From: an uncultured Hyphomicrobiales bacterium
GTDB taxonomy: Bacteria; Pseudomonadota; Alphaproteobacteria; Rhizobiales; Beijerinckiaceae
Reading direction: 5' to 3'
Length of the DNA: 64,000 bases
Assembly: GCA_903847605.1 (NCBI GenBank)
Contig: CAINED010000078.1
Coordinates: forward strand, 62,001-126,000
The notes under the pieces are model-generated. The model ran no database searches and was not told the origin of the DNA. It saw only the letters and a program-made list of their open reading frames with translations. Below, in pieces: positions 1 to 64,000 of the stretch (position 1 is its first letter; each line of letters opens with the position of its first letter). Made by a program: the position numbers and the translations under genes.

Positions 1-18
1 AGGGTGGTTTCCGTGCTG

Positions 19-39
19 TTGACAGCCATTTTAGGCTGT
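19..39 (+). promoter_or_regulatory. Possible promoter/operator upstream of livJ
   Basis: A TTGACA hexamer at 19-24 overlaps an inverted repeat, ACAGCC-N6-GGCTGT (22-39). A matching -10 box is not clear. The repeat could be an operator for the liv operon or a weak terminator of a gene left of the window. Confidence 0.25.
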
Positions 40-107
40 TTCAGAAACGTCACTGGGAAGTCGCTGGCGATATCGAGGGAATAGCGCCGGCCCGGAGGGA
101 GAAAAAG

Positions 108-1292
108 ATGAGACGCATTCTAGCAGCAGTTGTCGGCGCGGCGATGCTGGCCGGAACGACTTTGGCTTCGGCCGAAGTCGTAAAGGTCGGCATTATCGCG
201 GAGTTTTCCGGTCCGTTCGCCGTTTGGGGAACGCAATTTCGTCAGGCGATCGAGGCCTTCCAAAAGGTCAATGGCAAGACGATCGATGGGCACGAAGTTC
301 AGTTCGTCTATCGCGACGTCGGAGGCGCCGATCCCGCGAAGTCGCGCGCTCTGGCTGAAGAACTCATTCTGCGCGAACGTGTGAAGTTCATCGGCGGGTT
401 CGCGTTGACGCCAAATGCGCTGGCTGTTGCCGAAATCATCACTGAGGCGAAAATACCCACGGTCATTTTCAACGCTGCGACGTCCATCATCACGCGCAAG
501 TCGCCCTATTACGTTCGAACCAGTATGACGGTGCAGCAGTATATCGATCCGCTGCCGACGTGGGCGGCGACCGAAGGCAAGATGAAGTCGGCTTACGTGC
601 TGGTCAGCGACTATGCGCCGGGCCATGACGCCGAGGAAATTTTCATCAACAACTTCGAAAAGGCGGGCGGTAAGATCGTCGGCAAAGCGCGTATCCCGCT
701 CAATGTCACGGATTTCGCACCCTACATCGAGCGTGCAGGAGGGTCGGGGGCAGAAGCCGTCTACATTTTCATGCCTGCGGGCGCACCCTCTATCTCGATT
801 ATCCGGGAGTTCGCGAAACGCGGGCTGAAGGATAAGGGCATCAAGCTGCTCGCAGGCGGCGAGGTACAGGAAGTCTTCCTTCCAGCCATCGGCGACGACG
901 TGGTCGGCACGATTTCATCGATGCACTATACGGAAACGAACACTTATCCCGAGAATATCGCCTTGCGGAAAACACTGATGGAAATGTTCGGAGCCAATGC
1001 CGTACCGGATATTGGTTCGGTCGGGGCGTGGGATGGGACCAAGCTGATTTACGATGCTATCAAGGCGCATGGTCCGAGAATCACTGGCGACCAGTTCGTT
1101 GCATTCGCCAAGGGGCGCAAGTGGGATAGTCCGCGCGGGCCGATCATGATCGATGCGCAAGAGCGCGACATCGTCCAGCAGGTCTATCTGCGCCGCGTCG
1201 AAAAGCGCGATGGCAAGCTCGTCAACATTGACTTTTTCAAGTCGGGCATGGTCAGGGATCCTTGGAAGATCGCCAATCCGAACGCGAAATAA
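108..1292 (+). CDS. livJ: Branched-chain amino acid type ABC transporter substrate-binding protein
   Basis: Periplasmic receptor of a HAAT-family (LivJ-type) importer, 394 aa. It begins with a signal peptide (about residues 1-23, ending in TLASA), followed by a type I periplasmic fold: the opening KVGIIAEFSGPFAVWG is typical of LivJ-like receptors. GGAGGG lies 7-8 nt before the ATG. It is the first gene of a five-gene transporter operon in the order receptor, two permeases, two ATPases. The real ligand may be an amino acid, amide or aromatic acid, because LivJ-like receptors in Rhizobiales are diverse. Confidence 0.9.
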   Translation: MRRILAAVVGAAMLAGTTLASAEVVKVGIIAEFSGPFAVWGTQFRQAIEAFQKVNGKTIDGHEVQFVYRDVGGADPAKSRALAEELILRERVKFIGGFALTPNALAVAEIITEAKIPTVIFNAATSIITRKSPYYVRTSMTVQQYIDPLPTWAATEGKMKSAYVLVSDYAPGHDAEEIFINNFEKAGGKIVGKARIPLNVTDFAPYIERAGGSGAEAVYIFMPAGAPSISIIREFAKRGLKDKGIKLLAGGEVQEVFLPAIGDDVVGTISSMHYTETNTYPENIALRKTLMEMFGANAVPDIGSVGAWDGTKLIYDAIKAHGPRITGDQFVAFAKGRKWDSPRGPIMIDAQERDIVQQVYLRRVEKRDGKLVNIDFFKSGMVRDPWKIANPNAK

Positions 1293-1331
1293 TCGCGGCG
1301 CAGGCAACAGGTCTTTCAAGTTGGGCTCTTC

Positions 1332-2198
1332 ATGTTGATTTTCACTATCCTGCTGGACGGGATCGCCTACGGGATGGTCCTGTTCATCATCTCGGTCGGG
1401 CTCACCGTCACGATGGGCCTCATGCGCGTGGTCAATCTCGCGCATGGGGCTTTTGCCATGCTCGGCGGCTATCTCGCCTCGGTGATGATAAGGCACTACG
1501 GCATTCCTTATGTGCCCGCGGCGTTTCTGGCGGCGATCGCATGCGGGGCGCTCGGCGGCGTTGCGGAACTGACGATCTACCGTCCGCTCTACCGCAAGGG
1601 CGAACTGGCGCAGGTGCTGCTCACCTTCGGCCTGATCTTCATATCGATTGCTGCGATGACGCTCATCTTCGGACCGCGTCCGATCGACGAGAGCATGCCG
1701 AAATGGCTCGAAGGTCTGGTCGACGTCGGGTTCCGGACCTATCCGACCTACCGTCTCTTTTTGATCGGAGTTGGAGCCGCGCTGGCGCTGGCGCTCTGGT
1801 TCATCATCGAGAGGTCTCTGTTCGGCGCACGCCTGCGCGCCGCGGTTGACGACCCCGGCATGGCGCGCGCCGTCGGCATCAATGTGAACCTGCTTTTCAC
1901 GCTGACCTTTGTCGGCGGCTGCGCGCTGGCGGGCTTCGGCGGCGCGATCGGAGCGGGCATCTTGCCGATCGATCCTTTCTATGCCTTGCGCTATCTCGTG
2001 CTCTTCCTCGTTGTTGTCGTAATCGGGGGCCTCGGCAGTTTCCGCGGCTCGCTGGCGGCGGCCCTTGCGGTCGGCATCATCGAAACGGCGGGCAAATATC
2101 TCGTGCCGCAGCTTGGCTCCTTCCTCCTGTGGATCATCGTCTTCGGCCTGCTGCTCTGGCGGCCGAACGGTCTCTTGCCCGCGAAAACAGCGTCATGA
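1332..2198 (+). CDS. livH: Branched-chain amino acid ABC transporter permease LivH-like
   Basis: Inner-membrane permease of the importer, 288 aa, with about eight hydrophobic segments. The segment GLTVTMGLMRVVNLAHGAFAMLGGY carries the NLAHG signature near residues 30-45 that is conserved in LivH. A GLGSFRG motif near residue 237 matches the loop that contacts the ATPase. The stop codon overlaps the next start (ATGA at 2195-2198), so the two permeases are translationally coupled. Confidence 0.9.
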   Translation: MLIFTILLDGIAYGMVLFIISVGLTVTMGLMRVVNLAHGAFAMLGGYLASVMIRHYGIPYVPAAFLAAIACGALGGVAELTIYRPLYRKGELAQVLLTFGLIFISIAAMTLIFGPRPIDESMPKWLEGLVDVGFRTYPTYRLFLIGVGAALALALWFIIERSLFGARLRAAVDDPGMARAVGINVNLLFTLTFVGGCALAGFGGAIGAGILPIDPFYALRYLVLFLVVVVIGGLGSFRGSLAAALAVGIIETAGKYLVPQLGSFLLWIIVFGLLLWRPNGLLPAKTAS

Positions 2199-3256
2199 AC
2201 CAACCGATCACGCCGGCTTCGACGCCGCAACTGAACTTGCCGGCTTCGGGCCTCACCGCGCTGCGGCCAGTCGACGCCTGGCATCTTGCGCCGTGGATTA
2301 TCGCGCTCGCTTTCTATTTTCTCGTGCCGCCGGGCTTTCACACCCTCGGCACGAATGTCCTCGTCATGATCCTGTTCACGCTGTCGCTCGATCTGGCGCT
2401 GGGATTTGCGGGCATCATCACGCTTGGCCATGCGGCCTTCTTCGGCGTCGGCGCCTATGCGGCTGGCGTCATGGTCAGCAAGCTGACGCCGGATCCGATC
2501 ATGGGCCTCCTGCTGGCGACGGCTCTTGCGGGCGTACTTGGCGCCCTGACCGGCATGTTGATCCTGCATACGCAGGGCGTCGCCATGTTCATGCTGACGC
2601 TCGCCATCGCGTCGATCTTCTACGAGGTGGCGAACCAGTGGCGGAGCGTCACCGGCGGCGATGATGGCCTCACCGTGCCGCGCCCCGCGGCTTTGCTCGC
2701 CTATTTTGGCTTCGAGGGGTTCCGTTTCGATTTCGCCGGCAAGACAGCCTATCTCTATGCGCTCAGCGTTCTCTTCGTCTGGTTCCTGATCGCCTGGCGC
2801 ATCGTGAAATCGCCGTTCGGCCGTTCGCTCGATGGCATCCGGCAGAATCCGCGCCGCATGCGCGCCATCGGCACGCCGGTCTGGTGGAGGCTCGTCGCCA
2901 TGTACGGCATTTCCTGCGCGATGGCGGGATCAGCGGGGGCTCTCCAAGCGCATGCGATCCGTCTTGTCGGGCTGAAATCGCTCGAACTCGAACTCTCGGG
3001 CATCGTTGCTGTGATGCTGGTGCTCGGCGGCGAACGCAGACTCTACGGCGCTTTCCTCGGCGCGGCTTTTTATGTGCTCGTTCACGACTGGGCCGCAGCG
3101 ATCAATCCGTTCTACTGGATGTTCGTCGTCGGCGCTCTGCTGGTCGCGGTCGTGCTGTTCCTCGACGGCGGACTTATGGGCCTGCTCGACCGTATCGCGG
3201 CTCTCTTCGGGCGCAAGAAAAGCGGTGAAGAGCAGGCGTCGGGAGACGCGAAATGA
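2195..3256 (+). CDS. livM: Branched-chain amino acid ABC transporter permease LivM-like
   Basis: Second permease of the importer, 353 aa from the ATG at 2195, which overlaps the livH stop. The reading frame is open further upstream (to 2129), but that stretch lies inside livH. The segment LALGFAGIITLGHAAFFGVGAYAAG is the LivM family signature, and about ten membrane spans are visible. The C-terminus is charged (RKKSGEEQASGDAK). The stop overlaps the next start (ATGA at 3253-3256). Confidence 0.9.
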   Translation: MNQPITPASTPQLNLPASGLTALRPVDAWHLAPWIIALAFYFLVPPGFHTLGTNVLVMILFTLSLDLALGFAGIITLGHAAFFGVGAYAAGVMVSKLTPDPIMGLLLATALAGVLGALTGMLILHTQGVAMFMLTLAIASIFYEVANQWRSVTGGDDGLTVPRPAALLAYFGFEGFRFDFAGKTAYLYALSVLFVWFLIAWRIVKSPFGRSLDGIRQNPRRMRAIGTPVWWRLVAMYGISCAMAGSAGALQAHAIRLVGLKSLELELSGIVAVMLVLGGERRLYGAFLGAAFYVLVHDWAAAINPFYWMFVVGALLVAVVLFLDGGLMGLLDRIAALFGRKKSGEEQASGDAK

Positions 3257-4029
3257 GAGCATTGCCTTCGCGTGAGGAAGCGCCCGTCCTTTCGATCCGC
3301 GGCCTGTGCAAAAACTTCGGCGCGTTGGCGGTTACGCAGTCGGTGAGCCTTGATCTTCATCCCGGCGCGCGGCTCGGCCTGATCGGCCCGAACGGAGCGG
3401 GCAAGACAACCTTGGTCAACCTGCTCACGGGCATGCTGACGCCCGATGCGGGCGACATCATTCTCAACGGCGAATATATTGAAAAGTTGAAGGCCGAGCA
3501 GCGCGTCAAGCGCGGCCTCGTGCGCACGCACCAGATCAATACGCTGCTCACCGAACATACGATGCGCGACAACGTCGCCATCGCCGTCGCCGAACGCCTC
3601 GGCTACGCATGGCGCACGCTGCGTTTCGGCCCGCAATGGCGCGCCTGTCAGGAAGAGGCCCATGCGCAGCTTGCCGAACTCGGCGTGGCGCAGGCAGGCG
3701 ACCGGCGGGTATCCGAACTCCCTTACGGCCAGCAGCGCCTGCTTGAAATCGCCATCGCGCTGGCTTTGAAACCGAAGGTTCTGCTGCTCGACGAGCCGGG
3801 CGCCGGCATACCCTCGACGGAATCGCACATCATCGACGAGGCGCTCGAAAAACTCCCCGCCGAAATCGCGATCCTGCTCATCGAACACGACATGGACCTC
3901 GTCTTCCGCTTCGCGAAAAAGATCACGGTGCTGGTGCAGGGCGCGGTGCTGACGACCGGCGTGCCCGCCGAGATCGCCAAGAATCCGGAAGTGCGCGCGG
4001 TCTATCTCGGACGGAGCCAACAGGTATGA
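3253..4029 (+). CDS. livG: ABC transporter ATP-binding protein LivG-like
   Basis: ATPase subunit, 258 aa. It has Walker A GPNGAGKTT (about residues 45-53), a Walker B followed by Glu (LLLDEPGAG) and the switch His in LIEHDMD. The C-loop reads SELPYGQQRLLEI, a LivG-like version of the LSGGQ signature. The start overlaps the livM stop and the stop overlaps the livF start. Confidence 0.9.
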   Translation: MRALPSREEAPVLSIRGLCKNFGALAVTQSVSLDLHPGARLGLIGPNGAGKTTLVNLLTGMLTPDAGDIILNGEYIEKLKAEQRVKRGLVRTHQINTLLTEHTMRDNVAIAVAERLGYAWRTLRFGPQWRACQEEAHAQLAELGVAQAGDRRVSELPYGQQRLLEIAIALALKPKVLLLDEPGAGIPSTESHIIDEALEKLPAEIAILLIEHDMDLVFRFAKKITVLVQGAVLTTGVPAEIAKNPEVRAVYLGRSQQV

Positions 4030-4739
4030 GCGCGGCGATTGCGACCAAAGACCTCGTCGCCGGTTACGGCCCGACCATCGTTCTGGATGGCTTGAGCTTC
4101 GACGTTCCCAAGGACGGAACGCTTGCCATTCTCGGGCGCAATGGCGTCGGCAAGTCGACCCTGTTTTACACGCTGATGGGCCTCACGACCCGCCATCGCG
4201 GTTCGATCGAATTGTTCGGCAAACCGATCGAGACGATGCCGACGCATCAGCGTTCGCAATCGGGGCTCGCGCTGGTCGCGCAGGAGCGTCGGATTTTCCC
4301 CTCGCTCAGCGTGCACGAGAATCTGCTCGTGTCCGTACAGGCCGGCGGCTGGAGCGTCGATCAGATCTACGATCTCTTTCCGGGTCTCGCGGCGCGGCGC
4401 GCCAATGCCGGCAACCAGCTTTCCGGCGGCGAGCAGCAGATGCTGGCGGTCGGCCGCGCGCTTGCCGGGGCGCCGAAAGTCCTGCTGCTGGACGAGCCGA
4501 TGGAGGGCCTGGCGCCGGTCATCGTCGATACGCTGTTCGACGCCTTTTCGAAGATCCGCGACGAGGGCGGCATGACCATCATCCTCGTCGAGCAGAAGGT
4601 CGATCTGGCGCTCGCTTTCGCGCGCGATGCGATCATTCTGGACCGGGGCCAGATCGTCTATCGCGGCACCTGCGCGGCTTTGAAAGCCGACGAGGAAGCC
4701 CAGCACACCTATCTGGGCGTCGGCGCGGACGTACATTAA
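4026..4739 (+). CDS. livF: ABC transporter ATP-binding protein LivF-like
   Basis: Second ATPase subunit, 237 aa. Motifs seen are Walker A GRNGVGKST, signature LSGGEQQML, Walker B LLLDEPMEGLAP and the LivF-typical LVEQKVD region in place of the EHD switch. It is the last gene of the transporter operon, and about 100 nt separate it from the molybdenum hydroxylase gene downstream. Confidence 0.9.
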   Translation: MSAAIATKDLVAGYGPTIVLDGLSFDVPKDGTLAILGRNGVGKSTLFYTLMGLTTRHRGSIELFGKPIETMPTHQRSQSGLALVAQERRIFPSLSVHENLLVSVQAGGWSVDQIYDLFPGLAARRANAGNQLSGGEQQMLAVGRALAGAPKVLLLDEPMEGLAPVIVDTLFDAFSKIRDEGGMTIILVEQKVDLALAFARDAIILDRGQIVYRGTCAALKADEEAQHTYLGVGADVH

Positions 4740-4836
4740 TTTCGTCATCACGCGGTCGCGAAGCGGATGGGGCTTGAGCCCATGCCGATCCGCGCTCTAT
4801 AGCCTTCAGCACAGAATTACTTTTGAGGAACGCCCC

Positions 4837-7170
4837 ATGGGACAATTTGGAATCGGTCAGCCCGTTCGCCGCAAGGAAGATGTTCGCCTGCTGACGGGCG
4901 GCGGGAAATTCACCGATGACGTCGCCGTCGAGGGCCAGCTCTGGGCCGCCTTCGTGCGCTCGCCCCGCGCCAATGCGAAAATATTGAGCTACGACACGTC
5001 GGCCGCCGCCGCCTTGCCCGGCGTCGTCGCGATCTACACCGGCAAGGACTGCGAAGCCGCAGGCCTGCGCACCGTGATGACCGATGCGCGCTTCGACGAC
5101 CGCTCGGGCCGCCCGATGAGCCTGCCGGAGCGCTGGGCGATGCCGCCGGACCAGACGCGCTTCGTCGGCGAGTGCCTGGCGATCGTGATCGCCGACAGCG
5201 CCACCCGTGCGCGCGAAGCCGCCGAAGCCGTCGACATCGAGTTCGAGCCGCTGCCTGCGATTGCTTCGACCGCCCGCGCACTCGACAAGGACGCGCCGAA
5301 GGTCTGGCCGCAGTACGATTCCAATCTCGTGGTACACTGGGAGCACGGCGAAAAGGCCGCCATCGAGGCGAAGCTCGCCAGCGCCGCAAAGCGCGTCAGC
5401 GTCGATCTCGTCAACAATCGTCTCGCCGTCAGCCCGATGGAGCCGCGCGTCATCACCGCAAGCTACGATGCGAAAGACGAGTCGCTACTGGTCTATTGCC
5501 CCACGCAGGGGGCGCGGCGCTTTCAGGAAACGCTGGCCAACGCCATCCTGAAAATGCCCGTCGGGAAAGTGCGGGTCATCTCCAACGACACCGGCGGCGG
5601 GTTCGGCATCCGCTCGAAAATGTACCCGGAAGTGGTGATGGTCGCCTGGGCCGCGAAGAAACTCGGCAAGGCGATCAAGTGGCGCGGCGACCGCAGCGAG
5701 ACGTTCGTTTCTGACTATCAGGGCCGCGACCAGATCAATCATTGCGAGATGGGCCTTGACGCTGACGGTCGCGTCGTCGCGCTGAAGGTCGAGACGCTGC
5801 TGAATGTCGGCGCTTATCTTTCGGAGAATGGCGTGCGCCTGCCGATGCAGGGCGGGGGACGCATCATCCCCGGCATGTACGACATCAAGGATTTCTATTT
5901 CTCGGTGAAGCCTGTCTTCACCAACACGATCTGCACCGACACCTATCGCGGCGCTGGCCGTCCGGAAGCGGCCTACATCATGGAACGGCTGATGGATGCC
6001 GCGGCGGAGGCTTGCAACCTGCCGCGCGACGAAATCCGCCGCCGCAACTTCATCCAGCCATCGCAGTTCCCCTACACGACGCATCTCGGCTTCGTGCTCG
6101 ACAGCGGGGACTTCGAGGGCACAATGAAGATGGCGCTCGATGCCGGTCACTGGTCGACATTCGAGCAGCGCCGCAAGGAAGCCGCCGCACGCGGCAAACT
6201 GCGCGGCATCGGTCTTTCAGCCTTCATCGAGGGCGCGGGCAGCCGTCCGATGGAGGGCATGCGCATGAAGATCGACGCGGCGGGCAAGGTGACGCTGTTC
6301 GCCGGCACCTATTCGCACGGGCAGGGGCATCTCACCGTTTATTCGCAGCTCGTGAACGAGTTCCTCGGTATCGATTTCGACGACGTCGATCTCGTCAACG
6401 GCGACAGTGCGACATCGCCCGCCACCGCCATCGGCACCTTCGGTTCGCGCTCGTCAATGGTCGGCGGCATGGCGATTCGCATGGCCTCCGACAAGATCAT
6501 CGAGAAGGGCAAAAAGATCGCCGGCCATCTGCTGCAGGCGCAGCCGGATCAGGTGACGTTCGCCGACGGCGCATTCCGCACGGCCAGCAGCAGCATCACG
6601 CTGAAAGACGTGGCGGCCGCCGCGCATGATCCTTCGCGCTTGCCGGAAGGGGTTGCGCCCGGCCTCGACGAGGAAGTCACCTACAAGGGCGACAGCGAGA
6701 ATTTCCCCAACGGCGCGCATGTCGTCGAAGTCGAGGTCGAGGCCGACACGGGCATCGTGGAGGTCGTCTCCTATGTCGCCGTGGACGATTGCGGCGTCGT
6801 GCTGAATCCGTTCATCGTTCACGGTCAGGCACAGGGCGGCATCGCGCAGGGGCTCGGGCAGGCGCTGACGGAAAACGTCATGTACGACGACGAAGGCCAG
6901 CTCCTGACGGCGTCCTACATGGACTATGGCATGCCGCGCGCCCATCACATGGCGCATGTGGAAGGCCTGTTCAACGAAGTGCCCTCGAAGACGAACCTTT
7001 TGGGCGTGAAGGGTGCGGGCGAAGCGGGTGCGACAGGCGCGCCGGCGGCTATCGTCGGCGCGGTCTGCGATGCTTTGCGCGACTATGGCATCAAACATAT
7101 CGACATGCCGCTGACGCCCGAACGCGTCTGGCGGGCCATTCAGGATGCGAAGGGACGGAAAGCGGCCTAG
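4837..7170 (+). CDS. Xanthine dehydrogenase family, molybdopterin-binding (CoxL-like) subunit
   Basis: Large catalytic subunit of a molybdenum hydroxylase, 777 aa. The start at ATG 4837 is preceded by GAGGA, and the product begins GIGQPVRRKEDVRLLTGGG as usual in this family. The active-site loop reads TYRGAGRPE (about residues 368-376), the form II / hydroxylase type, not the CO-dehydrogenase AYXCSFR. GGGFGIRSK (near 251) is a cofactor-binding loop and E729 in GVKGAGEAGATGAP is the expected catalytic Glu. FAD (CoxM) and 2Fe-2S (CoxS) subunits are not adjacent, so it must pair with subunits encoded elsewhere. Its substrate, perhaps a heteroaromatic or aldehyde, may enter through the upstream Liv importer; that is inference from position. 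Confidence 0.88.
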   Translation: MGQFGIGQPVRRKEDVRLLTGGGKFTDDVAVEGQLWAAFVRSPRANAKILSYDTSAAAALPGVVAIYTGKDCEAAGLRTVMTDARFDDRSGRPMSLPERWAMPPDQTRFVGECLAIVIADSATRAREAAEAVDIEFEPLPAIASTARALDKDAPKVWPQYDSNLVVHWEHGEKAAIEAKLASAAKRVSVDLVNNRLAVSPMEPRVITASYDAKDESLLVYCPTQGARRFQETLANAILKMPVGKVRVISNDTGGGFGIRSKMYPEVVMVAWAAKKLGKAIKWRGDRSETFVSDYQGRDQINHCEMGLDADGRVVALKVETLLNVGAYLSENGVRLPMQGGGRIIPGMYDIKDFYFSVKPVFTNTICTDTYRGAGRPEAAYIMERLMDAAAEACNLPRDEIRRRNFIQPSQFPYTTHLGFVLDSGDFEGTMKMALDAGHWSTFEQRRKEAAARGKLRGIGLSAFIEGAGSRPMEGMRMKIDAAGKVTLFAGTYSHGQGHLTVYSQLVNEFLGIDFDDVDLVNGDSATSPATAIGTFGSRSSMVGGMAIRMASDKIIEKGKKIAGHLLQAQPDQVTFADGAFRTASSSITLKDVAAAAHDPSRLPEGVAPGLDEEVTYKGDSENFPNGAHVVEVEVEADTGIVEVVSYVAVDDCGVVLNPFIVHGQAQGGIAQGLGQALTENVMYDDEGQLLTASYMDYGMPRAHHMAHVEGLFNEVPSKTNLLGVKGAGEAGATGAPAAIVGAVCDALRDYGIKHIDMPLTPERVWRAIQDAKGRKAA

Positions 7171-7273
7171 CTTGGCCGCTCAGGTTGTTGACTGGGGCGG
7201 CAGCGTCGCGAAAACGCTATGCAGTGTCAGGATAGAATGCGCAGCCCGCTCACCCGCACATGGAAATCGGTAA

Positions 7274-7819
7274 ATGCAAGTTGATACGCCACGCGAAGAA
7301 AAGCCGTTAAGGCCGCTCCCACTCCTGATTTTTAGCTCGCGCTGGCTGCAATTGCCGCTCTATCTCGGGTTGATCGTGGCGCAGTGCGTCTATGTCTTCC
7401 TGTTTCTGAAAGAACTGTGGCATCTGGTGTCCCATGCCACCGGCTTCAGCGAGCAGCAGATCATGCTGGTCGTGCTCGGCCTCATCGACGTCGTGATGAT
7501 TTCCAACCTGCTCGTCATGGTGATCGTCGGCGGTTACGAGACATTCGTGTCGCGCCTGCGCCTCGAAGGCCATCCGGACCAGCCGGAATGGCTGAGCCAC
7601 GTCAATGCGGGCGTTCTCAAGGTGAAGCTGGCGATGGCCATCATCGGCATCTCCTCGATCCACCTGTTGCGGACGTTTATCGAGGCGAGCCGCATCGGGC
7701 TGCCGGGGGCCGCGATCACCGCCGAGGCCGTGATGTGGCAGACGATCATTCACACAATCTTCATCCTGTCGGCGATCGGCATCGCCTATGTCGATCGCCT
7801 GACGCAGGTGAAGCACTGA
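7274..7819 (+). CDS. YqhA / UPF0114 (TIGR00645) family membrane protein
   Basis: Integral membrane protein, 181 aa, with about four hydrophobic segments. The N-terminal segment [20 protein letters not shown] and the central [22 protein letters not shown] are characteristic of the UPF0114/YqhA family, whose function is not established. It stands alone between the molybdenum hydroxylase and a convergent small secreted protein. Confidence 0.85.
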
Positions 7820-7862
7820 ATATCGACTGGGGCCGGGGCAGGCTGTGCGGCCTGCTCTGAAG

Positions 7863-7886
7863 CGGAGGCGACAGGAGCCGCCTCCG
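7863..7886. terminator. Hairpin between convergent genes
   Basis: Inverted repeat CGGAGGCG (7863-7870) / CGCCTCCG (7879-7886) with an 8-nt loop lies between the yqhA-like gene and the convergent 74-aa gene. No T-tract is evident on either strand, so it is only a candidate transcript end. Confidence 0.4.
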
Positions 7887-7900
7887 GCACGTAAATCAGA

Positions 7901-8125
7901 TCACATGCAGTTGCCGTTGGCCTTGCTGGAGTTGCAGGCCTGCATGCATTTGGAAAAGCCGACCGACGTGCCGGCCGCGACGCGCTTCTGGCAATAGGAC
8001 TGACAATAGGTCCCGCAGGCGGGCTTGGCGCGCTGGCTCTGGGCGACGACCTGCGCCTGCGCGGATGCGAAGGTCAGCGTTCCCAGGAACATGCTGGCGA
8101 CGGCGGCAAAGGCAATATTTCGCAT
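7901..8125 (-). CDS. Small Cys-rich exported protein, function unknown
   Basis: Predicted 74-aa product with a signal peptide (cleavage near ASAQA, about residue 24) and a 50-residue mature part with six Cys (CGTYCQSYCQ, then single Cys residues at FSKC, QAC and GNC). The spacing suggests disulfide bonds in the periplasm. The start ATG at 8125 has a purine-rich stretch (GGAGGAAT) just upstream. I recognise no family. Confidence 0.6.
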   Translation of the reverse strand: MRNIAFAAVASMFLGTLTFASAQAQVVAQSQRAKPACGTYCQSYCQKRVAAGTSVGFSKCMQACNSSKANGNCM

Positions 8126-8377
8126 TCATTCCTCCGTAAAAGGGCCGGGCTCCGGCAGAAGCGAGACTAAGCGGGGAAGTTGGTTCTGTCACCTATCCGG
8201 ACAGAGGAGGGCCGTCGATCCCCCGAGTGTGGTCCGGCGGAGTCGAAGAAATGGGTATTGACGCCAACCGCAGCGACGGATCAACTTGCTTCAGTCCCGC
8301 CTTGGTTCTTGTGGATGAACCCAGTCGGGACGATGCGTAAGCGCAGGTTCGCCGCGAAAAAAAAAGGAGCGATCGAA

Positions 8378-8716
8378 ATGTTCATCGCCATCGTTCAAAT
8401 CCCCATCGAGGAACGCAGCAAAGCCGACGCCATCGAATCCGGAACTGCGTCCGCGCCGACGTTTTTCGGCGTCAACGGGCTCATCCGCAAATATTACCTG
8501 AATGGCGAGGCGGGCGGCGGCGGCGTTTACCTCTGGGAATCGCGGGAAGCGGCTGAAGCCTGGTATAATGACCAGTGGTGGGTGCGTATGGAAAAGGCCT
8601 TCGGCGTACGTCCCAAGTTGACCTATTACGACAACTATGTGATCGCGGATAATTCCGCCAACGCGCTTCTCGTGGAAGGCAAGCCGGTCCCGATGGCGCG
8701 CGCCGCAGCGGAGTAG
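8378..8716 (+). CDS. YdhR-like monooxygenase family protein (dimeric alpha/beta barrel)
   Basis: 112 aa. The start ATG at 8378 has AAGGAG 8 nt upstream; the frame is open further upstream but without a ribosome site. The sequence GLIRKYYLNGEAGGGGVYLWESREAAEAWY matches the YdhR/antibiotic-biosynthesis-monooxygenase-like ferredoxin fold, small cofactor-free or heme-type enzymes. Substrate unknown. The next gene starts 158 nt downstream and may share its transcript. Confidence 0.7.
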   Translation: MFIAIVQIPIEERSKADAIESGTASAPTFFGVNGLIRKYYLNGEAGGGGVYLWESREAAEAWYNDQWWVRMEKAFGVRPKLTYYDNYVIADNSANALLVEGKPVPMARAAAE

Positions 8717-8874
8717 CGGTTCGCGTCGCGAAGCCGGACAAGGCCCTCAAAGCGGCATGGATCGAGGAGACGCTCCGCTTCGTGCCTCGACGCCACGACG
8801 CAGTCCGCTTTTCCTCTGCCTTTGGCTGACAGCATGGAGTAAACTCCGCCCAAAGCCCCAATTCGGAGGAAGCC

Positions 8875-10539
8875 ATGCCCGACGATCCCACCATTTCCGC
8901 CAAGGCCGGAAATCGCATCACTGTCCTCAACCCCATGGGATTTCCGCCCAAGGTCACTGCGAAACAGCCCGCGCCGCGCCTTTCGAGCCTCGACGGCAAG
9001 ACGGTCTACCTCGTCGACTGCCGCTTCGACGATTCTATAGAGCTATTGAAACAGGTGCAGGCGTGGTTCGCCGACAAGATGCCGTCGGTGAAGACCAGGA
9101 TGGTGTCGCTGAACAGCGTCTATCGCCACGACGACCCCAAGACCTGGGACATCATCAAGGCGAATGGCGATGCAGCGATCTTCGGCGTCGGCCATTGTTC
9201 GACCTGCGCCCCCGCCGTGACGACACATACCATCACGCTCGACACGAAATGGGGCGTGCCCTCCGTCGCCATTCACACCGACAAGTTCGTGAAGGTCGTC
9301 GAATCCGTCGCGCGCGTCGGCGGCCTTGCCAATTCGCCGAAAGCCTTCGTGCCGCAGCCCGTGATGGGCAAGAGCGCCGAAGAATTGCGCGCCTATGTCT
9401 ATGGCAATGACCTCGCGACGGGACGGCCGCTCATGCAGGTCGTGGTCGAAGGCCTGACGCGCGCCGTTGCACCGTCCCAGTCCGCCGATCTCTCGGCGAC
9501 GCCGCGCATCGCCGCGACCGATACCGAAGATAACCTGCACAAGCTCTTCCTCGAAAATCGCTGGACCGATTTCCTCCCCATCGTCCTGCCGACCGAAGAG
9601 CGTGTCGCCGCCATGCTCAAGGGCACTTCGCGCAGGCCCGACGAAATCGTCGGCACGCTGGAGCCGACGCATAATCGCGGCCCCTGGAGTTTCACTGTCG
9701 AGAAGGTCGCGGTGAACGCCGTGATGGCCGGCGCGAAGCCCGAATATCTGCCTGTCATCCTCGCGCTCGCATCGAGCCATGTGTCGGCGCGAGGTTCGAC
9801 CTCGTCGTCGGCCTCGCCGCTGGTGGTCGTCAACGGTCCCATTCGCCACGAGATCGGCATGAACGCCGGCACCGGCGCGATGGGGCCTTACAATCACGCC
9901 AATGCCGCCATCGGGCGCGCCTACGGTCTCATCTCGCAGAACGGGCAGGGCGGTTCGGTCGTCGGCGAAACTTTCATGGGTTCGCTCGGCAACGGCTACA
10001 CCTATTCCAACCTCACCTTCGCCGAGAACGAGGAGCGCAGCCCCTGGGAGCCTCTGCATGTCCAGAAGGGCTTTGACGCCAAGGCAAGCACCGCCAGCAT
10101 CTTCTGGGGTTGCCGTTCGACGACGTTCAATCTGGGACTGCGCGAAGATCACTGGCAGGAACATGTGCGCGACATGCTGCTCGGCACCGATGCGCTGACG
10201 CCGCCGGTCCTGTTGCTTGATCCGATCACGGCGCGCCAGTTCATCGACCGCGGCGGCTTTGTGAAGAAGGCCGATCTCATCGCATGGCTTGCCAAAACCG
10301 CGACCATGCCTGCCGGACGCTACTGGGATCTCCAGCTCATCCAGAACTACGTCTATCCGCGCGCGACCTTCGGCGAGGAGCCTCTGGCGACCAAGCTGAA
10401 GGCAGGCAAGGACGAGTTGATTGAAATCTGGGAAGCCGAGGACATCAACGTCGTCGTCGTCGGCGGCGAAACCAACGGCTACTGGCAGATGATGGGCGCC
10501 AATCACCGGATCACCGTGGATATCGACAAGTGGCGGTAA
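8875..10539 (+). CDS. UGSC family (seleno)protein, Cys form, with long C-terminal domain
   Basis: 554 aa. The start ATG at 8875 follows GGAGGAA. Residues about 40-140 resemble the UGSC domain: a Rossmann-like N-terminus (LDGKTVYLVDCRFDDSIELLK) and then GVGHCSTCAPA, with C108 and C111 where family members often have U-G-S-C. The second Cys is kept and Sec is replaced by Cys. Residues about 220-554 form a separate conserved-looking domain, including MNAGTGAMGPYNHANAAIGRA, that I cannot assign. The reaction is not known; a thiol-based redox role is inferred from the motif. UGSC assignment is by motif only. Confidence 0.6.
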   Translation: MPDDPTISAKAGNRITVLNPMGFPPKVTAKQPAPRLSSLDGKTVYLVDCRFDDSIELLKQVQAWFADKMPSVKTRMVSLNSVYRHDDPKTWDIIKANGDAAIFGVGHCSTCAPAVTTHTITLDTKWGVPSVAIHTDKFVKVVESVARVGGLANSPKAFVPQPVMGKSAEELRAYVYGNDLATGRPLMQVVVEGLTRAVAPSQSADLSATPRIAATDTEDNLHKLFLENRWTDFLPIVLPTEERVAAMLKGTSRRPDEIVGTLEPTHNRGPWSFTVEKVAVNAVMAGAKPEYLPVILALASSHVSARGSTSSSASPLVVVNGPIRHEIGMNAGTGAMGPYNHANAAIGRAYGLISQNGQGGSVVGETFMGSLGNGYTYSNLTFAENEERSPWEPLHVQKGFDAKASTASIFWGCRSTTFNLGLREDHWQEHVRDMLLGTDALTPPVLLLDPITARQFIDRGGFVKKADLIAWLAKTATMPAGRYWDLQLIQNYVYPRATFGEEPLATKLKAGKDELIEIWEAEDINVVVVGGETNGYWQMMGANHRITVDIDKWR

Positions 10540-10562
10540 GCGCGCCGGTCTGATCCAAACGC

Positions 10563-10592
10563 AAAAAAGGCCGGGCAAGCCCGACCTTCTCA
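10563..10592 (-). terminator. Rho-independent terminator of the csp gene
   Basis: Read on the minus strand, an AAGG/CCTT and CGGGC/GCCCG stem is followed by TTTTTT. It lies 60 nt past the stop of the cold-shock gene and also between convergent genes, so it may stop both transcripts. Confidence 0.7.
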
Positions 10593-10652
10593 TCTACGCC
10601 TCAACGGTTATTGCCAGTACATCCGTGGTCAAGACCAGAGGCAGTATGGGAA

Positions 10653-10862
10653 TTATGCAGCCTGAATGTTCTCGGCGGCGCTCTTGCCGTTACGATTGTC
10701 CTTGACGATGTCGAAGTTCAGCTTCTGACCTTCGACGATCGTGCTCAGGCCCGCACGTTCGACTGCAGAGATATGCACGAAAACATCGGCGCCGCCGCCA
10801 TCGGGCGCGATAAAGCCGAAGCCCTTTGTGGCATTGAAGAATTTAACTGTTCCAGTGTTCAT
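10653..10862 (-). CDS. CspA-family cold shock protein
   Basis: Single cold-shock domain, 69 aa, binding single-stranded nucleic acid and acting as an RNA chaperone. The RNP1 motif is KGFGFIAPD (residues about 13-21) and RNP2 is DVFVHISA (about 26-33). It starts [17 protein letters not shown], the common form in Rhizobiales, and AAAGGGAA lies just upstream of the ATG. A long, partly AT-rich leader (10863-11160) precedes it, as usual for csp genes. Confidence 0.93.
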
Positions 10863-11160
10863 GACGATTCCCTTTCGATCCGTCGCAAATCTTCGATTGC
10901 CGTGCAGCGCGCGACAACCATTCGTTTCGATTTTGTGGGAGGAAGATCGTCAGAAGCGCCTGAGGCGCAATAAACAAAGTTCAACAGCAAGACCGATGAA
11001 TGGCTTGTAGAGAACAATTGCGTTCAAAGAAAGGCTTGTTTTCAAAAATAAGATTCAGTGTCCCGTCGCGCGTTAGAAGAAAGCGCCAATTCATGCTATG
11101 TTGTACCTCTGTCTCTTCTTGCGACGCATCTGTCAGCGATGGAGACTTGAGGCTCATCAC
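10863..11160. promoter_or_regulatory. Divergent intergenic region between csp and the 93-aa exported protein
   Basis: 298 bp without a gene. It must hold the leader and promoter of the minus-strand csp gene and the promoter of the plus-strand gene at 11161. The stretch 10970-11070 is AT-rich compared with its surroundings. I could not define -35/-10 boxes with confidence. Confidence 0.35.
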
Positions 11161-11442
11161 ATGAAAAAGATGTTTTTGCTGGCGCTCGCAAGCGGGCTAT
11201 GCGCCGCCGCGCCGGCGTTCGCCCAGACGGACGTGTGCTCGCAAAAGTGCAATCTCGCCGCCGCGGAATGCCTGGCGATTTCCAATCTCCAGCTACGCGC
11301 GGAATTGAATGAAACCCGATTTTCACGTCGCGGCGGGGGCGGCAATCTCGAGTTCCAGAACTGGAGGGATCGTCAGATCGGTCTTCTAGCTATCCCGGTC
11401 GCGCAGGAATATCGCCGCCTTTCGGGTTGCAAGGAGCAATAA
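11161..11442 (+). CDS. Small exported protein, function unknown
   Basis: 93 aa from ATG 11161; the frame is open upstream but the signal peptide starts here (MKKMFLLALASGLCAAAPAFAQ). The mature part has Cys residues at CSQKCNLAAAEC and near the C-terminus (SGCKEQ), enough for two disulfides. No family recognised. It converges with the cytochrome c gene. Confidence 0.55.
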   Translation: MKKMFLLALASGLCAAAPAFAQTDVCSQKCNLAAAECLAISNLQLRAELNETRFSRRGGGGNLEFQNWRDRQIGLLAIPVAQEYRRLSGCKEQ

Positions 11443-11447
11443 CGCGC

Positions 11448-11479
11448 TTTCCGGCCGGATGAGAACATCTGGCCGGAAA
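11448..11479. other. Long perfect hairpin between convergent genes
   Basis: TTTCCGGCC (11448-11456) pairs with GGCCGGAAA (11471-11479), and the inner GATG/CATC extends the stem to 14 pairs with one G-T, loop AGAA. No T-tract follows on either strand, so it is not a classic intrinsic terminator, but it probably marks the end of both transcripts. Confidence 0.45.
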
Positions 11480-11548
11480 AAAATGGACGTCGCCGAAGCG
11501 AATTCGCATGGCCTCAACAAAGGTGAGCACGCTGGCGGCCCGAGAGAG

Positions 11549-11968
11549 TTACTTCGCCTGCAGCCGGTTGATATATTCGACCAGCAGCAGGACGCGCGTG
11601 CGGACGAAGGCTTCAGGGTCGTAAGGCGCATCGCCGTAATATTCGGCGGCCTGGACGCGATAGGCAGTGCCCCAAGCCGGCATCTCGCGCGTGCCATGGC
11701 CAGCGACCTGCTTCTCGCCGGTGATTGCATCGTAAAGCATGACGACCGGCAGAACGCCGGCATTCCCCTTTGCAAGTCCGGTCAAATCGGGTGCACGCCT
11801 CGTCATGAAGGCGTTGGTTGGGCCATCGCCCTTTCCGGCGGGGCCATGACAGTGAGCGCATTTGCCATCGTATTCGACTTTGCCGAGATCGATCTTGCGG
11901 GCTTGCGCCAGAGCCTGAGAAGCGCCCAACAGTGCAAGCGTTGACGCGGCGGCGATCCAGATTTTCAT
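11549..11968 (-). CDS. Periplasmic class I c-type cytochrome
   Basis: 139 aa. The start at ATG 11968 has GGAGGG 7 nt upstream; an in-frame ATG four codons earlier overlaps that ribosome site and is rejected. A signal peptide (to about ALAQA, residue 21) precedes a single heme motif CAHCH (about residues 36-40), with a likely axial Met in EMPAWG. Single-domain cytochrome c of the electron-carrier type. A consensus FNR/FixK box lies 57-70 nt upstream, which suggests induction at low oxygen. Confidence 0.88.
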   Translation of the reverse strand: MKIWIAAASTLALLGASQALAQARKIDLGKVEYDGKCAHCHGPAGKGDGPTNAFMTRRAPDLTGLAKGNAGVLPVVMLYDAITGEKQVAGHGTREMPAWGTAYRVQAAEYYGDAPYDPEAFVRTRVLLLVEYINRLQAK

Positions 11969-12024
11969 GGTTCCCTCCATTAATCTAACAATTTGAAAAG
12001 TCGTATGAATTTCAGACTTTGGCG

Positions 12025-12038
12025 TTGATCTTCGTCAA
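12025..12038 (-). promoter_or_regulatory. FNR/FixK-type box upstream of the cytochrome c gene
   Basis: TTGATCTTCGTCAA matches the family consensus TTGAY-N4-RTCAA at every defined position. Its centre is about 63 nt upstream of the cytochrome start at 11968, where an activator at -41.5 would leave a leader of about 20 nt. Binding is inferred. Confidence 0.6.
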
Positions 12039-12137
12039 TTGTCCGTTTCCGAAACCGCAGACACGCAAAGAAAACGATCTTCGGGGCATTTTTTGCGGTG
12101 GTCACTTCGATCATGTTGGGTAACTAACTGAAACTAC

Positions 12138-12149
12138 ACCCGTTTGGGT
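12138..12149. promoter_or_regulatory. Palindrome ACCCGTTTGGGT upstream of the Gly-rich protein gene
   Basis: Inverted repeat ACCC-N4-GGGT about 105-115 nt before the start of the gene at 12253. A close variant (CCCCCGTTTGGGTG) lies about 100 nt before the outer membrane protein gene at 15331-15344 and another (ACCCCCTATTTGGGGG) at 26971-26986. Probably an operator of an unknown regulator. Confidence 0.35.
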
Positions 12150-12160
12150 TAGCTAAACAA

Positions 12161-12174
12161 TTGATTTACATCAT
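12161..12174 (+). promoter_or_regulatory. Second FNR-like inverted repeat
   Basis: TTGATTTACATCAT holds the perfect repeat TGAT-N4-ATCA and differs from the FNR/FixK consensus at one outer position. It lies about 80-90 nt before the TTG start at 12253. It could serve the plus-strand gene, or be chance in an AT-rich stretch. Confidence 0.3.
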
Positions 12175-12252
12175 GTTAATTCGCATTCAGATCGACGAAT
12201 ATGATTGCAGGTTTTGCATCCCGCAGAACTTCTCGAAAAACGGGAGGCCCAA

Positions 12253-13053
12253 TTGGCCAGCAATCGTAGCAAACTTCTATTGATGAGTGTCGCCGCAGGC
12301 GCTCTGGTGCTGACACAGATACCTTCGGGTCACTTCACACTTGGCAGCGATGCCTATGCGCAGGGACACAGCGGATCCTCGGGCGGCCATAGCGGCGGTT
12401 CCGGCGGGCAAGGCGGTTCAGGCGGCAAGGGCGGTCAGGGCGGCCAGGGTGGCGCGCTTGGCGGCGGATCGACTGGCACCCACGGCAGCGGCCAAGGCGG
12501 TCCTAGCGCCGATTCCGACGGACAGGGGCCGAAGTCCAAGCCCACGGAAGGTCGCGGTGGTGGTCGCCCGGTTTGGGCAAAGGAAGGCATTCCGGAAGTC
12601 GAGCTCGGTCGCTTGAATGTGGCGCGTTCGCCTTCGCAGGTGCTCGACCGGCAGCTCAAGGAAGCCCTTGCGACGTGGGTGCCGACGACCAAGGAGCCGA
12701 CGGGCATCACGATCGCGCAGCTGTACAGCATGACGGCGTCGCAGTTCGCTGCCTATGTCTTGGCGAACTTCAAGACGACGGGCTTCGTCATGATCGACAG
12801 CCCGCTGGCAAACCTTGCCTTGCTCAGGGACTTGCTGGTTGACAGCCGGACTCAACTTACGGGTGTTACACCCGCTTCGGTCAACAATCTGGCTGCGATC
12901 TTCATCGGCAGCGCAGCAGACAAGTCGATTCCAATCACGACCGACACCGTGATCGCTCTCACGACGATCATGGGACTGAAGGTCACCGATGTCGCCGCGG
13001 TTGCTGCAATGGCCGAAATCGTCCGTCAGGCAATTTCGACCGCACACGGTTGA
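12253..13053 (+). CDS. Exported Gly-rich protein, function unknown
   Basis: 266 aa from the TTG at 12253, chosen because GGGAGG sits 5 nt upstream; a TTG at 12205 and an ATG at 12286 are alternatives. The order is: hydrophobic export signal (about residues 7-37, ending DAYAQ), a low-complexity Gly/Ser/Gln segment of GGSGGQGG-type repeats (about 38-90), a basic linker and a C-terminal folded part of about 150 residues with many Ala/Thr/Ile. No enzyme motif is visible. Similar low-complexity exported proteins occur in Rhizobiales without known role. Confidence 0.6.
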   Translation: MASNRSKLLLMSVAAGALVLTQIPSGHFTLGSDAYAQGHSGSSGGHSGGSGGQGGSGGKGGQGGQGGALGGGSTGTHGSGQGGPSADSDGQGPKSKPTEGRGGGRPVWAKEGIPEVELGRLNVARSPSQVLDRQLKEALATWVPTTKEPTGITIAQLYSMTASQFAAYVLANFKTTGFVMIDSPLANLALLRDLLVDSRTQLTGVTPASVNNLAAIFIGSAADKSIPITTDTVIALTTIMGLKVTDVAAVAAMAEIVRQAISTAHG

Positions 13054-13089
13054 TCGCAGCGCGAGCAGCAGATCACCCTAGGCAAAAAG

Positions 13090-13120
13090 AAAGGGCTCCT
13101 TCGCGGGAGCCCTTTCCATT
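13090..13120 (+). terminator. Strong hairpin terminator
   Basis: AAAGGGCTCC (13090-13099) pairs perfectly with GGAGCCCTTT (13106-13115) around TTCGCG, 37 nt past the stop of the Gly-rich protein gene. The minus-strand outer membrane gene ends 60 nt further on, so the hairpin may work in both directions (A-rich run on its left). Confidence 0.7.
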
Positions 13121-13175
13121 TGTGCAGATGACTGGTTGTCACGACATTCGTAACCGGTGGTCCCGGCCGTTCTAC

Positions 13176-15236
13176 TCAGAACCCTCGCAAGACTCTCAAG
13201 CGCGCTGCAACCTGATCGTCGTAGTTTTTCGTTGCGCCGTTGCCGTGCAGCAAGCGGCCCTTCGGATCGACGCGGCTATAGAGAACCTCTGCGCCGATCT
13301 GGAAGCCGCTGATCGGCGTCCAGACGAGATTGGTGCCTGCCTGATATATTTTCGTATCCTGTATCGTCAGATTGGTGGGCACCGAGGGGACAACGAAGCC
13401 CTCCGCGAGCGGATTGTAGTTGACCGCAACAACCGAGCCAAAGACTCCCTGACTGATCGTCCGCGTCCAGTTGTGCAAATAGGCAGCGGTGAACGAGTAG
13501 CCGCGTGTCAGCTTTATCTCGTTGCGAAGCGCGCCGTTGTTGAGGGTGTTCGTATAGGGGATCGCATCGGCCTGCAGCAGATTCTGGAATCCGATGCTCG
13601 TAGGGAGCGCATAAACACCAAGATAGCCGAGGCTGCCATGCGCGTAAGCAGCCTGCAGCCACAAGGCGTTTCCGGGCGCAATGAACGGCAGATTCAGCCG
13701 CGCGCCGGCCTGTACGGCATAACCCCACGTCGAAACGCCATTCGTATTCGTGGGGCGCACCTCGAATACGGCGGCTGATGTCTGGAGCGCTGAAATGAGG
13801 CCCGTGTCCGAATCGTAACGCAACGCGGTCACCACAGTCGGTGAGGCCTGCGAGAATGCCTGGAAACCCGCAGCAACGCGCGGCGGCTGCCGAGAATAGA
13901 AGAGGTCCGTTACAGTCCCGTAGCGGTCCGCCGAACTTTCGATACCGATGCCGAAGCGATATCCGCGGCCGAGATTCATGGCATAGGAAATCTGGTTCGT
14001 CAGCGAGTCCGATCCGCCGATCCGCGAGAAGTTGAGAGCATTGGCGTAGAAGTCGAACATCGACGGGAGGCGGCCGAAGATCAATCCGCCGAAACGGATG
14101 AACGCCCGGTCGAGCACTGGCGTTGTCGCTGCATTCGTGAACACGCCGGATGAACTTTGCAACTCAAGCCGAATGAAGGTTTGCAGCGCGCCGTAGGCTG
14201 TCGGAGACCGCGCATCGAGAGAAACTTGCCCACGTGCAACAAATCCGGAGGCGTTGTCGCCCCGGGTTCGCGGCGAGATATAGCCGTATTCGGCGCGCAC
14301 GTTGCCGCCGACGGCCAAGCAGGTGTTCGAACCGGGAATAAGGAAGAAGTTCGTTCCAAGATCGTGGCAGATCGCGAGGAAAGTTCCATTGCGGGTCTGG
14401 GGCAGGGCAAAATTGCCGGCGCCGGAGAAACCGAATGTCGCAGCGTTGACAGGACCGCCGATTGCCATGCGAACGCCTGCCATCAGCGTTTGCTCGCGCA
14501 GAGGCAAATTGAACGGGCGGCGCGGAACGCTCCCACCCGTTAAGGGTTGCGATCCACCGAGCACATTGCCGAGATCGAAGTAGCGATAGGTCAGGTCGAG
14601 CGTAATCGGAAGGCTTGTCCATTGAGCGAGCGATACCGAAACGCCTGCTGCTGCATTCCACGCAAGCCGAGCATTGTTGCCGCGCTCGAAAGTACGGACC
14701 TGCGGAACTTGTGCGAGATTTATGCGAGACCACGGCGACATTTCGTTGAAGGCGACACCGACGCCGCCGCCTACGAAAGGCTGAACCGGCCAATCGACAC
14801 CCATCAGGGCCAGCGGCTCGATATAGGCGTTCGCCATGAACGTGCTGCTGGAAACGCGTCCGCTCATGTCGGCATGAGGGCCGGGGGTTGCCGGCACCGT
14901 ATAAATCCAGCGCCCGTTCACCCCGGCGCGAAACAGATGATGGAACGAGAGTTCCGTACGGATTGCCCGGAACGGATACATGCCGACGGCAAAACCGGCG
15001 ATTGTCGTCGTGGGGCGTGTTAGCCGGTGGAATACGAACGGATCGCCGAAGCCGGGCGGACCCCAGTTTCCTTCGCGTGCCATCGAGCGCGCAGCACCGA
15101 CCTCACCTCTGACGTAGAAGCTTCCAGGCTCCTCGGCGGCAGCACCGCTTGTATTCACGGCTGCCGTCAACGCGCCAGCCAACCCGAATGCGGCGAAAGC
15201 CTTATTGCGCCCGCCCTTCGACAACTTCCCCATCAT
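13176..15236 (-). CDS. Outer membrane protein joining an OmpA-like barrel to a Porin_2-like barrel
   Basis: 686 aa. A signal peptide (about 1-35, ending SGAAAEE) is followed by residues about 38-245, which look like an 8-stranded OmpA/Opa-type barrel (FYVRGEVGAARSM, VQPFVGGGVGVAFNEMS, LPITLDLTYRYFDLG, LMAGVRMAIGG). Residues about 275-686 look like an alphaproteobacterial Porin_2 barrel: a Cys pair, then VGGNVRAEYGYISPRTRG, alternating strands and a C-terminal Phe (LRVLRGF), the usual outer-membrane insertion signal. Typical Porin_2 proteins lack the first barrel and Opa-like proteins stop near 250 aa. The frame is continuous. Start ATG 15236, with an adjacent ATG 3 nt later. Confidence 0.75.
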   Translation of the reverse strand: MMGKLSKGGRNKAFAAFGLAGALTAAVNTSGAAAEEPGSFYVRGEVGAARSMAREGNWGPPGFGDPFVFHRLTRPTTTIAGFAVGMYPFRAIRTELSFHHLFRAGVNGRWIYTVPATPGPHADMSGRVSSSTFMANAYIEPLALMGVDWPVQPFVGGGVGVAFNEMSPWSRINLAQVPQVRTFERGNNARLAWNAAAGVSVSLAQWTSLPITLDLTYRYFDLGNVLGGSQPLTGGSVPRRPFNLPLREQTLMAGVRMAIGGPVNAATFGFSGAGNFALPQTRNGTFLAICHDLGTNFFLIPGSNTCLAVGGNVRAEYGYISPRTRGDNASGFVARGQVSLDARSPTAYGALQTFIRLELQSSSGVFTNAATTPVLDRAFIRFGGLIFGRLPSMFDFYANALNFSRIGGSDSLTNQISYAMNLGRGYRFGIGIESSADRYGTVTDLFYSRQPPRVAAGFQAFSQASPTVVTALRYDSDTGLISALQTSAAVFEVRPTNTNGVSTWGYAVQAGARLNLPFIAPGNALWLQAAYAHGSLGYLGVYALPTSIGFQNLLQADAIPYTNTLNNGALRNEIKLTRGYSFTAAYLHNWTRTISQGVFGSVVAVNYNPLAEGFVVPSVPTNLTIQDTKIYQAGTNLVWTPISGFQIGAEVLYSRVDPKGRLLHGNGATKNYDDQVAARLRVLRGF

Positions 15237-15330
15237 GCCACCCGGATTCCCGAACCTGTTGGATTTTCTATCCTATTGGCGCGGAGTAACCAAGCTTCCG
15301 TCGGCTAAATCCTTAAAATATCTAGCATAT

Positions 15331-15344
15331 CCCCCGTTTGGGTG
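15331..15344. promoter_or_regulatory. Palindromic motif CCCCCGTTTGGGTG upstream of the outer membrane protein gene
   Basis: About 95-108 nt upstream of the start at 15236. It shares the core CCCGTTTGGGT with the site at 12138-12149, which lies at a similar distance from an unrelated gene. Confidence 0.35.
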
Positions 15345-15479
15345 ACGTTTTCTGGAAGTCATTGAAACGCATAGACAAAGGGTTGCGAAGCATCGCCTAT
15401 CATTGTGTCTTTTCGGCAACACTTTGCAAGAACCGTATATGTGAGTGGCAAATGAGCCCTGCGCTTCCTTAAGGCCAGA

Positions 15480-15713
15480 CTAATTCCCGATCGCCCTGCG
15501 CTTCAACGTCTGCGAAGCCTCATCAAGGACTTCCCGGTCTTCACGGTGAAGTTCGGCGATTTCAGTCAGCAGGTCCAGTTGGAAAGCCAGCAAGAGACTG
15601 CCGTGCCTGTTGTTCAGGACGGCGCAGGCGTCGCGGATCACCCGGTCGCCGCCCTTGCGCTGGATCTCCGGCTTGAGCCGAAGCGTTTGCAATGCGCTGA
15701 CAATTTCCTGCAT
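15480..15713 (-). CDS. Small hypothetical protein
   Basis: 77 aa, ATG 15713. The product (MQEIVSALQTLRLKPEIQ... LLTEIAELHREDREVLDEA) looks helical and soluble and has plausible amino acid use, but no family is recognised and the ribosome site is weak (GGAAG about 13 nt upstream). Overlapping frames on the same strand (to 15816 and 15895) look less protein-like. It may be the surviving end of a longer gene, since 15714-15891 holds no convincing coding sequence. Confidence 0.4.
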   Translation of the reverse strand: MQEIVSALQTLRLKPEIQRKGGDRVIRDACAVLNNRHGSLLLAFQLDLLTEIAELHREDREVLDEASQTLKRRAIGN

Positions 15714-15891
15714 GGCCTGACGACTTCCGCTTGCACCACTTGCTTTTCATTGACGATAGCTCCGCAGAGGCAGCGCGGTTCCAAGGACACAACGAGATGG
15801 TTAATATTTTCAACAAGTTTTAGGCATTTTGACTCGGCTTTGGCCCGGTCAGCCAGCCTGCGAGCCCGTGCAGCCTCCGCTACCCCGTACC

Positions 15892-16884
15892 TCAATGCGC
15901 GTCTGCCGTCTCCGCGACGTGCGGAATCACCTCGTCCTGAAAAAGCCGGATGCTGCGTTGAAGGCGGGACGGGTCTTCCACATCGATCAGGAACCCGCAG
16001 ATCATGAGCCCTATGCCCGAGGCCGAGAACTCGCCCATCGCGCGCGCGACCGTTTCAGGACTGCCGACGATCATGTCGTCGGCATTGCGCGCAATCGCGC
16101 CGCTCGGGTTCTTCGCAAAGAAGGCTTCCGCCTCGGCTCTGGCCTGCGCATCCGTGTCCGCGACATGCACGGCCTTGCCGACAGTCGACCACTCTCTGGC
16201 AAGCCTGACTGTTTCCGGGTCATGGCCGGCAGCTGCCAGCGACGCGTGGTATCCCGCGATCTGTTCGCGTGCTTTGGCCGGATCCTTGATCGCCGTGAAG
16301 AGAGGCCAGCCGCGCGTAGCGGCGTCGGCCATCGCCGCCTGATTCAGGGTGCCGCGCGCGAGGATGGGGCGCGGCTTGCGGAACGAGGACGGATTGACCG
16401 GCGTATCGAGCCGGCCACGGTCGGCGCCGACCGAAATTTCCAACGGCCCGCCCTTGCCGTCGTAATCCCAGATTTTCAGGACTGTCTCGATTCCCTGTTC
16501 GAAAAGCGCGGTGCGCTCGGAAAGGTCGCGCCCGAAGGCGACGAGATCGGTATCCTTGAACCCGGGGCCGAAAACGACCACGAGGCGTCCGCCGTTCAAC
16601 TGATCGATCAGGTTGCAGGATTCCACAAGGCGCACCGGGTGATGGAGCGCCGGATTGACAGTCGCGAGGACAAGCGTCGCCTGCTTCAGCCGTGGCGCAA
16701 GCGCGCAGGCGAACAGCAGTGAGTTCTGATAGCCCTGATTTTCGTGCAGGTGATGCTCCGTAAGGGAGATCGCGGAGAACTTGCCTGCATCCGCTTCAAG
16801 GGCAAGGTCCGTCATCAGGTTGATGAGTGGGAGTTCGTTGCGCTTGTCCTGGATGCGCGTGCTGAGGTGCATGCAAAATTTCAT
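15892..16884 (-). CDS. LLM class flavin-dependent oxidoreductase
   Basis: 330 aa, luciferase-like TIM-barrel enzyme that would use FMNH2 from a reductase partner. Seen: SLTEHHLHENQGYQNSLLF near residues 40-58 (the family's AExH region), LATVNPALHHPVRLVE, and RLVVVFGPGF. The start is taken at ATG 16884, where homologues usually begin (MKFCMHLSTRI); the frame is open to 17064 but the extra 60 residues do not look like the family. No clear ribosome site helps the choice. Substrate unknown. Confidence 0.8.
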   Translation of the reverse strand: MKFCMHLSTRIQDKRNELPLINLMTDLALEADAGKFSAISLTEHHLHENQGYQNSLLFACALAPRLKQATLVLATVNPALHHPVRLVESCNLIDQLNGGRLVVVFGPGFKDTDLVAFGRDLSERTALFEQGIETVLKIWDYDGKGGPLEISVGADRGRLDTPVNPSSFRKPRPILARGTLNQAAMADAATRGWPLFTAIKDPAKAREQIAGYHASLAAAGHDPETVRLAREWSTVGKAVHVADTDAQARAEAEAFFAKNPSGAIARNADDMIVGSPETVARAMGEFSASGIGLMICGFLIDVEDPSRLQRSIRLFQDEVIPHVAETADAH

Positions 16885-17232
16885 GGAATGTTTCGTTTCT
16901 CTTTTTGCTGCGCGAACGGCCGCCATGAATTCGCTGCCGCGAGGGCCATCCCGAATGATGGAGGTCACTCTGCCAGCTTCAGCGGCATATGGAAATAGCG
17001 TCAGGGGTGCTGAAATGTTACGCATGACAACTGGCAAGCGCGACGCGCGCCACATGACATTCAAACTTTACAGCTTCATCTGATGATGGGCAGCGCCTGG
17101 GCATTCTGCCCATCGATGTCCCGCACGATGGCAGCAACATGCCTGTCCACAGCTTGACAACGCCGATTTGATAAACGCCGCCAATCTGATTATGCAGCGG
17201 CCCAGGCAATCACCAATCATTCAAGCGAGCTT

Positions 17233-17646
17233 ATGAACTCGACATCGAACCAGTCTGTCATCGTTTCCGATTCGCAAGAAAAGGGCAGGGGCATATTCGC
17301 CACGCGGCATATTCCCGCCGGCGCTATCGTATTTTCGTGCCCGTACATCGTGCTTGGCCGCAAGAGCAACATGTTGTTCGAGACCGAACTTGAACACTAT
17401 GTCTTCCGCTTTCCTTTCACGCGGTCCGGAAAGCCGTACGAGCGGAGCAATCTGTCCGCCCTTGTTTTCGGCGAAACGAGCCTGCTGAACCATTCAGACG
17501 ATCCCAATTGCAGCTGGGACTGGGACGTAAAGGCGCGCGTCCATCGAACCTTCACGACACGCGACATCGCGGAAGGTGAAGAACTGACGATCGATTACTG
17601 TTGGGACGACGAAGTGTGGGATTCCGTTGGCGGGATGAAGCGGTAA
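17233..17646 (+). CDS. SET domain-containing protein
   Basis: 137 aa, almost entirely one SET domain: GRGIFATRHIPAGAIVF at the N-terminus, the cofactor/pseudoknot motif LNHSDDPNCSW (about residues 93-103), then EGEELTIDY (about 121-129). These are the three conserved SET blocks, so it is probably an S-adenosylmethionine-dependent lysine methyltransferase. The post-SET Cys cluster is absent. Target in bacteria unknown; neighbours do not suggest one. Confidence 0.85.
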   Translation: MNSTSNQSVIVSDSQEKGRGIFATRHIPAGAIVFSCPYIVLGRKSNMLFETELEHYVFRFPFTRSGKPYERSNLSALVFGETSLLNHSDDPNCSWDWDVKARVHRTFTTRDIAEGEELTIDYCWDDEVWDSVGGMKR

Positions 17647-17697
17647 GGAATAACGCTTCTTTCGTTGCGCCCTTCGCCTGAACCGCTCGGCAAAAGT

Positions 17698-17729
17698 TTC
17701 GGACGCTTTCCCGTGAGAAAGCGTCCGAA
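17698..17729. terminator. Bidirectional terminator between convergent genes
   Basis: A perfect 13-bp stem, TTCGGACGCTTTC (17698-17710) / GAAAGCGTCCGAA (17717-17729), lies between the SET gene and the RTX gene. The minus-strand side is followed by ACTTTTG, so it best fits the end of the RTX gene. Confidence 0.75.
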
Positions 17730-17761
17730 CTAAGTGTTCGAATACCAGGTTTCCCGGCGGA

Positions 17762-20700
17762 TTACGCCACGACGGTGAAATCCGCCGCCGTCAGGGTCGG
17801 CGCGCCGGTCAGCGTACCCAGACGCTCACGCGTGCTGCCGGTGGCGCTGCCGTCGGCATCGAAGTACAGCACGCCGTTCGTCGTGTTGTAGACGAAGCGT
17901 GTCGTTCCGTCGCCGCCGTCGTTGGCATTGCCGGTCGCGTTGGAAATGAACTGCAGGCCGGTGAGCGGGGAGCCCCCGACCAGTCCACCGCCAAACAGCG
18001 ATGCCGACACTTCCAGCTGATCGATGGCCTCGAAGTCGCGGATGGTGTCGCGATCGAGATTGGCGTTCGACAGAACAAAGATGTCGGCGCCTGCGTTGCC
18101 GAAGAGCGTATCCATGCCGAGGCCGCCGACGAGACGGTCGGCGCCGTCGCCGCCCGAGAGCCGGTCGGCGCCATCGTTGCCGATGAGTACATCATTGCCG
18201 CCGCTACCCTGGATGGTGTTGGCGAACTCGTTGCCCGTCAGCGTCAGGCCAGTCGTCCCGGCATTGGCATAGAGGCGTTCGATCTCCTGACCGAGGGAGA
18301 GTTCGTAGCTAACGCTCGCATAGACAATGTCGGCAGTGCCGCCACCGGCCGCTTCGATCACGCTGTCGGAGGCATTGTCGACGTAGTAACGGTCGTTACC
18401 TGCGCCGCCGGTCATCGCATCGACGCCAGCTTTGCCATCGATGATATCATCGCCAGCATTGCCCGTTATTGTGTTGGCTCCGTCGTTACCGGTCAGGATG
18501 TCGTTGAAGCCGGAACCGATGAGGTTTTCGAAGCCGGTCAGCGTATCGCGACCCGCGCCGACCGTGTTCTGCGCCGCCGTCAGGCCGAGGTTCGCACGAA
18601 CTCCGGCAGACGCGCCCGCGTAGCTTGCAGTATCGATGCCGATATTGCCGGCGAGAATATCGTTGCCAGCGCCGCCTTCGATGAAATCGTCACCGAACCC
18701 GCCGTTGATGTTGTTATCGAGGGTGTTGCCGATCAGGCGATCGTTGAACGCAGAGCCGACGATATTCTCGATGTTGCGCAGGCGATCGGTATCCGCCGTT
18801 GTGACGTCAACGCCGTTGCGGGCGACGAGGGCGAGTTGGCCGCCCTCCTGCAATCCGAGCGAGGTCAGATTGATCGAGTGCGCCTGCACGTCCGTCAGGA
18901 ACAGCGAGCCGCCGGCCAGGCCGAACAGCGTCGATACATCGAGAACGCCTGAGGATTCCCAGTTGCCGAAATCGCCGGGATTGCCGTCCGTCTGGCCGAA
19001 CGGCACGGCGGAGCGATCGATCTCTGCCACCCGCGTGATCGCGCCGGAAACAGGATCGACCCGCAATATCGAAGCCTCGTTGGTGTTCGGCGTTCCCGTC
19101 CACGTCGTCGATCGGTCTTCGTTGATGTAGAGATAGCCGTCGTCGCCCCAATCGAGATTGTCGGGGTTGCGCAGGCTGCGATTGGGGTCGCTGTTGCCGT
19201 TGTTGAGGACCGTCAGCGTGCCCGTGGGCGCATTGATGTTGCTGAAGTTGAGATTGATCGTATAGACCGTGCCCCAGATGTCCGTCGCGTCGGCAACGCC
19301 ATCGGCCGTATTGCCGGCCGCAATCGAAGCGCCCGTCGATGCGAAGGCGACCTGCGTCCCGTTGAAGGGATTGACCGAGAGATCTTCAGGGCGCGAGAAG
19401 GAGAAGGCTCCAACTGCATCGGCCTCGGCGCGAAGGGTCGTTTCGTTCTTGTATCCGAGCGCATCGTAACCGGGCTGACCGGCCTTGGTGATATCGCGCG
19501 CCTCAATGGCCACCCATGTGCCATTGGCGTTGCCCGAAGCGAATTCCGCCGGCGAATTGACGCCTGCCGCATCCGCTTTCCAGACGTAGAGCTGTCCGTC
19601 CTTCAAGCCGTTGCGGTCGAGGAAGTCGCCGCCAGCATGCTTCGTGCCGACATAGAGATAAAGCGGCATGCCATTGGGGCCGTCATCGCCGAGCAGGAAG
19701 GCCACGCGATCAGTCGTGCCGGTATCGACCTGGGCAACGTTTTCCCAGCCGCCACGGCCGAATTCAGGGACGCCCCAGAGATCGCCGGTCGCCGTGTCGA
19801 GCGCCCAGAAGGAGCCGTTCGTTGTTTCCTCAGCGGTAAAATAAATGCGGTCAACGATGCCGTTACCTGCGCCGAACTCGTCGGCTTCGAAGATTCCGCC
19901 GGAGCAGAAACGGCCGAGCGCGCCGCCATCCAGTTGCGAGGCTGCCGTGACGAGGTTGCCCGCGCGGTCGTAGATCGAACCATAGGCAATACCGCCATCG
20001 ACAACGGCCTTGGTATCCTTGTCTATGTCGAAATAGTGCACACGCGCGCCACGCAAGGTCGTGCCGTTCTCAAGCTGATAGTTCGCGCCAGCGGCCTGCG
20101 AAAGTTCAGAATTGACAAAGACTCGAACAGTGTCCGCATCGAGCGAATAGGCGCCGATGCCGTCGAGAATGCCGGTCGGCGTATAATTGCCTGAAGTCGT
20201 GCTGTTGAGCGCGCCTGTCGTGCCGGTCAGAGTCTCGCCGATCGTCAGGAGCGACGTGACCGTATAGCCATTCTCGCCGCGCAGCATCGGCGCTGCGGTT
20301 GTGAGCGCTCCATCCTCTGGCACGATTTGACCGAAGCCGCGGGTGAGATCGACACTGACAGCGCTCGCAGCATCCGTGTAGGTCACAGTGTCGGTTCCGT
20401 TGCCGCCGTCGATCTGGTCTGCGCCGCCGCGGCCATTGATGAGATCGTTGCCGCCGCCGGCGTTGATGATCTCGTCCTGGGCAGTTCCCGTCAGCGTGTC
20501 GTTGCCTTCGGTGCCGGTGATGAGCCCCGGAACCAGCGAAGTCGCCTGATAGATCGAAATCGAGTTGCTGACCTCGTTGGAAAGGATCAGCAGATCCTGC
20601 CCGTTCGGGCTTTCGGAGGCCGGGATGAACAGCGTGCCTTCCGGCGAGACATCGCCTTCGGTCCGCACATAGGTCGTGAAGGTCACGTCGGCCGGATTGG

Positions 20701-22048
20701 TGAGGTCGAACACCATGTTGCCGCCACCCGCACGTTCCAGCGAGACAAAGGCGTAGGTGCGGCCATTGATCTGGCCAACCGTGATGCCCTCGGGCTCAGG
20801 TCCTTTGTTATCGCTGCGCGTATCGGACAGCGTGGTGAGACCGCTGTCGGCGTTGTGAAGGGACGGCGTCAGCAAGGCGACGGCTTGCTCGATGAGTCCG
20901 GCGCTGTCGAACACGCGATTGCCGTTCGCATCGACGATCGAGAAGGAGCGCCCGCCATAGCCGACGATACGGTCGAAGTCGCCATCGCCATCGGTGTCGC
21001 CGTCAATACGCGACACTGTCAGGCGGCCGAGTTCGGCATTAGCGCGCAGAGCGGCCTCGTTGGGGAACAGCGTGTTGTCGAGATCGTAGCCCGCGTTGCC
21101 CAGACGGATCGTCTCATCCGTCGCGAGAAAATCGTCGCGGTCGTCGCCCTCGTTCGCCATCACGTAATAGGTCTGCGTGCCGACCTGGAACGAGGAAATG
21201 GCGTCCGGCATATACATGCTGAAGATGGGCTCGTTGCGGATGCGCGTCGACGTCGGGTTGGCCGGGCCGTCGTCGCTGGCGTCGAGCACGTTGCCGGGCA
21301 GGCTCCAGTCCTTGAGGCCGAGCGGCACGATCGAGGTGATGGTCGCCGTGGCGATATCCAGGATTGCGACGGCATTGTTTTCCTGCAGCGTGATCATCGC
21401 CGACAGGCCATCGGGCGAGATCGCGATATATTCCGGCTCGAAATCAAGCGAGGCGGACACTCCGTTCGTGATGCGCACGCCGGCCGCGCGAAGCGCCGCT
21501 TCCTGCCCGTTGAAAGCGTCGAAGGTGACCGCCGTCACTTCGCCGGTTTCGATATCGATGATGCTGATCGAGCCTGCGCCGTTGACGCCCGCCGTTGCCG
21601 ACATTTCGCCCTCGTTGGCGACGAGAATCTTTTTGCCGTCCGGCGTGAAGGTCAGCATATCCGGATGTGCGCCGACTTCGACCGAGCCGATGAAATTGCC
21701 TGACGCGGCCGAGAAGAAAGCCACGCGGCCGTTGTTCGCCTTGTCCGCATCGCTGCCCGCGATGCTGTCGTCAGGTATTGTGACGGCGACGATGCCGTTC
21801 TTGACCGCCACGGACGTGATATCGGTGCTGTTGTGGCTGCCGTTTGCGGCCGCGCGCATGTCGAGGGTGGCAATCAGGGTAGGGGTTGCCGGGTTCGAAA
21901 GGTCGATGATCTGGAGCCCCGACGAGGACGTCGTGAAGAGCCGATGGCTGCCGGAGTCGTAAGCCGAAATCTCGGCGCCCGCGAGCCCGGCGATGCCGCC
22001 GACACGATTGAGATTGAGTTCGTTTGTCGGCGTCGTAGTCAGCGTCAT
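17762..22048 (-). CDS. Large RTX protein with phosphatase-like propeller domains (choice-of-anchor I and PhoX-like)
   Basis: 1428 aa from ATG 22048 (GGGG 8 nt upstream); the frame is open to 22159 without a ribosome site. Domains in order: about 1-510, a beta-propeller of the choice-of-anchor I / alkaline-phosphatase-like type ([52 protein letters not shown]); about 513-550, a first RTX block ([21 protein letters not shown]); about 580-1050, a PhoX/DUF839-like propeller ([35 protein letters not shown]); about 1100-1365, RTX nonapeptides of GGxGxDxLx type; then a tail ending [10 protein letters not shown], typical of type I secretion. There is no Sec signal peptide. A calcium-dependent secreted phosphatase or phosphodiesterase is inferred. 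No HlyB/HlyD/TolC genes are in the window. Confidence 0.82.
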
Positions 22049-22324
22049 GAAATTTCCCCGCAAGAACGAGACCTGACGAGTGCCGGCCTCAAATGAACCT
22101 ACGGGTCCGTCGCTAAACGGGCTCTGTGATGTTTGCGTGAAGCTTGTTTCACAATACAAATAATCGGGGACGGCTTTGGGCAGAGCCGGTTCGACCCGCG
22201 TTCCGGAAGTGGATGGAGTTTCACCGGATATTCGGACGCACCGAGCCCAGATGCCGAATTAATACGATTTATTTCGACGTTTTCGGCGTCGTGGACCTGG
22301 TTGGCGATGGTCCATCTGAATGTA
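22049..22324. other. Promoter region of the RTX gene, left of the island
   Basis: 276 bp without a gene, between the RTX start and the left island boundary. It must contain the RTX promoter on the minus strand. I see no clear promoter boxes. With the following 163 bp inside the island (22325-22487), the gene-free stretch is 439 bp. Confidence 0.4.
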
Positions 22325-22339
22325 ATGGCGGAGAGAGTG
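22325..22339 (+). repeat. attL-type direct repeat
   Basis: ATGGCGGAGAGAGTG, identical to 33936-33950. Beyond the 15 bp the match continues imperfectly through the T-loop region (TCGAA at 22345-22349 against TTCGAA in the tRNA), as expected for an att site derived from a tRNA 3' end. Confidence 0.85.
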
Positions 22340-22460
22340 TCCGTCGAATTAGTGTTTTTCAGTGTCCGCTGATGTTTCAAAAGGTCCTTATTTTATGGGC
22401 ATATCTCGCACTTCGTGTCTTTAACTGTCCGCGAAAATCCGCTACAATCCATGCAATTCT

Positions 22461-22485
22461 TGGGGACCGATCTGGGGACCAAATC
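22461..22485. repeat. Repeated TGGGGACC near the integrase start (possible arm-type sites)
   Basis: TGGGGACC occurs at 22461-22468 and again at 22473-22480, directly before the integrase ATG. Near the other island end, 33863-33882 has CGGGGTCCAAATTGGGGAC. The shared GGGG[A/T]CCAAAT string suggests integrase arm-binding sites; the second copy also overlaps the ribosome site of the integrase. Confidence 0.35.
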
Positions 22486-22487
22486 GC

Positions 22488-23546
22488 ATGGCACGACAGG
22501 CGCTCAATTCCCGCAAAGTCGAAACCGCAAAGCCCGGCAAGTATTCGGACGGGAAGGGGCTCACGCTGATCGTTGCGCCCACTGGCACGCGCAAATGGGT
22601 TCTGCGCTTTCAATGGAATGGCAGGCCGCGCGAGATGGGTCTGGGGGCTGCGGAAGCCGCCAACCTTGCCCTTGCCCGCGAAAAGGCTGCCGCCGCCCGC
22701 CTGCTCATCGCCAAGGGGATCGATCCGATTGCCGCCCGGCATAAGGACCGGGTGCGGACGTTCGGGGAATGTGCGGACGACTACATTGCAGCGAAGGCCT
22801 CCGAATGGCGCAACGAAAAGCACAAGGCGCAATGGGCGATGACGCTCACGGAATATGCCGCGCCGCTGCGTGGCAAGCCTGTCGATACAATCGAGACGGC
22901 GGACGTTTTGGCGGTCCTGAATCCGATCTGGCAGGCGAAGACCGAAACCGCCTCAAGGCTGCGGGGACGGATCGAACACATTCTGGACGCTGCGCGAGCG
23001 GCCGGCCATCGCTCGGGAGAAAATCCGGCCCGGTGGCGCGGCCATTTGGACAAGCTGCTTCCGAGGCGCGCGAAGCTCGCTCGCGGCCATCATGCGGCGA
23101 TGCCTTATGCCGAAGTCCCGGCCCTCATGGCCAGTCTGCGCGAGCGCGATGGGATGGCAGCCCGGGCGCTTCAATTCGCCGTGCTGACGGCCGCGCGCAC
23201 TGGCGAAGTGATCGGCGCAAAGTGGTCTGAAATCGATTTGGACGCCAAGGTCTGGACGGTCCCGGCCGCGCGAATGAAGACGGCGCGTGAACACCGTGTG
23301 CCGATGTCGGCCGCTTCCGTCGAATTGCTGAAACCGCTGTCCGAAAATCGAACCGGCGAATTTGTCTTTCCCGGTGGGGAGGCTGGCAAGCCGCTGTCCA
23401 ACATGGCGATGGATATGACGCTGCGGCGGATGCGGGCAGGGGACGTAACGGTCCACGGCTTTCGGTCATCCTTCCGTGATTGGGCCGGCAACGAAACGTC
23501 GTTCGCCCGTGAGATTGCGGAAGCCGCGCTGGCGCATGTGGTGTAA
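22488..23546 (+). pseudogene. Tyrosine integrase, N-terminal part, interrupted by IS66
   Basis: P4/DUF4102-type site-specific recombinase. The fragment has the N-terminal arm-binding domain (about 1-90), the core-binding domain and most of the catalytic domain, with Arg in TAARTGEVIGAKWSEID and His-Arg in VHGFRSSFRDWAG. It ends abruptly after AEAALAHVV, where a stop comes from IS66 sequence. The missing end, VVGDATERAYRRGD with the catalytic Tyr, lies at 28958-29099. Joining 22488-23542 to 28958-29099 gives an in-frame 398-aa enzyme. Confidence 0.9.
23535..23542. repeat. Target site duplication, left copy
   Basis: CATGTGGT, identical to 28950-28957. Eight bp is the usual duplication length for IS66-family insertions. 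Confidence 0.85.
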
Positions 23547-23562
23547 GCGTCCGGTCTGGTCG
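23543..23562 (+). repeat. IS66 left inverted repeat
   Basis: It starts GTAAGCGTCCGGTCTGGTCG. The inner part CGTCCGGTCTGGT also occurs inverted inside the element at about 26002-26014 and, with one change, at 26723-26735, where older right ends may once have been. Confidence 0.75.
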
Positions 23563-23590
23563 ACCTGCCTGGGGTGGGAGAGATTGCGTA

Positions 23591-23614
23591 GTGTCCACCT
23601 TTGGCAGTGGACAC
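23591..23614. repeat. Inverted repeat before tnpA
   Basis: GTGTCCAC (23591-23598) and GTGGACAC (23607-23614) flank an 8-nt spacer, 16 nt before the tnpA start. The hairpin could limit read-in translation of tnpA or bind transposase. Confidence 0.5.
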
Positions 23615-23630
23615 TCAGGAGCATTCTTTC

Positions 23631-24008
23631 ATGGCCCGGCCTCGCAAGCACCGGCATTGGAGCGACGAAGAAAAGCGTTCGATTTGTTGTCAGAGCAAGA
23701 TAGCCGGGATTTCCGTGGCGCAGGTCGCACGGCGGTATGCGATGAACGCGAACCTTATTTTCAAATGGCTGAACGATCCGCATTATGTACCTGACAACGT
23801 TGTTGGGGATACACAGACCTTTTTGCCGGTCGAGATCGAGGCAAATGCCTCTGCTGACAGAGTGCCGTTGGTGGAAGCTCCGGCAACGACATGTTCGGGC
23901 GGGGCCGGACGATTGGAGATAATCCTGCCCGCGGGCCTTCGGCTAAAGGTTGATGGCGGGTTCGATGGAACCGAGCTTGCTCGGCTGATCAAGGGTCTGA
24001 TGGCGTGA
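23631..24008 (+). CDS. tnpA: IS66 family accessory protein TnpA
   Basis: 125 aa from ATG 23631, with AGGAG 9 nt upstream. It has an N-terminal helix-turn-helix ([40 protein letters not shown], about 7-46), typical of IS66 OrfA, then a C-terminal part [18 protein letters not shown]. The stop overlaps the tnpB start (GTGA at 24005-24008). Confidence 0.9.
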
Positions 24009-24352
24009 TCCCGGTCCCCAGCAATGCGCGCGTTTGGCTGGCAGCTGGCGCAACGGACATGCGGCGTGGCTTCCACACATTGGCAGCGCAGGTGCAGGCT
24101 TCGCTGGCCGAAGATCCATTCTGCGGCCACATGTTCGTCTTCCGGGGGCGAGGTGGTGATCTCTTGAAGATCATCTGGTGGGATCAACAGGGGGCATGCT
24201 TGTTCTCCAAGCGTCTGGAGCGCGGCCGGTTTGTTTGGCCATCTGCAAAAGGCGGGAAGGTGTCGATGTCGGCGGCGCAACTGGCAATGCTGCTGGAGGG
24301 GATTGATTGGCGAGCACCGCAAAGAACATGGCAGCCCCTGACGGTTGGATGA
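24005..24352 (+). CDS. tnpB: IS66 family accessory protein TnpB
   Basis: 115 aa, GTG start overlapping the tnpA stop. Signature sequence: [60 protein letters not shown]. This is the conserved IS66 Orf2 protein that is needed for transposition together with TnpC. Full length. Confidence 0.93.
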
Positions 24353-24432
24353 CGCAATAAAGTCGATAAAAGCTGGGGTAATATACACGTCATGGATTCC
24401 CATGAATCGCATAATTTGCTAGACAATTGACG

Positions 24433-25974
24433 ATGAAGCCCAGTCCTGCAAACAGCGCACGGAACAAGCAGATTGACGCTGCTACCCTTCGCGCGCTGCT
24501 TGCCGAAAGAGATACTGAGATTGCGGGCGTCAAAGCCGAACTTCATAGCCGAAACCTTCTCATCGAGAAGCTGAAGCATCAGCTCGCCGGTCTGCGCCGT
24601 CACCAGTTTGGCTCAACCTCCGAAGCCCTCGATCAGCTCGAACTGACCCTGGAAGATGAAGAGATTGCACACGCTGCAAAAACGCCTTCCGCAAACGATC
24701 CCTCGTCAGACACCATAAAAGACCAGCCCAAGCGCAGGCCGCTGCCGGAACATCTGCCGCGCAACGAGACCGTGCTCACGCCAGGCAACGCCTGCCGCGT
24801 CTGTGGCGGCCGGTTGAAGCAACTTGGCGAAGATGTCACCGAAGAACTCGAATATGTTCCCGGTCGCTTTGTCGTCAATCGCATTGTCCGTCCGCGCCTG
24901 GCCTGCGCCTGCTGTGAGAAGATCCAGCAAGCGCCATTGCCCTCGCGGCCGATCGAGCGGGGCCGTCCGGGTCCGGGACTGCTCGCCCATGTTCTGGTCA
25001 GCAAATATGCCGATCATTTGCCACTCTACCGCCAGAGCCAGATTTTCGGCCGTGACGGGATCGATCTGGAGCGCTCCACTCTGACCGACTGGGTTGGCAA
25101 ATCAACGGCCCTTCTGGAACCTCTGGCGGACGCCATTGGCCGCCACGTCCGGCAGGGTCTCGCCATCTTCGCCGATGACACACCCGTCAAAGTGCTGAGC
25201 CCTGGCTCAGGTGGCACAAAAACCGCGCGGCTCTGGGCCTATGCCCGCGACGAGCGCCCCTGTGCGGGCCCGGCCCCTCCGGCAGCCTGGTATCAGTTCT
25301 CCCGCGACAGGAAGGCTGAACGGCCGCAGGATCATCTGCGCGCCTACAAAGGCTGGATGCATGCAGATGGTTATGCCGGTTTTGAAGAGCTCTATGGCAG
25401 TGGCCGGATCAGGGAAGCCGCCTGCATGGCGCATATCCGCCGCAAGTTTGTCGATGTCCATCAATCCCAGGGTTCTGTTATTGCCGAAGAGGCCATCAAA
25501 CGCATTGCCGGACTTTATGCCGTCGAGAAAGAGGTGCGGGGACAGCCGCCCGATATCCGGCAAGCCATCCGCGAGCAGAAAGCAAAGCCGATCCTTGATG
25601 ACCTTGAGGTCTGGCTCGGCCAGCAATTACCGAAAATCTCTGGCAAGTCGCCCCTGGCGGCGGCCATCCGCTATGCGCTGACCCGGATCAAGCGGCTGCG
25701 GCCCTATCTCGACAACGGTTTTCTAGAGATTGATAACAACACGGCCGAGCGCTCCATGCGGCCAATCGCGCTGGGCAGAAAGAACTACCTTTTCATGGGC
25801 TCCGAAGGCGGCGGCAAGGCCGCAGCCATCGCCTACACATTGATCGAAACCGCCAAACTCAATGGTGTCGATCCCCAAGCCTGGCTCACGGACATTCTTG
25901 GTCGCATCGCCGATCATAAGATCACCAGGCTCGACGAGCTGCTGCCGTGGCGTTACGCTGCCAAGGCAGCGTAA
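24433..25974 (+). CDS. tnpC: IS66 family transposase TnpC
   Basis: 513 aa from ATG 24433 (an in-frame TTG at 24427 is an alternative). An N-terminal leucine-rich coiled coil (about 20-55) is followed by a zinc-binding region (CRVCGG and CACC, about 125-165) and the DDE core: [22 protein letters not shown], then [23 protein letters not shown] with the catalytic Glu. It looks full length and intact, so the element may still be active. The last 198 nt plus the downstream flank are repeated at 26498-26741. Confidence 0.95.
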
Positions 25975-26020
25975 CAGACGCACGGTCTATTGCGCCAGAG
26001 CAACCAGACCGGACGGTCGC
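25777..26020 (+). repeat. Direct repeat copy 1 (tnpC tail plus flank), 244 bp
   Basis: Runs from the RKNYLFMGS codons of tnpC through the stop to ...CCAGACCGGACGGTCGC. The second copy at 26498-26741 has the same length and is clearly similar but diverged, mostly at third codon positions, so it comes from a related element and is not a recent duplication. Confidence 0.8.
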
Positions 26021-26090
26021 GATGGAAAGCACTGATCCAACCGCTGTTCTCGCGCGTAACAGGGTGGTCAACCAGCTGGGAGGCTATCTT

Positions 26091-26489
26091 ATGGCGATCG
26101 ATCTGAACAACATCTTGAGTGATAACACTGCAGGGCTACCCCTGCTTAAGGTTCTGGCGGAGAACAGTTTTGATTCTGTGCTGATTACGGACGCGAGCAA
26201 TGAAGGCAAAATAATTTACGCAAACGAGGCCTTCAAGAAACTGACCGGGCATGATCCGAAGGATGCCATTGGCCAAACACCGCGCATTCTTCAGGGGCCT
26301 GGCACGGATAAAAAAGTTACGGAACGACTTAGCATCGCGCTGAAAACGGGCGGTAGCTTTGAAGGTAAGGCGATCAATTACAAGAAAGATGGTACGCCAT
26401 TCATTATGTTTTGGCGAGTTTTACCAATCAAAGTTGGCGAGAAGATCGAAGCCTGGATCGCGATTCAGCGTGAGGGTGCTTCAATCTAG
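26091..26489 (+). CDS. PAS domain protein, IS66 passenger
   Basis: 132 aa from ATG 26091, with GGGAGG 7 nt upstream; an earlier ATG at 26022 lacks a ribosome site. One PAS_9/LOV-like domain fills residues about 22-128: [69 protein letters not shown]. The LOV motif GRNCRFLQ reads GQTPRILQ here, so the flavin-reactive Cys is missing and blue-light chemistry is not expected. No output domain. It lies between two copies of the tnpC tail. Confidence 0.8.
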
Positions 26490-26497
26490 CGCCGTTA

Positions 26498-26695
26498 CGA
26501 AAGAACTACCTCTTCATGGGCTCCGAAGGCGGCGGCAAGGCCATGGCCATCGCCTACACCCTCATTGAGACCGCCAAACTCAACGGCGTCGATCCGCAAG
26601 GCTGGCTCACCGACGTCCTCGCCCGCATTGCTGATCACAAGATCACCCGGCTGGACGAGCTGCTGCCGTGGCGTTACGCTGCCAAGGCAGCGTAA
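26498..26695 (+). pseudogene. Truncated second tnpC copy (C-terminal 65 codons)
   Basis: Encodes [20 protein letters not shown]... WRYAAKAA and a stop, homologous to the end of the intact tnpC (25777-25974) with several amino acid differences. No start and no upstream tnpC sequence. A remnant of another IS66 element. Confidence 0.85.
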
Positions 26696-26741
26696 CAGAC
26701 GCACCATCTATTGCGCCAGAGCAGCCAGACCGGACGGTCGC
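26498..26741 (+). repeat. Direct repeat copy 2, 244 bp
   Basis: Counterpart of 25777-26020. Similarity begins at the RKNY codons and stops right after GGTCGC in both copies, beyond which the flanks are unrelated. That shared end point probably marks an old element end or a recombination point. Confidence 0.8.
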
Positions 26742-27164
26742 CAACAATCCCGCACAAAGGCGGATGGGGTTTTAGGGACCATGGGGACAACTGTCCCGCG
26801 TGGGACGCCTGAGGCTGCCGGGACAAATGGGACAATTGGGAGCATGCTCCTCATATGGTAATGGGCTTTTCAGGGATTTGAACAAAAGAGCCTGATTACC
26901 AGCAGACTGTGAAAAGGATTGTCACTCGTTTGTCCGCGATAGACGGGAGATGTATCCAAATATAGCCCATACCCCCTATTTGGGGGGCCCATCCGATCCT
27001 TGATGCATCTAACGCGTTTTGATATGCTGCGAAATTGGACTTTATTTTTTTTAAAGGTAGTGGCAGAATTATGCTGTTAGTCAGATAAAGTAATTATGTA
27101 ATATTTTTAACCGAAATCTATCACCCGCAGATGCCTTAAGATGAGCCGGGTCGAGGTAAGAGCA
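26742..27164. other. Non-coding stretch with GGGAC repeats and an AT-rich leader
   Basis: 423 bp without a gene. 26775-26833 has five GGGAC and one GTCCC, including GGGACA-N2-TGTCCC. At 26971-26986 lies ACCCCCTATTTGGGGG, similar to motifs at 12138 and 15331. 27030-27120 is very AT-rich and probably holds the promoter for the gene at 27165. Confidence 0.45.
26971..26986. promoter_or_regulatory. Palindrome ACCCCCTATTTGGGGG
   Basis: Third member of the CCC-N5-GGG motif set in the window, about 180-195 nt before the exported protein at 27165. Confidence 0.3.
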
Positions 27165-27503
27165 ATGTATAACAGAGTTCGCTACATCAGCGTTTTGATC
27201 TTATATTTAATCGTCAACGGCTCCGAAGCAGCGACATTGTCTATGATTTGCAAAAATCCAAGACGTGAATATCTTGTGGTATTCAACGATTTTTCTAGAT
27301 CATTCATTGCCAAAGCAGAAGAAGGTGACACGCCCTATAGGGTCGATAGTATCCGACGGGTTGGAGAAAGCTATACAGTCAAGGGAGTAACAATTTTTGG
27401 GGGACCCTCATTTTCAGCATTAATCGGGGATGGTCAACAGTTCATTCAATTCTTCGATAGTCGAAAATTGCATCAGACTGACTATTGCCGAAAGGCGAGC
27501 TGA
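27165..27503 (+). CDS. Small exported protein, function unknown (IS66 cargo)
   Basis: 112 aa from ATG 27165, with GAGGT 8 nt upstream. Signal peptide-like start (YISVLILYLIVNGSEAA, about 6-22), mature part of about 90 residues with two Cys (MICKNP, DYCRKAS) and mixed beta-like sequence (YLVVFNDFSRSFIA). Codon use is AT-rich, unlike the chromosome. Probably cotranscribed with the gene at 27570. No family recognised. Confidence 0.6.
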   Translation: MYNRVRYISVLILYLIVNGSEAATLSMICKNPRREYLVVFNDFSRSFIAKAEEGDTPYRVDSIRRVGESYTVKGVTIFGGPSFSALIGDGQQFIQFFDSRKLHQTDYCRKAS

Positions 27504-27569
27504 GATATGAACTTCATGCCTACTAGACCGGCGGCAAGAGATTGTCACGTAGCTCCAAAAAGGTGGCAC

Positions 27570-28043
27570 ATGACGCGCTTATTATCGATTGCCTTGTCGT
27601 TTCTCACTCTCGCTTTTTGTTCAACAGGTCTGTCAGCACAACAGGAACTGCCCAGACGGATGACTTTTTTCGAGGGCAGGTGTCGAATGCAATTAGTAGC
27701 CGACTTCCTTCCATGCCAGCCTAAAACTCTTTTTGCAGAACTGAGAAACGGGCGGGCGTTCCTGACTTTCTTTGCGGGCAAACATTCATGGACGGTTTCT
27801 GGTTCGGGCGATAGGCAGCCAAACCTAGAGAATTACTATCATAGCATCGACACCATCAGAATGTTGGAAGGGAGCAAACATGTCGGCGAAGATCGACAAA
27901 TGGAGGGCGAATGCCATTTCCGATTGAATAAGCAGGCTACCAAATTTTTCTGGATCAGGTGTGACGTATATAATCGAGGTAAAGGCTCCCATTATAAATT
28001 CTATTTTGAACCAATAATTAAGTTCGAAAAGAAAGATTTTTAA
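27570..28043 (+). CDS. Exported protein, function unknown (IS66 cargo)
   Basis: 157 aa from ATG 27570 with AGGTGG just upstream; the frame is open to 27507 but the export signal starts at MTRLLSIALSFLTLAFCSTGLSA. The mature part has four or five Cys (RCRMQL, LPCQP, GECHF, RCDVY), probably disulfide-bonded. AT-rich codon use. It follows the gene at 27165 by 66 nt. No family recognised. Confidence 0.6.
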   Translation: MTRLLSIALSFLTLAFCSTGLSAQQELPRRMTFFEGRCRMQLVADFLPCQPKTLFAELRNGRAFLTFFAGKHSWTVSGSGDRQPNLENYYHSIDTIRMLEGSKHVGEDRQMEGECHFRLNKQATKFFWIRCDVYNRGKGSHYKFYFEPIIKFEKKDF

Positions 28044-28227
28044 TATTAGAATGCGGACCTATGAGTATAGGAGACATTGCCCGGAATAGGAAGTCGTTAA
28101 GCTGGGTTGGAGTGGTCAGTTTGAAATCCCAGACGTTGCTTCTTTAAAAAAATTTCAATTCTGTTTTCAATTGCAAATCGCGCAGACAAAGGCGATCTTG
28201 TCAGTAATTGGCGATAATGCAGCGAAG

Positions 28228-28560
28228 TTAGTAGACCGGAACCTTATTCACGCGGCAGTCAAATGATCCTTTTATTTTATTGTTAAAGAACCTTCCCATA
28301 GAGTCTGCGCCTAGAAAAGCCGATACAATGCTGCGATCAATTGCACAATAGTGGAACCAGCTACCCCTGATGTTTATAAGCATATACATGTTTCTTTGAT
28401 CGAAGCATAGTTCATGAATAAAGCTACTTTTCTTTATCTCTTGGCATTCGAATGGTGTGAGGGCAACGAAGCCTCTATATTTAACGTCAACTGTTCTGGC
28501 CTGTCCGCCTCCGCTTGCTAAGCAGACGATAATGGCAGTTGAAAAAATGCTATATCTCAT
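28228..28560 (-). CDS. Exported protein with a KTSC-like domain (IS66 cargo)
   Basis: 110 aa. Signal peptide (MRYSIFSTAIIVCLASGGGQA), then SSFIHELCFDQRNMYMLINIRGSWFHYCAIDRSIVSAFLGADSMGRFFNNKIKG (about 45-98), which follows the KTSC pattern: a short beta sheet, then the helix-turn ending S-x-G-x-F/Y-[FL]-N-x-x-I-K. KTSC domains occur in mobile elements and near nucleic-acid enzymes, mostly cytoplasmic, so an exported form is unusual. AT-rich. Confidence 0.65.
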   Translation of the reverse strand: MRYSIFSTAIIVCLASGGGQARTVDVKYRGFVALTPFECQEIKKSSFIHELCFDQRNMYMLINIRGSWFHYCAIDRSIVSAFLGADSMGRFFNNKIKGSFDCRVNKVPVY

Positions 28561-28658
28561 GATGCGCTGGCTCTTCTAAATCAACATCGAATACTGATGT
28601 AGATAGGTTCTGAGGGCTTGAGGTAAAGGACGAGTTTAACCTGCTTGTTTTCCTTCGA

Positions 28659-28952
28659 TTACTTACATGGCTTGTTTTTCTCAATTGTGGCCTTAGCGTC
28701 CGTCTCCTTAAGCAACAAACTGTAGGAAACGGTACAACCCCCTGATCCACAGGAAAACCATTCCTCAATGAATGCTTGTGCTCGGTGCGGCGCAATAATT
28801 TTAAAAACATTACTGCCACCAGACGAGCCCCCACATTGTGCTATTTTGCTGAGGCGAAGACGGTTCTTGTTACCCTTTACCGAATCCTCAAGAAGCCCCC
28901 CCGGTCCCCACTCTCTCGAAAGTACGTTACTAGCGAACTCGACGCTAACCAT
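28659..28952 (-). CDS. Hypothetical 97-aa ORF at the right end of the IS66 element
   Basis: Its ATG falls in the target duplication. The first 30 residues look non-native, while the C-terminal part (GGSNVFKIIAPHRAQAFIEEWFSCGSGGCTVSYSLLLKETDAKA) looks like real protein with paired Cys. It may be the 3' remnant of a gene cut when the element end formed. Confidence 0.35.
   Translation of the reverse strand: MVSVEFASNVLSREWGPGGLLEDSVKGNKNRLRLSKIAQCGGSSGGSNVFKIIAPHRAQAFIEEWFSCGSGGCTVSYSLLLKETDAKATIEKNKPCK
28930..28949 (-). repeat. IS66 right inverted repeat
   Basis: Read inward it begins GTTAGCGTCGAG. The tip matches GTAAGCGTC of the left end except for one base; similarity then weakens. The outer boundary is fixed by the target duplication. 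Confidence 0.65.
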
Positions 28953-28957
28953 GTGGT
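28950..28957. repeat. Target site duplication, right copy
   Basis: CATGTGGT, matching 23535-23542. It encodes the His-Val-Val of the integrase in both fragments. Confidence 0.85.
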
Positions 28958-29099
28958 TGGTGATGCCACGGAACGAGCATACCGTCGCGGCGATGCGCTG
29001 GAAAAGCGGCGCGCGTTGATGGAAGCATGGGCAGGCCATTGTCAGCCCGTAAGCGAAGGCAAGCTGCTGCCGTTTCCAAAGCGCGCTGCTGCGGTTTGA
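28958..29099 (+). pseudogene. Tyrosine integrase, C-terminal part
   Basis: Continues the integrase after the insertion: GDATERAYRRGDALEKRRALMEAWAGHC and a tail ending KRAAAV. The Tyr codon at 28980-28982 (ERAYRRGD) is the expected nucleophile. The fragment has no start or promoter, so the integrase is inactive as it stands. Confidence 0.9.
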
Positions 29100-29424
29100 A
29101 GGCGGGGGGCCTTCGCTGCGCGCGCTCTGCGCGCAGGGCCGACGGGGGCCTGAAAAATCACAAGCTCTGGCCAGTGGTCCAGACTGGCTCGCGCGATTTC
29201 CGGGTCAGAAAATTTTGTTTCCCCAAAAATTTCTGCCGCACGCCCAACCCCGTTAGAGAATCCAATGCACGCACTAAGTCCATGAAGGATGGCGCGAAAC
29301 AGTCGCGCGCGCACGCGAGGTGTTGAACGGGCGGACATGTCGCCTCGTTGACTCTCAGGCTCATTGCGCAAAGCATTACGCTCAGAGGTTATTATGTGGG
29401 GCGATTGGGGTACACTAGACTGAA
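29100..29424. other. Gene-free stretch after the integrase remnant
   Basis: 325 bp. A GC-rich inverted repeat CTGCGCGCG/CGCGCAG lies near 29116-29136 and could end the integrase transcript. A minus-strand reading frame (29042-29533) covers it but overlaps the integrase end and looks like chance. Confidence 0.35.
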
Positions 29425-29823
29425 TTAGTGGCTTGTTCGTCTCGTCATTCCTAAAATACTCTCCGTTAACCGAAACCCAGACCCTAACCGAGAGATCACC
29501 GACGTATTGTTCGAGTTTGCCCATAATACGCAATGAGAGGTTGCAACTGACACAGAAATTTCAATAGCCGTTCGTAACAAGAAGTACACTACAAAATATT
29601 TTGTTTGTTTTTCGCCAGACGTTTTGCTTTCAAGTACAAATCTGCCGCAGTAGGTCATTTCTCCATATTCCGAACCGAATGACAGATCACTTTCTATGGT
29701 CACGATGTGTTCTGGATTAAGCCGGCTAACTGTTCCAACAGCGCGCCAAGTTGGAAGCATATAGATTAAAAATAAAACCCCCATCAATAAAATTATGATG
29801 ATATTTTCTATTGTTTTTTCCAT
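29425..29823 (-). CDS. Membrane-anchored protein of unknown function, paralogue 1
   Basis: 132 aa, ATG 29823 with GGAGG 5 nt upstream. One N-terminal membrane helix (IIIILLMGVLFLIYMLP, about 8-24) and an outside domain with YCGRFVLESKTSGEKQTKYFVVYF and HCVLWANSNNTSVISRL. The neighbour at 29843 has the same layout (LCGRFSMESKTKG, YFFNVYF, MCVLSGEKLNTRVISRV), so the two are tandem paralogues. Two conserved Cys could pair. AT-rich. No family recognised. Confidence 0.65.
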   Translation of the reverse strand: MEKTIENIIIILLMGVLFLIYMLPTWRAVGTVSRLNPEHIVTIESDLSFGSEYGEMTYCGRFVLESKTSGEKQTKYFVVYFLLRTAIEISVSVATSHCVLWANSNNTSVISRLGSGFRLTESILGMTRRTSH

Positions 29824-29842
29824 ACGGTCCTCCGTCTTTTGG

Positions 29843-30241
29843 TCACTTTGAGGAAAACTTTTCTAACTTACCTTTTGTAATAATACCGCCCAACTCTACC
29901 CTTGAGATAACCCGAGTATTGAGTTTCTCACCCGAAAGCACACACATTCGCGCCGCTTCCTCCTGTAATTCAACTGACCGTCTATGAGCGAAGTATACGT
30001 TGAAAAAGTAGGAGGATTTGGTGCCCTTTGTTTTGCTCTCCATCGAGAAGCGCCCGCAGAGTTGGGGGGACTTTGGGTCAAGATCAATGAGAAAAACCCT
30101 CTCTAAGCTGACGGTGTCCTCTGGATACCGTTCGTTTAGGATACGTTCCGCTTCCCATCCAGCTTCGAAATAGTTGTAGGTGCTGACCAAGGCTATGATC
30201 AGCACGATAACGCCCACGACGTTGGCGATCCGGTCCCCCAT
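29843..30241 (-). CDS. Membrane-anchored protein of unknown function, paralogue 2
   Basis: 132 aa from ATG 30241 (GGGG about 8 nt upstream; an ATG five codons earlier is an alternative). N-terminal membrane helix (IANVVGVIVLIIALVSTYNYF), then LCGRFSMESKTKGTKSSYFFNVYFAHRRSVEL and ARMCVLSGEKLNTRVISRVE. First gene of a two-gene operon, 19 nt before paralogue 1. The Cys-Gly-Arg-Phe and Val-Ile-Ser-Arg blocks are shared by both. Confidence 0.65.
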   Translation of the reverse strand: MGDRIANVVGVIVLIIALVSTYNYFEAGWEAERILNERYPEDTVSLERVFLIDLDPKSPQLCGRFSMESKTKGTKSSYFFNVYFAHRRSVELQEEAARMCVLSGEKLNTRVISRVELGGIITKGKLEKFSSK

Positions 30242-30392
30242 GTGACTGTGCCCCATTTAGACGTTCAAAACATAGCAAAATGTCTCTGGCAGAAAAAGAA
30301 AACTTTTATTCTCAGTACTTTAGTGCTTGAATCTCATTTCGGCGTGATTATGTTTCTTCTAGCCAAAGCGCCGTTTCTTGCGGTTGCAATTC

Positions 30393-30638
30393 GTGAGTGA
30401 TCCTGTGGAAGCTCTGACCAATACTACTCCCCTTGCTCGTATCCTTGTGCTTAAGGACGGCCGACAGATAGGAACAATATCGGATGCTACTATGTTTGTC
30501 CGCGACTTGGAGAACGAGGTCGCGGGTCGGCTCCACTGGATTACTGCCGACAACGCGCTCACAGGGCCAAGTCAGATTAGTTACAGCACGAGAGCAATAT
30601 GGAACGCTCTGGCTACCGATGGCCTGTTAGCCGATTGA
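30393..30638 (+). CDS. Small hypothetical protein
   Basis: 81 aa from the GTG at 30393 (a TTG at 30378 is also possible). Sequence such as TPLARILVLKDGRQIGTISDATMFVRDLENEVAGRLHWITADNAL looks like a small folded protein and has plausible codon use. No strong ribosome site and no family recognised. Confidence 0.45.
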   Translation: MSDPVEALTNTTPLARILVLKDGRQIGTISDATMFVRDLENEVAGRLHWITADNALTGPSQISYSTRAIWNALATDGLLAD

Positions 30639-30841
30639 CGCCCACCTGACCTGCCACTGAACTTTCATCCAGCAGCGATTAGAGTCTCGGCGTAGTTTAC
30701 GCCGTACGGCGCGGGTTGAGCAACATGCGGTCGGCGTAGCTGATCGGGTTGCGCAGACGATCGCATGTTGCGGAGATTGATGGCGTAGGCCGCCAGCGTG
30801 AGATGCCCGCATATCGACGGGACGAGATTCAATATCTCGCC

Positions 30842-30994
30842 ATGAGTCAGCAAAAGTCTCAATTCGACGAAAGAGGCCGGATCGAACGACGCTTTCGCGA
30901 GATGGGGCTCGAAATCACATATTTAGGGCGCATCAAAAAAGACGGGCTCGAATACAACCCGTTTGAAACATCGTCATACGATCACGATGTCTGA
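30842..30994 (+). CDS. Small hypothetical protein
   Basis: 50 aa from ATG 30842: MSQQKSQFDERGRIERRFREMGLEI, then YLGRIKKDGLEYNPFETSSYDH. Charged and soluble. The frame is open upstream to 30749 but that part reads poorly. The short stretch 30640-30840 between it and the previous gene holds nothing I can support. Confidence 0.4.
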   Translation: MSQQKSQFDERGRIERRFREMGLEITYLGRIKKDGLEYNPFETSSYDHDV

Positions 30995-31742
30995 ATTTTC
31001 TTCGGAGAGAAGTGTCGATGACCCTTGGTGAATGTTTCTGGTGAAGCTGGCACAGGGAGACAGTCCCCAGCTTGCGCTCGGGCTGTCCCCGCCATGACCC
31101 TCGGAGCCATGCCCCTGGAGCCGCTGGATCACGATCCCCCTCGTAAGGTCGTGACTTGCTCGCTACTTCTCGACGGGAGTACGAGCCCGCCGGCGGCGCA
31201 TGGGCTTCGAGCCTTCGGGCTGCCCTTCCGATCTATCGCCGCAGTCCCACGGTTCGGATGCGTTTCGTGCCCCGCCGTCTGTGTACCGACGACACGATCC
31301 GCCAGCCGGTCGTCTGAAAATCGGGATTGTGGTAAGAGAAAACCACGTCCTGATCGCTTCGACCGATCTGGATTGCCCCGGTGGCGCGTCAACGCTGCCG
31401 GGGCCTCCTGCGCAAGGTCTGCGATCTCCGGGCGTGCCTCAACGCACTCAATGTCTGCTTGCGCCCGTGCCGCTCGCTGGGAGCGGCGTTGCAACGATTG
31501 CAGCAACTTGGCTACACGCGCGCGCGTGCGAGTGCTTCGCTCGCGAATCAGGGGCGTCGGTTCTGTGCATTTGACCTGCTTCGATCGCGCGGGCGCCGGG
31601 CCTCAGAATTCGAGATGAAATGCTCTTAAGCCACTGCTATTATTGGTGAAATTGTCCGCATTTTTCGTGATGTATGTTAGAGTGCGTTTCAAAGTCCGCA
31701 ATTGGCTCCGAAGCTTCTGCCCATGAAGCGAAAGGAGCTTTC
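30995..31742. other. Island stretch without a convincing gene
   Basis: 748 bp. Several GC-rich overlapping frames are open (for example 31025-31618 plus, 31381-31629 plus, 31129-31506 minus), but none has sensible composition, a ribosome site or a recognisable domain. It may contain a decayed gene. The last 120 bp are more AT-rich and should contain the promoter for the AlpA-like gene. Confidence 0.35.
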
Positions 31743-31946
31743 ATGAAATCGAGTGAAGCCACAAAGCGCGAAGCCGCGACTGTCGAACGTCATGCTTGGC
31801 GCGTGCGCGAGTTTTGCGAAGCCGTGCGAATTTCGCGCTCGCACTTTTACGAGCTGATGAAGCGCGGCGAATTGCGGACCGTGACTCTGGGCGGCCGCCG
31901 GCTCGTCCCGGATTCCGAACGCCTGCGACTGCTCGGGGAGGGCTGA
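31743..31946 (+). CDS. AlpA/excisionase-type helix-turn-helix regulator
   Basis: 67 aa from ATG 31743 (AAGGAG 6 nt upstream). WRVREFCEAVRISRSHFYELMKRGELRTVTLGGRRLVPDSE is a MerR-like winged helix-turn-helix of the HTH_17 / excisionase type, as in AlpA, which activates integrase or replication genes of P4-like elements. It heads a three-gene operon with the micro-ORF and the ATPase. Confidence 0.8.
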   Translation: MKSSEATKREAATVERHAWRVREFCEAVRISRSHFYELMKRGELRTVTLGGRRLVPDSERLRLLGEG

Positions 31947-31948
31947 CG

Positions 31949-32092
31949 ATGCGCCCCGTTGAATCTCGAGTCCTGCCGGGGGCGATGCTGGCCAATCCAG
32001 TGGCGACTTGTTTTGCCGCCCGGTTTAATCTGCCCGGTTGGTTGGCGCGCCTTTTGTGCGCCCTCGCGATGTGTGGAGGGCGGCTCGCATGA
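31949..32092 (+). CDS. 47-aa micro-ORF coupling AlpA to the ATPase
   Basis: ATG 31949 with GGGGAGGG 5-6 nt upstream and 2 nt after the AlpA stop; its TGA overlaps the next ATG (ATGA at 32089-32092). Product MRPVESRVLPGAMLANPVATC... has a hydrophobic stretch (GWLARLLCALAMCGG). It may be a real small protein or only a translational coupler. Confidence 0.5.
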   Translation: MRPVESRVLPGAMLANPVATCFAARFNLPGWLARLLCALAMCGGRLA

Positions 32093-33309
32093 GTCAGGCT
32101 CCACCCGAGTTCCGGTTTTGGACACAAGACCAGCGCAACGATTGGTTTGCGAACGAAGCCCGCGAGTATCGAGACAGGAAATCGCGAGCGGCGGCCAGCC
32201 CGTTGGCCTCGTCCATAATGCCCGCTGATGGACCAGCGGCGCGCGCTGGCGTCAATCTCATCTCTGCGGCCAGTGTGAAGCCCGAACCGATCGATTGGCT
32301 TTGGCCGGGCTTTTTAGCGCGAGGCAAGCTGCACATTCTCGCGGGGGCTCCTGGCGCTGGCAAGACAACGCTGGCGCTCCGCATGGCCGGCATTGTCTCC
32401 AGCGGCGGCGCATGGCCCGATGGTCAATATAGTCAGCCGGGACGAGTGATGATCTGGAGTGGAGAGGATGGCCTAGCCGATACTCTCGCGCCGCGCTTGC
32501 AAGCTTCCGGAGCCGATATGTCGCGCTGCTATTTTGTAGGGACAGTGCGCGACGGCAGGGGACAACGACCGTTCGATCCCGCGAAAGATGTTCCAGCGCT
32601 CCGAGACGCGATCATACAGGCTGGCGGGGCGTCCCTTCTGATCTGCGATCCCATCGTCTCGGCGATTGCGCTCGACTCGCACAAGAATTCTGAAGTGCGG
32701 CGCGGCCTGCAACCGTTGGTAGATCTTGGTGCCGAATTGAATTGCGCTGTGCTTGGCATCACGCATTTCAGCAAAGGAACGGGCGGGCGCGATCCGGTCG
32801 AAAGAATCACCGGCTCTATCGCCTTCGGCGCTCTGCCGCGTGCGATCTTTGCGGCTGCAAGGGAACAGGCGGACCCAGATGGGGCGCCGTCGGATCGCCG
32901 CCTGTTCGTCCGCGCCAAATGCAGTAATGGCCCCGATGGCGGCGGCTTCGCCTACAAGCTCGCTATCGAAACTCTGGAGGGGTCTCATCCTATACCGACG
33001 TCCGTCGCTATTTTCGGGGAAGCCTTGGCGGGCGAAGCGCGCTCGCTATTGGCGGTCGCCGACGATCCCGCATCCGGCCGAAGTGGCGCGCTGGCGGTTG
33101 CAAAGGACTTCCTGCGTGACCTGCTGGCCGTCGGGCCCGTCCCTGCGATTGATGGCAAACAGGCGGCGGCCGATGCCGGTGTCGCTGGGCGGACGCTGGT
33201 GCGGGCAAAAGAGGCGTTGGGGGTCAGTTCTCGAAAGTCAGCGATGAACGGCGGCTGGGAGTGGTATTTGCCTGAAGGTTGCCAACAATCTGCGAAGGCT
33301 GCCAACTAA
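32089..33309 (+). CDS. RecA-fold AAA ATPase, RepA/DnaB-helicase-like
   Basis: 406 aa from ATG 32089 with GGAGGG 8 nt upstream. Walker A GAPGAGKTT (86-94), Walker B SLLICDPIVSAI (about 181-192), and LGITHFSKG, a polar motif of AAA_25 / RepA-type hexameric ATPases. The C-terminal 70 residues look like a DNA-binding helix bundle (AVAKDFLRDLLAVGPVPAIDGKQAAADAGVAGRTLVRAKEALGV). Such proteins replicate or mobilise plasmids and islands, so a replication function of the excised island is likely. Confidence 0.8.
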   Translation: MSQAPPEFRFWTQDQRNDWFANEAREYRDRKSRAAASPLASSIMPADGPAARAGVNLISAASVKPEPIDWLWPGFLARGKLHILAGAPGAGKTTLALRMAGIVSSGGAWPDGQYSQPGRVMIWSGEDGLADTLAPRLQASGADMSRCYFVGTVRDGRGQRPFDPAKDVPALRDAIIQAGGASLLICDPIVSAIALDSHKNSEVRRGLQPLVDLGAELNCAVLGITHFSKGTGGRDPVERITGSIAFGALPRAIFAAAREQADPDGAPSDRRLFVRAKCSNGPDGGGFAYKLAIETLEGSHPIPTSVAIFGEALAGEARSLLAVADDPASGRSGALAVAKDFLRDLLAVGPVPAIDGKQAAADAGVAGRTLVRAKEALGVSSRKSAMNGGWEWYLPEGCQQSAKAAN

Positions 33310-33379
33310 AATGCTTGGCATTCTTCGGGCAATTTTGGAAATCTTCGGTCCTTCAGTAGTTTGGCCGCACTTGCGTCGG

Positions 33380-33739
33380 CTATGTACAGGGCCATGCTTC
33401 GCGAAGCGCTCGCTGGGCGATCTGCGATAGTGGCAGATGGAGTTGCTTCGGGTTGCGATCCGCATACTGGATTATAATCGCCACCATTTGTCGGGGTATG
33501 ACGCCGTTGGGCATACACGCCCGCAATTTCATGTCGATGAGTGGCTGCAACTCGGCCAAAGTCGTTGTGATCGTCAGGCAACGCGTCGTAGTGATTCCCA
33601 TGAATCTGCCCGCCAATAGATCGCGACAACCGGGCAGCTCATTGTTGCCGCTCAGGTAGGTTTGGCTTTGTGCGAGGATTGGCGTGGAAGACATCAAAGG
33701 CAGAGCAGCGCAGGTCATTGCGAGCAAAATCCGCTTCAT
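33380..33739 (-). CDS. Rap1a/Tai-type immunity family protein
   Basis: 119 aa with signal peptide (MKRILLAMTCAALPLMSSTPILAQ). The mature part has LSGNNELPGCRDLL at its start and KLRACMPNGVIPRQMVAIIIQYADRNPKQLHLPLSQIAQRALREAWPC at the C-terminus, matching the Rap1a/Tai pattern of periplasmic immunity proteins that inhibit type VI amidase effectors. No effector gene is adjacent, so it would be an orphan. Last gene before the tRNA. Confidence 0.75.
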   Translation of the reverse strand: MKRILLAMTCAALPLMSSTPILAQSQTYLSGNNELPGCRDLLAGRFMGITTTRCLTITTTLAELQPLIDMKLRACMPNGVIPRQMVAIIIQYADRNPKQLHLPLSQIAQRALREAWPCT

Positions 33740-33935
33740 TGCAAAGCCTCAGTGTACGAAGTGGAAAACTAACCCCTTTGGGCGACCGGTACAATCGCAT
33801 GACGCGAATTGCATGTGGCGCGGCCGCTCGCAATCGCCCGCGCGCCCCACTCGAACATATTTCGGGGTCCAAATTGGGGACTGACTTCCATTGCGAATGA
33901 AAAAGATAATATAATCAAATATTTGATAAATGGAT

Positions 33936-33950
33936 ATGGCGGAGAGAGTG
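33936..33950 (+). repeat. attR-type direct repeat at the tRNA 3' end
   Basis: ATGGCGGAGAGAGTG; from position 33937 it is the CCA end and acceptor strand of the tRNA on the minus strand. Identical to 22325-22339. Confidence 0.85.
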
Positions 33951-34026
33951 AGATTCGAACTCACGGTAGGCTTGCACCTACGGCGGTTTTCAAGACCGCT
34001 GCCTTAAACCACTCGGCCATCTCTCC
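33937..34026 (-). tRNA. tRNA-Ser (anticodon UGA)
   Basis: 90 nt including an encoded CCA. Acceptor GGAGAGA pairs with TCTCTCC, the anticodon loop CTTGAAA gives TGA, a long variable arm follows, and the T-loop is GTTCGAATC. The 3' end serves as the integration site of the island to its left. Confidence 0.95.
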
Positions 34027-34384
34027 GGGAACGCGATTGCTGCGCGTCGAAGCGCACCTTGGATCAGAAGCGCGCGGCATTTTCAAGCCGGTTGTCGGCC
34101 CGTCGCCGCAGGGTTCGCGCAAGCCTCGGTCGCTCGCCGCAAGCTTGCGGCATGACACGGCGACCAGAGTGAGCTATGTGCCTCAATTCATTTGGGTGGC
34201 CACAGTTCGGTCGCATTTGGGCGATCAGGGTCGTGACGACCAAAGCGGGGCAGGCGGATTGAAGATTAACGGTAATTTAGCCCTGAGGGCGGATGATGGC
34301 TTGCCGGTGAACGGTGGCGACATGCATGCGGCATGCGCCGCGGGCAATTGCGGCGAGTCAGTTTCGAGTTCTGCGTACCCCCTG

Positions 34385-35506
34385 ATGGCCCAACCCTCCG
34401 TTTCCGCCGGCTTCGTGGGCCTCGCCCAGTTTGGCTGTTGCCTTGCTCTCGCCGCGGCGCTCGCCGGCTGCGCGCAGCAACCGCAACAGCAGCAGGCGGG
34501 TGGCGTCGTCCGCAATCCGAACACCAGCGAATATTTCCCCGAGGGCCGCTATGGCACGGCCAGTCCCCGCGTCGTTGCGGACGGGCAGGCGGTGCCGCGC
34601 GGCGGCGGGCGTTATCTCGTCGGCAAACCCTATCGCATCGCCGGTCGGCAATACGTGCCACGCGAGGTTCAGCCCGGTTTCACGCAGACCGGCAAGGCGT
34701 CGTGGTATGGCGACGCCTTTCACGGCCGCAAGACCGCGAATGGCGAAATCTACGACATGTCCGCCGTCACGGCCGCGCATCCGACGATGCCACTGCCGAG
34801 CTATGCGCGCGTCACCAATCTGGGCAACGGTCGCTCGATCATCGTGCGCGTCAACGATCGCGGCCCCTATCATGGCGGTCGTGTGATCGATCTTTCCAAG
34901 CGCGTCGCCGACGCGCTGGATTTCCGCCGCTTCGGCACGGCGAACGTCAAGGTCGACTATATGCGTCCCGCCGGCATCGCCGGCTCGGACGACCGCCAGT
35001 TGATCGCCAGCCTGCGTACCGATGGCTCGCCCGCCAGTCTCGACGGCGGACCGGGGATTGCCCGCACGATGATCGCGGCGATCACGCCTGCGCCACAAGG
35101 CGCGCCGCCGCCGTTCCCGACGCCGCGCCAGCCCGAAATTCAGCCCCAGGTTCAGGGCGCGGCGTCGCCGGCTCTTGCGCTTGCCCCGACCCAGCGCCCG
35201 CCGGAACAGCGCTCCATCCCCAATCTCGGCGCGCAGCCTGTCGCCTTCGAGCCGGAAGAGGGAATGACGGCGATCGCACGCTCGGCCCGCGGCGGCGTTC
35301 CCGTGCCGCCCTCGCGTCCGCTCGACCTCGCCGCCATTCCCGGCGCGTCCGTGCCGATTTCCGCGCCGCGGCGCACCGGCTTTGCGCCAGCAGGAACCGG
35401 CACGGCGACCTTCTTCGCGCCATTCCCGCCGCATCAGCCGCCGCGCAAGCCGCGCGGTCCCTTCGGGACGCTGGATACGACCGGCCTCGTCCCCCTGCGC
35501 CACTGA
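34385..35506 (+). CDS. rlpA: RlpA-like septal ring lipoprotein (putative lytic transglycosylase)
   Basis: 373 aa from ATG 34385; the frame is open far upstream through the tRNA, which is not coding. Lipobox LAGC gives a lipidated Cys at about residue 29. The double-psi beta-barrel of RlpA covers about 110-200 (GKASWYGDAFHGRKTANGE, VRVNDRGPYHGGRVIDLS), with the catalytic Asp expected in VNDRGP. RlpA cleaves denuded glycan strands at the septum. The C-terminal 150 residues are Pro/Ala-rich, and the usual SPOR domain is not apparent. Neighbour dacC is also a wall enzyme. Confidence 0.88.
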   Translation: MAQPSVSAGFVGLAQFGCCLALAAALAGCAQQPQQQQAGGVVRNPNTSEYFPEGRYGTASPRVVADGQAVPRGGGRYLVGKPYRIAGRQYVPREVQPGFTQTGKASWYGDAFHGRKTANGEIYDMSAVTAAHPTMPLPSYARVTNLGNGRSIIVRVNDRGPYHGGRVIDLSKRVADALDFRRFGTANVKVDYMRPAGIAGSDDRQLIASLRTDGSPASLDGGPGIARTMIAAITPAPQGAPPPFPTPRQPEIQPQVQGAASPALALAPTQRPPEQRSIPNLGAQPVAFEPEEGMTAIARSARGGVPVPPSRPLDLAAIPGASVPISAPRRTGFAPAGTGTATFFAPFPPHQPPRKPRGPFGTLDTTGLVPLRH

Positions 35507-35569
35507 CGGCGCACAGATATTTTTCGCAACAAGCCCAAGAAATTGCGCAAAGCGTCGGGCGCATTTACC

Positions 35570-36802
35570 ATGCGCGCCATCGTGACTCGACCGCGCTTCC
35601 AGATGCTCGAACGCAGCAAATTCGCCATGTCCAAAGCCGCCAGCTTCGCGCTCGCGCTGTTGATCACGCTCGCCGCCGGCGGCGATGCATTTGCCCAAGC
35701 GATCCAGACGAGCGCGCGCTGGGCGCTGCTGATGGATGCCGACACCGGCAGCGTTCTCTTCCAGAAGGATGCTGATGCGGCGATGTCGCCGGCGTCCATG
35801 GTCAAGGTGATGACCGCGGAGCTTGTCTTCAAGGAGATCAGGGACGGACGAATCTCGCTCGATACGGAAATGCCGGTTTCCGAAAACGCCTGGCGCACGG
35901 GGGGCGCGATGTCGCGGGGCTCGGCGATGTTCGCCAAGCTCGGCGAGCAGATCAAGGTTTCCGATCTGTTGCGCGGCCTGATCATCCAGTCGGGCAATGA
36001 TGCGGCGATCGTTCTGGCCGAAGGGCTGGCCGGTAGCGAAGACGCATTCGCCGGGATGATGAACAAGCGCGCCCGCGAACTCGGCCTGCGCGATTCCAAC
36101 TTCACCAATTCATGGGGCAAGTCGGATCCCCGTCAGAAGACGACCGCGCGCGACCTCGCAAAGCTCTCGGTGCATGTCATCAAGACCTATCCCGATCTCT
36201 ACAAGATATTCGCAGAGACGGAATTCACCTGGAACAAGATCCGCCAGACCAACCGCAATCCGCTGCTGACCATGAACATGGGCGCGGACGGTTTGAAGAC
36301 CGGCAATATCGACGATTCCGGTTATGGCCTTATTGGCTCCGCCGTGCAGGGCGAACAGCGCCTGATCCTCGTCATCAACGGAACGAAATCCGGCAAGGAA
36401 CGCACGGATGAAGCGCGCAAGCTGCTGACCTGGGGGTTTCGCGCCTTCGACGTGCGCGACGTCTTCAAACCGGGCGAGGCCGTCGGTACGGCGAGCGTCT
36501 ATGGCGGCTCGGTGGGACGCGTGCCGCTCGTCGCCAAAGTGCCCGTGCGCCTGATGATACCGCGCGGCGCGACGGAGCGATTGTCGGCGCGGATCGAATA
36601 TGTGGGGCCGCTGATTGCGCCGGTGGAAGCGGGAACGAAAGCGGCTAACCTGCGCGTCTATCGCGGCAAGGAACTGGCGCTCGACATGCCGCTCTACACG
36701 GAAGTCGATGTGAAGACGGGGCCGCTCTATTCGCGCGCTTTCGATGCGGCCTATGAACTCGCCGGCAGTTACATCCGTAAGTTCACGAGCAAAGACAAGT
36801 GA
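35570..36802 (+). CDS. dacC: D-alanyl-D-alanine carboxypeptidase (PBP5/6 type)
   Basis: 410 aa. Serine-type penicillin-binding protein that trims pentapeptide stems. Motifs: SxxK = SMVK (76-79), SxN = SGN (141-143), KTG (243-245). After the peptidase domain comes the PBP5_C beta domain (about 290-380), and the tail AFDAAYELAGSYIRKF is an amphipathic membrane anchor. The start is ATG 35570, or ATG 35627 where a clean signal peptide begins. The stop overlaps the tmk start (TGATG). Confidence 0.92.
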   Translation: MRAIVTRPRFQMLERSKFAMSKAASFALALLITLAAGGDAFAQAIQTSARWALLMDADTGSVLFQKDADAAMSPASMVKVMTAELVFKEIRDGRISLDTEMPVSENAWRTGGAMSRGSAMFAKLGEQIKVSDLLRGLIIQSGNDAAIVLAEGLAGSEDAFAGMMNKRARELGLRDSNFTNSWGKSDPRQKTTARDLAKLSVHVIKTYPDLYKIFAETEFTWNKIRQTNRNPLLTMNMGADGLKTGNIDDSGYGLIGSAVQGEQRLILVINGTKSGKERTDEARKLLTWGFRAFDVRDVFKPGEAVGTASVYGGSVGRVPLVAKVPVRLMIPRGATERLSARIEYVGPLIAPVEAGTKAANLRVYRGKELALDMPLYTEVDVKTGPLYSRAFDAAYELAGSYIRKFTSKDK

Positions 36803-37566
36803 TGGCTCCCGCCATGCCGCAGTCACAGGAGAGCGCACCGGCAAAAGGGCGGTTCATCACCTTCGAAGGCGGCGAGGGTTCGGGCAAATCCACGCAGGTG
36901 CAGCGCCTGTTGTCGAAACTCGCGGCGCGCGGAATCGAAACCGTGGCGACCCGCGAACCCGGCGGATCGCCCGAAGCCGAACGTCTGCGCCGGCTTCTGT
37001 TGTCCGGCGCCATAGCGCCTCTGGGGGCGGATGCAGAAGCCATTGTCTTCGCCGCTGCGCGGATCGATCACCTCGACAAGACGATCAGGCCGGCGCTCGA
37101 AGAAGGGTGCTTCGTCATCTGCGACCGTTTCATCGATTCGACCCGCGCCTATCAGGGCGCGACGGGGAAAGTCGACGCGAGCCTTATCGCCGATCTCGAG
37201 AAAGTCGCGGCCGGCGAAACCATGCCCGACCTCACAATCGTTCTCGATGTGCCCGTCGATATCGGGCTCGAACGCGCACGCGGGCGAGGCGAGGGCGCAG
37301 ACCGTTTCGAGCAGGAACAGAAAGCCTTTCACGAGGCCGTCCGCCAGTCCTTTCTCGAAACCGCGAAGTCCGAACCGCAGCGCTGCATTGTGATCGACGC
37401 GACGCAGCCAGCGGAAAAGATCGAGCAACAGATCTGGCGCGCGGTTGAGAAGCGCTTTCTCAAAGGTGACGAGGACGTCGGCAAGCCGCGCAGAAAGGCC
37501 GGCGCCTCCGCAGCAAAAGCTGCGAAGAGGCCGCCGCGGAAGAAAAGCGGAAAGATCGCGCCGTGA
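36802..37566 (+). CDS. tmk: Thymidylate kinase
   Basis: 254 aa; phosphorylates dTMP to dTDP. P-loop FEGGEGSGKST (about 21-31), TREPGGSPEAERLR (dTMP binding), CDRFIDSTRAYQG (DRx motif) and a LID with Arg residues (GRGEGADRFE). The basic tail (AAKAAKRPPRKKSGK) is longer than usual. Start ATG 36802; a GTG 3 nt earlier is equally possible. Its stop overlaps the holB start. Confidence 0.93.
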   Translation: MAPAMPQSQESAPAKGRFITFEGGEGSGKSTQVQRLLSKLAARGIETVATREPGGSPEAERLRRLLLSGAIAPLGADAEAIVFAAARIDHLDKTIRPALEEGCFVICDRFIDSTRAYQGATGKVDASLIADLEKVAAGETMPDLTIVLDVPVDIGLERARGRGEGADRFEQEQKAFHEAVRQSFLETAKSEPQRCIVIDATQPAEKIEQQIWRAVEKRFLKGDEDVGKPRRKAGASAAKAAKRPPRKKSGKIAP

Positions 37567-38672
37567 GCCGCGCCCCCGCACGAACACGCGCTCGCGACCT
37601 GGTCGAAGCGCCCGACGAGAGCGACCGCTTCGAGAATGCGCCGCATCCACGCGAGACCTTCGATCTCTTTGGGCATTTGCTGGCGGAGCAGACGCTGCTG
37701 AACGCGTTCCGCGAAGGGCGGCTCGCGCAATCCTGGATCATTGGCGGACGCGAGGGCATCGGCAAGGCCACCCTGGCCTGGCGTTTTGCGCGCTTTCTGC
37801 TGGCCTACCCCGATCCGCGCCTGCCGCAGGTGGAGCGGGCCGAGAATCTTCATGTTCCCGCTGATAATCCGGCGGCGCGGCGAATCCTCTCGCTGGCGCA
37901 TAGCGACGTATGCGTGCTCAGGCGCGAATGGGACCAGAAAGAGAAGCGGCACTTTACCGAAATACGCGTCGATGACGCCCGGCAGATCATGGGCCGCTTT
38001 CATCAGGCGGCGGCCGAAGGCGGATGGCGCATCGCCATCATCGACTGCGCCGAAGACCTCAACCGCAACACCGCCAACGCGCTGCTGAAGCTGATCGAGG
38101 AGCCGCCACCGCGCTCGCTCTTTCTCTTCGTCGCCCATCGTCCCGCGCAAATTCTGGCGACGATCCGGTCGCGGTCGAGATTGCTGCCGCTGTCGCCGCT
38201 CCAGACCGAAGATGTCGAGAAGGCCATTCGCGGCCTCGGCGGCGAATGGTGGGAACTGGAGGACGACGAGGTGCGCGCCGCCGCCACACGCAGCAGTGGC
38301 TCGGTCCGCGATGCGCTGCGCCTGCTCGGCGGCGACAGTCTGAAACTGATGGAGCGCATCGATACGCTGCTGCAGGGGCTTCCGGAGGTGGACTGGAAGA
38401 AGGTCAGCCAGCTCGCCGAAAGCGTGACCAAGCGCGAGGCCACGGCCGATTTCGAGGCTGCGGTCGCCGCCATCTTCGACTGGATCGACGGGCAGATACG
38501 CACTGGCGCCGGGCCGGGCGGGAAGGGGCCATCGCAGCTTGCGGACTATGCCGAGGTATGGGAGAAGTTCGCGCGTTCGGTGCGAGAGACCGAGACCTAC
38601 AATCTCGACCGCCGCGCCCTCATCCTGACCTTTTTCACGGATCTGGCGACTGCCGTTCGGCGAGCCGCCTGA
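37563..38672 (+). CDS. holB: DNA polymerase III subunit delta'
   Basis: 369 aa, GTG start overlapping the tmk stop. Part of the clamp loader. AAA+ core with a P-loop-like GGREGIGKATL, the RIAIIDCAEDLNRNTANALLKLIEEPP block (Walker B and sensor region, about 158-185) and IRSRSRLL, the SRC-like motif. The tmk-holB-metG-tatD order is typical of Alphaproteobacteria. Confidence 0.92.
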   Translation: MSRAPARTRARDLVEAPDESDRFENAPHPRETFDLFGHLLAEQTLLNAFREGRLAQSWIIGGREGIGKATLAWRFARFLLAYPDPRLPQVERAENLHVPADNPAARRILSLAHSDVCVLRREWDQKEKRHFTEIRVDDARQIMGRFHQAAAEGGWRIAIIDCAEDLNRNTANALLKLIEEPPPRSLFLFVAHRPAQILATIRSRSRLLPLSPLQTEDVEKAIRGLGGEWWELEDDEVRAAATRSSGSVRDALRLLGGDSLKLMERIDTLLQGLPEVDWKKVSQLAESVTKREATADFEAAVAAIFDWIDGQIRTGAGPGGKGPSQLADYAEVWEKFARSVRETETYNLDRRALILTFFTDLATAVRRAA

Positions 38673-38695
38673 CCGGCTTCCGGAACACCTGATCA

Positions 38696-40276
38696 ATGGC
38701 CTCGCGCCCCGAATTCTGCATCACGACAGCCATCCCCTATGCCAATGGCAAGCCGCATATCGGCCATGCCTACGAGCGCATCGCGACCGACGCCATCGCC
38801 CGCTTTCAGCGCCTCGACGGCCGCGATGTCTTCTTCATCACCGGCATGGACGAGCACGGCCTGAAGATGCAGCAGACGGCGGGCAAGGAAGGCATCACGC
38901 CCCAGTTGCTCGCCGACCGCACGGCGGCTCAGTTCGACGAGATGGGAACGCTGCTCAACGCCCGCGCCGACCACGTCATCCGGACGACCGAGCCGCGCCA
39001 CTATGAGGCCTCGCGCGCGATCTGGGAGGCGATGGAGAAGCGCGGCGATATCTACCTCGCCAAATACTCCGGCTGGTACTCGGTGCGCGAGGAGGCCTAT
39101 TTCGACGAGGGCGAGATTGCGACCGGCGCCGACGGCGCCAGGCTTTCGCCCAATGGCACGCCTGTCGAATGGGTTGAGGAGGAGAGCTATTTCTTCAGGC
39201 TCTCAGCCTATGCCGAGCGCCTGCTCGCCCATTACGAGGCCAATCCGCAGTTCGTAACGCCAGCTCACTATTTTAATGAGATAAAGGCGTTTGTTCACCG
39301 TGGACTTCAGGACTTGTCGATCAGCCGCACGACGTTCAACTGGGGCGTCCCGGTGCCGGGCAACGACAAGCATGTGATGTATGTCTGGGTCGACGCCCTC
39401 ACGAATTACATCACGGCCTGCGGCTATCCGGATACGACTGCGCGCGACTGGCATTACTGGCCGGCCGATGCCCATGTCATCGGCAAGGACATCACCCGCT
39501 TCCACTCGATCTTCTGGCCCGCCTTCCTGATGTCGGCAGGAATTGAAATTCCAAAGCAGATCGTCGTCCACGGCTTCCTGTTCAACCGCGGCGAGAAAAT
39601 GTCGAAGTCGGTCGGCAACGTCATCAGCCCGGAAACGCTGGCGAGCCACTATGGCGTCGATCAGCTTCGCTATTTCTTCCTGCGCGAAGTGCCGTTCGGC
39701 CACGACGGCAACTATTCGCACGAGGCCATCGTCAACCGAACCAATGCCGATCTCGCCAACGATCTCGGCAATCTTGCCCAGCGCTCGCTATCGATGATCA
39801 ACAAGAACTGCGAGGGCAGGGCGCCGGTCCCGGGCGATCTCACCGCCGCCGATCGCGAAATCCTGGACGCAGCCTATGCCCTGCCCGCCAAGACGCGCGA
39901 AGCCATGAAGGAATTCGCGTTGCACCAGATGCTGGCGGATATCTGGAAGGTCGTCGCCGACGCCAACCGCTATTTCGCGGGCGAGGAACCCTGGGCGAAA
40001 CGCAAGACCGACTTTGCCCGCATGGGTACTATTTTGTGGACGACCGCCGAAGTCATCCGCGTCGTCGCGATCATGGCGCAGCCGGTCATCCCGGCCTCGG
40101 CGGAAAAACTGCTCGACCTCGTCGGCGTGGCTGCAGACGCGCGAAAGTTTGCGAATGCCACGTCCGCCAGCGCGATCACAGGCGGAAGCGTTCTGCCTAC
40201 GCCGGTTCCGGTGTTCCCGCGTTATGTCGAGACCGAGCAAGTAAACGGGGAGGGGCCAAAGCCCAAATCCGCCTGA
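38696..40276 (+). CDS. metG: Methionyl-tRNA synthetase
   Basis: 526 aa, class I synthetase. HIGH = residues 21-24 ([10 protein letters not shown]), KMSKS at about 301-305. The Cys-based zinc knuckle of the long MetG form is absent, so this is the short form common in Alphaproteobacteria. No C-terminal tRNA-binding domain. The stop overlaps the tatD start (TGATG at 40274-40278). Confidence 0.95.
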
Positions 40277-41055
40277 TGTTGATCGACTCCCATTGCCACC
40301 TCGACTTCCCGGAATTCTCTGCGGACATGCCGGCGACGCTGGCGGCGGCGAAGGCAGCCGGCGTCGGGCGCATGATCACGATCTCGACGCGGATCGACCG
40401 CTACGACGTCTATCGCGGCATTGCCGAGGCGAACGATAACGTCTGGTTCTCCGTCGGCACCCATCCCCACAGGGCGCATGAGGAGCCGACAGCGACCGTC
40501 GACGATCTGGTGAGCCTCGCATCGCATCCCAAATGCGTGGCGATCGGCGAGGCCGGCCTCGACTATCATTACGACAAGGCGCCGCGCGAGACCGCAGCGC
40601 AGGTGTTCCGCACCCATATCGAGGCCGCGCGCCGGACCGGCCTGCCGCTGGTGATCCATTCGCGAGACGCCGACGACGACATGGCCGCGATACTCAGGGA
40701 CGAAATGGGGAAGGGGGCTTTCAAGGCCCTGCTCCACTGTTTCACGTCTTCACGCGAACTCGCCATGACCGGCCTCGAACTCGGGCTCTACGTCTCATTT
40801 TCCGGCGTGCTCACTTTCAAGACCTCAGACGTGTTGCGATCCGTCGCCGCCGACGTGCCGCTGGACCGGCTGCTGGTCGAGACCGACGCGCCATTTCTCG
40901 CGCCGGTTCCATATCGGGGCAAGCGCAACCAGCCAGCCTATGTCGCGGAAACCGCGAAGGTTCTGGCCGGGGTCAAGGGCGTCAGCGAAGCGGCAATTGC
41001 CGACGCTACGACATCCAATGTGATGAAGTTGTTTTCCAAAATGCCGCCAATCTAA
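40276..41055 (+). CDS. tatD: TatD family metal-dependent hydrolase (DNase)
   Basis: 259 aa from ATG 40276. Amidohydrolase-fold metal ligands: DSHCHLDF (HxH, residues 4-11), IGEAGLDYHYDKAP (Glu), LVIHSRDADDD (His), LLHCFTSS (His) and LLVETDAPFLAP (Asp). Homologues act as 3'-5' exonucleases in DNA repair. Confidence 0.93.
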   Translation: MLIDSHCHLDFPEFSADMPATLAAAKAAGVGRMITISTRIDRYDVYRGIAEANDNVWFSVGTHPHRAHEEPTATVDDLVSLASHPKCVAIGEAGLDYHYDKAPRETAAQVFRTHIEAARRTGLPLVIHSRDADDDMAAILRDEMGKGAFKALLHCFTSSRELAMTGLELGLYVSFSGVLTFKTSDVLRSVAADVPLDRLLVETDAPFLAPVPYRGKRNQPAYVAETAKVLAGVKGVSEAAIADATTSNVMKLFSKMPPI

Positions 41056-41070
41056 CGGCGCGAGCCCAGC

Positions 41071-41865
41071 ATGAGCCTGAAGATCACCATTCTGGGTTGC
41101 GGCTCCTCGGGGGGCGTTCCGAGGCCCGGCCAGGGCTGGGGCGCCTGCGATCCGAACGAGCCGAAAAACCGGCGGCGGCGCTGTTCGATCCTGGTGGAAA
41201 AGGAAGGGCCTGAGGGCACGACGAGCGTTCTCGTGGACACATCGCCAGATCTCCGCGAACAGCTTTTGGCCACGGGCACGAACCGGCTCGATGGAATTCT
41301 GCTCACACATGCCCATGCGGATCATGTCCACGGTATCGACGATGTGCGGCCGCTCGTCATTCAGGCGCGCAAGCGCATCGCCATTTATATGGAGGCCGTG
41401 ACCGCAGCAACGGTCACGCACCGTTTCGATTACATCTTCAAGACACCGCCCGGCAGCCAGTATCCGCCGCTATTGGATGCGGGAACGCTGACGCCGGGTC
41501 TCAAACGCGCGATTTCCGGTCCTGGCGGCGATGTGGAAGCGGTCCCGTTCCTTCTCGATCACGGCGACTGCCAGGCGCTTGGCTTCCGCTTCGCCGACAT
41601 CGCCTATACGCCGGATGTGGTCGGCATACCCGACGAGGCTGTCCCGTGGCTTGATAACCTCGATGTCTGGATCATCGACGCCTTGCGTTACACGCGGCAT
41701 CCCAGCCATTTTTCGCTGGCGGAGTCTTTGGACTGGATAGAACGGCTGAAGCCGCGCCGGGCCATCCTGACGAACCTGCACACCGACCTCGATTACGGGA
41801 GGCTGCTGGGCGAACTGCCAGAGGGCGTGATACCGGCGTATGATGGGATGATCTTGAGTGGCTGA
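41071..41865 (+). CDS. MBL fold metallo-hydrolase (PhnP/RNase Z-like)
   Basis: 264 aa, beta-lactamase fold. Signature LLTHAHADHVHGIDD (HxHxDH) near residues 74-88, preceded by GCGSSGGVPRPGQGWGACD as in PhnP-like phosphodiesterases that follow tatD in many Alphaproteobacteria; LDHGDCQALGF holds another metal-site region. Likely a cyclic phosphate or nucleotide phosphodiesterase. Confidence 0.88.
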   Translation: MSLKITILGCGSSGGVPRPGQGWGACDPNEPKNRRRRCSILVEKEGPEGTTSVLVDTSPDLREQLLATGTNRLDGILLTHAHADHVHGIDDVRPLVIQARKRIAIYMEAVTAATVTHRFDYIFKTPPGSQYPPLLDAGTLTPGLKRAISGPGGDVEAVPFLLDHGDCQALGFRFADIAYTPDVVGIPDEAVPWLDNLDVWIIDALRYTRHPSHFSLAESLDWIERLKPRRAILTNLHTDLDYGRLLGELPEGVIPAYDGMILSG

Positions 41866-42440
41866 AGCTTCTGTAGAACTTTAGGAGTCGTCGGTATTGA
41901 TATGTATTTTATTGAAAAATATTTCCGGTCCCAAAGCGCCCAAGCTGCCGCGTCCATTGCTTGTTAGTTCCATAATATAGATTATGCGAATTATACTTGC
42001 GTGGCTATCTCCGCCTCGCGACGCTCCTTGCTCTCAAAAATCACCTGCTGTCTGGCCCTACTACTCCCAGCGATCTATGGAAGATCGCGTTCGCGCGAAC
42101 TGCGCCCGAGTTGCGGCCGTCAAGCGGCGAGCTTGTCGCACGAAATTTTACCGCTTTGGCGCGCGAGCGCGCAAATGTTCGCAATTTCAGACATCTGCGG
42201 GAAGTCGCACAACCAAATGGGTGAAATGGATCACGTAAAATTCATAGCGTCCAACCCTTTTCGGTGTTACATTAACGATGCAGGCGCGACAGAACCGGTT
42301 CCTTTATCTTTGAAAACGCGGACTTATAGGCCTGAAGCAAGGCGGATCGGCGGACCAGCGATGGTACGCGCGGGCTGGGATTCGCTGGCGTGGTACAGGA
42401 AGTGTGGCTCTCCCGCTGCCACGGAGAAGACTTTACGAAC
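41866..42440. other. Intergenic region before the double cold-shock gene
   Basis: 575 bp without a supported gene. 41880-42000 is AT-rich and should contain a promoter. Two plus-strand frames (41984-42238 and 42001-42444) are open but have poor composition and no family. A long structured leader is usual for cold-shock genes. Confidence 0.4.
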
Positions 42441-43127
42441 ATGAGCAAAGGTAAGGATTTCCGGCCCCGCCGTCGCGGGTTCGACGACGATGAGCCCATG
42501 CAATTCGGTGAACGGCCGAGCCGTTCGCCCCGCCAGCCGATGACGCCGGTATTCCCGCCGGCGGATATGGAATTTGCGCCACAGGACGCCGTTGACGCCA
42601 CCGTCAAGTGGTTCAAGGCCGACAAGGGCTTCGGCTTTGTCGAACTGGGCGACGGCTCGGGCGATGCCTTTCTCCATGTCGGCGCGCTTCAGGCCGCGGG
42701 CCACGAGGCAGTGCCGCCCGGCGCGAAGCTCAAGGTCGTCGCTTCCAAGACGATGAAGGGCATGCAGGTCAGCCGCGTCATCTCTGTCGATACGTCGACG
42801 GCGACGGCGCCCCCGCCCCGCAGTCCCCGCCCGTTCGATGGCGGCGGCGACAGGGGTGACAGGGGCGGCGGATTTGGCGGTGGCCGTCCGCAGCGCTTCC
42901 AGCCGGACATGTCGAGCGCCGTTGAAATCGGCGGCCGTGTGAAATGGTTCGACGCCACGAAGGGTTTCGGCTTCATCGCCGGCAACGATGGCGGCAAGGA
43001 CATCTTCGTTCACGTCTCCGTTCTGCGCAATGCCGGGCTGCAGCAGCTCGTCGAGGAGCAGGCAGTCAACGTGAAGGTTGTCGAGACGCCGAAAGGCCGC
43101 GAGGCCGTTGCGATCTCCCTGCCCTGA
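42441..43127 (+). CDS. Double cold-shock-domain protein
   Basis: 228 aa from ATG 42441. It has a basic N-terminal tail (about 1-45), CSD1 (about 52-118; ATVKWFKADKGFGFVELGDGSGDAFLHVGAL), a Gly/Arg/Pro linker (GGGDRGDRGGGFGGGRP, about 120-155) and CSD2 (about 160-228; [28 protein letters not shown]). The RGG-like linker suggests RNA binding. Tandem-CSD proteins are common in Rhizobiales and probably act as RNA chaperones. Confidence 0.92.
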   Translation: MSKGKDFRPRRRGFDDDEPMQFGERPSRSPRQPMTPVFPPADMEFAPQDAVDATVKWFKADKGFGFVELGDGSGDAFLHVGALQAAGHEAVPPGAKLKVVASKTMKGMQVSRVISVDTSTATAPPPRSPRPFDGGGDRGDRGGGFGGGRPQRFQPDMSSAVEIGGRVKWFDATKGFGFIAGNDGGKDIFVHVSVLRNAGLQQLVEEQAVNVKVVETPKGREAVAISLP

Positions 43128-43151
43128 TCCGTCTGCCAGCGTAGTATATTC

Positions 43152-43189
43152 AAGGCGCGCACCCCCAGGGGTTCGCGCCTTTCTCTTTT
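43152..43189 (+). terminator. Intrinsic terminator of the double cold-shock gene
   Basis: AAGGCGCG (43152-43159) pairs with CGCGCCTT (43174-43181), with an inner ACCCC/GGGGT, followed by TCTCTTTT. It lies 25 nt past the stop. Confidence 0.85.
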
Positions 43190-43211
43190 GGACTCCTGTC
43201 TGGATTCTTAC

Positions 43212-44048
43212 ATGAAGCCCTCTCGTGACCTCGCCGACCTCCTGACTATCATGGCGGCCTTGCGCACTCCTGGCAGCGGCTGTCCCTGGGATCTCGAACA
43301 GAATTTTGCGACTATCGCGCCCTATACGATCGAGGAAGCGCATGAAGTCGCCGACGCGATTGCCCGCGGCGACATGGTCGATCTCACGGACGAACTCGGC
43401 GATCTCCTGCTGCAGGTGGTCTTTCACGCGCGCATGGCCGAGGAAGACGGCCACTTCGCTTTCGGCGATGTCGTACAGGCCATCACGTCCAAGATGATCC
43501 GAAGGCACCCGCATGTCTTCGGTCCCGATGCCGGCAAGCTGACGCCGGAGGATGTCAAAGGTCTCTGGAGCCGCATCAAGGCGCAGGAGAAGGCCGAGCG
43601 TCGCGAGGCGCGCAAAGCGGCCGGACTCCCCGACGATGCGCCCACCGGCCTGCTCGACGGCATTCCTGCCACCCTGCCCGCCCTTGCGCGCGCGGTGAAA
43701 CTTCAGGCCAAGGCCGGCACCGTTGGCTTCGACTGGCAGAATGCGCGGCTGGTTCTCGCGAAAATCCGCGAGGAACTGGACGAGGTGGAAGCCGAACTCG
43801 ACGGCATGGACAAGGCAGCCGTCGGCGAGGAAATCGGCGACCTGCTCTTCGCCGTCGCCAATCTGGCGCGGCATACCGATATCGATCCCGACGCTGCCTT
43901 GCGCGCGGCAAACCGGAAGTTCGAAAGGCGCTTTCGCTATATCGAGGAACAACTCAAGGCGCGCGGAAAAACGCCGGCGCAATCGACTCTCGAAGAAATG
44001 GACGCGCTCTGGAATGAAGCGAAGCGCGCTGCCGGGGACGATAAGTAA
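43212..44048 (+). CDS. mazG: Nucleoside triphosphate pyrophosphohydrolase MazG
   Basis: 278 aa from ATG 43212. It has two MazG domains: residues about 10-120 (CPWDLEQNFATIAPYTIEEAHEVADAI, DELGDLLLQVVFHARMAEE) and about 170-265 (EELDEVEAELDGMD, EEIGDLLFAVANLARH). Metal-binding Glu/Asp (EExxE and ExxD) are present in both. Hydrolyses (d)NTPs to monophosphates and pyrophosphate, for housecleaning. Confidence 0.93.
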   Translation: MKPSRDLADLLTIMAALRTPGSGCPWDLEQNFATIAPYTIEEAHEVADAIARGDMVDLTDELGDLLLQVVFHARMAEEDGHFAFGDVVQAITSKMIRRHPHVFGPDAGKLTPEDVKGLWSRIKAQEKAERREARKAAGLPDDAPTGLLDGIPATLPALARAVKLQAKAGTVGFDWQNARLVLAKIREELDEVEAELDGMDKAAVGEEIGDLLFAVANLARHTDIDPDAALRAANRKFERRFRYIEEQLKARGKTPAQSTLEEMDALWNEAKRAAGDDK

Positions 44049-44057
44049 GCCCCGGTA

Positions 44058-45185
44058 TCAGGCGCTCCCCCAGACTGCTTTGGCCGTCTCGACGACGAGG
44101 CGCAGCTTCGCTTCCTGATCGGCCTCAGTCACCGGATTGCCCCCGACTGTGCTGGCGAAGCCGCATTGCGGGCTGATGGCGAGCCTGGAAAGGCTCATGT
44201 GTTTGGCAGCCTCTGAAATGCGCGCCTGTAGCGCGCCCGTGCTTTCAAGCTGCGGTGACTTCGAACTGACGATGCCGAGCACCACGCCCTTGTCATTGGG
44301 CATGTGGCGCAAAGGCGCGAAATCGCCGGCGCGCGCCGTGTCGTATTCGAGCAGGAAATGCGTCACCCTGGTCGCGCCGAAGAAGGCTTCCGCAACGGCA
44401 TCGTAGCCGCCATCCGCGAGATAGTGTCCCTTGAGATTGCCGCGGCACATGTGGACGCCGAAGAGGCAGTCGGCGGGCGCTGCCGATACGGCGTGGTTGA
44501 TGAGATCGATATAGCGCTGAACGAGACGATCAGGGTCCTGACCCAGCTTCTTAGTCTGCTCGCGCACGACGGGATCCGCAAGCATGGCGACGGCGACTTC
44601 GTCGAACTGGATGTAACGGCAGCCGGCCTGCGTGAGCGCGGCAATCTCCTCGCGATAGACTTTTGCGATATCGGCAAAGAATTCGTCTTCGTCGGGATAG
44701 ATGCTGCGATCGCCGAAGTCGTCGAAGCGATAGTAATGCAGCGTCGACGGCGCGGGTATCGTGATTTTCGGCAGAAGATCGCGCGTGCCGACCGTGTCGC
44801 GCACGAAAGCATATTCGTCGACGGCGAGCGGTTCCGTTCGCACGATTTTGGCGGCTGCGTAGGGCGCCGTGAACGGCAGCGTGCCGCCGGCGTCATTGCG
44901 GAAGCTGAACGAAGCGGGCTTGATGACGAAGCCTTTCAGGCCTTCGACGAAACGGCCCCAATATGAGCCGCGGCGGAATTCGCCGTCGTTGACGACTTTC
45001 AGCCCTACCCGCTCCTGCATGGCGACGACGTCACGGATGGCGGCATCCTGCGCGGCCGCGACTTCGCGCGGACCGATCTTCCCGGCGGATGCTTCGCGGA
45101 ACGCCGCGCGAACCGGCGCGGGGCGCAACAGGCTGCCGACATGATCGGCGCGGAATGGCGGGCGTTGCGAGGGTACGATGGCCAT
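44058..45185 (-). CDS. MetE C-terminal-like methyltransferase (cobalamin-independent methionine synthase II family)
   Basis: 375 aa; homologous to the C-terminal half of MetE only, like YxjG/YxjH. Opening FRADHVGSLLRPAPVR, substrate motif GEFRRGSYWGRF, QFDEVAVAML, HMCRGN (His and Cys zinc ligands) and ISPQCGFAST (last Cys ligand). Such short forms move methyl groups between corrinoids, thiols or other donors; the true substrate is unknown. Divergent from a TetR regulator and a CoA ligase, so a catabolic role is likely. Confidence 0.85.
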   Translation of the reverse strand: MAIVPSQRPPFRADHVGSLLRPAPVRAAFREASAGKIGPREVAAAQDAAIRDVVAMQERVGLKVVNDGEFRRGSYWGRFVEGLKGFVIKPASFSFRNDAGGTLPFTAPYAAAKIVRTEPLAVDEYAFVRDTVGTRDLLPKITIPAPSTLHYYRFDDFGDRSIYPDEDEFFADIAKVYREEIAALTQAGCRYIQFDEVAVAMLADPVVREQTKKLGQDPDRLVQRYIDLINHAVSAAPADCLFGVHMCRGNLKGHYLADGGYDAVAEAFFGATRVTHFLLEYDTARAGDFAPLRHMPNDKGVVLGIVSSKSPQLESTGALQARISEAAKHMSLSRLAISPQCGFASTVGGNPVTEADQEAKLRLVVETAKAVWGSA

Positions 45186-45210
45186 GACGACTTTTTCCGG
45201 CTGCTTGAAA

Positions 45211-45230
45211 TTCTATAATTCTATAGATAG
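45211..45230. promoter_or_regulatory. Operator-like repeat and TATAAT in the divergent intergenic region
   Basis: CTATAATTCTATAG (45213-45226) is an imperfect palindrome between the MetE-like gene and the TetR gene. TATAAT at 45214-45219 could be a -10 box. A 13-of-14 match, CTATAGTTCTATAG, lies inside the CoA ligase gene at 46177-46190. Probably bound by the TetR protein. Confidence 0.45.
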
Positions 45231-45240
45231 TCTGGCTGCC

Positions 45241-45915
45241 ATGGTCAGGGCAAGCCGTAAATCAGCAATCTCGCATGTGCGCATGCCACCCCTGCCCTCG
45301 CGAAAATCGGTCACGCCGCCATTGCAAAACGTACAGAAGCGCCAACCGCAGATTATTGACGCAGTCGCGAAAGTATTCGCCGAGCGCGGCTTTCATGGCG
45401 CCTCGACGCAAGATATCGCCGATGTGCTCGGCATCCGGCAAGCGAGCCTCTATTATTATTTTCGCTCCAAGGAAGAGGCGTTGCGGACGGTGTGCGAACG
45501 TGGCGCTGCGGAGTTTCTGGAACGCGCGCGTATGGTTTGCGCCGGGCATGGCACAAGCCGTGAAAAGCTGGTTGCGCTCATCAAGGGACATCTCGAACCT
45601 CTGGAAACCGCGCCCGATTACATGCGCGTGTTCCTGCGGGAGCGGCAGCATCTCCCGCTGGCGGAACGTCGCGCCATTTCGAGGACGGCCCGCGAAATCG
45701 AAAAGTGCTTCGAGGGTGTGATCGCCGACGGCATCAGCCACGGCTCGTTCTCGCCCGCGCACGAACCGCGCCTTGCGACCCTCGCCATCCTCGGGATGCT
45801 CAACGGCGCGCCGTTCTGGCGCGAACGCCGGGAGCGTAAGCCCGAGGAGATCGCGAAGGGGCTTGCGCAGATTGCATTGGGCGGACTGACCGGCGTGCAA
45901 TGGCACGATATCTAG
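45241..45915 (+). CDS. TetR/AcrR family transcriptional regulator
   Basis: 224 aa from ATG 45241 (ATG 45283 is an alternative). The DNA-binding domain is IIDAVAKVFAERGFHGASTQDIADVLGIRQASLYYYFRSKEEAL (about 38-82). The C-terminal ligand domain is helical (RVFLRERQHLPLAERRAI). It precedes the CoA ligase by 22 nt, so it probably controls that gene, itself and the divergent methyltransferase; an acyl-CoA type effector is likely. Confidence 0.88.
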   Translation: MVRASRKSAISHVRMPPLPSRKSVTPPLQNVQKRQPQIIDAVAKVFAERGFHGASTQDIADVLGIRQASLYYYFRSKEEALRTVCERGAAEFLERARMVCAGHGTSREKLVALIKGHLEPLETAPDYMRVFLRERQHLPLAERRAISRTAREIEKCFEGVIADGISHGSFSPAHEPRLATLAILGMLNGAPFWRERRERKPEEIAKGLAQIALGGLTGVQWHDI

Positions 45916-45937
45916 AAAAGCCAATCGGGAGGGAAGG

Positions 45938-47362
45938 ATGACGCAGGAGAGGGCTGAGGCAACGCGCAACACCTGGCTGGCGACGCTGGAGAATTTCCGG
46001 CGCGACCCTGCAAGGCCCGCCAGCGCGGACATCTGGTCGCCGTCGCTCGAATGCGCCTCACGCGATGAAATTGGCGCGATCCAAAGCGAGAAATTGCGCG
46101 CCGTTGTGCCCTTTCTCTACGAGAACAGTCCCTTCTACCGCGCCCGTTTCGAGCGCCTCGGGCAGACGCCCGCAGACTATAGTTCTATAGAAGATCTGGA
46201 AAAGTGGCCCGTCGTCGACAAGAGCGAGATGATGGCGGACGTTACGAATTCCCCGCCCTGGGGCGGGTATACGACGGTAACCGATGAAATCTGGTCGCAG
46301 CGCGGCTGGATGCTGTTTTCCTCGTCGGGCTCGACGGGCGCGCCCCGCCCCTTTCGCTACACGCATGTCGATCGTGTGCAATGGGCCTGGGCCAATGCGC
46401 GCGGCATGCATGCCATGGGCTTCCGCAAGGGCGAGAGCGCCTTCATCATGTCGGGCTACGGCCCGCATGTCTTCGCGTGGGGCGTGCAAGTGGCGCTGGA
46501 AACGCTGGACCTGCCGTGCATTCCTGGCGGCGGCATGGATGCCCGCGCAAGGGCCAATGTTATTCTGCGTTTCAAGCCGACGATCCTCGTCTGCACGCCT
46601 TCCTATGCGCTGCATCTTGCGCGCGTGATGCAGTCGATCGGCTACGATCCTGCCGAAACATCGGTGCATACGATCCTTATAGGCGGCGAACCGGCGATGG
46701 GCATCGACGCCACGCGCAAGCGCATCGAGGGATTGTGGAATGCGCGCCTCGTCGAATTTTACGGGTGCACGGAAGTCTCGCCGCATGTCGGCGGCTATTC
46801 CTGCCTCGCCGCGCCGAAATCCGGTGAAACGGTGTCGACCCACGTGATGGAAGACATACAGATCTGGGAAACCGTCGATCCGGACACGCGAGCGAGCCAG
46901 AAGCCGGGTGAGCGCGGGTTGACCGTGTGCACGAGCCTCAACTCCGAATCCTCGCCGCAATTGCGTTTTCTTGTTGGCGATTACGCGACTTTTACGCAGG
47001 AGCGTTGCGCCTGCGGGCGCACGCACGCGCGCGCCATCGGGTCTTTCGCCGGACGTTCGGACGATCTGATCAACCTGCGCGGTATCAAGATGTATCCGAC
47101 GCAGATCGAAGAAGCCGTACGCGCGGTGCCGGGCATCGGCGACGAATACGAGATCGTTCTGATGCGCGACACGGCGGGCCTGGATACGATGACTATCGTC
47201 TGCGAACACGCCGATCACGCGAATGGAACGGTTGCGCAAAAGATCTCGGATGAAGTGCGGCTGCGTTGCGAGATTCGCGTCGACGTAACCGTCAATCCGC
47301 TGGATACCCTGCCCAAGACCGAGTTCAAGGCTAAACGCGTGCGCGATATGCGCGGCAGGTAG
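45938..47362 (+). CDS. PaaK-like acyl-CoA ligase (phenylacetate-CoA ligase family)
   Basis: 474 aa, GGAGGGAAGG just before the ATG. Adenylate-forming enzyme: P-loop FSSSGSTGAPRPFRYTH (about 131-147), EFYGCTEVSPH (about 270-280), LVGDYATF and DLINLRGIKMYP (hinge), and a C-terminal LPKTEFKAKRV. Also a CACGRTHAR motif seen in PaaK enzymes. Activates an unidentified carboxylic acid to its CoA thioester. Confidence 0.88.
   Translation: MTQERAEATRNTWLATLENFRRDPARPASADIWSPSLECASRDEIGAIQSEKLRAVVPFLYENSPFYRARFERLGQTPADYSSIEDLEKWPVVDKSEMMADVTNSPPWGGYTTVTDEIWSQRGWMLFSSSGSTGAPRPFRYTHVDRVQWAWANARGMHAMGFRKGESAFIMSGYGPHVFAWGVQVALETLDLPCIPGGGMDARARANVILRFKPTILVCTPSYALHLARVMQSIGYDPAETSVHTILIGGEPAMGIDATRKRIEGLWNARLVEFYGCTEVSPHVGGYSCLAAPKSGETVSTHVMEDIQIWETVDPDTRASQKPGERGLTVCTSLNSESSPQLRFLVGDYATFTQERCACGRTHARAIGSFAGRSDDLINLRGIKMYPTQIEEAVRAVPGIGDEYEIVLMRDTAGLDTMTIVCEHADHANGTVAQKISDEVRLRCEIRVDVTVNPLDTLPKTEFKAKRVRDMRGR
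46177..46190. promoter_or_regulatory. Copy of the TetR-type operator inside the CoA ligase gene
   Basis: CTATAGTTCTATAG differs at one base from the intergenic site at 45213-45226, about 960 bp away. It forces codons rare in this GC-rich genome (TAT AGT TCT ATA), which suggests it is kept for binding. Confidence 0.4.
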
Positions 47363-47392
47363 TCGGCAATAACGGCTCCCTGCCCTGCCCCG

Positions 47393-48391
47393 TCAGGGTA
47401 TCAGGACCACCGAACCCGTGGTCTTTCGGCTTTCGAGATCGCGATGGGCCTGCGCCGCATCCTTGAGAGGATAGGTCCTTTCGATATGCGGCCGTAAGGC
47501 GCCCGTCGCGATGAGATCGAAGAGTTCCGCTGCCGCCATCAGGAGGTCTTCGCGTTCGGCAATGTAGTGCCCCATGCCGACGCGTGTCGTGAACAGCGAG
47601 CCCTTCTGGCTCAGCATTCGCGCATCGAGCAGCGGCGGCGGCCCCGAGGCATTGCCGAAATTCACGACCATGCCAAAGTTCCTGAGACAGTCGAAAGACT
47701 GCAGATAAGTGTCCTTGCCGACTCCGTCGAAGACAGCCGAGATGCCGCGTGGATAAAGTTTGCGCACTTCCTCGACGAAATTCGTTTCGCGGTAAAGTAT
47801 GACGTGATCGCAGCCGTTTTCGCGGGCGATTGCTGCCTTGCCGCTGTCTCCCACGGTTCCGATGACCGTTGCGCCGAGATGCCTGGACCATTGCGCGAGA
47901 AAGCTGCCGACGCCGCCCGCTGCGGCGTGAACCAGAACGACGTCGCCCGCCTTCACCGGATAGGCGCGGCGAACGATGGCCCAGGCCGTGAGTCCCTTGA
48001 TAAATGAGCCGGCTGCCTGCACATCGCTGACTCCATCGGGAATCCTTGCAAGCCGGCTGGCGTCGATCACGCGCTGTTCGCTGTATCCGCCGGGTGACGA
48101 GGTCGTGCCGCTTGCGGCGATGTAGGCGACGCGGTCGCCGACCGCGACTTCGCTCACGCCTGGCCCCAGCGCCTCGACGACGCCGACGCCTTCATTGCCG
48201 AGGATCGCGGGCAATGGCAGCGGCGCATAAAGATAGAATGCGCCGCCGCGCAGATTCACGTCCGCGAAGTTTACGCCAATCGCGGTATGGCGCAGCAGCG
48301 CCTCGCCCTCGCGCGGCGGCGGCACTTCGACATCCTCGAAGCGCAGCACCTCCGGTCCGCCTGTCTCGTGAATTCTGATCGCCCTGGGCAT
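47393..48391 (-). CDS. Quinone oxidoreductase (zeta-crystallin-like, MDR superfamily)
   Basis: 332 aa, NADPH-dependent quinone or enone reductase without zinc. Opening MPRAIRIHETGGPEVLRFEDVEVPPPREGE, cofactor motif HAAAGGVGSFLAQWSRHLGA (about 147-166) and VFDGVGKDTY (about 217-226). No structural zinc Cys lobe. Divergent from the first orphan TTT receptor by about 75 nt. Confidence 0.9.
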   Translation of the reverse strand: MPRAIRIHETGGPEVLRFEDVEVPPPREGEALLRHTAIGVNFADVNLRGGAFYLYAPLPLPAILGNEGVGVVEALGPGVSEVAVGDRVAYIAASGTTSSPGGYSEQRVIDASRLARIPDGVSDVQAAGSFIKGLTAWAIVRRAYPVKAGDVVLVHAAAGGVGSFLAQWSRHLGATVIGTVGDSGKAAIARENGCDHVILYRETNFVEEVRKLYPRGISAVFDGVGKDTYLQSFDCLRNFGMVVNFGNASGPPPLLDARMLSQKGSLFTTRVGMGHYIAEREDLLMAAAELFDLIATGALRPHIERTYPLKDAAQAHRDLESRKTTGSVVLIP

Positions 48392-48467
48392 CGTGGTTTC
48401 GCGTTTCCTTGACCGGGTTCACCAACTTGCTACACTTTTCGCAGAACATAATAAATCGGGGACGGAC

Positions 48468-49442
48468 ATGCTCACACGGCGCAATTTGCTGCAGTCCATG
48501 GCGGTTTCGACCGTCGCAATGCCCGCGCTCGTCCGTGGGCAGGAAACATGGCCGGCGCGCGACATTCACGCCATCTGCGGCACGCCGCCGGGCAGCGGCG
48601 CCGATATCATCGTGCGGTTTTATGCAAAGAAGCTGCAGGATCTGTGCGGGCGTTCGGTCGTCGTCGACAACAAGCCCGGCGCTTTCGGCAATATAGCGAC
48701 GGAATTCGTGGCCCGCTCGAAACCGGACGGCTACACGCTGTTCATCGCGCCTTCGAGTTCCTACCTCGGCGCAGCGCCGTCGCTGTTCAAGAAGCTGAAC
48801 TTCGATCCGCTGAACGATTTCGAACATGTCGCGCCGTTGCTGAAGAACGCCTGGATTCTCTCCGTCTCCGGCGACAGTCCGCATAAATCGATCGGCGAAC
48901 TCACTGCCTATCTGAAAGCGCAGGGCGACAAGGCTTCTTATGGCTCGCTTGCCAATACCGGTCTCATATCCAGCGAACTCTACAAAGCGCAATTCGGCTT
49001 GCAGACCGTCGAAGTGAAGTACAAGGCGACGATGACGGCGCTCAACGACCTTTGGGCCGGCAATCTTGCTTTCATTCATATCGACCCGACGGGCGGCGCG
49101 GCGCATTTCAGGTCCGGAAAGCTGCGACCCCTGGCGATGGCGTCGGCCGAGCCTCTCAAGGCTGTGAAAGGCGTGCCCGGCGCGAAGGAAGCGGGCATCA
49201 CGAATTCGGATGTGGTCGGCTGGTGGTCGGTTGAAATGCCCAAGGGCACGCCCAGGCCCATACTCGACAAGCTTGAAAACTGGTTCGCGCAAATCACGGC
49301 GGATCCGGATACCCAGGCCTTTCTCACCAATATCGGCTGCGATCCCTTTCCCGGAAATTCAGCGATGCTGCGTGGATTGCTCGAGAAGGAAATCGCCAGC
49401 TGGCGCGACTATGTGAAGATTGCGAAAATCGAAGTTATGTAA
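48468..49442 (+). CDS. TTT (Bug) family substrate-binding protein
   Basis: 324 aa from ATG 48468 (GGGGACGG just upstream). Twin-arginine-like signal (TRRNLLQSMAVSTVAM), then the Bug fold: WPARDIHAICGTPPGSGADIIVRF, VVVDNKPGAFGNIATEFVARSKPDGYTLF. Extracytoplasmic receptor for a carboxylate. The TctA/TctB permease genes are not present here, so it must share a membrane unit encoded elsewhere or act as a sensor. First of five such receptors in the next 11 kb. Confidence 0.88.
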   Translation: MLTRRNLLQSMAVSTVAMPALVRGQETWPARDIHAICGTPPGSGADIIVRFYAKKLQDLCGRSVVVDNKPGAFGNIATEFVARSKPDGYTLFIAPSSSYLGAAPSLFKKLNFDPLNDFEHVAPLLKNAWILSVSGDSPHKSIGELTAYLKAQGDKASYGSLANTGLISSELYKAQFGLQTVEVKYKATMTALNDLWAGNLAFIHIDPTGGAAHFRSGKLRPLAMASAEPLKAVKGVPGAKEAGITNSDVVGWWSVEMPKGTPRPILDKLENWFAQITADPDTQAFLTNIGCDPFPGNSAMLRGLLEKEIASWRDYVKIAKIEVM

Positions 49443-49496
49443 GTCCTGACACAGCGCGATAACGAAAATCACGCGCAAGGCAGAGGGAGGATCGGC

Positions 49497-50576
49497 ATGC
49501 GCTTTTGGCCCGCATTGGCGCGGCAGGGGCTTCTCGGCGCATCTCTCGCGCTGGTTCTCCAATCAAACGCCATCGCTCAGAAAGCGCCTGACGCAACGGC
49601 CAATCAGTCCGCAGCGGATTTCTATGCGGGGCGGCGGATATCGCTGGTGGTCGACTCGCCTGCGGGCGGCGGATACGACACTTACGGTCGCGTCTTCGCC
49701 CGTTTCTATGGCAATCATCTGCCGGGTTCGCCGACCATCGTCGTCCAGAACATGCCCGGCGCCGGCGGTCTCGTGGCGACCAACTGGCTTGCCGAAATCG
49801 CGCCGCGCGATGGCGCGACAATCGAAATTCTCAGCCGAAGCATTCCGCTCGCGCCGCTGATGGGCATCAGCGCCGCGCGTTTCGATCCGCTGCAGCTATC
49901 GTGGCTTGGCAGCCTCAATCGCGAGTTGGTGGTGATCTTTTCCTGGCATTCGTCGGGATTCGACCGCTTTCAGGACTTGCAGGCGCGACAGGCGAATATC
50001 GGCGTCACCGGCGGCACGTCCGACAGCATGTTATGGACAAGGCTCATCAACAATCTCTTGGGCGGCAAGCTCAATATCATCACCGGCTATCCCGGCAGCG
50101 ACGCCGTCAACCTCGCCATCGAGCGCGGCGAGACGAACACTGCCACGGGTTCCTGGAGTTCGCTGAAGGCGCGCAAGCCAGAATGGCTGCGCGACCGGAA
50201 AATCAACATTCTCGCGCAATTCGCCATGACACGGCATCCGGAATTGCCGGATGTTCCGGTGCTGGCGGAACTGATACCCGACCAGGAAACGCGCGATGTG
50301 TTCGACCTGTTTCTCGCGCCGCAGGAAATGGGCCGGCCGTTCGCCGCGCCACCGGGCGTTCCCGCGGAAAGACTGGCGATCCTGCGCAAGGCCTTCATGG
50401 CGACAGCGGCCGATCCGGAGTTTCTGAAGGCAGCGAAAGGCGCCGGTATCGATATAGATCCGGTCAGCGGCGAGCGCATGACCGAAATTCTCAGGCGCGT
50501 TTATGCCATGCCCGCCAGTGTCGTCGCCCGCGCGCGCGCCGCCTCGCAGGCCGATCCCGGCGCTGCGAAGAAATAG
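49497..50576 (+). CDS. TTT-like substrate-binding protein, divergent subgroup
   Basis: 359 aa with signal peptide (to about NAIAQKA). ADFYAGRRISLVVDSPAGGGYDTYGRVFARFYGNHLPGSPTIVVQNMPGAGGL is a Bug-type N-terminus, but with the AGGGYD and V(V)QNMPGA forms shared by the proteins at 51789 and, in part, 53572. Lies between a canonical Bug gene and the bicupin gene; AGGGAGGA precedes the start. Confidence 0.82.
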   Translation: MRFWPALARQGLLGASLALVLQSNAIAQKAPDATANQSAADFYAGRRISLVVDSPAGGGYDTYGRVFARFYGNHLPGSPTIVVQNMPGAGGLVATNWLAEIAPRDGATIEILSRSIPLAPLMGISAARFDPLQLSWLGSLNRELVVIFSWHSSGFDRFQDLQARQANIGVTGGTSDSMLWTRLINNLLGGKLNIITGYPGSDAVNLAIERGETNTATGSWSSLKARKPEWLRDRKINILAQFAMTRHPELPDVPVLAELIPDQETRDVFDLFLAPQEMGRPFAAPPGVPAERLAILRKAFMATAADPEFLKAAKGAGIDIDPVSGERMTEILRRVYAMPASVVARARAASQADPGAAKK

Positions 50577-50643
50577 TCACGAAGCAAAGCCACAACGAAC
50601 GACAACACAAGCAAAGCAAAAGCACAGGGAAGGATACAAGTAC

Positions 50644-51768
50644 ATGAACGAATACGTGCCGCCCGATGGCCCGACGGTGCGCGACGCCAAGCGCAAATTC
50701 ATGCTGGAGCCCTATCTAGACTGGGCGGAAAGCGAGGGCGTGCCGATCCACGAAGACTTTGCCATCGACATGCTGACGGTCGATGCGAAACCCTGGGCGC
50801 GGTTCGGCGTCAATGGCGCGATCTGTCACCTCAAGGGGCGCGACGATTTTCTCACAACGTTCCTGATCGAACTGCCGCCGGGCGGATCGAGCGCGCCGGT
50901 GCATCATATCTATGAGGAAGTGATTTATGTGCTGTCGGGCCATGGCTCCACGACAGTCGAGACGCTGGACGGACGTACCCACAGTTTCGAATGGGGGCCG
51001 AAGAGCCTGTTCGCATTGCCCTTGAACGCCCGCTACCGGCATTTCAACGGATCGGGGCGCGAGCCGGCCCGTCTCGCGGCGACCAACAACTCGATCTATA
51101 TGATCAACCTGTTCCGCAACATGGATTTCATCTTCAACAATGCACAGACTTTCCCCGAACGCTGGGGCGGCGTGAACTATTTCGGCGGCGAGGGCGAATA
51201 TATCGACGTGCTGCAAGGCCGACATCAATGGGAAACGAATTTCGTCGCGGATATATCGGGTTTCGAACTCAAGGCCATGCCGACGCGCGGCGCGGGCGGC
51301 ACGAATATTCGCTTTGTGCTCGGCGATGGCTCGATAGGTTGCCATTGTTCCGAGATTCCGCCGGGCACCTACAAGAAGGGACACCGGCACATGAATGGCG
51401 TTGTCATCCACGCCGTGACCGGCAAGGGCTATTCACTGCTGTGGTACGAAGGCGAAAAGGACTTTTTGCGCACGGACTGGCATCACGGCGTCATCTATTC
51501 GCCGCCCGACAAGATGTTCCACCAGCATTTCAACATCTCGCCCGCGCCTGCGCGCTATCTCGCGGTGCAGATGGGCAGCGTGCGATACCCGATGACCCAG
51601 GGCAAACGCGACATCTGGGCGCCCCAGGGCATGTTCGCCAAGAAGGTCGACGAGGGCGGCATGCAGATCGAATACGGCGACGAGGACCCGCGTATCTTCG
51701 ATCTCTGGGAAGGCGAGATGAAGAAAGCGGGACTTGAAATGAAGATGGCCGCATTTCGCGGCAAGTGA
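50644..51768 (+). CDS. Bicupin protein, possible ring-cleavage or carboxylate dioxygenase
   Basis: 374 aa from ATG 50644 (GGGAAGGA upstream); the frame upstream overlaps the previous gene. Two cupin domains: about 75-160 with PPGGSSAPVHHIYEEVIYVLSGHGSTTVETLDG (H-x-H-like / E metal ligands) and about 215-320 with PPGTYKKGHRHMNGVVIHAVTGKGYSLLW. The layout recalls gentisate 1,2-dioxygenase-type bicupins, but length and motifs differ, so the reaction is open. It sits between two related orphan receptors whose ligand it may process. Confidence 0.75.
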   Translation: MNEYVPPDGPTVRDAKRKFMLEPYLDWAESEGVPIHEDFAIDMLTVDAKPWARFGVNGAICHLKGRDDFLTTFLIELPPGGSSAPVHHIYEEVIYVLSGHGSTTVETLDGRTHSFEWGPKSLFALPLNARYRHFNGSGREPARLAATNNSIYMINLFRNMDFIFNNAQTFPERWGGVNYFGGEGEYIDVLQGRHQWETNFVADISGFELKAMPTRGAGGTNIRFVLGDGSIGCHCSEIPPGTYKKGHRHMNGVVIHAVTGKGYSLLWYEGEKDFLRTDWHHGVIYSPPDKMFHQHFNISPAPARYLAVQMGSVRYPMTQGKRDIWAPQGMFAKKVDEGGMQIEYGDEDPRIFDLWEGEMKKAGLEMKMAAFRGK

Positions 51769-51788
51769 CGCCAGCGATGGAGGCTGAC

Positions 51789-52823
51789 ATGCGAGCGAGC
51801 GGGTTGAACGCACGTACTACGTTATTCGGCGTGCTCGCGCTCGCCGGAGCCGCGCTTGAAGCGCAAGCGCAGAGCGTCGCCGAGTTTTATCGCGGCAAGA
51901 CGATCACGCTGTCGGTTGGGGCAACGGCCGGCGGCGGCTACGATGTCGACGCCCGCGTGATTTCGCGTCATCTCGGCCGCTTCGTGCCCGGCAATCCCGT
52001 CGTCGTGGTGCAGAACGTGCCCGGCGCGCGCGGGCTCACCAACGTGAACCGCCTCTATACGACCTATCGCCGCGACGGGACCGTCATCAGCGTGCTGCAA
52101 CGCGGGTTGCTGACGGCGCCATGGCTTAATCCTGCCGGCGTGCAATTCGATGTGATGAAGTTCAATTGGATCTACAGCACGGCCGCCGAGCCAGGCGTGG
52201 CGATACTCTGGCATACCGCTGCGCAGAACAATGTGCAGGACGTTCTCGCCAGCGAAGCGATCATCGGCGGCGCCGGCGACTCCTCGATCATTCCGCAGGT
52301 CTTCAATTATACGATGGGCACGAAGTTCAAGCTGGTGACCGGCTATCCGGGAACCGCCGATCTCGTGCTGGCGCTGCAACGCGGCGAGATACAGGGTATC
52401 GGTTATTATTCGTGGAGCAATCTGGCTTCCAAGAACCGGTCGTGGCTGACCGAGAAACGGATCAAGATTCTTTTCCAGACTGGCGACGAGCGTCATCCCG
52501 ACCTCAAGGATGTGCCGACATCGAGCGAACTCGCGACAAGCCCGCATATGCGGCAGATACAGGATCTGTGGCTCGCGCCGCTGGAAACCGCCCGCCCCTA
52601 CGCCATGCCGCCGGACGTTCCGCAAGACCGCGTGGAGGCCATGCGCAAGGCGTTCGGCGACATGCTTGGCGACGCCGAATTCCGCGAGGATGCGCGCAAG
52701 ACCGGGATGAGCGTCGATCCGCGCGACGCCGCCCGCATCATGGCGATCCTGCAGCGGCTCGCCAATACGCCGGCGGCCATCGTCGAAGACGCGCGCAAGG
52801 CGGTGAAGGAAAGCGGCGGCTGA
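51789..52823 (+). CDS. TTT-like substrate-binding protein, divergent subgroup
   Basis: 344 aa from ATG 51789 with GGAGG 5-6 nt upstream. Signal peptide to about EAQAQ, then FYRGKTITLSVGATAGGGYDVDARVISRHLGRFVPGNPVVVVQNVPGARGLTNVN. Clearly related to 49497-50576 along its length (GYPG, ARPYAMPPDVPQDRVEAMRKAF against GRPFAAPPGVPAERLAILRKAF). Starts 20 nt after the bicupin stop, so the three are probably one operon. Confidence 0.83.
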   Translation: MRASGLNARTTLFGVLALAGAALEAQAQSVAEFYRGKTITLSVGATAGGGYDVDARVISRHLGRFVPGNPVVVVQNVPGARGLTNVNRLYTTYRRDGTVISVLQRGLLTAPWLNPAGVQFDVMKFNWIYSTAAEPGVAILWHTAAQNNVQDVLASEAIIGGAGDSSIIPQVFNYTMGTKFKLVTGYPGTADLVLALQRGEIQGIGYYSWSNLASKNRSWLTEKRIKILFQTGDERHPDLKDVPTSSELATSPHMRQIQDLWLAPLETARPYAMPPDVPQDRVEAMRKAFGDMLGDAEFREDARKTGMSVDPRDAARIMAILQRLANTPAAIVEDARKAVKESGG

Positions 52824-52838
52824 CCTGCCGTTCGCAAG

Positions 52839-53414
52839 TTAGCGGTTGAGTTCGATGAGTTCGCGGGTCGTGTCGCTTTCCGGACCGATCGTGCGCGGCG
52901 CGCCGCACTTTCCCGAGCCCTTCAATTCGTCGGACGTGAGCGTAGCGGCGACGTTCTGATTGGGCGGCGCAACAGGACTGACGACGGCATAAAGGCAAAG
53001 GCTCGAACCGCTGACGCCGAGCACCGCAAGCGCGGAGGCCGTCTTCTGCGCTTCGGTGCGAACGTGCAGCCGCACGATTGCGGCATGGGGCGGCTGCCCT
53101 TTCCCTGCGGACCGCCACTCGATGCGCGGGCCGATATCGAACGGCGCGCGCAACGTGAAGACAGGCTTTTGCGTACCCGCGGGCGTGAAATCAGCGCTGA
53201 CATTAGTCCCGAAATAGGTGAGCTTTATCCGCCATCCCCCTGCCCCCGCGCAGTCGTAGATCACGGCGGCATGGTCATGCTTTTGCGCGGCTGCATTGCC
53301 GGGCGCGCCTTTGCAGGCTTTTGGTTCCAGCGACGTGACAGTTTGCGCCGAAGCGGCTGTCGCGCCTGCGGCAAACATGAGGGCTGCCATCGCAATCCCA
53401 AAAAAGTGTCGCAT
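52839..53414 (-). CDS. Exported protein, function unknown
   Basis: 191 aa from ATG 53414 (GAGG 8-9 nt upstream). Signal peptide (MRHFFGIAMAALMFAAGATAASAQ), mature part with four Cys (KACKGA, YDCAG, LCLYAV, GKCGAP) and a beta-rich pattern. No family recognised. Convergent with the receptor gene to its left. Confidence 0.65.
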   Translation of the reverse strand: MRHFFGIAMAALMFAAGATAASAQTVTSLEPKACKGAPGNAAAQKHDHAAVIYDCAGAGGWRIKLTYFGTNVSADFTPAGTQKPVFTLRAPFDIGPRIEWRSAGKGQPPHAAIVRLHVRTEAQKTASALAVLGVSGSSLCLYAVVSPVAPPNQNVAATLTSDELKGSGKCGAPRTIGPESDTTRELIELNR

Positions 53415-53571
53415 TTCACTCGCCTCGCAAGTTGGAAGTCGCAATGGCGAGGAATGAACTGTGTTCGCCAAGCCTGCCATGCGCTAGCGCACTTCGCGCG
53501 TGACAAGCTTGCCCAGCACGATGCACCCGGTAAAGTGTGGACTTGAGGAACGAACGTCTCAAGGGGTTACA

Positions 53572-54636
53572 ATGCGATACGCAATCGCCCTGCTTTCCTT
53601 CTTTTATATCTGGCTGGGCCCGGGACTGAACGCGGCGTCGGCACAGAATTTTGAGGGCAAGACCATTCGCATGGTCATCAACTTCGGGGCCGGTGGACCG
53701 CTCGATGCATTTTTTCGCCCCTTCATTCCCTATTTCGAAGAAAATCTGCCGGGACGTCCGACCATCATCATGGAACATCGACCCGGCGCGACCGGACGCA
53801 TCGGTTCGACTTATCTATACAACATAGCGAAACCAGATGGATTAACCATCGGCACCATGGTGTCGATAGTTCATGATGCCATGTTCGGTGTGAATTCCAA
53901 GATTGAGGCTTCGCGCTTCACCTGGCTGGGAGCGGCCCCGCAGACGCAGATCACGATTGTTCGAAAGGATCTCGGTGTTCGCTCGGTGACAGAACTCGCG
54001 AAGCTTGGAAAGCCCATCATTATTGCATCGACGGGAGCCAATTCGTCGAATTTCGTCGCGTCGGCGTTGGGTCTGTCCCTGCTATCCATTCCGTTGAAAA
54101 ACGTGCCCGGTTACCAGGGGCAGGCGGCGCAGTTTCATGCGCTGCGCACCGGCGAAGCCGTCATGACCGATGTCGGTACGTCCTTCTACCTGCCTGCAAA
54201 AGAAAGCTGGGAGCGCGAAGGTGTGGTGATCCCGCTGGTTCAGCGCGGCGAGTTGCAAGGCGACGGATCGCTGCGGCGGAGCTTGCTGCTGCCGGATATT
54301 CCGGCGCTTCCCGAGATTATCGAGCAAATCAATCCGGCCGGCCTCAAGTCGGTAGAATACTCTGCTTATCGCCTTCTCGTGGGCGCCTCGGCGCTGCAAT
54401 TTTCCGTTATTGCACCGCCTGCGATGGACCCGGAGATTGCGGCTGTCTGGCGCAAGGCGGTATCGGCCGCAATGCGCGATCCGCGTGCGATAGCGGATGT
54501 GAAAAAGAAGCTGAACCTCGATTACATCTTTCACGATGGCGAAGCGGCGGCAGCGATCCTTGCGCGGCTTGAAGCGGACGCGCGCGCAAATCCTGAAGCC
54601 AAGGCTCTCATCACACGCATGATGGAAGCGAAGTAA
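53572..54636 (+). CDS. TTT-like substrate-binding protein
   Basis: 354 aa from ATG 53572 (AAGGGG upstream). Signal peptide (to about ASAQN), then FEGKTIRMVINFGAGGPLDAFFRPFIPYFEENLPGRPTIIMEHRPGATGRIGSTYLYN, related to the 49497 and 51789 proteins. Orphan: no permease genes nearby. Confidence 0.83.
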   Translation: MRYAIALLSFFYIWLGPGLNAASAQNFEGKTIRMVINFGAGGPLDAFFRPFIPYFEENLPGRPTIIMEHRPGATGRIGSTYLYNIAKPDGLTIGTMVSIVHDAMFGVNSKIEASRFTWLGAAPQTQITIVRKDLGVRSVTELAKLGKPIIIASTGANSSNFVASALGLSLLSIPLKNVPGYQGQAAQFHALRTGEAVMTDVGTSFYLPAKESWEREGVVIPLVQRGELQGDGSLRRSLLLPDIPALPEIIEQINPAGLKSVEYSAYRLLVGASALQFSVIAPPAMDPEIAAVWRKAVSAAMRDPRAIADVKKKLNLDYIFHDGEAAAAILARLEADARANPEAKALITRMMEAK

Positions 54637-54654
54637 GTCCCGTAGAACGCAGCC

Positions 54655-55971
54655 CTATTCCGGCGTGTCGCCCGGCGGGACGCCGTGCCGGTCGGCGCGC
54701 CGGTCGGCGCTGGAGGAATGCGAGGCAGGCCTTTCGCGCTCGGGCAACATGGTGGCGTTCCAGGCCGCGTATTTCGCCTTGAGATCGGCAAAGATGTCGG
54801 GGAAGCGCTCGCGCAGATTGGCGCGCTCGCGCTGATCGCTGGCGATGTCGAACAGAAACTCGTTGCCGCCGATGGAGAGATATTTCCACTTGCCCTGCAA
54901 GACAGCCGATTGCGCGCTGGCCTTGTAGCGCCAGTAGAGTAGCCGGTCCTGCTCAGGCTTCTCGCCCGAAAGCATGGGGACCAGGTCGACGCCGTCGGGC
55001 GGAAAATTTGCGTCCGGTTTCACGCCTGCGGCCGACAGTAGAGTCGGCATCCAGTCCATGGACATCGAGGCCTGGCCTGACACGGTCCCTGCCTTGAGAC
55101 GCGCGGGCCAGCGCATGACTGTCGGCAGGCGCAACCCGCCCTCCAGCAATTCGCCTTTCTCGCCCGCGAAGGGCCACATGTCCGAAAAGCGCTCGCCGCC
55201 ATTGTCGCTCGTAAAGATCACGATGGTGTTCTCGGCCAGGCCCTGCGCATCGAGCGCCTGCAGCACGCGCCCGACGTTGAGGTCCATCGCTTCGACCATG
55301 CTCTTGTAGACCTTCAACGAGCCGCCGTCGTAATGGCGCAGCGTCTTGATCCGGCGGCTTTCGGCTTCGTCCCCCGGCCCCTCCCAGGGCCAGTGCGGCG
55401 CATTGAAATGCAGGCTGAGGAAGAAGGGCTTTGTGCGTTCCTTCGCGCCATTGACGAATTCCACGGCGCGATCGCCAAATAGCGTGGTCTTGTAGCCCTG
55501 CACGGCGACTTCGTTATTGTTCTCGTAGATCGTGCTCGGGCCGGTGTGACGGAAATAATCGGCGGAGCCGTGCAGCATGCCCCAGAAATATTCGTAGCCG
55601 CTCTTTTGCGGGCCATAGGTTGGCGGCTTGCCGAGATGCCACTTGCCTACGAGGGCGGTGTCGTAACCGGCGTCACGCAGGAGCGAAGGCAGGGTCGGAT
55701 GCTCCGGCGGCATGCCGACCGGCGGCGACGAGGGATTGATCGGCTCTTCCAGCCCGACGGTGAGCCGGTACTGGTAACGACCCGTAATGAGCGCCGTACG
55801 CGTCGCAGAACACACCGGCGAATTGGCGTAGCTTTGCAGGAAGCGCACGCCCTCGTGGGCGATGCGGTCGATATTCGGCGTCGTGTAGTCGCGCCGTCCG
55901 AAACAGGAGAGATCGGCATAGCCAAGATCGTCGGCGAGAATGAAGATGATATTCGGTCGCGTATCGGCCAA
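54655..55971 (-). CDS. Sulfatase (arylsulfatase A-like)
   Basis: 438 aa from the TTG at 55971, chosen because GGGGAGG is 5 nt upstream; a TTG at 56055 is the only earlier start. Metal site NIIFILADDLGYADLS, catalytic motif CSATR (54-58, C-x-A-x-R, the Cys to be converted to formylglycine), ALVGKWHLGK and IVIFTSDNGGE (C-terminal metal residues). No signal peptide is seen, so it may be cytoplasmic. Ends with a His/Arg-rich tail. Substrate sulfate ester unknown. Confidence 0.9.
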   Translation of the reverse strand: MADTRPNIIFILADDLGYADLSCFGRRDYTTPNIDRIAHEGVRFLQSYANSPVCSATRTALITGRYQYRLTVGLEEPINPSSPPVGMPPEHPTLPSLLRDAGYDTALVGKWHLGKPPTYGPQKSGYEYFWGMLHGSADYFRHTGPSTIYENNNEVAVQGYKTTLFGDRAVEFVNGAKERTKPFFLSLHFNAPHWPWEGPGDEAESRRIKTLRHYDGGSLKVYKSMVEAMDLNVGRVLQALDAQGLAENTIVIFTSDNGGERFSDMWPFAGEKGELLEGGLRLPTVMRWPARLKAGTVSGQASMSMDWMPTLLSAAGVKPDANFPPDGVDLVPMLSGEKPEQDRLLYWRYKASAQSAVLQGKWKYLSIGGNEFLFDIASDQRERANLRERFPDIFADLKAKYAAWNATMLPERERPASHSSSADRRADRHGVPPGDTPE

Positions 55972-56065
55972 AAGCGCCTCCCCTGTTTTGGCCGCAATCT
56001 CACACCTATTTTTAGAGAACGCTAGAGGGGATGCGCGCGATGCATTCGCAGGCAAGGAAGGGACG

Positions 56066-56410
56066 ATGAGCGACCATCAAGGGAAAATGCCGACCGGCCA
56101 GCGCGGTGACGACGCGCGTAGCGCGCCACTCGAAGGCGAGGTGATCGGTCCCGGCGAAAGCGGCCCGCGGCCGAGCCAGCCCGGCGGCGTCTTTTTCGAG
56201 TTTCGCACGGGCGATGGCGCGACGTTTCAGGTGAAACCGGTCAGCCGCTGGAAAATCGCTCTGATCCTGATGGTGGCTGCGGCGCTGGCCATCGCCATCC
56301 TTGTGACCTTCGCGAGCCTGTTCGTGATCGCCGCCGTCATCGGCACATGCGTCGTGATCGTAGCGGCTTCCATGGCCTGGGTAAAATCGAAGCTCGGTAT
56401 TGGAAGATAG
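56066..56410 (+). CDS. Small membrane protein, function unknown
   Basis: 114 aa from ATG 56066 (GGAAGGG upstream), divergent from the sulfatase. N-terminal 55 residues polar (GEVIGPGESGPRPSQPGGVFFEF), then two hydrophobic segments (IALILMVAAALAIAILVTFASLFVIAAVIGTCVVIVAASMAW, about 68-108). Similar small proteins occur in Rhizobiales; role unknown. Confidence 0.65.
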   Translation: MSDHQGKMPTGQRGDDARSAPLEGEVIGPGESGPRPSQPGGVFFEFRTGDGATFQVKPVSRWKIALILMVAAALAIAILVTFASLFVIAAVIGTCVVIVAASMAWVKSKLGIGR

Positions 56411-56478
56411 TGTTCCCGTCACACCGATTGAACGGCCTGACGGGATCACATCAGCAGTCGGTCAATTCGCCGGCGCGA

Positions 56479-57042
56479 TCAGCGGCGGCCGTAATTGCCA
56501 TGACCATTGTGTCCGTGTCCCCAATGACCGTGCCCTCCGTGATGCTTTTGCGGCCAGCTCGGGTAGTGCGGACGATAGCCGCCGTAACTCGCCTGAGTGT
56601 AGGACGGCGCGGTGTAGGATGGCGGCGTATAGGACTGCGCCGGACACGTGTTCTGCCATGCGTATTTCATTCCGTCCCACTGCCATTTCCAGCACGTGTT
56701 GCCGCCTGAATAGGCCGGCGTGGGATTGTAGGTGGTACGGACTACCGCGGGCCGGTAGATGGGATAGGCCCAGGGACGGTAGTGGTTGTGCGGGCGCCAG
56801 TGGTGGTGATGATTGTATTGCGGGCGCCAATGATTGAACGTGTGGTGGTGGCGCTGCTGATGGAAATTGGCGAAGCGATTGCCGCCGAAGTGATGTCCGC
56901 CGCCGTGATGAATGCCGCCCATGCGCATGCCGCTCATGCGAACGCCGTGACCGCCATTGGGGCGCGCTTCCGCGAGTGACGAGAAGCCGATGGTCGCCAA
57001 AGCCAAAGCGCCCGCAGCCATTGTGAAAATAGCCTTGCTCAT
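56479..57042 (-). CDS. Exported His-rich protein
   Basis: 187 aa from ATG 57042. Signal peptide (MSKAIFTMAAGALALATIGFSSLAEA), then strongly His/Asn/Gly/Tyr-rich sequence (GGIHHGGGHHFGGN, QYNHHHHWRPHNHYRP, HHGGHGHWGHGHNGHGNYG) with two Cys around NTCWKWQ...NTCPAQ. Could bind metal ions in the periplasm. No family assigned with confidence. Confidence 0.65.
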   Translation of the reverse strand: MSKAIFTMAAGALALATIGFSSLAEARPNGGHGVRMSGMRMGGIHHGGGHHFGGNRFANFHQQRHHHTFNHWRPQYNHHHHWRPHNHYRPWAYPIYRPAVVRTTYNPTPAYSGGNTCWKWQWDGMKYAWQNTCPAQSYTPPSYTAPSYTQASYGGYRPHYPSWPQKHHGGHGHWGHGHNGHGNYGRR

Positions 57043-57347
57043 TTGCCTGTTCCGATTTTTTTTGGAGAAGCAAGAGCGTTTTGCGCTTGCACGGCAGGAA
57101 GATCCCGCTTTCGTGATGTGACTATGCAGCGGATAGAATTTGGTAACTGTGCGCCATGGCACTTGGCCTCAACGCAAGCCATCGGCTGGCGCAATTGAAA
57201 GAATCGGGCAAATTTCAACGCGCGACGGCTGAGCAATCGTCGAAACATCGGCGACATTCGATTGCGAATTTTGATGACTGTCAGATTGGTCGCTCCGCTA
57301 AAATGCGCGGAGAGCGTTCAATGCTGTCGGGGCCATACCGATAAACC
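57043..57347. other. Gene-free stretch before the Spy-like terminator
   Basis: 305 bp. Upstream region of the His-rich protein on the minus strand. Frames at 57156-57344 are open but unconvincing. Confidence 0.35.
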
Positions 57348-57376
57348 AAAAAAAAGAGGAGGCGCGAGGCCTCCTC
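57348..57376 (-). terminator. Rho-independent terminator of the Spy/CpxP-like gene
   Basis: Read on the minus strand: GAGGAGGC (loop) GCCTCCTC with an 8-bp stem, followed by eight Ts, 22 nt past the stop. Confidence 0.9.
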
Positions 57377-57397
57377 CCGTTGCATGATCGGACGCGA

Positions 57398-58441
57398 TCA
57401 ATCTTCGTCGTCGTGGTGATCGTCATCCGTCGTGTCGCCGTCGTACTGGTTTCCCGTGCCGCCATGGTTGTCATAATTGCGCCCACGGTTGCCGTAACCT
57501 CTGCGGTCGTCCTCATCGCCGTAACGGCCGTAGCGACTCTGGTCGCGATTGCCGTAACCACGAGGGGAGTCGTCGTCATGGCCGCGCCGCCAGCCCCGGT
57601 TGTCGCCGCGAGGGCCATAGCCACGCCAGTTGTCGCCGGGCGAGCTGCGCTCGTAGTCATAGCTGCGCGAGCGCCAGTTGGGATCGTACAGGTTGAAGTC
57701 GTCTTCATTGCCGCGCTGCCAGCCCTGATAGCCGCGATAACTATGGCGACCGCCGCCATATTGGTCGCTATCGCGATCGTAGCCGCGTCGGTCGCGGTCG
57801 CGGTCCCAGCCGTAGCGGCCCTGGCCTTGTCCCATACCCTGCCCCATGCCGCCGCGCTCGTGTTGGCGCATCGCGCGCCCGCCGCGATTACCCTGTTCGC
57901 CGCCGCCCGCCGCCATGTGCTCGCGCATGAGCGAGGCGACGCGGCGCTTCTGATCGGCGGTCAGGGAATCGTGCAACGGTTGGACGGCGTCGGCGACACG
58001 TTTCATGGCTTCGCCGCGCGAGGTCATCATGTCGGCTCTGCGGCGCATACGCTCGACAAAGTCGGAGGGCGCGGAAGCGTTACGCATCCGCTCGCGTTCT
58101 TCATGGTGCTTGCGGACCGCTTCGCGCATCGCGCTTTCTGCGGCCGGCCACAGTCGTTCCTGTTCCGATGTCAGTTGCAGCGCCGACTTGATGGAGGCGA
58201 GACGGGACTCGAACTGCGCCATGTGACCGGCATCGTTGATCGTACTCGCTGTGCCTGGCTGGCTGAAAGAACCGCCGCCCGTGCCTGCGCCTTGCCCCGA
58301 GGATTGCGATGGCTGCGCAGTCGAACCGCCCGGCATTTGCGTTCCCGATGTCTGCGCAAAGGCCAGCGTGCCCAGCATCAGCACAGCTGGAACAGCCGCC
58401 GTGTGCAGGAGAACCTGCAGGAGAACCTTTCTCGATTGCAT
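57398..58441 (-). CDS. Spy/CpxP (LTXXQ) family periplasmic protein with low-complexity tail
   Basis: 347 aa from ATG 58441; the frame is open to 58600 but the signal peptide starts here (MQSRKVLLQVLLHTAAVPAVLMLGTLAFAQ). Two LTxxQ motifs (LTSEQERLW near 90 and LTADQKRRV near 160) mark a Spy-like helical domain (about 70-180), periplasmic chaperone type. The C-terminal 150 residues are Arg/Gly/Asp/Tyr-rich repeats (RDRDRRGYDRDSDQYGG, RGYGNRDQSRYGRYG), probably disordered. Confidence 0.85.
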   Translation of the reverse strand: MQSRKVLLQVLLHTAAVPAVLMLGTLAFAQTSGTQMPGGSTAQPSQSSGQGAGTGGGSFSQPGTASTINDAGHMAQFESRLASIKSALQLTSEQERLWPAAESAMREAVRKHHEERERMRNASAPSDFVERMRRRADMMTSRGEAMKRVADAVQPLHDSLTADQKRRVASLMREHMAAGGGEQGNRGGRAMRQHERGGMGQGMGQGQGRYGWDRDRDRRGYDRDSDQYGGGRHSYRGYQGWQRGNEDDFNLYDPNWRSRSYDYERSSPGDNWRGYGPRGDNRGWRRGHDDDSPRGYGNRDQSRYGRYGDEDDRRGYGNRGRNYDNHGGTGNQYDGDTTDDDHHDDED

Positions 58442-58839
58442 TGATAACTCCGCCCGTAGAGGAAGGCCTCCCAGCCCGAACTCTGACAACACGCCGAGAA
58501 GGAAACGGTTGCGGGACAATATCGGCAGGAATTGTGATGCTTGGCTTGGCGGGTCGAGTCGGACCGCCCGCCCGCTTCGAGACGGCCTCTGCGAGGCCAC
58601 TCAGGGTGACGGCTCGAGGCAGTTGCGAGCCAATTTTATCGTGTTGAATGCACGACCATGCAGCTTGCTCAGCAACCCTGGCTGAATGGACTCCCACTCG
58701 AACCCGGTCAGCTCGAATCTTCCATTGGAAAGGGCAAATTGCTGGGGTGTTTGCCCCCCTTTCAACCGATTGGCCTACCCTTTATGAGTATTTCACCTAG
58801 ATCTTGGGTATATACCGCTGCTTTGAAGGATCGCGCGCG
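58442..58839. other. Divergent intergenic region
   Basis: 398 bp between the Spy-like gene and a TTT receptor. An inverted repeat GGGCAAA (58732-58738) / TTTGCCC (58750-58756) lies about 85-110 nt before the receptor start and could be an operator. No gene seen. Confidence 0.35.
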
Positions 58840-59829
58840 ATGATTGGAAAACTGCACAGGCTGGCACTTCTGACGCTTGCAATCCTTGGCGCCGGACCTC
58901 TCACTGCGTCCGCTCAGGCGCAGACCTATCCGTCGCGGCAGATCACCATTGTCGTCCCCTTCCCTGCGGGCGCGGGTCCCGACGTGATGGCGCGGCTGAT
59001 CGGCGAACAGCTGACGACGCGGGTCGGCCAGCCCGTCATCGTCGAAAACCGACCCGGCGCGAGCGGCCTCGTCGGCGCAGCGGTCGTTGCGAAAGCTGCG
59101 CCCGATGGGCATCACCTGCTGCTGACGCCGAACACGCTGTTCATTGCGCCCCATGTCATGCCCAAGGGCGCCAAGCCTCCGGCTGACGTGATCGGCGATT
59201 TCACGGCCGTGATCATGCCCTCCCAGACCGCCATGGTGATGGTCGCCAACCCCGGCCTCGGCGTGAAGACGGCGCAGGAATTCGCCGCGCTCGCCAAGAC
59301 GAAGCCGGGCATGTCCTTCGCAAGTTCGGGCGCAGGCTCCGTCCTACACATCGCCGGCGAATTGTTCGCGAAATCAGCAGGCATCAATCTCCTGCACGTA
59401 CCCTATCGCGGCATAGCCCCGGCGATCAACGATGTCGTCGCCGGCCATGTGCAGGTGACCTTCTCGGGCATCGGTCCGCTGCGCCAGCATCTGGCCTCGG
59501 GCAAGCTGGTCGCGCTGGCGCTCGTCGAGAACAAGCGCAGCGCCGCCCTCGCCGATCTGCCGACGGCCATCGAACAGGGCTTTGCCGATGTCGCCGTCGA
59601 CGGCTGGTATTCCGTGCTCGCGCCGCGCGGAACGCCGGTGCAGACCGTCGCCTTCCTTAACCGCCAGATCAACGCGATCGTCGCCTCGCCCGATGTGAAA
59701 TCGCGTATCGAGGCCATGGGCGAGATCGTGCTGGGGGGCACGCCCGAGGCAGCGTCTGCGCGCATCAAGGCTGATTACGAGCGCTACGGCGCGATCGTCG
59801 AACGCCTTAAGATCGTCGGCGAGCAATAG
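58840..59829 (+). CDS. TTT (Bug) family substrate-binding protein, canonical form
   Basis: 329 aa from ATG 58840 with GAAGGA 10 nt upstream. Signal peptide (to about SAQAQ), then YPSRQITIVVPFPAGAGPDVMARLIGEQL, VIVENRPGASGLVGAAVVAKAAPDGHHLLL, VPYRGIAPAINDVVAGHVQ and a C-terminal VERLKIVGEQ: the full Bug signature. Orphan receptor for an unknown carboxylate. Confidence 0.92.
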   Translation: MIGKLHRLALLTLAILGAGPLTASAQAQTYPSRQITIVVPFPAGAGPDVMARLIGEQLTTRVGQPVIVENRPGASGLVGAAVVAKAAPDGHHLLLTPNTLFIAPHVMPKGAKPPADVIGDFTAVIMPSQTAMVMVANPGLGVKTAQEFAALAKTKPGMSFASSGAGSVLHIAGELFAKSAGINLLHVPYRGIAPAINDVVAGHVQVTFSGIGPLRQHLASGKLVALALVENKRSAALADLPTAIEQGFADVAVDGWYSVLAPRGTPVQTVAFLNRQINAIVASPDVKSRIEAMGEIVLGGTPEAASARIKADYERYGAIVERLKIVGEQ

Positions 59830-60155
59830 GGCCACGCCCTGCGCCAGCAATGGCACCGGATGGACTGGCTTGCGGCCTGGCCTGAGTCTGATCATTCCGC
59901 CCTATCTTCCCGCACATATTAGCGCTAACGTACCGTTAGGCCCGAGCAGAAGCGGGCTGGATCTGCCCAAAAGACGCCGGCTTGCCGAAATCGGCGTCCT
60001 CGCAATTGGCAGCACTCATCGCCGTCGGCAGGCGCGCTTTCCGATCAGTATCGAGCAGACAACTGCGCTGTCGCCGTAAGACTCCGGCGGTCGCGCCTTC
60101 ACGACTGCAGCTTCGACGAGGCGAACGTCTCGTCCCACCAACAAGGACAGATCCG
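59830..60155. other. Gene-free stretch
   Basis: 326 bp after the receptor gene. It has the palindrome TTAGCGCTAA near 59919-59930, possibly regulatory. An upstream open frame (from 59982) joins the next gene but lacks a start signal before 60156. Confidence 0.35.
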
Positions 60156-60521
60156 ATGGAACTACCAGAGATGCTACAAGGGGATTCTCTTACACGGCTC
60201 CTGCAAGGGGCGGCCGTAGGTTGCGCCGCGACGCTGGCTTTAGGCTTCGGCTGGGGCGGCTGGATGCTGGGAAGCACGGCTGCGTCAGTGGCGGAAAAAA
60301 CGTCGAGCAGCGCCGTCATCGCCACGATTGCTCCCATCTGCGCCGATAACTTTCAGCGCAGCGCGGATGCCTCCTCGAAACTGATCGAACTCAAGAAAGT
60401 CGCGACCTGGCAGCAGGCCGAATATATCGAAAAGGGCGGCTGGGCGGTCATGCCCGGAACCAAGACGACGACCTACGGTGTGACCCAGGCCTGCGCTGCC
60501 CTGCTGAACGGTTCAAAGTAA
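60156..60521 (+). CDS. Small membrane-anchored protein, function unknown
   Basis: 121 aa from ATG 60156 with AAGGA 8-9 nt upstream. One membrane helix near residues 15-45 (LLQGAAVGCAATLALGFGWGGWMLGSTAASVA), then an outside domain with ICADNF and TQACAALL Cys residues and KKVATWQQAEYIEKGGWAVMPG. Proteins of this look are frequent in Bradyrhizobium-like genomes, annotated hypothetical. Confidence 0.65.
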   Translation: MELPEMLQGDSLTRLLQGAAVGCAATLALGFGWGGWMLGSTAASVAEKTSSSAVIATIAPICADNFQRSADASSKLIELKKVATWQQAEYIEKGGWAVMPGTKTTTYGVTQACAALLNGSK

Positions 60522-60702
60522 GAAGCACATAACGACACAGCGGCGACTTGTCTTGAGACGATGATGACGAGGGTTAAGGGAATGCCTCGAAGGTGTGGAG
60601 TTGCCGCCTGTGCACTCAACACTTTCGCCCTCCGCTGTCATCCTGAGCGTGCCGAAGAACGAGACATTTGCTTCGGTGCCAGTGTTCGGGTTTCTCGAAC
60701 TG

Positions 60703-61356
60703 TTACCGCCCGCGTACTGGCTCAAGATTGTAAATCACGCTATCGGCGAACTGCTCGTCGTAAACGCCCCTATAGCTTGCGGGAAACAGGCCGAGAATTC
60801 TTCTGAACTGCTTCCGGTCGAAATGCGCTGTTTCCAGAACGACCAGTTTCGTCGAAAATTTCGTAAAGTCGATGCTCTGAAAAACATTCGTCTCATGCCC
60901 TTCGACATCGACGACCACGAGGTCGACTTCGTGAAAGCCATGTCGTTCGATAAGGTCGCGCAACGGCAGGCAGGGAACTCTTATGTCCGCGATCTGATTG
61001 CCGGAAAAACCATGTTCCTCGACATGCTTCAGACTGAACGAGGCAATGCCGAGCACCCAATCTTCGGGCGGATCTTTCACATAATAAAGCGGTTTTGAGC
61101 CGCTTACATTCGAAATGGCGACGTTTTCCCAAATCAACCTTCTGTTGTCGCCGTAATTCCTTTTAGCCATCTCGATATAGGCCGGGTGCGGCTCGATCAT
61201 GAGGCCGGACCAGCCGAATTTCTCGATGCGCCCCTTCAGGAAATCCGCGTTCACGCCATCGTTGACGCCGACCTGTATGACTTTGATGTCCTCGCGCCCG
61301 TGAAACAGCACATCGATAAAGCCTTGTACGGTTTCACGGCCCAAAATCGAGCGCAT
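60703..61356 (-). CDS. FkbM family methyltransferase
   Basis: 217 aa from ATG 61356 (a TTG at 61392 is possible). IKVIQVGVNDGVNADFL is motif I for S-adenosylmethionine; LIERHGFHEVDLVVVDVEGHETNVFQSIDF is the FkbM-specific DxEGxE region. O-methylation of a sugar or polyketide-like substrate is the usual role; target unknown. Follows pyrG on the same strand after 60 nt, but is probably unrelated. Confidence 0.88.
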   Translation of the reverse strand: MRSILGRETVQGFIDVLFHGREDIKVIQVGVNDGVNADFLKGRIEKFGWSGLMIEPHPAYIEMAKRNYGDNRRLIWENVAISNVSGSKPLYYVKDPPEDWVLGIASFSLKHVEEHGFSGNQIADIRVPCLPLRDLIERHGFHEVDLVVVDVEGHETNVFQSIDFTKFSTKLVVLETAHFDRKQFRRILGLFPASYRGVYDEQFADSVIYNLEPVRGR

Positions 61357-61414
61357 GGTAGTTCCCGCGTAATGAATGCTCAGGGCGTGCAATGTCCCTG
61401 GGCGCAGAATCTCC

Positions 61415-63584
<2,170 letters not shown>

Positions 63585-63733
63585 GGGAGTTTTGGTCCGA
63601 ATCCGAAAAACCCGGCCGTGCCGGGGAAGCCGCGCGGCTCTTACACGATGAGACGGCAGATGGCTACCCGGCGCGTGGGGCGCAAGGGTTGTTGCCAAGG
63701 TTGTTGCAAGCCTTGTTGAAAGCGCGACAGAAA

Positions 63734-63754
63734 TTAGCTAACTTGCTTAGCTAA
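63734..63754 (+). promoter_or_regulatory. Operator-like repeat before the antitoxin gene
   Basis: The palindrome TTAGCTAA occurs twice (63734-63741 and 63747-63754), 13 bp apart; the second copy runs into the ribosome site AAGGAG. Such pairs are typical of autoregulated Phd/YefM operons. Confidence 0.6.
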
Positions 63755-63764
63755 GGAGATGGCC

Positions 63765-64000
63765 ATGACGACCTACACCGTTCATCAGGCGAAAACCCAG
63801 CTTTCCCGCCTCATCGAGGCTGTCGAGAAGGGCGAGGAAGTGGTGATTGCGCGCGGCAAGGAGCCGGTGGTTCGCCTCGTCAGCGTAAAGCCGGAAACGG
63901 TAAAGCGTCCGCGAGTATTCGGAGCGCTGAAAGGGCTTGGCTCAGTCGGGCCGGAGTTTTTCGACCCGCTGCCGGAAGAAGAACTGGCGGCATGGGAAGG
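63765..64000 (+). CDS. Phd/YefM-type antitoxin, cut by the window end
   Basis: At least 78 residues, no stop before 64000. Start ATG 63765 with AAGGAG 6 nt upstream (ATG 63759 overlaps that site). MTTYTVHQAKTQLSRLIEAVEKGEEVVIARGKEPVVRLV is the Phd/YefM DNA-binding and dimerisation domain. The tail RPRVFGALKGLG...FFDPLPEEELAAWEG is the toxin-binding part often seen in antitoxins paired with VapC-like PIN toxins. The toxin gene should follow beyond the window. Confidence 0.88.
   Translation, partial: MTTYTVHQAKTQLSRLIEAVEKGEEVVIARGKEPVVRLVSVKPETVKRPRVFGALKGLGSVGPEFFDPLPEEELAAWE

Follow-up and report, generated by a model that had tools for sequence, protein, structure and literature searches.

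The gene for the integrase of a small genomic island, a P4-type tyrosine recombinase, is interrupted by a 5,407-bp unit at positions 23543-28949 of the window, i.e. the whole 64-kb stretch of DNA that was analysed. The unit consists of the IS66 genes tnpABC and a cargo, and it is bounded by an exact 8-bp duplication (Table 1). Most probably, IS66 tnpABC transposed into the island integrase as this 5.4-kb unit and carried adjoining DNA along past two internal right ends, A and B.

Footprint in the island integrase

The original prediction had proposed that a 5.4-kb IS66 element splits the integrase with a precise 8-bp footprint. Its coordinates turned out to be exact, and the duplication as well as the tips, GTAAGCGTC at the left and GTTAGCGTC at the outer right end, were verified. 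On both strands of the 64-kb window, CATGTGGT occurs twice, namely at the two flanks of the unit. The 5′ frame of the integrase continues into the element and stops at a TAA (23544-23546). Deletion of the unit and one copy of the duplication had been predicted to restore a 398-aa integrase, and recomputation gave the same frame, in which 22488-23542 is joined to 28958-29099 and which reads ...ALAHVVGDATERAYRRGD.... Empty integrases were indeed present in relatives, as both pieces were matched at 22 of 29 related non-self loci and were contiguous in all 22. Independent support for the insertion comes from the restored frame and from the unbroken integrases of relatives. Conservation of two copies of CATGTGGT in uninterrupted integrases would have contradicted an insertion; the octamer was absent from a 75-bp stretch surrounding the insertion site in each of the 22 integrases, which is a weak test because these are only 31–61% identical to the window integrase.

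The statistical weight of the duplication was assessed by a generic search for 8-bp direct repeats around 9-bp inverted repeats (at most one mismatch, 0.7–10 kb apart). Such pairs are not rare by themselves: 8 were found in the window, the unit counted, and 0–5 (mean 2.35) in 20 mononucleotide-shuffled windows. However, the position of the left end is fixed independently by homology. Given the left tip, the window contains nine right tips with at most one mismatch to it, and the chance that CATGTGGT follows any of the nine is about 1e-4.

The 3′ piece of the integrase contains the motif AYRRGD, which we take to include the catalytic Tyr. The placement of this residue on the far side of the insertion was borne out: the Pfam match of the split integrase stops at position 139 of 172, compared with 165 of 172 in an uninterrupted relative, and the interrupted integrase is devoid of the segment bearing the Tyr. 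The insertion removed this segment, and thus the island is probably prevented from excision by its own enzyme. The further claim that the island lost its integrase is probable, though short of proof. Near the end of another contig (G000:C81) lies an integrase start with 89% identity over 61 residues, including one TGA within the match, and a second integrase may therefore exist or not.

The island appears to be bounded by a 15-bp sequence that repeats the 3′ end of tRNA-Ser (BLAST E 0.007–0.017 within the window). Arm, core and catalytic domains as well as direct repeats and a neighbouring tRNA 3′ end, as expected for a P4-type island integrase, were all found. Neither the tRNA-Ser repeats nor the published status of cargo-bearing IS66 elements had been part of the original prediction.

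Table 1. Positions of the features of the unit and the surrounding island in the window
Feature	Position	Strand	Basis or remark
Probable left att repeat, 15-bp copy of tRNA-Ser 3′ end	22325..22339	+	15/15 identical to 33936-33950
Integrase 5′ piece, P4-type tyrosine recombinase	22488..23542	+	PF22022, PF13356, PF00589
Left target-site duplication CATGTGGT	23535..23542	+	sequence
IS66 left end (IRL) GTAAGCGTCCGGTCTGGTCGACCTG	23543..23567	+	homology to L102 end; tips like IS66 relatives
tnpA, IS66 accessory, ISRel24-type	23631..24008	+	NF047595 84.9 bits, cut-off 74
tnpB, IS66 accessory	24005..24352	+	NF033819, PF05717
tnpC, IS66 transposase, complete frame	24427..25974	+	NF033517 455 bits, cut-off 180; PF03050
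Internal right end A (IRR-A), tip GCGACCGTCCGGTCTGG, probably bypassed	25996..26020	-	6/25 mismatches to IRL; alignment
PAS/LOV-like passenger gene, 132 aa, without LOV cysteine	26091..26489	+	PF13426; motif GQTPRILQ
Remnant of second IS66 tnpC 3′ end, includes IRR-B	26499..26741	+	243 bp, 89% identical to 25778-26020
Internal right end B (IRR-B), probably bypassed	26717-26741		within second-tnpC remnant; alignment
Small ORF of the cargo, 120 aa, start hydrophobic as judged by eye, no family	27141..27503	+	one plasmid match 26%, 8e-4
Small ORF of the cargo, 178 aa, start hydrophobic as judged by eye	27507..28043	+	47% to N-terminal part of 615-aa ORF in G094
KTSC-domain cargo ORF, 110 aa	28228..28560	-	PF13619 9.9e-11
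Open frame crossing right end of element, may not be gene	28659..28952	-	no relatives
Outer right end, the one used, GTTAGCGTCGAGTTCGCTAGTAACG	28925..28949	-	11/25 mismatches to IRL, then CATGTGGT
Right target-site duplication CATGTGGT	28950..28957	+	sequence
Integrase 3′ piece with AYRRGD	28950..29099	+	contiguous with 5′ piece in related loci
Probable right att repeat at tRNA-Ser 3′ end (tRNA-Ser 33937-34026)	33936..33950	-	sequence match

Transposition genes, ends and cargo

TnpA, TnpB, and TnpC all scored above the curated NCBIfam cut-offs, and TnpC also contains PF03050, PF13005, PF13007 and PF13817 (DDE, IS66 Zn-finger, LZ, C-terminal) above cut-off. The accessory genes tnpA and tnpB lie upstream of tnpC, and the 8-bp duplication is accompanied by inverted tips of the GTAA type, with one deviation in the outer right tip. 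The predicted assignment to IS66 was thus confirmed by the NCBIfam scores and by tips of the same kind at 15 related loci with perfect 8-bp duplications. IS66 is carried by 58 of 199 family genomes at the threshold used.

The 15 loci stem from a survey of 44, which included the window's own locus (L156, cut too short) and the overlapping loci L157/L198 and L090/L101. Loci were accepted when the tips began with GTA on both sides, and therefore the observation that all tips start with GTA is partly true by construction. Eight loci with other tips in their best pair were dropped (L157, L198, L158, L161, L163, L168, L170, L146); L161 has a perfect 25-bp inverted repeat, yet the octamer there is identical to its reverse complement. 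No pair was detected at the remaining 21 of the 44 loci. A recount showed that IS66 genes are absent from L149, L196, L197, L200, L102, and L203.

Two further right ends, A and B, lie inside the unit, the latter within a remnant of a second tnpC. Both resemble the left end more closely (6 and 7 mismatches in 25 bp) than the outer end does (11 mismatches). With this value the outer end matches its left end worst of all, since the pairs of the 15 IS66 relatives have 3–10 mismatches in 25 bp; over 20 bp its 7 mismatches fall within the range of 1–7 for the same pairs. CATGTGGT does not follow A or B, and the right flank of A is GATGGAAA. The two internal ends look like true former IS66 ends, because their terminal bases are identical and the sequences downstream diverge directly after them. 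Their outermost bases are altered, GCGACC instead of GTAACC. A third IS66 remnant (G049) has the GCGACC tip too, and this tip may therefore be functional; if it is, there is no evidence why A and B were skipped. The internal ends and the IS66 remnant are features that the original prediction did not contain.

The cargo of about 3 kb (26021-28949) lies between tnpC and the right end, as passengers of published tIS66 elements do. Together with tnpABC it is enclosed by the duplication, in line with the predicted composition of the transposed unit. It is a mosaic of a Cys-less LOV-like PAS gene, the 243-bp tnpC remnant and an AT-rich stretch of 2.2 kb that holds four small ORFs. The best solved relatives of the PAS protein are phototropin chains (1.6e-18). 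The idea that the PAS gene is a standard IS66 passenger was rejected: at the best 80 of 100 loci with a relative (flanks of at most 6 kb, often shorter), TnpC was found at none, and a TnpA-like and a TnpB-like match at one locus each. In four genomes of the same genus, the alignable part comprises the PAS gene and a short upstream stretch, besides small scattered repeats.

For the 178-aa ORF, no match was found in plasmids or viral contigs, and for the 97-aa frame none in plasmids or among 396 further genomes from the order sample. Five of 297 other family genomes have relatives of the KTSC ORF, of which three are weak. The AT-rich cargo had no plasmid match and one remote match among the 297 other family genomes; the constant association with the integrase in the absence of tnpABC that would have spoken against a transposed unit was thus not seen.

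Routes to the present unit

We consider the following course of events most likely. Before the jump, an IS66 copy would have adjoined the PAS gene, what is left of the second IS66, and the AT-rich DNA. The transposase would have ignored the right ends A and B with their altered outermost bases and would have paired the left end with the poor IS66-like right tip 2.9 kb further, so that the intervening DNA was carried along. Insertion would then have cut the integrase gene and created the duplication. The presence of A and B inside the unit, the lack of CATGTGGT after both, and the weak match of the outer end argue for such a capture. The open frame that runs across the outer end is a further but weak argument for it, as this frame has no relatives.

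Alternatively, an established passenger-bearing IS66 with long-resident cargo and an adapted right end of its own could have made an ordinary jump. Published tIS66 elements carry passengers downstream of tnpC and have ends of mixed ancestry (PMC12888890), and with its mismatches over 20 bp the outer pair just reaches the limit set by the 15 real IS66 pairs. Nevertheless, we regard this history as rather unlikely, as the tnpC remnant and the internal right ends A and B give the impression of a mosaic that arose by accident, and no further copy of the unit was found. The own genome contains merely a 67-bp bit of tnpA, the 50 other genomes of the genus contain no second copy (best five candidates scored per genome), none of 2,315 matching plasmid records reaches 80% coverage, and one phage record matched with 19% covered. 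Some piece of the unit is present in 18 of the 51 genus genomes. The occurrence of the unit with other flanks, for which a search had been suggested, was therefore not supported in the own genome, the 51 genus genomes, plasmids, or phages, and a single footprint is the basis for its movement as a whole. The donor site was likewise not located.

It is very unlikely that a plain IS66 inserted into the integrase first and the cargo entered later just inside the right tip. The GACG adjoining the outer tip CTAAC also precedes the GTCGC of end B, which would fit such stepwise growth. However, the same GTCGC is found at end A and at the third remnant in G049, and thus an inherited tip is a more plausible explanation of it than the start of an insert; the flanks of A and B also speak against this order of events. 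Finally, although generic repeat pairs occur by chance and the source genome is a 92-contig assembly, a chance duplication or an assembly artefact is extremely improbable in view of the homology-defined left end, the low chance value for the right end, and the restored frame, which relatives match in its joined form.

The proposed capture of adjoining DNA by the window element is also supported by an observation in the same genus. L102 carries an element of 5,973 bp that is devoid of IS66 transposase genes, is flanked by an exact 8-bp duplication, GGCAAATC, and is bounded by two left ends of the window's IS66 type (93% identity over 122 bp and 87% over 87 bp). IS66 ends of this type are therefore used in non-native pairs too.

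Relation to known elements

Passenger-bearing IS66 elements (tIS66) have already been published (PMC12888890), and the unit is thus a well-marked new example and not a new kind. ISPa75, a tIS66 from Pseudomonas, shares with the unit IS66 tnpABC, the left tip GTAAGCGTCC, target duplications, passenger DNA downstream of the DDE transposase, and a right end related to elements other than those of the left end (PMC12888890). It differs in its length of 2,996 bp, its one passenger gene, and its ten target sites (PMC12888890), whereas the window unit is 5,407 bp long, is known from one copy, and contains several ORFs in its cargo besides the tnpC remnant and the two IS66 right ends in its interior; recurrence at several sites is not necessarily a defining feature. 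The IS1380-family TMos of Paracoccus, as outlined in PMC3281130, resemble the proposed history of the unit in that adjacent genomic DNA is mobilised by a single IS copy, but they were defined with trap plasmids, while the window contains an IS66 with one natural footprint. The MICs named in the same source (PMC3281130) are similar to the L102 element, which has IS ends and cargo and no transposase. The window unit itself, in contrast, has tnpABC.

IS91 and IS801 have a different transposase type and are not known to have a pair of inverted repeats, whereas IS66 has a DDE transposase and generates 8-bp duplications. A likeness of the proposed capture to the one-ended transposition of IS91/IS801 (PMC3189936) is that extra DNA is taken along when another sequence replaces one end. 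The limits of such composite units can seldom be recognised from sequence outside a conserved context, as stated in PMC3281130. Here, the split integrase supplies the exact boundaries of the unit.

IS66 is widespread, and few printed cases of cargo capture by IS66 were found. The unit retains traces of a possible capture route: two skipped right ends, a remnant, and a weak outer end. We tentatively propose, as a possibility that falls somewhat short of even, that the IS66 transposase works as a gene-capture machine in the manner of ISEcp1 or of TMo elements. Altered native right tips would have led to two successive skips, the use of a weak surrogate tip, and the movement of unrelated neighbours, and in the same genus the transposase would also move transposase-less cargo between two left ends. 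The unit offers defined ends for a direct assay of the end pairs that the transposase accepts.

Split integrase and footprint of the IS66 unit

In the source genome (5.34 Mb, 92 contigs), the integrase gene of the island is divided by a 5,407-bp unit, which is flanked on either side by CATGTGGT. The 5′ frame reads up to AALAHVV and then meets an immediate stop inside the foreign DNA, and the 3′ piece picks up behind the unit with HVVGDATERAYRRGD. No further occurrence of CATGTGGT was found in the window besides the two flanks. Deletion of the unit restored an integrase frame of 398 aa, as the original prediction had claimed. For comparison, matches to the integrase were present in 42 of 51 genus genomes; 30 loci among the matches listed were used, one being the window itself. 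Both pieces were matched in 22 of the 29 non-self loci, and in all 22 cases they were contiguous at exactly the insertion point, while the short C-terminal piece had no match in the other seven. CATGTGGT was absent from the 75 bp around the site in all 22 contiguous integrases, which is a weak test, as their identity to the 5′ piece of the window is only 31–61%.

All three transposition proteins, TnpA, TnpB, and TnpC, scored above the curated IS66 cut-offs, and the frame for TnpC is complete (515 codons). Among 44 surveyed IS66 loci, 15 had a credible end pair with a perfect 8-bp duplication, chosen by tips starting with GTA on both sides. These elements have a length of 2.37–2.96 kb, their right ends lie 24–305 bp past the TnpC match, and their ends mismatch at 3–10 of 25 positions. 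The window unit has roughly double that length, its right end is located 2,975 bp past tnpC, and its ends mismatch at 11 of 25 positions.

The bare pattern of an 8-bp direct repeat outside a 9-bp inverted repeat (at most one mismatch, 0.7–10 kb spacing) is not rare, with 8 pairs in the window versus a mean of 2.35 in 20 mononucleotide shuffles. The case for the footprint rests on the left end, which was fixed through homology to other IS66 ends, on the computed probability of about 1.2 × 10^-4 that any of the nine right tips within one mismatch in the window precedes the same octamer, on the restored frame, and on the contiguous relatives.

The insertion removed the last part of the catalytic domain. 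The Pfam Phage_integrase match of the 5′ piece ends at position 139 of 172, and that of an uninterrupted relative reaches 165. A direct repeat of 15 bp, consisting of the 3′ end of tRNA-Ser (BLAST E 0.007–0.017), indicates that the island probably spans 11.6 kb, IS66 unit included. It codes for an AAA_25 helicase-like protein and would probably be unable to excise on its own. A second, putative integrase start, with 89% identity across 61 residues and one TGA within the match, lies close to the end of another contig of the source genome (C81, 29654–29836, locus L202).

Features of the unit and its surroundings (window coordinates)
Feature	Position	Remarks
sRNA ar35	10560–10690	minus strand; alphaproteobacterial, Rfam RF02346
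1,465-aa ORF	17762–22159	choice-of-anchor I, PhoX-like, RTX repeats; directly left of island
15-bp repeat, left	22325–22339	
Integrase gene start	22488	
IS66 unit	23543–28949	
Right end A	25996–26020	directly after tnpC
PAS gene	26091–26489	after end A
Second copy of tnpC 3′ end		243 bp, 89% identical; after PAS gene; carries end B
Right end B	26717–26741	
120-aa ORF		in 2.2-kb part; hydrophobic start by eye
178-aa ORF		in 2.2-kb part; hydrophobic start by eye
KTSC-domain ORF		in 2.2-kb part; opposite strand
Open frame		fourth small ORF of 2.2-kb part; runs through right end of unit
Outer right end	28925–28949	
Integrase 3′ piece, start	28950	
15-bp repeat, right	33936–33950	

Cargo and right ends

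The last part of the cargo comprises 2.2 kb with 44% G+C and four small ORFs. The 178-aa ORF is similar to the N-terminal section of a 615-aa ORF from genome G094. Of the 297 other genomes of the family, 5 contain relatives of the KTSC ORF, with weak matches in three of these. IS66 genes had no match in the four examined loci with relatives of cargo ORFs (L149, L196, L197, L200). The product of the PAS gene is a member of a stand-alone LOV-like protein family (100 loci in genome contigs, the best 80 of 100 at 66–80% identity). At the position of the LOV cysteine, all 85 rows (self included, some contigs twice) read like G[KQ]TPRILQ, without Cys, and some neighbours of the family loci resemble photolyase-related genes by eye.

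Ends A and B have the tip GCGACCGTCCGGTCTGG in common, and the sequences downstream diverge immediately after it. Two related right ends, L198 and L104 (part of a mosaic), carry GTAACCGTCCGGTCT at the corresponding place, a GCGACC tip is also found at a remnant in G049, and the right tips of further relatives are GTAAGC or GTAACC. The mosaic (L104 3700–5480, contig C200 of the same-genus genome G032) combines an IS66-type left tip with the tnpC 3′ end of an IS66 with a GTAACC right tip, and also holds a cytochrome c'-like ORF and an integrase-core-like fragment (both by eye).

Probable bypass of internal ends and relation to known elements

Bypass of A and B with capture of adjoining DNA appears to be the most likely origin of the cargo. 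The transposase would skip A and B and use the outer tip as partner for the left end, which would turn the adjoining DNA into cargo. Bypass is supported by the location of A and B inside the duplication, by the outer end being the poorest match, and by an element in G032 that is bounded by two IS66 left ends. This element (L102 1517–7489, contig C59) has 5,973 bp and lacks IS66 transposase genes. Its two inverted left ends belong to this IS66 type, matching at 93% across 122 bp and at 87% across 87 bp; it also has an exact 8-bp duplication, GGCAAATC, and carries one 1,588-aa ORF with DUF11 and DUF5979 domains as cargo. Three points count against bypass. GCGACC may be a working tip, because three right ends with different flanks carry it; the outer pair, with 7 mismatches over 20 bp, is still within the range of real pairs; and a donor locus was not found.

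In the available sections of a 2026 paper, passenger-bearing IS66 elements are named tIS66, passengers are reported for 7 of 25 Pseudomonas IS66 members, and the left and right ends of ISPa75 are related to different elements (PMC12888890). The accessible text of PMC3281130 describes transposable modules (TMos) of the IS1380 family, in which a single IS mobilises adjacent DNA, and the passenger genes in the corresponding parts of PMC7371123 belong to Tn3-family transposons. No case of IS66 end bypass was found in the available portions of PMC3281130, PMC3189936, and PMC3925955. Cargo-bearing IS66 elements are thus already known, and the unit is a new, well-delimited example, the mechanism of which merits an assay.
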